IMG/VR virus record: IMGVR_UViG_3300044960_000182
Location: 1-27,044 of that record
Origin: a virus
DNA: 27,044 nucleotides
Direction: 5' to 3' (one strand)
Shown: positions 1-27,044 of the stretch, in pieces
How positions within the stretch are numbered: position 1 is the stretch's first letter
How the letters are laid out: each line of letters begins with the position of its first letter
Notes under the pieces: model-generated
Seen by the model: only the letters and a program-made list of their open reading frames with translations
Database searches by the model: none
What the model was told of the DNA's origin: nothing
Program-made: the position numbers and the translations under genes

Positions 1-7
1 GCTCTGC

Positions 8-13
8 CATACT
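8..13 (+). promoter_or_regulatory. -10-like element for a leaderless start
   Basis: CATACT preceded by TGC (extended -10, TGn) lies exactly 7 nt before the ATG at 21. There is no Shine-Dalgarno sequence in that 7-nt gap. The spacing fits transcription starting on the ATG itself, which is common in actinobacteria. The same 7-nt geometry recurs at four other starts in the window. Any -35 lies outside the window. Confidence 0.4.
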
Positions 14-20
14 TCGTGCC

Positions 21-284
21 ATGGCTCGCACCGTCGCCCGTGTTCGCTCGCTCATGCACCGCGAGCCGGCGCGTCTCCTCGGCGCGCTCGCCGGCGTCCT
101 CGTGCTCGTCGCCGACCTCGTGCAGGATCTGACTGTCGAGGTCGCAGAGGTCCCGACCTGGTCAGCCGCCTTGCCGGTCATCACCGGCTTCTTGCTGCGC
201 CGCTTCGTGTATGCGCCCGCCACCGTCGATCAGCTAGTCTTCAAGGTCCCCGACGATCCCAGGGACCTCGTCGAGGAACCATAG
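21..284 (+). CDS. small membrane protein, holin-like
   Basis: An 87-residue protein with a basic N-terminus (several Arg in the first 17 residues) and two hydrophobic stretches. Residues about 17-34 (PARLLGALAGVLVLVADL) and 47-63 (WSAALPVITGFLLRRFV) could be membrane helices, joined by an acidic linker, followed by an acidic soluble tail. The short, two-helix, charged-tail form resembles small actinophage membrane proteins often labelled holin, but no lysis gene is adjacent here; the endolysin is about 24 kb away. It precedes the helicase gene by 35 nt. The ATG at 21 has no ribosome binding site and probably starts a leaderless message. Function is not established. Confidence 0.6.
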   Translation: MARTVARVRSLMHREPARLLGALAGVLVLVADLVQDLTVEVAEVPTWSAALPVITGFLLRRFVYAPATVDQLVFKVPDDPRDLVEEP

Positions 285-319
285 CCGAACCAATCCTGTA
301 GGGCAGCTCTGGGGGAGTA

Positions 320-1738
320 GTGCCTGATCTTCGTCCAGTTCAGCAAGCGGTGCTCGAACCGCTTCGAGATCGGTTCATCCACGCCGACCCGCTCGGCAGC
401 GGTAAGACGCCGGTTGGGCTGCGCTGGCTCCAAGCTCAAGAGACGCAGCGCGCCCTGCTCGTGGTGCCGTCGAACGTCGTGCGTCAGTGGGAGCGCCAGG
501 CGAAGATATGGTTCCCGGAGCTCGACGTCGTCGCCGTGCCCAAGGGCTCGACCAAGAAGCAACGCCTGGCCGCTCGGGAGTACGTAGCGCAGGCCGACGG
601 CCCGGTCGCCTACGTCACCAACTACGCCCTCTTCCGCGAGGATCAGGCCGCGCTCGTTGCTGGAGGATGGGACACTGCGCTCTTCGACGAAGCGCACCGC
701 CTGAAGGGGCGTACGTCGCTGCTGCACAAGGCGGCGACGATGATCGCTCGCCGTGTCAAGAACATCGACCTGGTCACTGGGTCGCCGATTCTGAACAGCG
801 CTGAGGAGACCTGGTCGCTGCTGCACCTGATCGACCCGTACAAGTGGCGCAGCTTCTGGCGCTGGGCCGGCGAGCACTTCTACATCGAGCAGACCACCTT
901 CTACGGCAAGCTCCCTCGTCCGATCACCCGCATCGTTGGCCCGAAGCCTGGAGCACTCGAGGCCATTCGGGACGAGCTGGGCCCGCTCCTGGTGATGCGA
1001 GACGAGTCCGAAGTGCTCCCAGACCTAGAAGCCGCCGAGCACATCTACTACGAGCTGGACATGAGCCCGGCCGAGCGTCGGCTCTACGACTCGATGCTGA
1101 AGAAGTCGTGGCTCCAGACTGATGACGGCGACGTCGTCTTCGCCCCCAACCAGGTGTCCAAGATCACCCGCCTACGCCAGCTGGCGTCCGACTGGTCGAG
1201 CGTGCTCGGTGAGCAGGAGAAGCCCGGCACCAAGGTGCTGGCGGTGCTGGAGCTGCTCGAGGACATCCTCCCACAGCAGGCCGTCATCTTCGTCAACTTT
1301 CGGTCGGCGGCAAACCTGGTGCTGAAGGTGCTGACCGATCGTGCTATCGCTGCGGCAGCGATACACGGCGGCATCGAGGAGCACGCGCGCGAGGCCGTCA
1401 AAGAGTCGTTCATCGCCGGCGACATCAAGGTGCTCGTCGCCACCTACGGTGCTGCTGCCGAAGGGGTAGACGGGCTTCAACACGCCGCACACCACGTCAT
1501 CCTTCTGGACCACGACTGGGTGCCAGAGATCGTCAACCAGGCCATCGGGCGGCTGCGCCGAGACGGGCAGCGGCACAAGGTCATCGTCCACCACTTCTCG
1601 TTGCTGGACACGGTCGACCAGACGGTAGCAGCAGCACACGAAAGCAAGCAGGAGGTCGCCGACATCATCACGGGCCGACGCCTCCGGGAAGTGCTCCGAG
1701 GGCAAGTGCCCTATCCATCGGGAGGAATGAACCAATGA
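320..1738 (+). CDS. SNF2-like superfamily 2 helicase/ATPase
   Basis: A 472-residue ATP-dependent DNA translocase or helicase. Motif I is ADPLGSGKT (residues 22-30), where cellular SNF2 proteins usually have a GLGKT loop. Motif II is DEAH at about residues 123-126. The C-terminal RecA lobe contains a TYGAAAEGVDGLQ stretch and motif VI as QAIGRLRRDGQ (from about residue 407). The length is that of a minimal phage helicase with no accessory domains. Translation starts at GTG 320, with GGGGGAG immediately upstream; the spacing is short, so a slightly different start is possible. The stop codon overlaps the next gene by 4 nt (ATGA). Coupling with the downstream RecB/Cas4-like nuclease suggests the two process DNA ends together. 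Confidence 0.9.
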   Translation: MPDLRPVQQAVLEPLRDRFIHADPLGSGKTPVGLRWLQAQETQRALLVVPSNVVRQWERQAKIWFPELDVVAVPKGSTKKQRLAAREYVAQADGPVAYVTNYALFREDQAALVAGGWDTALFDEAHRLKGRTSLLHKAATMIARRVKNIDLVTGSPILNSAEETWSLLHLIDPYKWRSFWRWAGEHFYIEQTTFYGKLPRPITRIVGPKPGALEAIRDELGPLLVMRDESEVLPDLEAAEHIYYELDMSPAERRLYDSMLKKSWLQTDDGDVVFAPNQVSKITRLRQLASDWSSVLGEQEKPGTKVLAVLELLEDILPQQAVIFVNFRSAANLVLKVLTDRAIAAAAIHGGIEEHAREAVKESFIAGDIKVLVATYGAAAEGVDGLQHAAHHVILLDHDWVPEIVNQAIGRLRRDGQRHKVIVHHFSLLDTVDQTVAAAHESKQEVADIITGRRLREVLRGQVPYPSGGMNQ

Positions 1739-2556
1739 CCAAGCGTCCCGCCAACCTGGTGTCGCACACCGAGCTTTCCACGCTCGCACAGTGCGAGATG
1801 AAGTGGCACCTGCGCTACCGCGAGGGCCTCAAGAGCGACGAGTCAGCTGCCCTCATCCTGGGCCGGCTCATCGACGCCACGGCAGCTGCGTTCTGGCGCG
1901 GCGACGACTGGCGTACCGTACTGAGAGAGGCTATCGCCGAGGAGGGGGCCGACCCCACGCGCATCGACCTCGACGCCCTCGACGGAAGTGAAGGGATGGA
2001 GGTGGCCGCCAAGGCGAACTGGCTGATGCAGCGGTACGACCGCCACTACGCCGATCTCCGACGGCAGGTGAAGGTAGTTGGTCAGCAGCTGGACCTGCGG
2101 GCGAAGCTGCCTGGCTCTACTCAGACATACCAGGCCATCATCGACGACGTCTGGGAACTCTACGGCGACCTCTGGGTGGTCGAGCGCAAGACGTATGGTC
2201 GGCGTGATCGGCTCGAGCTCGTGGAAGTCGACCCGCAACTGACGAACAACCTCTGGGTCGCCAGGGAGAACGGCATCGACGCTGTGGGTGTAGTCTTCGA
2301 CGGCATCTACACGTACCGCTGGGTCGGACCACGCCCCGACAGCGAGTCGTTCGATCTCCTCTGGCTTGACCGCACGGACGACCACATCAGCGCGGCGCAC
2401 CGGGAGGTCAAGGCTCTGGCCTCGCGCCGACTGGCGCTTCGTCGTGGCGCCCAGCCCATCCGCAACGTGTCGCCGTTGTGTAAGTCGTGCGGGAACCGAG
2501 AGACCTGCTTCGAGAGGCTTGCTTTCCCGCAGTCGATCGAGCTAGTTTCCTCATAG
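1735..2556 (+). CDS. Cas4/RecB-family PD-(D/E)XK nuclease with predicted Fe-S cluster
   Basis: A 273-residue nuclease. The active site reads as an acidic pair at D137/D138 in the AIIDDVWEL stretch, followed by E150-R-K152 (VVERKT), matching the D...ExK core of the PD-(D/E)XK superfamily. Four cysteines, C20 in LAQCEMKW and C249, C252, C258 in CKSCGNRETC, are arranged as in Cas4, AddB and related nucleases, where they hold a [4Fe-4S] cluster between N- and C-terminus. No CRISPR array or other cas gene is present, so a recombination or DNA-end-processing role with the SNF2-like helicase is more likely than spacer acquisition. ATG 1735 has a GGAGG 9 nt upstream and overlaps the helicase stop. 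Confidence 0.87.
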   Translation: MTKRPANLVSHTELSTLAQCEMKWHLRYREGLKSDESAALILGRLIDATAAAFWRGDDWRTVLREAIAEEGADPTRIDLDALDGSEGMEVAAKANWLMQRYDRHYADLRRQVKVVGQQLDLRAKLPGSTQTYQAIIDDVWELYGDLWVVERKTYGRRDRLELVEVDPQLTNNLWVARENGIDAVGVVFDGIYTYRWVGPRPDSESFDLLWLDRTDDHISAAHREVKALASRRLALRRGAQPIRNVSPLCKSCGNRETCFERLAFPQSIELVSS

Positions 2557-2584
2557 GTCGGGCAGGAAGAGTGGAGCTTCACCA

Positions 2585-3232
2585 ATGCCAACAGACCGCA
2601 GAGGATGGCACCGCAAGGCAGCATGTGCGCAACGGGGATGGGACCTGTTCTTCGAGGGGTCGCTGACTGACGGCAACAAGCTGCGCGCCACCAACGACCA
2701 CGTTCAGCTCCGCGAGGAGTTCTGCGCTAGGTGCCCGGTGCGCTGGCAGTGCTTGCAAGATGCGATGGAGCAGGAAGGCAGCGCCGGCTCCGGCTACCGC
2801 TTTGGTATCTGGGGAGGGCTGACTCCGCTACAACGCCACTCGCTCAAGCAGCGTGGGTGCTGGAAGTGTCCGAAGTGCGACGAGACGTTCGATCCGATGG
2901 GCTTCCTCGTCGGCGAGCTTGTCTGCGACAACTGCGGCTACGAGGCGACGGTGAAGCCGCTGCCCGATTGCGGCGACAGCTGGCTCGAACGACACACCAA
3001 GCTCGCCGAACAAGTCGTCGCCTGGCTGATCGAGAACACCGTCGTCGGCGCCGTGGTGCCGCGGCCGCACGGACTCGCCCGAACGCTCTCGGCTCGGAAG
3101 GCTGACGTCGTGCGAGTCTACGAAGCCCTGGTCTTCGACGGTACGCTCGCGCGCACCGCCGACGGCGCCTACGTCCGCAAGAGTAAGACTGCCGCCATGA
3201 AGCAGTGGCGCCCGCCGCACGTAGCTACTTGA
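2585..3232 (+). CDS. WhiB-family regulator fused to zinc ribbon and winged helix
   Basis: A 215-residue protein. Residues 8-85 form a WhiB domain: C14, C47, C50 and C56 in the spacing CX32CX2CX5C that binds [4Fe-4S], followed by GIWGG at 74-78, the conserved WhiB turn that contacts the sigma factor. Ordinary phage WhiB proteins are about 80-120 residues. This one continues with a zinc ribbon (C95-X2-C98 and C114-X2-C117) and a C-terminal segment about 150-205 (LARTLSARKADVVRVYEAL onward) that looks like a winged helix ending in a basic tail. It probably redirects host RNA polymerase, with the extra domains adding DNA binding. It stands 28 nt after the nuclease gene with GGAG upstream of ATG 2585. 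Confidence 0.85.
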   Translation: MPTDRRGWHRKAACAQRGWDLFFEGSLTDGNKLRATNDHVQLREEFCARCPVRWQCLQDAMEQEGSAGSGYRFGIWGGLTPLQRHSLKQRGCWKCPKCDETFDPMGFLVGELVCDNCGYEATVKPLPDCGDSWLERHTKLAEQVVAWLIENTVVGAVVPRPHGLARTLSARKADVVRVYEALVFDGTLARTADGAYVRKSKTAAMKQWRPPHVAT

Positions 3233-3261
3233 CGGCGCACTGTCTCAGCCGTAGTGCATGC

Positions 3262-3267
3262 TAGAGT
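3262..3267 (+). promoter_or_regulatory. extended -10 promoter element
   Basis: TAGAGT preceded by TGC (TGn extended -10), in the 65-nt gap between the WhiB fusion gene and the Sak4-like gene. No convincing -35 is found 16-18 nt upstream, as is usual for extended -10 promoters. The predicted start, near 3274, would leave a leader of about 24 nt carrying the GGAGGT ribosome binding site at about 3287-3292. Confidence 0.35.
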
Positions 3268-3297
3268 GACCCGACCACGAGCTCGCAGGAGGTATCC

Positions 3298-4101
3298 ATG
3301 AGCCCGCGTTTGAGCAGCGAACCGACGCTACTGACCTTGGAGAACGACCCGCTCCGCATTCTCATCTACGGAGAGTTCGGGCGCCGAAAGACCACTCTCG
3401 CCGGCACGTTCCCGCGCCCACTGTTCATCGACACCAACGGTGGCCTGGTGAGCATCGCCCTGCAAGGGCGCGCAGCCGAACGCTTCGAGCCCACCGGGCA
3501 CGAGGACCTCGAGGCCCTCTACTGGTGGATCAAGGAGCACATCGACAACTACGACACCATCGTCATCGACACGGTGGACAACCTCGTTCTCCAGCTGATG
3601 GGCGAGATCAGTGACGACGCCGTCAGCTTCAAGGAGCGCGACGGCAAGAAGGTGTCGCTGCGAATGCGCTTCGTTCCCGAGCAGGGCGACTACTACGCCA
3701 ACCAGCAGCAGATGTTCCGCTTCCTGGTGGCGCTTCGCCGGCTCGGCAAGCACATCGTGCTGGTCAGCTCGCACCGCATCAAGAACGGGCGCACCGCTCC
3801 GAACGTCAGCGACGGCATGGAGAAGGTTCTGTGCGACTTCGTGTCAGTCGTCGGTGAGATGGTGCTCTGGGACGAGCCTGATCAGGACGACCTCGAGGCG
3901 CTTCCCGAACTCTACGACGGCGCCGGCGTCATCATCACGCAAGAGTCGAACAGCCGGGCGACGAAGAGCCGCTACCGTTCTCTGAAGCCGGGCGTGGTCG
4001 ACCCGACGTTCGAGAAGCTCTACGGTCTCATCGAGGCCGAGATTGCCGCATCGGCGGAAACCAAGCAGGCGGCACAACGCCGCACGTCAGGAAGGAAGTA
4101 A
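3298..4101 (+). CDS. Sak4-like RecA-fold ATPase (phage recombination)
   Basis: A 267-residue single-domain P-loop ATPase of the type annotated as phage nucleotide-binding protein or Sak4, which promotes strand annealing and recombination with a partner single-strand-binding protein. The Walker A region is GEFGRRKTT (residues 25-33). The usual second glycine before Lys is replaced by R30, while K31 and T32 are kept. Walker B is TIVID ending at D91. The order with the next gene, Sak4 then a DUF669 protein, is a recurrent phage pairing and supports the call. A good ribosome binding site (GGAGGT) precedes ATG 3298. The C-terminal tail is basic (QRRTSGRK). Confidence 0.82.
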   Translation: MSPRLSSEPTLLTLENDPLRILIYGEFGRRKTTLAGTFPRPLFIDTNGGLVSIALQGRAAERFEPTGHEDLEALYWWIKEHIDNYDTIVIDTVDNLVLQLMGEISDDAVSFKERDGKKVSLRMRFVPEQGDYYANQQQMFRFLVALRRLGKHIVLVSSHRIKNGRTAPNVSDGMEKVLCDFVSVVGEMVLWDEPDQDDLEALPELYDGAGVIITQESNSRATKSRYRSLKPGVVDPTFEKLYGLIEAEIAASAETKQAAQRRTSGRK

Positions 4102-4105
4102 CGCA

Positions 4106-4555
4106 ATGGTCGCAGACTTGAAGGGCACGATCAAGAAGGCGATGAGCGACGAAGTCGAGGTCGACTTCTCGGCAGCTCGTGACGGCGACTTCGCCCCGAT
4201 CCCGCCGGGCGAGTACGTCGCCAAAGTGATCAGTGCGAAGGCCGATCGAACCAAGGAAGGGAACCACCCGAAGGTCGTGTTCCGCTTCGAGATCGACGCT
4301 GGCCAGGAGTACGCCGGCCGTACCTTCTTCAAGCACTGCCGCACCACCGGTCCCGGCTCCGGCATCCTCCGAGACATCCTCCGTGCGCTCGGCTTCGATG
4401 TCGACTCGATGACCGCGTTCCGTCCGGCAGACGCCGTCGGCAGAACCGCAGTCATCACCGTCCGGTTCCAGAAGGACTCGGACGAGTTCCAGGAAATCAG
4501 CAAGGTGCGGCCGGTCGACAACACGAAGAAGCCGGTCGCGCGCAAGAAGCTCTGA
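4106..4555 (+). CDS. DUF669-family protein, probable ssDNA-binding partner
   Basis: A 149-residue protein matching DUF669 phage proteins: GEYVAKVISAKADRTKEG, then KVVFRFEI, then GRTFFKHC, then a GILRDILRALGFD helix and a C-terminal beta strand (GRTAVITVRFQ). These proteins sit beside Sak-type recombinases and are thought to act as single-strand-binding or annealing cofactors. The frame is open further upstream, but ATG 4106 is chosen because AAGGAAG lies just before it and it follows the Sak4-like stop by 4 nt. The end is basic (KKPVARKKL) rather than acidic, unlike bacterial SSB. Confidence 0.82.
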   Translation: MVADLKGTIKKAMSDEVEVDFSAARDGDFAPIPPGEYVAKVISAKADRTKEGNHPKVVFRFEIDAGQEYAGRTFFKHCRTTGPGSGILRDILRALGFDVDSMTAFRPADAVGRTAVITVRFQKDSDEFQEISKVRPVDNTKKPVARKKL

Positions 4556-4560
4556 CGAGC

Positions 4561-4592
4561 TGCGGCTGGTAGGTGACGCCCTGCCAGCCGCA
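4561..4592 (+). terminator. strong hairpin after DUF669 gene
   Basis: A 13-bp stem: TGCGGCTGG (4561-4569) pairs with CCAGCCGCA (4584-4592), and 4570-4573 pairs with 4580-4583 with one G-T wobble, closing a 6-nt loop. It begins 5 nt after the DUF669 stop. There is no T-run after it, so it is either a U-tract-free terminator, as described in actinobacteria, or an RNA-stability element at the end of the recombination operon. Confidence 0.6.
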
Positions 4593-4603
4593 CCTCGCTG
4601 AAA

Positions 4604-4695
4604 GCGCCCAAGCCGTCAACACGGTCTAGCCACCCGTGAAGGTGTGGAGGGGTTCTTCTCTCCTTCCCCCTGAGAAGCACCTGCGGCTTGGGCGC
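4604..4695 (+). ncRNA. candidate structured leader RNA (three-way junction)
   Basis: GCGCCCAAGCCG (4604-4615) pairs perfectly with CGGCTTGGGCGC (4684-4695). Inside it are two further helices: CACGG (4620-4624) with CCGTG (4634-4638), and AGGTG (4640-4644) with CACCT (4678-4682). The apical part of the second arm has two exclusive pairings: AGGGG 4648-4652 with CCCCT 4667-4671, or CTTCTC 4655-4660 with GAGAAG 4672-4677. The element lies in the 5' leader of the primase gene, ending about 22 nt before its ribosome binding site. It does not match a tRNA and I recognise no riboswitch class. Function is unknown. Confidence 0.5.
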
Positions 4696-4727
4696 AGTCA
4701 GGGAGGTCGGCCTCATCAGGAGCCTCA

Positions 4728-6410
4728 GTGCCCGTCTACATCCCATTGAAGGCAGGCTCCAAGACGCCAGCAGTCACAGGCTGGAGCAGGCCCGACTACG
4801 AAGGCGTAGAGCCCACGGGGCGGGTGGCCCTTCGTGCCGACGGGCTCGTCATCATCGACTGCGACAGCGACGAGGCTGCGGCCCGCTGGCGCCAGATCGG
4901 CAGCCCAACGCTCGAGGTCAAGACGCCACGCGGCTGGCACTTCTACTACACCTGGACCCCTGGCTCGCCGACCGGTCCAGCGGTCGACGTCTTCGGCTCC
5001 AAGAGCGGGATCGACGTGCGCGCCGGTATCGGCTCTTACGTCGTCGCTCCCCCCACTGAGGGCTACAAGACAGTCAAGAAGCGCAAGCCTGCCCCATTCA
5101 CCCCGGCCTGGCTGCCGAAGCAGCACGACAGCGACGCTGGAAGCGACCTCGAGACGTGGACATCCATCCCTGTCGGGAGGCGTGACGACACGCTGACGGC
5201 GCTCGCCGGTTCGCTCCGCCGGCAGGGGATGGCGCCAGAGCTGATCTACCAGACGCTGCTCGCCTGGAACGAGACCATCGTCGAGCAGCCGGCTGGGGAC
5301 GAGATGACCGCGAGGGACATCGAGCGCATCGTCCGCAGTGTCGTGCGCTACGCCCCACAGCCCGACTGGTCTATCGAGATCGAGGGCGAGGAGCAGCCGC
5401 TCTCAGAGCTTGCGCTTGCCGACATCCTCGACTTGATGTCCAACATGACACTGCCGCCACCGGCCGAGTGGTACTGGCGCCCGTACCTCCCGAAGGGGCG
5501 CCTCGTGCTCCTCGACGGGGCGGAGGGCATCGGCAAAGGTCTGTTCTGCTCGTACATCGTCACACTCCTGGCGAAGGACGGAACGCCGGCGCTCTGGGCC
5601 AGCACGGAGGACGACCCAGAGGAGGACATCCAGAAGCGGCTCCTCGCCGCCGGCTACGTTCGTGGCAAGTACGCCGAGGTCGGCTTCTTCAAGGTTGACC
5701 CGAAGTTCCCCAACGACATCGCAGTGCTGGAGAAGATCATCAACGACTTCGGCGCAGGCATCGTTGTGCTCGACCCCGGCCGGTCCTTCCTGGCCCCGCC
5801 CGAGGGCGTGAAGTCCAGCTTCAACGACGAGGCGGCTATTCGGCCGGGACTCGAGTCGCTGAACCGCCTGGCCAAGCGCACTGGCTGCACCATTGTCTTC
5901 GTTCACCACTGGAACAAGAACACGCAGACTACGGTGCAGTACCGCTCCGCCGGCTCCGGTGCGTTTGCGCAGGTCGTGCGCCACCGCATCACACTCGTCT
6001 GGCACGGCCCCACCGACGGCGGCTCCGGCGTCTTCGAGGTCTCGAAGTCGAACATCGGGCCACGGGGGCACGTCCACAGCTACGAGCTAGACCCGGTTGC
6101 GCACTACGACACCGCGCGGTTCGTGCTGGGGGAGGAGCTTCCCGAGTACCCCGACGCCGGCGCCTGGATGAAGGCGATGGAGAAAGAGGACGCTGGGCTC
6201 GAGCTCGACATGCAGGACGAGATCACCGACCACATCCGCGCGCTCCCTGGCGGGGCTCCTGTGCCGGCCGTAAGCGAGCTACAAGAGACCTGGGGCATCA
6301 AGCGCCGCCAGGCCCAGGACCTCGTCGCCAGCTGGCTGCGCGACGGTGTTGTACGCCGAGGCGCCCAGAAGCGGCTCTATCGGGTCGGGGAGCACGAACG
6401 TGCTGATTAG
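4728..6410 (+). CDS. bifunctional primase-polymerase with RepA-like helicase domain
   Basis: A 560-residue replication protein. N-terminal Prim-Pol (AEP-type) domain, residues 1-125: metal site D44-C-D46, then H70 in the TPRGWHFYY stretch, and D95 in GIDVRAGIGSYVVAPP. A primase C-terminal helical segment follows (about 155-210, DDTLTALAGSLRRQG onward). A RecA-like helicase domain spans about 250-450 with P-loop GAEGIGKG near 264-271, Walker B-like IVVLDPGRS, and HHWNKN. The P-loop has Gly where Ser or Thr normally follows Lys. The C-terminus (about 505-555) looks like a winged helix. It would synthesise primers and unwind the fork for the PolA encoded next. GTG 4728 has CAGGAG 5 nt upstream; the end overlaps the polymerase start by 11 nt. 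Confidence 0.87.
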   Translation: MPVYIPLKAGSKTPAVTGWSRPDYEGVEPTGRVALRADGLVIIDCDSDEAAARWRQIGSPTLEVKTPRGWHFYYTWTPGSPTGPAVDVFGSKSGIDVRAGIGSYVVAPPTEGYKTVKKRKPAPFTPAWLPKQHDSDAGSDLETWTSIPVGRRDDTLTALAGSLRRQGMAPELIYQTLLAWNETIVEQPAGDEMTARDIERIVRSVVRYAPQPDWSIEIEGEEQPLSELALADILDLMSNMTLPPPAEWYWRPYLPKGRLVLLDGAEGIGKGLFCSYIVTLLAKDGTPALWASTEDDPEEDIQKRLLAAGYVRGKYAEVGFFKVDPKFPNDIAVLEKIINDFGAGIVVLDPGRSFLAPPEGVKSSFNDEAAIRPGLESLNRLAKRTGCTIVFVHHWNKNTQTTVQYRSAGSGAFAQVVRHRITLVWHGPTDGGSGVFEVSKSNIGPRGHVHSYELDPVAHYDTARFVLGEELPEYPDAGAWMKAMEKEDAGLELDMQDEITDHIRALPGGAPVPAVSELQETWGIKRRQAQDLVASWLRDGVVRRGAQKRLYRVGEHERAD

Positions 6411-8337
6411 GACAGCTGCCGAGTACGAGGCGATGCTACGCACGCTACGTGCGGCGAGCAAGGCCAAGCGGGCTATCGCCGTAGACACCGAGACAACCGG
6501 GCTGCGCATGTACCTCACCGACAAGGTGAGGGGCATCTCTCTTGCCGTCAACACTGAGGACGGAATGCAGTCGTGGTACGTGCCAGTCAGCTACCCCGAC
6601 ACCCGCAACTTCGAGATCGGTCCGATCGTCTCGCTGCTGAACGAGCATCGAGGCGTCCAGGTGTATCACAACGCTGTCGGCGTCGACTGGCGCGGCATCC
6701 AGGCGCTCGATCCCAGCTTCGTCATCCCCGGCCCTGAGCGCTACCACGACACCCAGGTCTTCGACTGGTTGCAAGACGAGAACGTCGACCACCGGCTGAA
6801 GGAGGGCCCGGCCGCCCGCTACTTCGGGCTTGAGGATGCGATGGCCGAGAAGGAACACATCAAGGCCTTGACGAAGGGCCGTGGTGTCATGGAGTTCTAT
6901 CGCGAGCTGCGGGCCCAGGAGGAGTGGCGGCATCGTCCGGCGGCCGAAGCGAAGGCCGAGGCGCAACGCCTTGCAGAGGCGTCGAAGAAGGACTGGCACA
7001 GCTTCACCGCCGAGGACTTGAAGGACTATGCCAAGCGGGACGCCGAACTCACGCTCATGGTGATGGACGCCCAGGTCGGTCCACATGGGTCGAACGACCC
7101 GGCGCTGCTCCGCGAACTCAGGCTCCAGGGCGTGCTGCACCGCATGATGGCCACCGGCATTCGGGTGGACCCAGACGCCGTGCTCGCTCAGGGCGCCGAG
7201 GCGCAGGCGCGTATGCAAGAGCTTGGTCGGCAGTTCGAGGGCATCAACCTGAACAGCACGCCACAGCTGCGTAAGCTCATCTACGAGGACTGGGGGCTAA
7301 CGCCCAAACACTTCACCAAGAACGGTGATCCAAGCACTTCCAGGGAAGCTCTAGAGGAGCTAGCGGGGCACCCAGGCATTCGTGAACTCATGGAATACCG
7401 ACGGCTCCTGAAGGCGTGGGGGGCGTACTACAAGCCCCTGTACGAGACCATCGCAGCCGACGGGCGCATCCATCCCAGTTTCTCGTCCACGAGGACCGTG
7501 ACCGGACGCTTGTCGTGCTCAGACCCCAATCTCATGACCATCCCTCGGGGAGACACGCTGCATGGCGTCCGCGACGTCTTCGTGCCCGATCCAGGCTACG
7601 AACTCTGGGAGTACGACCTGGCCCAGGCCGAACTCCGTGTCCAGGCCAGCTTCAGCGGAGACGAAGACCTCATGGCTGCACTGGAACGTGGCGAAGACCT
7701 GCACGCACGCACTGCGACGATGATCTGGGGTCCCGACTTCCAGCCTATCCAGCGCCGGCTGGCGAAGAACCTCAACTACGGCTTCAGCTACGGCATCGGA
7801 CCCAGGAAGTTCGCCACGTACATGGTCGCTGGCACACCTGATCCTGTGACAGAGTGCGACTACTGGGGCTGGAAGCGGTGGATGCCGTCAAAGCGGCCTA
7901 GACAGTGCCACTCCTGCCACGTCTGCCAGGCGGCCAGGATTCTGGACGACTACCGGCGCGCCATGCCCAAGCTCGTGCAGCTGATGGCCGGGCTCGAGCG
8001 GATCGCCAAGGACCAGGGGTACCTGCCGTTGCACGTCGAGGGGCGGTACCGCCACTTCCGCAGCCCAGGTGTGCTGGTGCCGTACTACACCGCTCTGAAC
8101 GCCATCGTGCAGGGCGCCGTCGCCGAGTTCATGAAGGACATGATGCTCAACGCCGAGGCTGGGCTGGCCGAGCTTGGCGCCCGCCTCTGCCTACAGGTTC
8201 ACGACTCCCTTGTGATTGAAGTCCTACCAGGGACCGGCCCACTGGTGCAGAAGTTCCTACAGCAGGTGGCTGACGACCTGAACCCGTTCACGATGCGCAT
8301 GCTGTTTGATGCATCGCCGTGGTCCGAACATGACTGA
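6400..8337 (+). CDS. family A DNA polymerase with 3'-5' exonuclease domain
   Basis: A 645-residue replicative polymerase. The exonuclease domain starts with AVDTETTGL (D29, E31). Polymerase motif A is YDLAQAELRVQ with D406; usual family A proteins have DYSQIELR. Motif B is the RRLAKNLNYGFSYGIG stretch, and motif C is QVHDSLVIE with H601-D602. Just after motif B, between the fingers helix and LDDYRRAMPKL, there is an insertion of about 40 residues with four cysteines (C486, C503, C506, C509) that could bind zinc. GTG 6400 is preferred over the longer frame from 6346 because GGGGAG lies 7 nt upstream; it overlaps the primase end, implying translational coupling. Confidence 0.92.
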   Translation: MLIRTAAEYEAMLRTLRAASKAKRAIAVDTETTGLRMYLTDKVRGISLAVNTEDGMQSWYVPVSYPDTRNFEIGPIVSLLNEHRGVQVYHNAVGVDWRGIQALDPSFVIPGPERYHDTQVFDWLQDENVDHRLKEGPAARYFGLEDAMAEKEHIKALTKGRGVMEFYRELRAQEEWRHRPAAEAKAEAQRLAEASKKDWHSFTAEDLKDYAKRDAELTLMVMDAQVGPHGSNDPALLRELRLQGVLHRMMATGIRVDPDAVLAQGAEAQARMQELGRQFEGINLNSTPQLRKLIYEDWGLTPKHFTKNGDPSTSREALEELAGHPGIRELMEYRRLLKAWGAYYKPLYETIAADGRIHPSFSSTRTVTGRLSCSDPNLMTIPRGDTLHGVRDVFVPDPGYELWEYDLAQAELRVQASFSGDEDLMAALERGEDLHARTATMIWGPDFQPIQRRLAKNLNYGFSYGIGPRKFATYMVAGTPDPVTECDYWGWKRWMPSKRPRQCHSCHVCQAARILDDYRRAMPKLVQLMAGLERIAKDQGYLPLHVEGRYRHFRSPGVLVPYYTALNAIVQGAVAEFMKDMMLNAEAGLAELGARLCLQVHDSLVIEVLPGTGPLVQKFLQQVADDLNPFTMRMLFDASPWSEHD

Positions 8338-8390
8338 CGGTACATCTCCTGCTGCTGGCACAGTAGTAGGGTCCTAGTAAGGAGCACCTA

Positions 8391-8723
8391 ATGGCACTGC
8401 CGCCGCCGCCCCCCAACCACGTTCTCGCCAAGTACGGACTTACCAAGGAGGACTGGTGGGCAATGCTTGAAGCGCAGGACTTCCGATGCCCGGTATGCGC
8501 TCGGACGTTCACCATGCGCCGGCGCCCGGTGGTCGACCACAACCACCGCACTGGCGAGGTACGGGGGCTACTGTGCTCGCCAGACAATCGCTCGCTCGGC
8601 GTTCTACACGAGAACGCCGAGTGGTTGTGGAACGCCTACACGTACCTGACCAAGCCGCCGTCTCGAGACATCTTCGAGACACCGCGTCGTCACGTCGACG
8701 CGCCCCCGCTGGAGCAGTCGTGA
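8391..8723 (+). CDS. recombination endonuclease VII-like HNH nuclease
   Basis: A 110-residue nuclease of the T4 endonuclease VII type, which resolves branched DNA before packaging. The core has C33-P-V-C36, then D49-H50-N-H52 (VVDHNHRTGEVRGLL), then C62. The family usually has a second Cys three residues after the C62 equivalent to complete the zinc site; here that position is D65 (CSPDN). Either the zinc site is incomplete or another residue substitutes. A proline run opens the protein (PPPPP, residues 4-8). ATG 8391 has AAGGAG upstream; its TGA overlaps the next gene's GTG. A TAGGGT hexamer at 8367 could be a -10 but has no clear -35. Confidence 0.85.
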   Translation: MALPPPPPNHVLAKYGLTKEDWWAMLEAQDFRCPVCARTFTMRRRPVVDHNHRTGEVRGLLCSPDNRSLGVLHENAEWLWNAYTYLTKPPSRDIFETPRRHVDAPPLEQS

Positions 8724-9286
8724 CGCCGCGCAACCATCGCCTCGACGACGATGGCCTGGTGTCCAGCAACAGGACCGCGATGACTCTCTCCTCTGGTGAG
8801 CTGATGGACCCGCTACACCCGAAGGTCGAGGACATCGAGATCACTGACATTGCGCATGCCCTAGCTAGGCAGGTGCGGTACAACGGTCACGTCGGGCACC
8901 ACCTGTCTGTGGCCAGGCACTCCATCTGGGTGTATCGTCGTCTGGCAGACACCGGCGAAAGCCCTGTCGTCCAACTGGCCGGCCTGCTGCACGATGCAGC
9001 CGAGGCATACCTGGGCGACATGATCCGCCCGTTGAAGCACGGCCCGACGATCGGACGTGCATACGCAACGGCCGAGGCCAGGCTCGAGTCCGTCATTGCC
9101 AAGCGCTTTGGCCTACCGTATCCGTACCCGCCAGCAGTACGCGCGGCAGACCGCTACGTGCTCCTCGAACTGGAGCTAGGAGGCCCCATGTACCGCTGGA
9201 CCTGGGACCGAAGCACCTACCAACAGGACCAGGAGCACTTCCTGCACTGGTTCGACTTCCTGACACGGAGGATCGCAGAGCAGTGA
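8720..9286 (+). CDS. HD-domain phosphohydrolase (YfbR-like nucleotidase)
   Basis: A 188-residue metal-dependent phosphohydrolase. Signature residues: H61/H67 in GHHLSVARHS, the H91-D92 pair in LLHDAAEAYLGD with E95 and D100, and a later Asp in RAADRYVLLEL. These resemble YfbR-type 5'-nucleotidases that dephosphorylate deoxyribonucleotides. Next to a dNMP kinase, a role in rebalancing or modifying the nucleotide pool is likely. Start chosen at GTG 8720, overlapping the endonuclease stop (GTGA) with GGAG upstream. An in-frame extension to 8486 would read through the endonuclease gene and is rejected. It ends in GTGA shared with the next gene. Confidence 0.82.
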   Translation: MTPRNHRLDDDGLVSSNRTAMTLSSGELMDPLHPKVEDIEITDIAHALARQVRYNGHVGHHLSVARHSIWVYRRLADTGESPVVQLAGLLHDAAEAYLGDMIRPLKHGPTIGRAYATAEARLESVIAKRFGLPYPYPPAVRAADRYVLLELELGGPMYRWTWDRSTYQQDQEHFLHWFDFLTRRIAEQ

Positions 9287-9894
9287 CGATCATCGGGCTC
9301 ACTGGCTACGCCCAGACCGGCAAGGACACCATCGCCAGCTACCTCGTCGACACGTACGGGTTCACGCGCATCGCTTTCGCCGATGCCGTGCGGGACGGGC
9401 TGCTCGCGCTCAACCCGATCGTCACACATTCTGGCCCGCAAAGGATACCCGTGCGACTTTCGCAGCTGGTCAGCAACATCGGCTGGGAGCTCGCCAAGCA
9501 CGCGTACTCAGAAGTGCGCGTACTGCTACAGCGGTACGGTACCGAGGCCGGCCGCAACATCCATGGCGAACACTGCTGGGTTCATGCCGCCATGCGCAAG
9601 ATGCGGCGCGAGGAACCCTCAGGCAACGTCGTTGGCAACTACGTGTTCACCGACGTGCGCTTCCCCAACGAGGCGCGCGAGCTGCTTCTGGAAGGCGCCA
9701 GAATCTGGCGGGTGCTGCGCCCAGGCTTTGGGCCAGTGAACGGCCACCCGTCCGAGACAGCGATGGACGACGCCAACTGGTTTCACATCGACTACATCGT
9801 CAACGACGGCACGCTCGACCATCTGTACCAGGAGGTCAGGCGCCTTCTCCACCTAGTCGACCCGACGCTTCGTCCCCTCAAGCACGCCCCCTGA
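9283..9894 (+). CDS. deoxynucleoside monophosphate kinase
   Basis: A 203-residue P-loop kinase. The Walker A is GYAQTGKDT (residues 8-16), the GxxxxGKDT form found in phage dNMP kinases. The frame continues with IAFADAVRDGL, a region for substrate binding, and FTDVRFPNEARELL, a DxRFxNE motif also typical of this family. It phosphorylates dNMPs to dNDPs for phage DNA synthesis and works alongside the preceding HD nucleotidase. GTG 9283 overlaps the upstream TGA. Confidence 0.87.
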   Translation: MTIIGLTGYAQTGKDTIASYLVDTYGFTRIAFADAVRDGLLALNPIVTHSGPQRIPVRLSQLVSNIGWELAKHAYSEVRVLLQRYGTEAGRNIHGEHCWVHAAMRKMRREEPSGNVVGNYVFTDVRFPNEARELLLEGARIWRVLRPGFGPVNGHPSETAMDDANWFHIDYIVNDGTLDHLYQEVRRLLHLVDPTLRPLKHAP

Positions 9895-9914
9895 TAGAGC
9901 CCCTACCATGAGAT

Positions 9915-10106
9915 GTGGCCAAGCCGAGACCGCTCCGCCCTGGCGACGATTGTCCGAAGTGTGGTTCCCTTCTTGTGCCGCACTGCCGTCCGTGGTACCG
10001 CTGTGGCTGGGTGCAGTGCGCGCGCTGCCCATGGTTCGGCACCACCAACCGCTCAGCTAACCGCCCACCGCATCCGCCCGACGATCTAGAGGCCGAGGAC
10101 CAATGA
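9915..10106 (+). CDS. small zinc-ribbon protein
   Basis: A 63-residue protein with two cysteine pairs: DCPKCGS near residue 13 and QCARCP near residue 35, plus isolated Cys in PHCRPWYRCG. This is a rubredoxin-like zinc ribbon with a Pro/Asp-rich tail. There is no ribosome binding site before GTG 9915; TACCAT at 9904-9909 lies 5 nt upstream and could be a -10 for a leaderless message. The stop overlaps the phosphoesterase start (ATGA). Function is unknown; it may be a transcription or nucleic-acid cofactor. Confidence 0.65.
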   Translation: MAKPRPLRPGDDCPKCGSLLVPHCRPWYRCGWVQCARCPWFGTTNRSANRPPHPPDDLEAEDQ

Positions 10107-10930
10107 CCAGCAAGTTGAAGCAGCCGATGACCCACCTGTTCATCCCTGACACGCAGCACGGACCGGGTAGGGTCGACAACCATCTCTGGTGGATCGGGCA
10201 CTACATCGTGGACCAGTTCGCCGGCAAGCCGCTGCGGATCATCCATGCCGGCGACCACGCCGACATGGCGAGCTTGTCGTCCTACGAGCGCAAGGGGGGC
10301 GTGCTCATGGAGGGCCGTCGCTACGTCGCCGACATCGACGCCGCCAACGCCGGCTGGGACGCCCTCAACACGCCGCTGTACGACTACAACCGTGGCCGCC
10401 GCAAGAAGTGGGAGCCCGACAAGCACATCACGTTGGGCAACCACGAGCACCGCATCGTCCGTGCCGTCGAGCTCGACGCCACGCTCGAGGGCGCGGTTTC
10501 CCTTGACCACCTCAACTACAGGCGTTGGGGCTGGAAGGTTCACCAGTTTCTGGCGCCAGTCTGGCTAGACGGCGTGGCGTACGCTCACTACTTCTACAAC
10601 CCCATGACCGGTCGCCCGTACGCCGGCGAGAACTTGAAGCTGCGCTTGCAGCGCATCGGCCACAGCTTCACGATGGGGCACCAGCAGACGTTCGATACCG
10701 CCATTCGGTACGTCGGCGGGCGCCAGCAGCGCGCCCTCGTCGCCGGCTCCTGCTACCTGCACGACGAGGACTACAAGGGGCCGCAGGGCAACGCACACTG
10801 GCGAGGCATCCTGGTGTGCCACCAGGTGCATGACGGGGCGTATGACCTTATGGAGGTCAGTCTCGACTACCTGTGCCGGAAGTACGAGGGCATGTCACTC
10901 GAGACGTTCGTCCGCAAGTTCGTCGACTAG
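10103..10930 (+). CDS. calcineurin-like metallophosphoesterase
   Basis: A 275-residue phosphoesterase with the family motifs in order: FIPDTQHG (D16, H19), HAGDHADM (GDxxD type), TLGNHEHR (GNHE), YAHYF, and MGHQQTFD where a GHxH is expected. The last motif has Gln instead of the final His, so one metal ligand may be missing or replaced. Substrates of phage members range from nucleotides to nucleic acid ends and cannot be chosen from sequence. It is coupled to the upstream zinc-ribbon gene by a 4-nt overlap. Confidence 0.82.
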   Translation: MTSKLKQPMTHLFIPDTQHGPGRVDNHLWWIGHYIVDQFAGKPLRIIHAGDHADMASLSSYERKGGVLMEGRRYVADIDAANAGWDALNTPLYDYNRGRRKKWEPDKHITLGNHEHRIVRAVELDATLEGAVSLDHLNYRRWGWKVHQFLAPVWLDGVAYAHYFYNPMTGRPYAGENLKLRLQRIGHSFTMGHQQTFDTAIRYVGGRQQRALVAGSCYLHDEDYKGPQGNAHWRGILVCHQVHDGAYDLMEVSLDYLCRKYEGMSLETFVRKFVD

Positions 10931-10945
10931 ATAGGGAGCACTCCT

Positions 10946-11320
10946 ATGACCGAACCCCACGACCATGTGCCCGAAGAACTGGTGCAGGAGATCAACGACG
11001 CCTTCAACGGTTCGATCGCCGTACCAGACAGCGACCTTTGGATGGTCGTAGAGGCACAGCATGCTTTCCTCGACGCCATCGGCGACCAGGAAACGCATGA
11101 CGAGCGCCTACGCGCGCTGCTCGCGCTCACGAAAGCCATCAGCCCCGAGAGCGATCAGGCCGCTGACGCCCTACGAGAGTGGTGCAAGCAGACGCACCTA
11201 GCCTTGCGCAAGCGCATGCAGGACATCGGCATGACGCGCACCGCAATCTGGGTGTTTCACCCAACGCTGCACGGATTCAAGCTGTGGACACTCAGTGTCG
11301 AGTACGGATTGGTGCCGTGA
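10946..11320 (+). CDS. hypothetical protein
   Basis: A 124-residue soluble protein, acidic at the N-terminus (TEPHDHVPEELVQEIND), helical in the middle and ending in a beta-rich segment (AIWVFHPTLHGFKLWTLSVEY). No family recognised. AGGGA about 8 nt before ATG 10946 supports the start, and it follows the phosphoesterase by 15 nt in the same operon. Confidence 0.65.
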   Translation: MTEPHDHVPEELVQEINDAFNGSIAVPDSDLWMVVEAQHAFLDAIGDQETHDERLRALLALTKAISPESDQAADALREWCKQTHLALRKRMQDIGMTRTAIWVFHPTLHGFKLWTLSVEYGLVP

Positions 11321-11351
11321 GGCGGCATCCCGACTAGACGGAGAACGGACG

Positions 11352-11714
11352 ATGAGGACCATCACCGGGACGGAGACCGTCCGCAACGAAGCGGTCTTCG
11401 CGAGCGAGGGTGCGGTCGTGTACGCCAAACGGGGTTCGGCCGTGGTCGCGAAGCACAGTTCGACTGTCCACGCACTGCGCCGGTCGCTCGTGTTCGCGTA
11501 CGACGGCTCGCTCGTGTTCGCTCGCTCCGGTTCGACCGTGTTCGCTCGCTCCGGTTCGACCGTGTACGCACGTGCTAGCTCGACCGTGTACGCGTACCGA
11601 GACTCGACGGTCCACGCCTACCGGGGCTCGACGGTGTATGCGGCGCGCGGCACCATCGTGCGCGCCGAGCAAGGCGCTACGGTGCATGTTGACGGGGAAG
11701 CGGTGGCACGGTGA
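11352..11714 (+). CDS. octapeptide-repeat protein, predicted beta-solenoid
   Basis: A 120-residue protein made almost wholly of 8-residue repeats of the form STVxAxxG, such as GSTVFARS, GSTVYARA and GSTVYAAR. Alternate Val and aromatic/Ala positions would point inward in a beta-solenoid or beta-roll. Two repeats are identical at DNA level (24 nt each, 11514-11537 and 11538-11561), so the array can expand or contract. A paralogue with the same repeat lies on the minus strand at 15402-15959. ATG 11352 is preferred over an upstream in-frame start because of GGAGA just before it. Basic overall. Function is unknown. Confidence 0.7.
   Translation: MRTITGTETVRNEAVFASEGAVVYAKRGSAVVAKHSSTVHALRRSLVFAYDGSLVFARSGSTVFARSGSTVYARASSTVYAYRDSTVHAYRGSTVYAARGTIVRAEQGATVHVDGEAVAR
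11514..11561 (+). repeat. perfect tandem 24-nt repeat in octapeptide gene
   Basis: Two identical 24-nt units (11514-11537 and 11538-11561) encode consecutive octapeptides. They show recent unit duplication within the repeat protein. Confidence 0.85.
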
Positions 11715-12037
11715 AGACCAGAACGATCCCCTACGGCCTGCGCATCTACTGCCCGACATGCGACCAGGCGCGCTACGAAGGCACAGTCTCGAGCGCGCCA
11801 CGGGCCAAGAGATGCAAGGTGTGCAAGAGGAGCCTGCTGGTCCAGCCGAGCATCTGGGTGCTCGTCAACAGGGGGTGCTCGTGTCAGGAGAACCAGGCGA
11901 GGAGCGTCTACACGACGCCTTGGGCGGCAAGTGACGCACGAGACGCTTCCGGCATCCGGGACCTCGTGGTTGAGCGGTACGAGGTCGGCCAAGCGGTTCG
12001 CGCCGAGGAGTTCTGGGGCCGGCCGAAGGGAGAATGA
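11711..12037 (+). CDS. zinc-ribbon protein
   Basis: A 108-residue protein. CPTC near residues 14-17 and CKVCK near 35-38 form a zinc ribbon; a third cysteine pair CSC lies near 56-58. The second half has no recognised domain. GTG 11711 overlaps the previous stop (GTGA), and the end overlaps a possible start of the next gene. It is one of several cysteine-pair mini-proteins in the window. Confidence 0.6.
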   Translation: MKTRTIPYGLRIYCPTCDQARYEGTVSSAPRAKRCKVCKRSLLVQPSIWVLVNRGCSCQENQARSVYTTPWAASDARDASGIRDLVVERYEVGQAVRAEEFWGRPKGE

Positions 12038-12039
12038 CG

Positions 12040-12252
12040 ATGGCGTACCTCGTACATCGAGCCTGCCAGGAGTGCGGTCGGAGGTACACCAGACGCTCCG
12101 ACGAGCCCGATGTCTGCCTGCACCATCGTCGGTCAAGCAGGTTCGAGGACGTCGTCAAGCGAGTCGAGGACGAGGCCGGCCCCGAGGGCCGTGCCGAGCT
12201 CGACGCCTTCCGCCGCCTGTTCGCCCGCGCCTGGCGCAACGAAGGCGCATAG
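12040..12252 (+). CDS. small zinc-finger-like protein
   Basis: A 70-residue protein: CQECGRRY near the N-terminus, then a CLHH motif, giving a possible Cys2-Cys-His zinc site, followed by an amphipathic helix. Two starts are possible. ATG 12034 overlaps the preceding stop (ATGA) but has almost no spacing to GGGAG; ATG 12040 has the same GGGAG at a normal distance and is preferred. Last gene of the plus-strand operon. Confidence 0.6.
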   Translation: MAYLVHRACQECGRRYTRRSDEPDVCLHHRRSSRFEDVVKRVEDEAGPEGRAELDAFRRLFARAWRNEGA

Positions 12253-12618
12253 GGCCGAATCCGGGCGGCTTGAGGGCCTGCCAGGTGCGCGTCGCGCACC
12301 CTGTCTGGTATCGTGGCAGTCTCCACCCTCCCTGGGTGATGACGAGGGGGCGGCAGTGCGTCAGGCCTGCCGCCCCCAACGTCGGCGGACCTCGGCCGCT
12401 GCCCTGGGACGCGGTTGTGGTGTGGCTCGATTGGGATGTTCTTCTCCTACCGGCCTACCCTTCCCCCTCTCCGGCTACGCATTCCCCGTGAGACGCCGTA
12501 TACGGCCTTCTGAGGCGTTCCACCTTCTCTCTGGTGTCTGGTATCGGACGGCCTCTAGAAACGCGTCAGAACTCAACGTGCGGCGCCAAGTCAGAGGGGA
12601 GGGGGTTCGCTTCCCGAA
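12253..12618. other. noncoding region with tandem hairpins
   Basis: About 370 nt with no convincing gene on either strand. It holds a 7-bp hairpin (GGTGCGC 12284-12290 / GCGCACC 12294-12300), an extended -10 TGGTATCGT at 12306-12314, a 5-bp hairpin (12324-12338) and an 11-bp perfect hairpin (GGGGGCGGCAG 12346-12356 / CTGCCGCCCCC 12367-12377). The 12-mer TGTCTGGTATCG occurs twice, at 12302-12313 and 12535-12546. The hairpins may terminate the plus operon; the layout would also fit a short structured transcript starting near 12320. Confidence 0.5.
12306..12314 (+). promoter_or_regulatory. possible extended -10
   Basis: TGG followed by TATCGT, a TGn-extended -10 placed between hairpins downstream of the plus operon. 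No -35. A near-identical copy (TGGTATCGG) is at 12538-12546. No ORF follows, so if active it makes a noncoding RNA. Confidence 0.25.
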
Positions 12619-12653
12619 GAAGGGCCGCACCCCCGGCTGGGGTGCGGCCCTTC
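12619..12653. terminator. bidirectional terminator hairpin
   Basis: A 15-bp perfect stem with a 5-nt loop: AAGGGCCGCACCCC (12620-12633) with GGGGTGCGGCCCTT (12639-12652), plus one more pair at 12619/12653. It starts with AA and ends with TT, giving weak A/T flanks in both directions. It sits between the plus operon ending at 12252 and the convergent minus-strand gene ending at 12680, exactly where a terminator serving both is needed. Confidence 0.75.
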
Positions 12654-12679
12654 CTACCCAGGGACCTTGACCTTGCTGC

Positions 12680-12838
12680 TTACTGTTCCTCCACACGGAC
12701 CACTGTGGCGTTGTGCTTCTTCGCCCACTGCTGCAAGACCCTGCCACTCGACGTCTCGACGACCACCTTGCCGTTCTCGTCCTCGAGCCGCCAGAGCGCC
12801 CGGCTGTCACGAGGATTGCGCTTCAACCAGACCTTCAC
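12680..12838 (-). CDS. small hypothetical protein
   Basis: A 52-residue protein from GTG 12838 (MKVWLKRNPRDSRALWRLED...), or 60 residues from ATG 12862. The GTG is preferred because GAGGGG lies about 9 nt upstream. Basic, with VWLKRN then WRLEDENGKVVVETSSGRVLQQW, a strand-turn-strand then helix pattern that resembles the small DUF2188-like fold, though this is only a likeness. Last gene of the minus-strand cluster, ending just before the terminator hairpin. Confidence 0.55.
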   Translation of the reverse strand: MKVWLKRNPRDSRALWRLEDENGKVVVETSSGRVLQQWAKKHNATVVRVEEQ

Positions 12839-12917
12839 CGTAGGAGCCCCTCGACTGTGCATCGCACGACGTGCTCGACGGCGGCGACAATGGTGTTGAT
12901 TCGCTTACGCCACCGCT

Positions 12918-13520
12918 TCATGCCAGGCTCACCGTTGCACCCGACACCTTGGGCGGCTCGCCGGCTGCGTGCTGGGCGATGATGTGCTTGTGGATGCTGC
13001 AGTCGATCGCCTCCTGCACGACGGAACGCGCCCTCGCCGCCGCCTTCCTGCCGCCGACGCTGTGCTTGGTGAGGCGCACCTCGACCAGCAGGCGCACGAT
13101 CTCAAGCACCTCGGCGTCGTAGTGGTCGTCGTCGGGGGCGTAGAACCGTGCGTCTGGGCGCTCGAGCGCCAGGCTCACCGTTGCACCCGACACCTTGGGC
13201 GGCTCGCCGGCTGCGTGCTGGACGACGACGTGTTCGTGGATGCGGCGGTCGATCACCGCCTGCACGGCGGTGCGCACGACGGACGCCGCCTTCCTGCCGC
13301 CGACGCTGTGCTTGGTGAGGCGCACCTCGACCAGCAGGCGCACGACCTCAGGCGCCTCGGCGTCGTACTCGGCGTCGTCGCCCTCGGGCGCCGGCTCGGG
13401 GGCGTAGAACCGTGCGTCTGGGTGCGAGAACCGCCTGGTCTTGCTCGGGTCCGGGACTGCTGCGCCAGCTCCAGCTAACCGAAGCTCTTCGCGCAGTTGT
13501 GGGGTCCTAGGTGCCAACAT
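12918..13520 (-). CDS. hypothetical protein with internally duplicated domain
   Basis: A 200-residue protein consisting of a short basic N-terminal region and two copies of one domain of about 80 residues. Both copies run from PDARFYAP through VRLLVEVRLTKHSVGGRKAA to HAAGEPPKVSGATVSLA. The first copy has a few extra acidic/Pro residues. The DNA is also nearly repeated (period 246 bp). The conserved VRLLVEVRLTKHS strand plus basic GGRKAA could bind a ligand or nucleic acid, but no family is recognised. ATG 13520 with AAGGGAG upstream is chosen; the longer frame begins in an intergenic hairpin. Confidence 0.65.
   Translation of the reverse strand: MLAPRTPQLREELRLAGAGAAVPDPSKTRRFSHPDARFYAPEPAPEGDDAEYDAEAPEVVRLLVEVRLTKHSVGGRKAASVVRTAVQAVIDRRIHEHVVVQHAAGEPPKVSGATVSLALERPDARFYAPDDDHYDAEVLEIVRLLVEVRLTKHSVGGRKAAARARSVVQEAIDCSIHKHIIAQHAAGEPPKVSGATVSLA
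12922..13431. repeat. tandem in-frame duplication
   Basis: Two tandem copies with offset 246 bp (82 codons). Copy one starts at 12922 and copy two at 13168 with GCCAGGCTCACCGTTGCACC. They are nearly identical over the first about 60 nt; copy two has an 18-nt insertion in its acidic region. They encode the duplicated domain of the gene at 12918-13520. Confidence 0.8.
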
Positions 13521-13583
13521 TGATGCTCCCTTCCTGGGGGTAGGCGGCAGGCTCATCAGGGTCGGGGCGCCGCTCCCGACCGA

Positions 13584-13612
13584 CCGGCGCCGGGGCGCCG
13601 GTTTCGCCGGCG
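13584..13612. terminator. two overlapping, mutually exclusive hairpins
   Basis: CCGGCGCC (13584-13591) can pair with GGCGCCGG (13594-13601), while the same 13596-13601 can instead pair with CCGGCG (13607-13612) across a TTTCG loop. On the minus strand the second hairpin directly follows the stop of the 27-residue gene. The 15-mer GCCGGTTTCGCCGGC here is repeated exactly at 14564-14578. Confidence 0.5.
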
Positions 13613-13696
13613 TCACATGCGTAGCTGCCGATCTTCCAGCTCTTCGAGCAGCTCCTCCCAGTCGCGCTCGTCTTCCTTGGGCGTGTTCTCGTTCAT
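13613..13696 (-). CDS. 27-residue acidic microprotein
   Basis: A very short ORF (MNENTPKEDERDWEELLEEL then EDRQLRM), strongly acidic and likely one amphipathic helix. It has a good ribosome binding site, AAGGGAG, at a normal distance from ATG 13696, and it fills the gap between two minus-strand genes. The codon choice is GC-rich like its neighbours. It could be a leader or a small inhibitor; function unknown. Confidence 0.5.
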   Translation of the reverse strand: MNENTPKEDERDWEELLEELEDRQLRM

Positions 13697-13709
13697 CGGT
13701 AATGCTCCC

Positions 13710-13928
13710 TTACCACCTCACGTAGATGAGCCGAACGATCGGTAGTGCGATTCTGTAGTGCTCGCCGATCGGGACGCACTCGTCGTTCTCGCGCTCGATC
13801 AGGATGTGCGCGTCATCGATGGCGGCGCAGACGCCATCGAACCGAGCGCCGTCGTACTGATGGACGCGCACCCTGCGGCCGATGAGCCACGTTGCCGTCT
13901 CAGGCTGCTCTATACGCACATCTAGCAT
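13710..13928 (-). CDS. small protein, possible Sm-like fold
   Basis: A 72-residue protein. The stretch GRRVRVHQYDGARFDGVCAA then IDDAHILIERE resembles the Sm1 pattern (strand, DGxxFxG turn, strand, then DxxxxLxxxE) of Sm/Hfq-like proteins. This is only a pattern match. AAGGGGG precedes ATG 13928; the longer upstream frame overlaps the ArdA gene and is rejected. It is separated from ardA by 16 nt, so the two are co-transcribed. Confidence 0.6.
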   Translation of the reverse strand: MLDVRIEQPETATWLIGRRVRVHQYDGARFDGVCAAIDDAHILIERENDECVPIGEHYRIALPIVRLIYVRW

Positions 13929-13944
13929 CCTAGTCCCCCTTGTC

Positions 13945-14463
13945 CTAGTAGCTGGTCCAGAAGACGTACACGCCGCCGCCCGGCGCGTCCTCGGTGTGGA
14001 TGTCGAGGTCTCGAGCGAACCACTCCCAGTCGACATGCACGTAGTAGCGCAGATACTCGGGCAGCTTGCTCAGAGGGTCGCCCTCCATGTCCTCGACGAA
14101 CGTCTGGGCGAACTCCTCCACGCTCGACCACTGGCCGGCGTAGGCGTCCAAGAAGTCGTTCAAGTTCTCGCCGCCGGTGTACGCGGCCCAGGCCGCGAAC
14201 GCCGGACCGAACTTGCTGATGCCCAGGCCGATCGCTGAGACGCTTTCGATGGGCTCGTACTCATGCACCTCATACGGCCCGAAGCCGTCGGAGTCAAGGA
14301 TGATCCACTCCTCGGCGCCGGGGGCTGGCGACTGCGCCAGCATGTCGGCAATCTCGGCCCGGATGTCGTCGGCGCCCTGGTCGGCGTCGATCCACCGGCC
14401 GACCGTGTTGCCGGCGTTGTGAGATGCCAGGCAGGCCACGTAGATGCTAGGCGCCTTGTCCAT
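13945..14463 (-). CDS. ardA: ArdA-family antirestriction protein
   Basis: A 172-residue acidic protein that matches ArdA throughout: YVACLASHNAGNTVGRWID near the start, then ADQGADDIRAEIADML, then GAEEWIILDSDGFG, then LNDFLDAYAGQW, and the C-terminal VDWEWFARDLD ... GGGVYVF signature. ArdA mimics the B-DNA bend bound by type I restriction-modification enzymes and blocks restriction and sometimes modification; it protects incoming phage DNA. The acid-rich sequence fits DNA mimicry. ATG 14463 is chosen for its AAGGGAGGA; the longer frame runs into an intergenic hairpin. An early, accessory position on the minus strand suits its role. Confidence 0.93.
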   Translation of the reverse strand: MDKAPSIYVACLASHNAGNTVGRWIDADQGADDIRAEIADMLAQSPAPGAEEWIILDSDGFGPYEVHEYEPIESVSAIGLGISKFGPAFAAWAAYTGGENLNDFLDAYAGQWSSVEEFAQTFVEDMEGDPLSKLPEYLRYYVHVDWEWFARDLDIHTEDAPGGGVYVFWTSY

Positions 14464-14521
14464 TCTAGTTCCTCCCTTATGAGGTTGCTTGTCTTGTCCA
14501 GGCTGTCCGCGCTGGAGGCGG

Positions 14522-14543
14522 CGCCCCGGCGCTACCCGGGGCG
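14522..14543. terminator. GC-rich hairpin upstream of ardA
   Basis: CGCCCCGG (14522-14529) pairs with CCGGGGCG (14536-14543), 8 bp with a 6-nt loop, between ardA and the next upstream minus gene. No T-run follows. It is one of a series of junction hairpins in this cluster. Confidence 0.45.
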
Positions 14544-14557
14544 GCACCTTCAACACG

Positions 14558-14842
14558 TCAGCCGCCGGTTTCGCCGGCATCAGACGGCTCGGATGACGTG
14601 GCGGTGCGGGCAGCGGCCGCTGTCCTCGATCGACGCGCGTCGTACCACGTCATCGGTGCGGTGGTGTAGTCCGGGCACTTGACGACGTACCGCCGGGTGC
14701 CGTCGTCGTCTCGCCGCACCGTCACGAGGGCGGGCCCGCCGGCGCACTGGTGGCGCCGTGCGAAGGGGTTGCCCGTTGACCACCAGGCGCCGCAGCTCAC
14801 GCACAGGCGCACGTTCTTGCTCGGCAGGTCGACGCTAGTCAT
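14558..14842 (-). CDS. zinc-ribbon protein next to ardA
   Basis: A 94-residue protein. CVSCGAWW near the N-terminus and HQC plus KCPDY later give four to five Cys/His suitable for a zinc site. The tail is Ala/Ser/Glu-rich. ATG 14842 overlaps the upstream stop (TGATG) and has AAGGAG at a normal distance. The last codons run through the hairpin repeat at 14564-14578. Function is unknown; tight coupling to the 14842-15345 gene suggests a shared job. Confidence 0.65.
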   Translation of the reverse strand: MTSVDLPSKNVRLCVSCGAWWSTGNPFARRHQCAGGPALVTVRRDDDGTRRYVVKCPDYTTAPMTWYDARRSRTAAAARTATSSEPSDAGETGG

Positions 14843-15345
14843 CAGCCCCACGCTCCTTCGGGCCGGAGGGTCCAGTGGGCCTCGCCGGCGTACGTCGGGG
14901 CGGACACTGCGTCGAGCGGCTGGCCCGCCAGCCCGCTGGCGTGTACGACCGCACCCTCCAGACTGGTGAACCACCAGTCATACACGCCGTCGATCTGGAC
15001 GAGGTACAGGCCGGCGACCCGGCGCGGGTAGCCGAGTGCAGCGAAGACGTTGTCCGAGTCGTCAGGGTCGATCCAGACGATGTCGAGGCGGTCGGGGCTG
15101 ATGGCCTTCCATGTCGTGACGACCTTGTATTCCAGGGGACTGTGCTCGGCGAGGACCGCCAGCGCCCGCTGGTGCAGCTCGGAGCCCTCGGCAGCGCGCT
15201 CGATCACGTGCTTCCACGCAGAGGGGTCGTCGGGGAACGTCTCGTCGTACCGCTGCAACTCGTAGGGCTCGTCGCCGCTCGTGTAGAACAGGTCCCAGCC
15301 TTCGGCCAGCGCAGCAGCGCTATCGGCGGTGGTCCACTCGGTCAT
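14842..15345 (-). CDS. hypothetical protein of ardA cluster
   Basis: A 167-residue acidic protein. The first part (WTTADSAAALAEGWDLFY, then ELQRYDE, then AWKHVIERAAEGSELHQRAL) resembles a small domain often seen in phage hypothetical proteins with a GWDLF-type opening. The second half (GLYLVQIDGVYDWWFTSLEG) is beta-rich. AAAGGAGAG precedes ATG 15345. No catalytic motif seen. Its stop overlaps the start of the zinc-ribbon gene. Confidence 0.65.
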   Translation of the reverse strand: MTEWTTADSAAALAEGWDLFYTSGDEPYELQRYDETFPDDPSAWKHVIERAAEGSELHQRALAVLAEHSPLEYKVVTTWKAISPDRLDIVWIDPDDSDNVFAALGYPRRVAGLYLVQIDGVYDWWFTSLEGAVVHASGLAGQPLDAVSAPTYAGEAHWTLRPEGAWG

Positions 15346-15365
15346 GGGTTCTCTCCTTTGGGTTG

Positions 15366-15389
15366 GGCGCCGAAGGCGTTATCGGCGCC
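15366..15389. terminator. junction hairpin with GGCGCCGA arms
   Basis: GGCGCCGA (15366-15373) pairs with TCGGCGCC (15382-15389), 8 bp with an 8-nt loop, between two minus-strand genes. The 13-mer TATCGGCGCCTGC, part of this arm, recurs at 16407-16419 in the leader of the gene at 16073-16357. Confidence 0.45.
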
Positions 15390-15401
15390 TGCGGTCGATG
15401 G

Positions 15402-15959
15402 TCATGCGCCCTGTTCGTCACGCTTGAGCCCGCCCCATCCGTGCATGACCCGCGCCCCGGGGAACGCCTCGACGCACGCGTCATCGGTCAGCACCCGCAC
15501 TTTGGAGCCGGCGAGGGCGAACACGCGAGCGCTCCCGTGGACGTAGACCACGGACCCGCGGGCGGCCACCACATGCGCGCGGCCGAGCGCGTCCACGACC
15601 GAGCCGGCACGTGCGTAGACGATGGACCCGTCATACGCATTCACCCACCCGCTACGTGCGTCGACGTGAGCGCCGTGGTGGGCGTCGACCATCACGTCAT
15701 CGCTGCCGCCCTCGATGATGACCCGAGCGCCCTCCGCCCTGACGTACGCGTCACGGGCGGCCGTCACTGTCGATCCAGGCCGTGCGTCCACCGTCGTACC
15801 GGAGTAGGCGACCACCTGCGCCCCACGGTACGCGGTGACGTGCGCGCCACGGTACGCGGTGACGTGCGCGCCGTCGTAGGCGGTCACGTTCGCCCGGTGG
15901 CCGATCGCCTCGACAGTCTCGCCAGCGGCGATGCCGTCGCCGGTGACCTTACGTGCCAT
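15402..15959 (-). CDS. octapeptide-repeat protein, predicted beta-solenoid (paralogue)
   Basis: A 185-residue protein built of the same 8-residue repeat as 11352-11714, here as AHVTAYRG, AQVVAYSG, TTVDARPG, STVTAARD and so on, with Val and Ala at fixed alternate positions. A middle segment (RVIIEGGSDDVMVDAHHG) breaks the register once. The C-terminus leaves the repeat and ends charged (GLKRDEQGA). Two adjacent units (near 15831-15878) are identical over most of 24 nt. AAGGGAG precedes ATG 15959. A stiff solenoid is likely; function unknown. Confidence 0.7.
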   Translation of the reverse strand: MARKVTGDGIAAGETVEAIGHRANVTAYDGAHVTAYRGAHVTAYRGAQVVAYSGTTVDARPGSTVTAARDAYVRAEGARVIIEGGSDDVMVDAHHGAHVDARSGWVNAYDGSIVYARAGSVVDALGRAHVVAARGSVVYVHGSARVFALAGSKVRVLTDDACVEAFPGARVMHGWGGLKRDEQGA

Positions 15960-16024
15960 GTCCTTCTCCCTTCGTCGGGTGCTGACGTTGTATCGGCTAG
16001 CCGCCGCCCTGGCTTGAGCGCCGG

Positions 16025-16065
16025 CGGGAGGCGTCGGCGCCGGGGCGAGCGACGCCCGCCTCCCG
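16025..16065. terminator. long imperfect junction hairpin
   Basis: GGGAGGC (16026-16032) pairs with GCCTCCC (16058-16064), extended inward by GTCG (16033-16036) with CGAC (16050-16053) after a 4-nt bulge. It lies directly after the minus gene ending at 16073. Confidence 0.45.
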
Positions 16066-16072
16066 GCGTCTG

Positions 16073-16357
16073 TCAGTCGTCGAGGGCAAACTCCTCGCGG
16101 CCCACCATGGCGATCACCTCGGCGACGGGCACGAACGTCTCGAGCCCGATGGCGGTGGTGATGTGCAACGTGCCGTCACGCACGTCGGCGTCGTCGGGCA
16201 GGAGCGCCCCAGACTCGTCACGGCAGATGCGCCGTGCCGTGCCTTCGAGGACGTTGCCCCGCTGGTCGACCCAACGCACCCGGCGGGTGTTTCGTGCCGC
16301 CTCCAAGACCGTCTGGAGCGCCACGGCGTCAGTGATCGTCAACGGTCCGTGCGTCAT
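16073..16357 (-). CDS. small hypothetical protein, first of minus cluster
   Basis: A 94-residue acidic protein with alternating helix and strand: ITDAVALQTVLEAARNTRRVRWVDQ, then beta segments (TLHITTAIGLETFVPVAEVIAM). No family recognised. CAAGGAGG precedes ATG 16357. It is the first minus gene downstream of the 16428-16475 promoter and CRP-like site, and so probably leads a transcript running toward ardA. Confidence 0.6.
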   Translation of the reverse strand: MTHGPLTITDAVALQTVLEAARNTRRVRWVDQRGNVLEGTARRICRDESGALLPDDADVRDGTLHITTAIGLETFVPVAEVIAMVGREEFALDD

Positions 16358-16427
16358 CGTGCCTCCTTGCTACCTCGTGCTGGTGCGTACCTGTTCGTGC
16401 AAGTGCTATCGGCGCCTGCCGTCCGGG

Positions 16428-16455
16428 ACCTTAGCGCTCCCCCGCCAGAAGTCCA
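16428..16455 (-). promoter_or_regulatory. candidate promoter for minus-strand cluster
   Basis: Read on the minus strand: -35 TGGACT (16455-16450), 16-nt spacer, -10 TAAGGT (16433-16428). It would start near 16421, about 60 nt before the ATG at 16357, and sits next to the CRP-type palindrome. Confidence 0.45.
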
Positions 16456-16459
16456 GTAA

Positions 16460-16475
16460 TGTGACGGACGTCACA
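16460..16475. promoter_or_regulatory. CRP/FNR-type palindrome
   Basis: TGTGACGGACGTCACA has 7-bp arms around a 2-nt centre and equals the TGTGA-N6-TCACA consensus of CRP-family regulators, including mycobacterial Crp. Its centre is about 46 bp upstream of the predicted minus-strand start. A second site with the same 6-bp arms is at 18634-18649. Confidence 0.6.
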
Positions 16476-16554
16476 GTCTGAGCGGACAGTGCGTCTACTT
16501 GGATCGGCTCAGCCGCCTGGCTCACGGAGCACGTCCAGGGGCGGGCAAGTGAGC

Positions 16555-16560
16555 CATGCT
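16555..16560 (+). promoter_or_regulatory. -10-like element for a leaderless start
   Basis: CATGCT followed by 7 nt (GGAGGGC) and ATG 16568. The gap contains GGAGG, but it would be too close to serve that ATG well. The spacing matches the other leaderless-type starts in the window. Confidence 0.35.
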
Positions 16561-16567
16561 GGAGGGC

Positions 16568-17101
16568 ATGGGACGAGCTTGCCAGGTCTGCCGGCACCCA
16601 CGCCTGACCGACATCCACGAGGCCCTGCTCTCTGGCGTGCCACGCCGTGAGGTGGCTAGGCGGTTCGGGTTGGAGCGCAGTGCCGTCGACCGGCACTTCA
16701 AAATGCACATTCCGGACGCCGTCCGGGCCGCAGCCCAGCAGGCGGGCCCGGTCCGTATGAGTGTCATCGACGGCGGCGTGCTGCTCGGGCAGGCGGCCGA
16801 GGTCTACGAGCGCGCCGTCGACCTGTTCGATCGCCTGGAGGAGCAGCTAAGCACGGGGGCCGTGGACACTCGCTCGGTGGTCGCCGCACTCAGGGAGCAG
16901 CGGCAGGCCCTGGAGACGTTGGCCAAGCTCAACTACGTAGTGGCCGACCGGCCGCAGGCCCCGGAGAAGGTGGAGGCGCCGGCTATCGACGCAGCGATCG
17001 TGGCAGCACTCGAGGCCCGACGTATTGCCGTGGATCGAGTGGAGGAATCTGCGCCATCTCCCGCACCTCCACGCGCACTGCCGCCACCTGACACACCCTA
17101 A
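16568..17101 (+). CDS. HTH protein, candidate terminase small subunit
   Basis: A 177-residue protein beginning MGRACQVCRHPRL (C5, C8), then a helix-turn-helix REVARRFGLERSAVDRHFKMH (about residues 29-48, quoted in part), a helical middle (AAEVYERAVDLFDRLEEQ) and a Pro-rich tail. This arrangement, a Cys pair, an HTH with an RHxxxH ending, then helices, is common in phage small terminase-like DNA-binding proteins. The large terminase is 8 kb away, so this is not certain; a transcription regulator is the alternative. ATG 16568 is preferred to 16556 because it keeps the Cys pair next to the N-terminus and follows a -10-like hexamer by 7 nt. It is the only plus-strand gene in the minus cluster and is followed by the phased repeats. 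Confidence 0.6.
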   Translation: MGRACQVCRHPRLTDIHEALLSGVPRREVARRFGLERSAVDRHFKMHIPDAVRAAAQQAGPVRMSVIDGGVLLGQAAEVYERAVDLFDRLEEQLSTGAVDTRSVVAALREQRQALETLAKLNYVVADRPQAPEKVEAPAIDAAIVAALEARRIAVDRVEESAPSPAPPRALPPPDTP

Positions 17102-17102
17102 C

Positions 17103-17187
17103 ACAACTTTGTCATAACCTGCCACAACTTGTCATAACCCTGTCGTGCAACAACTTTGTCATAACCTGCCACAACTTTGTCATAACC
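17103..17187. repeat. four phased 17-bp direct repeats (iteron-like)
   Basis: ACAACTTTGTCATAACC occurs at 17103, 17150 and 17171, and with one T missing at 17124. Start-to-start distances are 21, 26 and 21 bp, so paired copies lie on the same helix face. The AT-rich array is in the gap between convergent 3' ends (17101 plus and 17201 minus), where no promoter is expected. It could be a replication origin, packaging or partition site bound by a sequence-specific protein. Confidence 0.8.
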
Positions 17188-17200
17188 GTCGCGGCGGTCG

Positions 17201-17446
17201 TCAGATGCCGACGAAGTACTTCGAGAGAGCGACCGGGCCGTCGAAGTAGTTCGCGTGCGTCAGCTTGACGGTTTCGATTGAGTCCGAACCGACGAGCACG
17301 ATCTCGAGGCCCGCGGCGTTCGCGTACTCACGCTCCTTCGCCGAGTACGCGGCCACTGCGTCCTCAGCATCCCGGAACTCTTCCAAGTGGACGAGCTTGC
17401 CCTGCGTGTGATCGAAGACGAGGAGGTAGTGAACGAGGTTGCTCAT
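17201..17446 (-). CDS. small conserved-looking phage protein
   Basis: An 81-residue protein (MSNLVHYLLVFDHTQGKLVH...). Strand-helix-strand pattern with LVFDHTQGKLVHLEEFRD, then a helix AAYSAKEREY, then LEIVLVGSDSIETV. It resembles short actinophage proteins of unknown function with an LLxFDRxxG opening. GAGGAG precedes ATG 17446; the longer frame is rejected for lack of a ribosome binding site. Confidence 0.65.
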   Translation of the reverse strand: MSNLVHYLLVFDHTQGKLVHLEEFRDAEDAVAAYSAKEREYANAAGLEIVLVGSDSIETVKLTHANYFDGPVALSKYFVGI

Positions 17447-17593
17447 GCGGGGGCTCCTCGCAGGAATGGTACCCGGGCTCGGCACTGCCGGTGCCGGCGG
17501 CGCACTGGCGGCGCGGTCGGCCCCCAGCGCACGAGGTCGACCCTAGGGCGGTCGAGTAACACGATGGCGGGCGAGTGCCCGGCACACACGAAA

Positions 17594-17616
17594 GCGCCCG
17601 GGGAAACCCCGGGCGC
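17594..17616. terminator. 10-bp hairpin, bidirectional
   Basis: GCGCCCGGGG (17594-17603), AAA loop, CCCCGGGCGC (17607-17616). A perfect stem between the minus genes 17641-17913 and 17201-17446, consistent with separate transcription units. Confidence 0.6.
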
Positions 17617-17640
17617 CATCCTCACCGATCGCCGCAGCGG

Positions 17641-17913
17641 TCAGCAGTCGAGCACGAGAGCCTGCGCCATGAGCCAATCCTCAGTGTCGGCGAACACCTG
17701 GCCGCAGTCCGTGCACCGGCACTGAGTGCCCGTCAGGCCTTCGGCCTCAGGCCAGTAGGGGCGACCGTCCGCACCCAGCCCGACCGTGTGGCTGTGGGTG
17801 CATACGCCCTGCGCCTCCAGGCGGGCGATGCGCTCCCCCATGGCCTCCAGCTCGCGCATCTCGTAGTCGGCATCCTGGTATCCGACGGGCATCTCGTCGT
17901 CGTAGTGGAACAT
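17641..17913 (-). CDS. zinc-ribbon protein
   Basis: A 90-residue protein. The N-terminus is acidic and helical (MFHYDDEMPVGYQDADYE, then MRELEAMGERIARLEA), followed by a zinc ribbon: C then HSH near residues 38-42 and RCTDCGQVF near 70-78. Its gene has a strong AAGGGGAGG site before ATG 17913 and its own promoter-like sequence at 17946-17974. Function is unknown. Confidence 0.6.
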   Translation of the reverse strand: MFHYDDEMPVGYQDADYEMRELEAMGERIARLEAQGVCTHSHTVGLGADGRPYWPEAEGLTGTQCRCTDCGQVFADTEDWLMAQALVLDC

Positions 17914-17945
17914 CGTCCCTCCCCTTAGGTGTAGGTACTACTGGC

Positions 17946-17974
17946 AGTGTCATCATCGGCACGAGGGCTGTCAA
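17946..17974 (-). promoter_or_regulatory. promoter for 17641-17913
   Basis: Read on the minus strand: consensus -35 TTGACA (17974-17969), 17-nt spacer, weak -10 GACACT (17951-17946). It gives a leader of about 25 nt with the AAGGGGAGG site. Confidence 0.45.
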
Positions 17975-18057
17975 GCATTAGCACAAGAAACCTACCCCCC
18001 GGAGCGCGGTCATGCGTTCAGCGAAGGCGGTCGCCTCGCGTCGCAGCCGCCGGGCTG

Positions 18058-18258
18058 TCACCGCACGGCCGGTCCGACCCGGAGCCACAAGTCGCGAAGC
18101 CGGTCACTCTCAAGCTCGTCTGATCGTCCGCGCCGGATGAACTCATCGACCGTAAGCCCTTCCTGCGCGACCGCCTCGCTTAGCTCGGCGACGAGATCGC
18201 TGTGGGCCACGTCGACGACGTGAACCCCCGATCGGCGATGACGGGTACGTGTCGGCAT
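18058..18258 (-). CDS. small hypothetical protein
   Basis: A 66-residue protein with a basic N-terminus (MPTRTRHRRSGVHVV) and a helical C-terminal half (LVAELSEAVAQEGLTVDEFIRRG). The second half has a ribbon-helix-helix or antitoxin-like appearance but is too short to assign. AGGAG lies about 11 nt upstream of ATG 18258, somewhat far. A TACGAT hexamer about 30 nt upstream may be its -10. Confidence 0.5.
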   Translation of the reverse strand: MPTRTRHRRSGVHVVDVAHSDLVAELSEAVAQEGLTVDEFIRRGRSDELESDRLRDLWLRVGPAVR

Positions 18259-18327
18259 GCTGGGCGGCTCCTGGTACGCGGGTCGCGATCATCGTAGTGT
18301 GTGGCCGCGAGAGGCCGCAGCAGGAAA

Positions 18328-18347
18328 CGCACCGGCGGGCCGGTGCG
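18328..18347. terminator. hairpin after 18368-18553
   Basis: CGCACCGG (18328-18335) pairs with CCGGTGCG (18340-18347), 8 bp with a 4-nt loop, just downstream (minus sense) of the gene ending at 18368. Confidence 0.5.
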
Positions 18348-18367
18348 CTCCCCTCCACCTCCTCTCG

Positions 18368-18553
18368 TCACTGAAGATCGCCGCGGCTGGCGTCGACTAC
18401 CCGCCGCTCGTACTCGCTCACCAATTCGTCGACGGTCTGCGGCGAGCAGAGAAACTGTACGGTGAGGCGCCGTGCGGCCTCGACCACACCGAAGTGGCGC
18501 ACCAGGGCGACGAAGGTCTCGAAGTCCTTGGCGAAGCGCTCCTGCTTCTGCAT
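18368..18553 (-). CDS. small helical hypothetical protein
   Basis: A 61-residue protein, mainly helical: MQKQERFAKDFETFVALVRHF then GVVEAARRLTVQFLCSP then TVDELVSEYERRVV. The middle could be a short helix-turn-helix (VVEAARRLTVQFLCSPQTV), so a small DNA-binding regulator is possible. AGAGGAG precedes ATG 18553. It is the first minus gene downstream of the palindrome set at 18598-18649. Confidence 0.55.
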   Translation of the reverse strand: MQKQERFAKDFETFVALVRHFGVVEAARRLTVQFLCSPQTVDELVSEYERRVVDASRGDLQ

Positions 18554-18597
18554 GGTTGGTCTCCTCTGATCGGCTCGATGTCTGCGCCAGTCATCGT

Positions 18598-18608
18598 CCC
18601 TGTCAGGG
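18598..18608. promoter_or_regulatory. short palindrome
   Basis: CCCTGTCAGGG, 5-bp arms around one T. It is the one nearest the gene of three palindromes upstream of 18368-18553; possibly an operator. Confidence 0.3.
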
Positions 18609-18612
18609 GGCG

Positions 18613-18618
18613 ACTCAA
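18613..18618 (-). promoter_or_regulatory. possible -35
   Basis: On the minus strand TTGAGT, with a weak GATGAC 17 nt downstream (18595-18590). The predicted start would place the CRP-type site about 58-60 bp upstream. Confidence 0.25.
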
Positions 18619-18619
18619 G

Positions 18620-18635
18620 CAGTTTCTCGAAACTG
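18620..18635. promoter_or_regulatory. palindrome CAGTTTC-TC-GAAACTG
   Basis: Seven-bp perfect arms (18620-18626 and 18629-18635) with a 2-nt centre. It overlaps the CRP-type palindrome by 2 bp, so the two proteins, if any, could compete or cooperate. Confidence 0.5.
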
Positions 18636-18649
18636 TGACCGATGTCACA
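18634..18649. promoter_or_regulatory. second CRP/FNR-type palindrome
   Basis: TGTGACCGATGTCACA, matching TGTGA-N6-TCACA with 6-bp arms like those at 16460-16475. It lies about 80 bp upstream of the minus-strand ATG at 18553. Confidence 0.6.
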
Positions 18650-18700
18650 CGTTCGCCGGACGGATCGTCCGACGTTTCGGCCGAGACGCGCCGTCGATCG

Positions 18701-18740
18701 CCCCTCCCCCTCCCCCGGGGGCCGGGGGGATTAGGGGAGG
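18701..18740. other. C-run/G-run tract
   Basis: Runs of 4, 5 and 5 C (18701-18716) followed by 5, 6, 4 and 2 G (18717-18740). It can fold as a hairpin or, on either strand, a G-quadruplex. Confidence 0.5.
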
Positions 18741-18839
18741 TACGCAGAAATCTGCGAGCAGTTCCGGGGAACCCTGGACATTTCGGACAAATATCCCTAC
18801 CGATTGCCGGTCGACTTCGGGGGGCGCCACTTCTAGCTA

Positions 18840-18868
18840 GCACAGCTACGTAGGGGTGGTAGCTGTGC
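18840..18868. repeat. 10-bp inverted repeat
   Basis: GCACAGCTAC (18840-18849) and GTAGCTGTGC (18859-18868), perfect arms with a 9-nt spacer (GTAGGGGTG). Either an operator or a hairpin; no gene borders it. Confidence 0.7.
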
Positions 18869-18972
18869 AGGCAGACCCAGCCTCATGGGTCGCAGGGCAC
18901 CGGCACCGCTGCCTCATAGGACAAAAGTGTTATACCGTCGCCTCTTGGGTCAATCTGGACATCATAGACACG

Positions 18973-19044
18973 TCAGTCGTATAGGTGCCGGTCCGTGGGT
19001 TGCAGGGTAGGTGTCAGTCATGTAGGTGCCGGTCCGTGGGTTGC
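18973..19044. repeat. two direct repeats, 41-bp period
   Basis: A 31-nt unit beginning TCAGTC and containing TAGGTGCCGGTCCGTGGGTT is found at 18973-19003 and 19014-19044. The two copies differ at three positions, near the start of the unit. Confidence 0.8.
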
Positions 19045-19083
19045 GGGATGGGATAAGCCTTGTCGGGTGGGGGTGGGGGAGTC

Positions 19084-19133
19084 TTATCTGCAATCTGCAT
19101 TGGTTACTTAGGCACTTTGCAGATTGCAGATAA
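19084..19133. repeat. 16-bp perfect inverted repeat made of heptamers
   Basis: TTATCTGCAATCTGCA (19084-19099) and TGCAGATTGCAGATAA (19118-19133), with an 18-nt spacer. Each arm is two tandem ATCTGCA heptamers, so the site carries four copies in symmetrical order. This resembles a site bound by a multimeric initiator or repressor. A related CGCAGA-AA-TCTGCG palindrome lies at 18743-18756. Confidence 0.8.
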
Positions 19134-19225
19134 CAAAAGCCCTGGTCAGAGGGGGTGTCGCGGGTCTTATCTACCGAGCTTGGTAAAAATCAGGAGTTGA
19201 CAGGAACAACATCAGCAACACGAGG

Positions 19226-19393
19226 TCAGCGGCAGAAGTCGCGCTCTCGAGGGCCGTCGTAGGGCTTGCACACGACGTTCGACAAGCGCTCCGCGATGTT
19301 CCGTGCGTGGGTGGCGCACGCCAGCCGGAGGATGGCCAGCTGCGGGGCGTCGCTGGACACCGCCGCCACCCGAAACGCCGCCGGCACCTTCAT
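19226..19393 (-). CDS. small hypothetical protein downstream of DUF1360-like gene
   Basis: A 55-residue protein starting MKVPAAFRVAAVSSDAPQLA and ending CKPYDGPRERDFCR, basic, with a central helix. ATG 19393 overlaps the upstream stop (ATGA), which is the main reason to accept it; the ribosome binding site is poor (GGGG directly before ATG). No family recognised. Longer frames in the same register start inside the upstream gene and are rejected. Confidence 0.45.
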   Translation of the reverse strand: MKVPAAFRVAAVSSDAPQLAILRLACATHARNIAERLSNVVCKPYDGPRERDFCR

Positions 19394-19707
19394 CCCCGCA
19401 CCCATGCCTGCGGCCGGAGCTCGAGCGTCAGGTGCCCCAGCGCCTTGTAGACGAGCCCGCCGGCTACCAGGCCCGGCACCCCCGCCCACGGGGACCCGAA
19501 GACGAGCGCCTGCACCAGCCCGATCCACGTACCCGTGCAGAGATGGCAGCCGACGAGGTAGGAGGCCTTCTCCCAAGCAGCCCGGTGCCGGGGGCGCCGC
19601 TCCCCGATCTGCGCGATGCCGTCACGCAGTGGCCGGAAGAACTCCGACTCCACCACGATGGTGGTTGCGATCCAGTTGACGAGCCCGAGCAGTACGACGG
19701 TTGCCAT
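19390..19707 (-). CDS. DUF1360-like membrane protein
   Basis: A 105-residue membrane protein. TM1 at residues 2-18 (ATVVLLGLVNWIATTIV), then a basic loop (GERRPRHRAAWEK), a SYLVGCHLCTGTWIG motif containing a CxxC pair, and TM2-3 around LVQALVFG and PGLVAGGLVYKAL. This Cys motif next to membrane helices is the hallmark of DUF1360, found in Bacillus and phages; the molecular role is unknown. The start ATG 19707 has no Shine-Dalgarno and lies 7 nt from TACGCT (leaderless type). It diverges from the HExxH gene at 19776. Confidence 0.75.
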   Translation of the reverse strand: MATVVLLGLVNWIATTIVVESEFFRPLRDGIAQIGERRPRHRAAWEKASYLVGCHLCTGTWIGLVQALVFGSPWAGVPGLVAGGLVYKALGHLTLELRPQAWVRG

Positions 19708-19714
19708 GAGGGCG

Positions 19715-19720
19715 AGCGTA
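19715..19720 (-). promoter_or_regulatory. -10-like element for a leaderless start
   Basis: On the minus strand TACGCT, 7 nt before ATG 19707. A divergent partner is at 19763-19768. Confidence 0.4.
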
Positions 19721-19762
19721 CGCCCGCTGGCGGCGGGCCAAGTGAGCCGTCGGTACCGCTGC

Positions 19763-19768
19763 CATCCT
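19763..19768 (+). promoter_or_regulatory. -10-like element for a leaderless start
   Basis: CATCCT preceded by TGC (extended -10), exactly 7 nt before ATG 19776, and no Shine-Dalgarno. Confidence 0.4.
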
Positions 19769-19775
19769 GGGACGC

Positions 19776-20192
19776 ATGACGCCTGCGCAGCGCACTCGAG
19801 CGAAGGAGCACATCGCCGAGCTCGCTGCTGAGCACCGCGTGAAGTTGCGCTGGAAGACCCGGCGGTGGGAGTCGCAAGCCCACGTCGAGACCAGGCAGGC
19901 GTGGGTGCCGAAGGCAATGCGCAGCCCGCTCGACTACTTCATCGCCCTGCACGAGCTCGGGCACGTCGTCTCCCCGCTGGCCGCGCTGCTGCACAACGGC
20001 TCTGGAGCGTCGTGGGAGTTCGAGTTCACGTCGGAGGCTGCCGCCTGGAGCTGGGCGTACGAGAGCGCCGACCCGGAGCTTCTACGGCTGATGACCCAGC
20101 GCGACTGGCTACAGGTCGCCGGAGCGCTCATGAGCTACATCGGCCCGCCGAAGAAGAGGCAGGGCAAGACGCGTAGACCGTCAGGGCGCTAG
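19776..20192 (+). CDS. HExxH metallopeptidase-like protein
   Basis: A 138-residue protein with FIALHELGHVVSP, giving the zinc site H59-E60-L-G-H63, and Glu/Asp in FEFTSEAAAWSWAYE that could be the third ligand. A helical, basic N-terminal region (TPAQRTRAKEHIAELAAE) precedes it. The size and HELGH helix resemble small gluzincin or ImmA-like phage proteases, but no known partner repressor is adjacent. Basic C-terminal tail (PPKKRQGKTRRPSGR). Apparently leaderless. Its substrate is unknown. Confidence 0.7.
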   Translation: MTPAQRTRAKEHIAELAAEHRVKLRWKTRRWESQAHVETRQAWVPKAMRSPLDYFIALHELGHVVSPLAALLHNGSGASWEFEFTSEAAAWSWAYESADPELLRLMTQRDWLQVAGALMSYIGPPKKRQGKTRRPSGR

Positions 20193-20195
20193 ACT
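20190..20195 (+). promoter_or_regulatory. -10-like element for a leaderless start
   Basis: TAGACT overlapping the preceding stop codon, 7 nt before ATG 20203. It would start transcription of the virion-gene block without a leader. Confidence 0.4.
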
Positions 20196-20202
20196 TGACC
20201 CC

Positions 20203-20550
20203 ATGGCAGTAACGATCACGCCGGTCCCGGCAGGTACAGGTCGCGCCGACGATGTCTGGGGGCGTCGACGGGTACATCTCGTGGAGGTGGCCTTCTACAG
20301 CAGCTACCCCACCGGCGGCGAGCCGGTCGACTTCCGCCCGTACGGCGTGCAGAACGACCGGAACGCGCGGTACTTCTTCCAGCAGCGTTCGCCGGTGAAC
20401 GGTGCGCGGCCCGTCGTGTACGACCGTACGAACCGCAAGTTGCTCGCCTTCGAGGAGGAGTCGGTCGTGAACGGCGGCGCGCTCGTGGAAGTACCCAACG
20501 GAACCGACCTCTCGGCGTACGTCTACGACGTCCTCATCATCGAGGAGTGA
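20203..20550 (+). CDS. phage structural protein (probable)
   Basis: A 115-residue beta-rich protein: VAFYSSYPTGGEPVDFRPYGVQ, then RYFFQQRSPVNGARPVVYDRTNRKLLAF and VYDVLIIEE. Composition and place at the head of the fibre genes suggest a virion protein such as a head decoration or tail-assembly protein. I do not recognise a named family. No ribosome binding site; leaderless type start. Confidence 0.6.
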   Translation: MAVTITPVPAGTGRADDVWGRRRVHLVEVAFYSSYPTGGEPVDFRPYGVQNDRNARYFFQQRSPVNGARPVVYDRTNRKLLAFEEESVVNGGALVEVPNGTDLSAYVYDVLIIEE

Positions 20551-20554
20551 GCGA

Positions 20555-20851
20555 ATGCTCGTTCAAGGCGGGTTCTACGACCGCTCCACGAACGTCGGTA
20601 CGTCAAGTGTTTCGGTCCTGAACCAGAACGTCGGTCGGGCCTATCTGCTTGTCTACAACCTCTCGGGATCAGCAACAGTCCACATCCGTTTCGCCACTCC
20701 CGGCGTTACCGCCGCTGCATCCGGCGTTCCCGGCAACATCCCGCTCGGCCCAGGTGAGGGCATCACCTGGGATTCAGAGTTCGTTCCAACACAGGGCCTC
20801 TTTGCTATCAGCAGCGCAGCCAACACTCCGGTGACGATTCTCGAGGGCTAA
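20555..20851 (+). CDS. small virion-associated protein
   Basis: A 98-residue protein with a beta-sandwich-like pattern: RAYLLVYNLSGSATVHIRFATPG then IPLGPGEGITWDSEFVPTQ and FAISSAANTPVTILEG. This resembles phage proteins that form small decoration or fibre-base domains. GAGGAG precedes ATG 20555 and it is 4 nt after the previous gene. A similar fold pattern occurs in the 23892-24212 protein. Confidence 0.6.
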   Translation: MLVQGGFYDRSTNVGTSSVSVLNQNVGRAYLLVYNLSGSATVHIRFATPGVTAAASGVPGNIPLGPGEGITWDSEFVPTQGLFAISSAANTPVTILEG

Positions 20852-20854
20852 CCC

Positions 20855-22096
20855 ATGGCCCTCCTCCGCCGAACCGGCGTAACCGTCGAGGACGAAGGCA
20901 GCGTTGTACGTCGAGCAGACCGGATCAACTTCGTCGGTAGCGGCGTTACCGCAACAGACGGTGGCGACAAGGTCGTGGTTACAATCACCGGCGGCGGCGG
21001 CGGCGGTCTTCCGTCAGCGCCATTCGTGCTCGGCGACAACGACCCCAACGTACCAAGTGGGCTCAAGTTCGGCTCCGTCGTGTTCTACCCGCCCAACACC
21101 TTGACCAACCGGCCGGCGGCGAGCGCCACGGTTGCCGGCGCACTCTACTTCGCTACCGACGGTGGCGGTGCGCCGGGGCGAGGGGTCCTCTACCGCAGCG
21201 ACGGCACTTCGCTGTGGGAGGCGATCGCCATTGGCAAGGGCTACGCCGACGCACTGTACGCAGCGCTGTCGCACACTCATACGGTATCCAACATCACCGA
21301 CTTCAGCGCTGCACTAACAACCTTCGCCAACAGTTCCGAGTTTGCAACGGCCGTACGGGCGAATCGTCTCGACCAGATGGCCGCACCGACCGCCAGTGTC
21401 GGCATGAACAGCCAGCGGATCATCAGTCTCGCGGAAGGAGTGGCGCCAAGCGACGCTGCGACCGTCTCCCAATCCAATGGCTGGGTAACGTCGCCGTCTT
21501 CGTGGACACGTACATCGAACACGACGTTCACGATCAGCGGCGATGTGACGGCGATCTATCGTCCCGGCCTCAAGCTGAGGTGGCAGGAGTCCGGGGTTCA
21601 GAAGTTCGGCGTCGTCAGGTCGTCGTCGTTCTCGTCGCCTAACACGACAGTGACGATGATCGGCACGACCGACTACGTGATGGCCGTGTCGCCGGACGCA
21701 TCCACGGCAGCGTACTCGCTGTCTCCGGGCTTGCCGCCTGGGTTCCCATCGAAGTTCGCGTTCACGCCGACCGCGACCGGCTTCTCGTCGGGTCCGACTT
21801 TCGCGTTCTGTTGGTGGTCGGTGATGAACGGATTCGCCGATGTCTCCATCTTGATGTTGTTTCCCGGCACGTCAAACTCGACGTCGATGACAGTAAGCCT
21901 GCCTATCAATGCTCTCGACTATGCAATCGCGATCGGCCCCGGCCAAGACAACGGCACGAACACGCTCGTGTCGGCCTCCGTCACCTCCGGAGCGTCGGTG
22001 ATGACGTTCACGAGACAGCCATCGGGAGCCGCCTTCACGGCATCGGGCAACAAGTCTGGGTCTGTCACGTTGCGCTATCCGCACGCTACGTCATGA
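20855..22096 (+). CDS. tail fibre protein
   Basis: A 413-residue protein. The N-terminus (ALLRRTGVTVEDEGSVVRR then INFVGSGVTATDGGDKVVVTI) ends in a run of Gly around residues 47-53, a flexible hinge. Then a segment with GYADALYAALSHTHTVSNITDF, a phage fibre pattern, and GMNSQRIISLAEGVAPSDAA, a collar or trimerisation repeat. The C-terminus (SVTSGASVMTFTRQPSG) is beta-rich and may bind the receptor. It likely forms a trimeric fibre. Confidence 0.78.
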   Translation: MALLRRTGVTVEDEGSVVRRADRINFVGSGVTATDGGDKVVVTITGGGGGGLPSAPFVLGDNDPNVPSGLKFGSVVFYPPNTLTNRPAASATVAGALYFATDGGGAPGRGVLYRSDGTSLWEAIAIGKGYADALYAALSHTHTVSNITDFSAALTTFANSSEFATAVRANRLDQMAAPTASVGMNSQRIISLAEGVAPSDAATVSQSNGWVTSPSSWTRTSNTTFTISGDVTAIYRPGLKLRWQESGVQKFGVVRSSSFSSPNTTVTMIGTTDYVMAVSPDASTAAYSLSPGLPPGFPSKFAFTPTATGFSSGPTFAFCWWSVMNGFADVSILMLFPGTSNSTSMTVSLPINALDYAIAIGPGQDNGTNTLVSASVTSGASVMTFTRQPSGAAFTASGNKSGSVTLRYPHATS

Positions 22097-22158
22097 CGAG
22101 CACACACTGCTTGTCGTCCGGGACGCTCGGTGGTGGCGAACTGGGCGTGCCGACGGCC

Positions 22159-22167
22159 TGGTACGAT
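22159..22167 (+). promoter_or_regulatory. possible extended -10
   Basis: TGG followed by TACGAT (22162-22167), a TGn-extended -10 with no -35, about 40 nt upstream of ATG 22209. It could transcribe the small gene and the tail spike separately from the fibre gene. Confidence 0.35.
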
Positions 22168-22208
22168 CGAGCACTACCGCACTGTGACGAAGACGGCTGG
22201 TCGGCGCC

Positions 22209-22454
22209 ATGACGGACTGCTACACGAGGAAAGAGCTCTCCCGTTCCAACCGCGAGGTCGTCTGGGCTTGCTACGACAGGCAGGGCAGGCTGCTCGGTAC
22301 GTACATCGACTGGCTGTCTGGTGCCAGGCCTACGACGACGGCGACGGCGCCGCCTACGACGACGCCAACACGGCGGTGTCGGCAGAAGCTCGTATGGCTA
22401 GCTGCGGTACCAGGGCTTGTCGCTTTGGTGCTTGAGGTCGCACGCCATGTCTGA
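22209..22454 (+). CDS. small protein with C-terminal hydrophobic segment (frame uncertain)
   Basis: An 81-residue reading starting MTDCYTRKELSRSNREVVWA. A Thr/Pro-rich middle (ARPTTTATAPPTTTPT) is followed by a hydrophobic stretch (LVWLAAVPGLVALVLEV), possibly a membrane anchor. No good ribosome binding site. The neighbouring frame after about 22320 reads CQAYDDGDGAAYDDANTAV, which looks more protein-like than the Thr/Pro-rich text, so the true product may change frame here. Treat the second half as unproven. Confidence 0.4.
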   Translation: MTDCYTRKELSRSNREVVWACYDRQGRLLGTYIDWLSGARPTTTATAPPTTTPTRRCRQKLVWLAAVPGLVALVLEVARHV

Positions 22455-23892
22455 GCTTCCGTACCGCTGGGTCACTGGCCTCCCAAAGGAGGCCCAGCGC
22501 CAGATATGGCGGAACTTTGAGTACCTCTCGGCAAACAGGACACCGATGCCGTTCCTCACCGTGGCCCAAGATGGGTCAGGTGACTTCACGTCGATCATCG
22601 CAGCGATCAATGCTGCCAGCGTCGGCGTGCCAACGATGATCTTCGTGAAGCCGGCGCTCGGCTCGGTTGACTTCAACGACGGAGCGGCCACAGTTGACAT
22701 CTCTGGGAAGCGCATCCACGTCTTCTGTCCAGCGCCAGCCAATAGCCATAAAACCGCCGGTGGTATTGGGTTTGCGACTTGGACGCTCGGCGGGATCACC
22801 AAGAACACAGCTAGCGGGTATATCCGAATCGAGGGTATGAATGTCGTCCCCTCGACGACAGGACTGTTGCGCACCGACGGCAGCAGCAATAATGGGTATG
22901 CCGAGTTCGTCAACTGTGGGTCTGTCGGCTCTGCCACTATTGGCGTCTTTCCATCCACTGGTACAGCAGACAGATGGCGCACGCGCTTCCAGGACTGCGT
23001 GCAGGTCACTCTGTTCTTGTCCAGCTCATCCGTAACGTTTGGCGGCCAGCATTTCTTCGACAACTGTCAAGTGGGCATTGGCTCGAGCGTCACTTTGAGC
23101 GGCGACTTCATTCTCGTCTTCAACGGCTGCGGGATCGACACGGACACAATAACCTTACAGAACAGCGGAAGCCTCCGCCCGGCCATCACGATCAGCGGCG
23201 GGTATCTGATCGACTCCTGTCAGCTCACGGTCATCAACCCAGAAACGTTCTCGATAGTAGGTCTCGATGACACCGTCGACTCCTCGGGCGGTTTGACTCT
23301 GACGGTCTCGTACAACGTCTCCTCGCACGTCTCGGTCATCGGCAACCTCCCACGTAGCACTGTCACCGTCACGAATACAGCAGGCGGGGGCGGGGTCCAA
23401 CTGGCCGGACCGTACATCGCTGGGCGCTTTCGCAGACTCGTCGTCGGTGCGCAGAAGGCGAAGGTCTCTGCTGCTATCTCACTTATCAACGGTAGCAACC
23501 AGACTGCGCTCACAGTCAACAACAACGCGTCAAACTGCATGATTGTCGCGGCGCTCGAAAACGGCTCAGGCACGAACAACACCGCCATCTCGCTTGCAGC
23601 CGGATGCAACAACAACCTGATCTTCCATTCTGGTATCGGCGACTTCGCTACCGGCGTCGTCGACAACGGCACCGGCAATCAGATCAACGCCATCGCGCCG
23701 ACTGGTACGGCGAGCGGTGACCTCAGTGGTTCGTACCCGAGCCCGACTGTCGCCAGACTGCAAGGGCGCAATGTCTCCAGTACGGCGCCGGCAGACTTGG
23801 ACTACCTCGGCTGGAATGCAGGAGCAAGTCAGTGGGAGCCGAAACCGTTAGCCTACGATGACGCGTTGGCCTGGATGGGGGTGTACGACTGA
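22447..23892 (+). CDS. tail spike with pectin-lyase-like N-terminus
   Basis: A 481-residue protein from ATG 22447. FLTVAQDGSGDFTSIIAAINAA (near residues 35-56, partly quoted) is the start of the pectin-lyase or pectinesterase-like right-handed beta-helix found in phage spikes. The body has Gly/Ser/Thr/Asn-rich strands. The end (GTASGDLSGSYPSPTVARLQ then DLDYLGWNAGASQWEPKP) is a motif shared by many phage fibres and probably a structural attachment. No catalytic motif is obvious, so a depolymerase role for capsule or wall polysaccharide is possible but unproven. GAGGTC lies about 8 nt before the ATG. Confidence 0.8.
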   Translation: MSELPYRWVTGLPKEAQRQIWRNFEYLSANRTPMPFLTVAQDGSGDFTSIIAAINAASVGVPTMIFVKPALGSVDFNDGAATVDISGKRIHVFCPAPANSHKTAGGIGFATWTLGGITKNTASGYIRIEGMNVVPSTTGLLRTDGSSNNGYAEFVNCGSVGSATIGVFPSTGTADRWRTRFQDCVQVTLFLSSSSVTFGGQHFFDNCQVGIGSSVTLSGDFILVFNGCGIDTDTITLQNSGSLRPAITISGGYLIDSCQLTVINPETFSIVGLDDTVDSSGGLTLTVSYNVSSHVSVIGNLPRSTVTVTNTAGGGGVQLAGPYIAGRFRRLVVGAQKAKVSAAISLINGSNQTALTVNNNASNCMIVAALENGSGTNNTAISLAAGCNNNLIFHSGIGDFATGVVDNGTGNQINAIAPTGTASGDLSGSYPSPTVARLQGRNVSSTAPADLDYLGWNAGASQWEPKPLAYDDALAWMGVYD

Positions 23893-24212
23893 TGCCGTAC
23901 GCAGCGAGGCGCATGTACCAGGGGCAGCTGTCGACTACATTGACGGCGACACTGGCTACCGTGCCGTCAGGGAAGACGTGGATCGTCAAGGAGATCACCG
24001 TCGTGAACACGGACACCGCTGCTCGGGCAGTCACTCTGCGTATGCCAGGGTCCGGCGCTGGCGCCGAGATTCTCAGCGCCAAGTCCGTCGCCGCCGGCGA
24101 TACACTCCAGATTCGGGGCCACTGGGTACTTAGCAGCACCGAGACGATCACTGGGGGCGCCGACGTGGCGAACAAGGTTTCGGTCCACATCTCAGGAGCG
24201 GAGGGACCCTGA
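23892..24212 (+). CDS. small fibre-associated virion protein
   Basis: A 106-residue beta-rich protein: YAARRMYQGQLSTTLTATLATV then KTWIVKEITVVNTDTAARAVTL and TLQIRGHWVLSSTETITGG. The pattern of strands around KEITVVNTD is typical of small domains in phage fibres and baseplates. The start ATG overlaps the spike stop (TGATG), so it is translationally coupled to the spike and may cap or attach it. Confidence 0.6.
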   Translation: MPYAARRMYQGQLSTTLTATLATVPSGKTWIVKEITVVNTDTAARAVTLRMPGSGAGAEILSAKSVAAGDTLQIRGHWVLSSTETITGGADVANKVSVHISGAEGP

Positions 24213-25027
24213 TGAACCGTACTGTCGCCTTTGTGCGTGCGAAGTTCAGCGCCAAGCGCACCAAGCCCGTGAAGTGGATCGTGCTGCACTCCATGGAGGC
24301 TGCGGCTACAACGTCGGCAGCCGAGGCCCTTGGCAGATACTTCGCCCGCTTGACCGGACGCGTCGCCAGTGCGCACTACGGAGTCGACCTCGATAGCACT
24401 GTGCAGTACGTCGAGGACGACCGGATCGCATACCACGCAGCCGGCCTGAATGCGGAGAGCATCGGCATCGAGCAGGCTGGCACAGCACACTTCTCTGCCG
24501 CCGACTGGGCCGCCGTATCCGACATGATCGACAACCAGACCGTGCCGCTGGTTGCGTACCTCGCAGACCGCTACGGCATCCCGTACCGGTTCGTCGACGC
24601 CTCCGCTATCAATGCAGGAGTCAGCGGCATCACCACGCACGCCGAGGTCTCGAGGGCAAAGCGTAAGAGCACGCACTGGGACCCGGGACCGAACTACCCG
24701 ACCCACTACGTGATCATGAAGGCTGCGGAACTGCGCAAAGCTGTGCCGACACCAGCCGTCGTTCCGCCCGACCAGACGGCACAGGTGCTGAAGTTCATTG
24801 CTGCTGTGTTGGACGACATTCGTCGCCGCCCCGTTCGCCGTGGCGAGAAAAGCCCGAGAGTCAGCGTCGTGCAGACGATTCTGCGCAACAAGTTCGGCTA
24901 CCCCATCAAGGTAGACGGGGTCTTCGGACCACAGACAGAGAACTTCGTGAAGTGGTTCCAGGGCTCACACGGCCTGGTCGTCGACGGCGTGGTCGGGGCT
25001 AAGACGGTAGACGCCCTGGCGCGCTGA
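24212..25027 (+). CDS. endolysin: N-acetylmuramoyl-L-alanine amidase with peptidoglycan-binding domain
   Basis: A 271-residue lysin. Residues 1-170 form an Amidase_2 domain: zinc ligands H26 (IVLHSME), H143 (THAEV) and the later HWDPGP with H155 and D157. It cleaves the amide bond between muramic acid and the peptide stem. A linker then leads to a C-terminal PG_binding_1 repeat (about 208-270: VSVVQTILRNKFGYPIKVDG and VFGPQTENFVKWFQ, then VVDGVVGAKTVDALAR). No signal peptide, so it needs a holin. Coupled by TGATG to both neighbours. Confidence 0.9.
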   Translation: MNRTVAFVRAKFSAKRTKPVKWIVLHSMEAAATTSAAEALGRYFARLTGRVASAHYGVDLDSTVQYVEDDRIAYHAAGLNAESIGIEQAGTAHFSAADWAAVSDMIDNQTVPLVAYLADRYGIPYRFVDASAINAGVSGITTHAEVSRAKRKSTHWDPGPNYPTHYVIMKAAELRKAVPTPAVVPPDQTAQVLKFIAAVLDDIRRRPVRRGEKSPRVSVVQTILRNKFGYPIKVDGVFGPQTENFVKWFQGSHGLVVDGVVGAKTVDALAR

Positions 25028-26601
25028 TGCGTACTCGTGACGCTGACGAGCGGGTGAGCCTGCTTGGTCAGCTAGACCTCGGCGCCGCCGTCGAGGTGAT
25101 GACTGGCGAAACCCTCTGGTCGATCCAGAGGCAGATCGGTACGGCGCTGAGTCGCCGCCGCGCGAAGGTGGCTGTTCCCAGTTGCAATGCTTCCGGGAAG
25201 ACGTACACAGCCGCGCGCTTAGCCTTGGCGTTCTACAAGGCGTTCACGCCTGGGGTGCCGTGCATCGAGTGCGACCCGACAGGTACGCAAGGCGGGTGCC
25301 GCGGCTCCAAGGTCATCACGACTAGCTCGAAGTACGAGCACCTGCGCGACAACCTCTGGGGCGAGATCAGGGCGGCCTACCCGAAGATCATCGACCGCGG
25401 CATCTCGCTTCCGGGAGACCTCAAGCCGGCGGACCTCCGCCTGGTCGAGAACGAGAGCAACCACTACATCATCGGGCAGAGCGCGGCGAGCGCTGAAGGG
25501 CTTCAGGGCGCGCACGCAGCACACAAGCTCATCATCGGCGACGAGGCGACGTCGGTCGATCCAGAAGTCGCCCTCGCCATTCAGCGCCTCCTGGCCTCGT
25601 CCGACAGCCGCATCCTGCTGATCTACAACCCGACGACACCAGACACGTACGCCTCGAGGATGGCCCGGTCCGGCAACTTCGAGCGCATCAAGATCACCGC
25701 CTTCGACACGCCAGCGTTCACTGGCGAGCCGGTCCCGCCAGGATCGAACCTCATCACGCCCGAGTTCCTCGAGGACCTGAAGAAGCAAGGGATGGGTCCG
25801 GGAACCTTCGAGTGGCAGACGTCGATCGAAGCCGAGGACTGGGACCTCGGCGACGACTTGCTCATCCCTTCAGGATGGTACGACCTCGCCGCAGCCGGCA
25901 AGGTACCGATCCTCGGCACCGGCACCCGCCAGTTGGGCGTTGACATCGCTGCCTACGGCTCCGACGAGAACACCATCGCCGTGCGTGACGGCAAGCAGCT
26001 GATCGAGCTCCGGGCGTTCCCCAGTATGCGCACCGACAGCTACGTCCAGGGACCCGTCACATCTGCCGTCATGGAGTACCAGCCAGACGTCGTCGTGTTC
26101 GACGCCGACGGCGTGGGCGCCGGCGCCGTGGGCTACTTCGACGACCTCACGAAGCTGATGCGCCCCGGCGCTCAGGTGATCGGGTTCCGTGGCGGCAAGG
26201 GCGTCGCCGCCAGGTACCTCAACCAGCGCTCGGCCTGGTACTGGAACCTGCGCAAGAAGTTCCAGAACCAGAGCATCGACATCGCCATCCGTGACGAGAA
26301 GCTACAGGCCCAGCTGACCGATATCCACTACACGGTCACTCCGCAGGGAGACATCCGGGTGGAGACCAAGCAGGAGATGCGCAGGCGGGGGCTGTCCTCT
26401 CCAGACCGCGCCGACGCCCTCATGTACGCCTTCGCATTCGCCGACGACCTTCCGGCGGCCGATGCCGTTGGGCCGCGCCAGTCAGTGGCCGAGAGGATGG
26501 GGCTGTCCGATCACAGCGAGGCGGCCATGTGGAGGCGCATGATCGAGCGGTATCCTAAGCGCAGCGTGAACCCCGTACTCGGGGTCCCTGATGACTGGTA
26601 G
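25027..26601 (+). CDS. terL: terminase large subunit
   Basis: A 524-residue packaging motor. ATPase domain: Walker A PSCNASGKT (residues 51-59), Walker B KLIIGDEAT with D172-E173 (Glu is the catalytic carboxylate), and a downstream coupling motif YNPTTPD. A short cysteine-containing insertion (CIECDPTGTQGGC) follows Walker A. RNase-H-like nuclease domain: D306 in LGVDIAAYG, D359 in VVFDADGVG, D460 and D463 in PDRADALMYA. It cuts concatemeric DNA and drives it into procapsids. Start ATG 25027 overlaps the amidase stop (TGATG). Its position after the lysis gene rather than at the head of the structural genes is unusual. Confidence 0.92.
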   Translation: MRTRDADERVSLLGQLDLGAAVEVMTGETLWSIQRQIGTALSRRRAKVAVPSCNASGKTYTAARLALAFYKAFTPGVPCIECDPTGTQGGCRGSKVITTSSKYEHLRDNLWGEIRAAYPKIIDRGISLPGDLKPADLRLVENESNHYIIGQSAASAEGLQGAHAAHKLIIGDEATSVDPEVALAIQRLLASSDSRILLIYNPTTPDTYASRMARSGNFERIKITAFDTPAFTGEPVPPGSNLITPEFLEDLKKQGMGPGTFEWQTSIEAEDWDLGDDLLIPSGWYDLAAAGKVPILGTGTRQLGVDIAAYGSDENTIAVRDGKQLIELRAFPSMRTDSYVQGPVTSAVMEYQPDVVVFDADGVGAGAVGYFDDLTKLMRPGAQVIGFRGGKGVAARYLNQRSAWYWNLRKKFQNQSIDIAIRDEKLQAQLTDIHYTVTPQGDIRVETKQEMRRRGLSSPDRADALMYAFAFADDLPAADAVGPRQSVAERMGLSDHSEAAMWRRMIERYPKRSVNPVLGVPDDW

Positions 26602-26842
26602 GAAGATGGCCGCACAACACTGCGTCAATGCCCCAGAGACTGCCGCCAAGGGCGGGTGCTACATCTGCACGAACCCGAATGACGTCGTCGCTTTCGACGC
26701 CGTCATCGAGGGCGAGGGTGTGCTCGTGCTCTGCTCTGCGTGCCTCTTCGACGCCGCAGCTGTCGCCCGGATCGGTCACGCCCGACTGGTCAAGGCGAAC
26801 AAGCACGACGAACAGGTCCGCAAGGCTCGGGGTGCGGCATGA
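26591..26842 (+). CDS. small zinc-ribbon protein after terminase
   Basis: An 83-residue protein. CVNAP, GGCYICTN and LCSACLFD supply five cysteines, two CxxC pairs of a zinc ribbon, before a helical basic C-terminus (LVKANKHDEQVRKARG). ATG 26591 overlaps the terminase end by 11 nt; ATG 26606 in the same frame is an alternative. Possibly a packaging accessory or nucleic-acid-binding protein. Confidence 0.6.
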   Translation: MTGRKMAAQHCVNAPETAAKGGCYICTNPNDVVAFDAVIEGEGVLVLCSACLFDAAAVARIGHARLVKANKHDEQVRKARGAA

Positions 26843-27044
26843 CTTACGCTCTGATCCTCGGTGCTGTCATCGGGAGCTTCCTGACTGCCGCCGGCTACGA
26901 GCGCCTGGTCCGTGGGCTTCGTCTGGAGCTCAACACCGCCCGTGCCAACGAGCAGCTGCTCCTGACCCGCCTGGCGTCCCGTACTCCAGCGGAGTTCCAC
27001 GCCGTCGTCCGGCAGGACGGGCTCGACATCCAGAACCAGGCGCC
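26839..27044 (+). CDS. membrane protein, truncated at window end
   Basis: The visible 68 residues begin MTYALILGAVIGSFLTAAGY, one N-terminal membrane helix, followed by a charged helical stretch (ERLVRGLRLELNTARANEQ, then LLLTRLASRTPAEFHAVV) resembling a coiled coil. The single helix plus coiled coil could be a spanin-like or accessory lysis protein, or a membrane-anchored structural protein; the end is outside the window. ATG 26839 overlaps the preceding TGA (ATGA). Confidence 0.55.
   Translation, partial: MTYALILGAVIGSFLTAAGYERLVRGLRLELNTARANEQLLLTRLASRTPAEFHAVVRQDGLDIQNQA

Follow-up and report, generated by a model that had tools for sequence, protein, structure and literature searches.

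The gene-free gap described here is, judging by its sequence, very probably a control region that comprises a promoter or operator and perhaps also a replication origin or a packaging site. With moderate confidence it is further read as acting in cis at the junction between the leftward early and the rightward late genes of a tailed phage. The assignment was made because the gap was free of genes, displayed non-random repeats and carried a C/G tract which relatives kept at the same place. The features considered are collected in Table 1, where positions refer to the window, the whole stretch of DNA analysed (27,044 nt, IMGVR_UViG_3300044960_000182, of record class linear).

Table 1. Features of the gap and of its surroundings in the window
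Feature	Position	Strand	Remarks
Second perfect CRP/GlxR-type palindrome, TGTGACGGACGTCACA	16460-16475		In divergent gap 16358-16555
Helix-turn-helix (HTH) gene	16556-17101	+	Conserved in the family; candidate regulator, initiator or terminase small subunit
Four copies of an 18-21-nt repeat, CACAACTTTGTCATAACC	17102-17187	+	Directly after the HTH gene
First leftward gene left of the gap, 61 aa	18368-18553	-	Without family match
Gene-free gap	18554-19225		GC 0.588 versus ~0.65 in surroundings
Palindrome CAGTTTC-TC-GAAACTG	18620-18635		Overlaps CRP-type site
Perfect CRP/GlxR-type palindrome, TGTGACCGATGTCACA	18634-18649		Candidate site, left part of gap
Palindrome CGGACG-GAT-CGTCCG	18657-18671
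C-tract CCCCTCCCCCTCCCCC, then G-tract GGGGGCCGGGGGGATTAGGGG	18701-18736	+	Hairpin-capable; strongest G4Hunter peak of window
Palindrome CGCAGA-AA-TCTGCG, CGCAGAAATCTGCG	18743-18756
10-bp inverted repeat, GCACAGCTAC-N9-GTAGCTGTGC	18840-18868		Arms 18840-18849 and 18859-18868
Two 40-nt direct repeats	18972-19052	+	Starts 18972 and 19013; period 41, 88 % identical
Second strongest G4Hunter peak of window, GGGTGGGGGTGGGGG	19060-19080	+
Perfect 16-bp inverted repeat (heptamer inverted repeat)	19084-19133		Arms 19084-19099 and 19118-19133, 18-nt centre
55-aa leftward ORF right of the gap	19226-19393	-	Start codon overlaps stop codon of next gene (ATGA, 19390-19393)
Leftward gene, phrog_781	19390-19707	-	Homologue on + strand in replication block of G006
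First gene of rightward late block	19776-20192	+

The gap and its genomic setting

The rightward replication block of the window encoded a helicase, a Cas4-like exonuclease, WhiB, Sak4, SSB, a primase-helicase, PolA and nucleotide genes. Small leftward genes, one of them an ArdA-like antirestriction gene, formed a block from 18553 down to ~12680, and the rightward late block, beginning at 19776, contained the endolysin (24212) and the terminase large subunit (25027). The gap thus had the leftward early block to its left and the rightward late block to its right. The sequence is that of a tailed phage whose host is probably an actinobacterium, as suggested by the WhiB gene and by the actinophage relatives of the terminase. 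No related DNA was found in isolated phages, and the only match in the host genomes searched was one remote terminase relative.

Two proteins made of short TVYA.RGS-type repeats were encoded on opposite strands of the early regions (11352-11714 and 15402-15959). Leftward gene 13520-12918 contained a 246-nt tandem duplication (12922-13380, 88 % matches). Just upstream of this gene and downstream of the ArdA-like gene was a type II hammerhead ribozyme on the minus strand (13551-13608; Rfam RF02276, 43.6 bits, E 5e-6); in Agrobacterium tumefaciens, hammerheads flank ardA (PMC3088659).

An earlier note had placed a noncoding stretch at 18650-19225. Its lack of genes was borne out, since ORFs inside the gap obtained negative codon-usage scores and both flanking genes positive ones, but its left border had to be moved to 18554. 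A start at 18650 left out two palindromes (18620-18649) and missed the CRP-type site by one base. The gap also contained the lowest-GC 60-mer of the window (0.38), which overlapped the heptamer inverted repeat. No Rfam family matched in the gap region, no intrinsic terminator (GC-rich hairpin plus U-tract) was found there, and no promoter of the sigma-70 type was recognised, other promoter types lying outside this search.

Repeats, palindromes and CRP-type sites

Each arm of the heptamer inverted repeat (TTATCTGCAATCTGCA and TGCAGATTGCAGATAA) consisted of TT followed by two tandem ATCTGCA heptamers. No other perfect inverted repeat of the window with arms at most 60 nt apart reached its length; the longest obtained in 30 Markov shuffles of the whole window measured 13 bp. 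Four of the five ATCTGCA heptamers present in the 27 kb belonged to the heptamer inverted repeat. Eight perfect palindromes (arms of at least 6, spacers of up to 9) were counted in the gap versus 1.5 in shuffles of the gap, an excess that was weaker against the rest of the same genome, where ~3 % of equal-sized windows reached this count. The repeats of the gap are therefore non-random and more than expected by chance. Every repeat listed in the earlier note was present (the 16-bp inverted repeat, the 41-bp-period repeat, the 10-bp inverted repeat, the CGCAGA palindrome and the C/G tract), and further weak repeats (AAGCC...GTCTTATCT) occurred at 19055 and 19137. Two other candidates were discarded: TTATCTGCA, compared by eye, deviates from the DnaA box TTATCCACA in two letters and was not counted, and CTCTGACCWGG (19139-19150), also encountered in the divergent gaps of relatives G002 and G004, did not by itself exceed chance.

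The proposal that the four symmetric heptamers form a site for a dimer of dimers agreed with their arrangement, but a protein binding them was not identified, and the heptamer repeat was absent from the relatives compared. The exact inverted repeat had no match in 2.9 million viral contigs. Neither it nor the 41-nt direct repeat was found in the family relatives, whose terminases (50-70 % identity) are too distant for judging neutral drift of an operator; closer relatives spanning the gap were not present in the collections searched.

In RNA folding windows across the region, the heptamer inverted repeat alone stood out (z -4.5 versus shuffles). As it follows the stop codon of leftward gene 19393-19226 at a distance of 93 nt, it could be an RNA hairpin ending the leftward transcript 19707-19226, the other repeats then being neutral intergenic debris. 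This explanation is quite improbable. Neither strand of the hairpin is followed by a U-tract and no terminator matched, which weakens it; moreover, the stem is AU-rich in a GC-rich genome and a terminator does not need tandem heptamers in each arm. Under the control-region reading, the four heptamers would instead constitute a cooperative operator for a DNA-binding protein of phage or host.

The consensus TGTGA-N6-TCACA is that of CRP sites and is used by mycobacterial CRP (PMC4218801). Two intergenic palindromes of the window matched it exactly, with 0.019 such matches expected per window under a Markov model. As the consensus was recognised post hoc, the first site is weak when taken alone and the second represents independent support. 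Both centres were 88.5 nt from a start codon, that of the leftward gene at 18553 and that of the rightward gene at 16556, respectively; these equal distances may be a coincidence. The likeness of these putative sites to actinobacterial CRP/GlxR sites consists of the two perfect matches; they differ in occurring in a phage, and none of nine records of relatives contained an exact match. Since the relatives yielded neither the CRP-type site nor the heptamer inverted repeat, both may be peculiar to this phage or have no function.

Relatives and the conserved C/G tract

Relatives were collected via the terminase, and the complete records G001-G004 and G006 were compared after being turned to terminase orientation; searches via the first late gene, PolA alone or the 61-aa gene yielded none. 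A common order was encountered in G002, G004 and G006: replication block, leftward early block, divergent gap, HTH gene, gap and late operon. The window was arranged alike, but leftward genes intervened between the HTH gene and the gap (17201-18553) and behind the gap (19226-19707). The late operon of the window may have its own promoter (19708-19775), given that two leftward genes separate it from the gap, which speaks against the control-region reading. Stretches of 360-456 nt that seemed noncoding, immediately ahead of the MP gene in relatives, were also considered, and were dropped because they proved to be a Pro/Gly-rich ORF.

The slot of the helicase was variable. It was fused to the primase inside the replication block in the window (4728-6410) and, again joined to the primase, stood first in the late operon of G001 (L003 351-2132). 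A separate DUF3987-type gene headed the late operon in G002, G004 and G006 (L016 973-2289), where it followed the gap behind the HTH gene.

A tract of the form C4-7TC5-7(TC5-6) was displayed on the late-operon strand, at the same place and in the same orientation, in the window and in G002, G004 and G006; these four are kin, so that the cases are not fully independent. The tracts started at 18701, 2070, 18188 and 525, respectively, and read CCCCTCCCCCTCCCCC in the window, CCCCCCTCCCCCTCCCCCC in G002, CCCCTCCCCCCCTCCCCCC in G004 and CCCCTCCCCC in G006, each with a G-rich arm behind it. Even the shorter pattern C4-7TC5-7 was expected only 0.05-0.3 times per genome. In the window, G002 and G004, the maximum of |G4Hunter| of the whole genome fell in the gap, and the gap of G006 contained the second peak, although the gap accounted for only 5-17 % of the noncoding sequence of these genomes. 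The gaps behind the HTH gene of G002 and G004 could be aligned only over a block of ~110 nt that surrounds the tract; a separate alignment was obtained for the divergent gaps upstream of this gene. The pattern has its limits, as partial relative L026 had no such tract and the gap of G006 was not AT-rich. The C/G tract is the conserved core of the gap, which the earlier note had not recognised, and makes the locus more credible than the repeats alone.

Compared with G002, to which it is almost identical, contig G003 had a garbled end just behind the tract (G003 39560-39626, L080), an indication that the tract is an obstacle to sequencing or assembly.

Origin, packaging site or control region

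The earlier note had called the stretch a noncoding control or origin region. As a class this was upheld, the gap being gene-free, situated between early and late blocks and kept with its tract in relatives; the evidence for an origin was circumstantial only. As an origin, the gap would have its repeats bound by the HTH protein or another initiator, its AT-rich part would melt and the replicative helicase would be loaded; alternatively, a leftward transcript stalled at the G-tract would prime the family A polymerase, as has been suggested for CSB II of mitochondrial DNA. This is possible, though unlikely. The phage does possess PolA and primase-helicase genes, and in relatives the gap directly separates the HTH gene from the DUF3987 helicase-like gene, an arrangement reminiscent of iteron-type phage origins (lambda O - ori - P), but the DUF3987 gene did not adjoin the gap in the window. 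Three of the four genomes (the window, G002 and G004) had their lowest-GC 60-mer in the gap, as would suit such an origin, but the gap of G006 was not AT-rich, and AT-rich spots and repeats are as much expected of promoters. Cumulative GC-skew displayed neither minimum nor maximum at the gap in the window or G006, a criterion that is not strict for phages, and the small skew maximum of G002 at 2063 was the C-tract itself.

Iteron-like repeats were encountered only in the window, beside the HTH gene and not in the gap. These four copies, where the second lowest-GC 60-mer of the window was also located, have the HTH gene on one side and a leftward gene on the other, each with its 3' end towards them, and constitute a possible binding array. 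Their adjacency to the HTH gene favours an origin; against it, the HTH protein displayed no family match to a known initiator.

Read on the minus strand, the tract is G5AG5AG4 in the window and G6AG7AG4 in G004, and resembles CSB II of mitochondrial DNA (G6AG7), an element that halts transcription and has a link to the priming of replication (PMC8780183). By analogy, an RNA:DNA G-quadruplex formed by the leftward transcript at the GnAGnAGn tract would stop transcription, the transcript end would prime the family A polymerase, and the AT-rich heptamer repeat would serve as melting and initiator site; such a phage origin appears highly improbable. Vertebrate mitochondrial DNA shares with the phage G runs split by a single A (identically G6AG7 in G004), location in a control region and a family A polymerase, a likeness which here is one of sequence analogy only.

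The gap could also be the start of packaging (pac or cos), where the HTH protein, as terminase small subunit, would recognise the repeats and the C/G tract would lie near the cut. The predicted fold of this protein combined an HTH with two long helices and its top viral structural match was a terminase small subunit (E 0.076), but the model was poor (pLDDT 64, pTM 0.36) and no structural match was significant. No other terminase small subunit was recognised beside the large one, which is 6-9 kb away from the gap. Contigs of several relatives ended near the gap (L003, L014 and L017); such ends may have arisen simply because the C/G tract was poorly sequenced, as in the garbled end of G003. Furthermore, the contig of G006 closed to a circle of ~49.35 kb (end overlap ~130 nt) through the HTH gene and the gap, so that no fixed break was seen there. 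Packaging from this site is accordingly considered improbable. Arthrobacter phage Anansi offered no cos model, as seemingly the same small genes were present at both ends of its genome.

The favoured reading remains that of a control region between early and late genes. The transcript that runs leftward into the gene at 18553 would start in the left part of the gap (~18560-18630) and could be tuned by a host regulator of the CRP/GlxR family at the CRP-type site, and the C/G tract may act as a structured element that pauses transcription. The gap resembles the divergent early/late control regions of temperate and lytic phages in being gene-free, in separating oppositely transcribed blocks and in its symmetric repeats of the kind bound by proteins; it differs from them in that neither a repressor gene nor a promoter was recognised and in that the conserved element is the C/G tract.

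The gap thus probably serves as regulatory hub in a family of uncultivated phages whose hosts are probably actinobacteria, and three precise elements were singled out in it: the CRP-type site, the putative heptamer operator and the C/G tract. If the tract primes replication, it would provide a phage parallel to mitochondrial CSB II; if a cAMP-responsive regulator of the host binds the CRP-type site, the early genes of the phage would be tied to the metabolism of its host.
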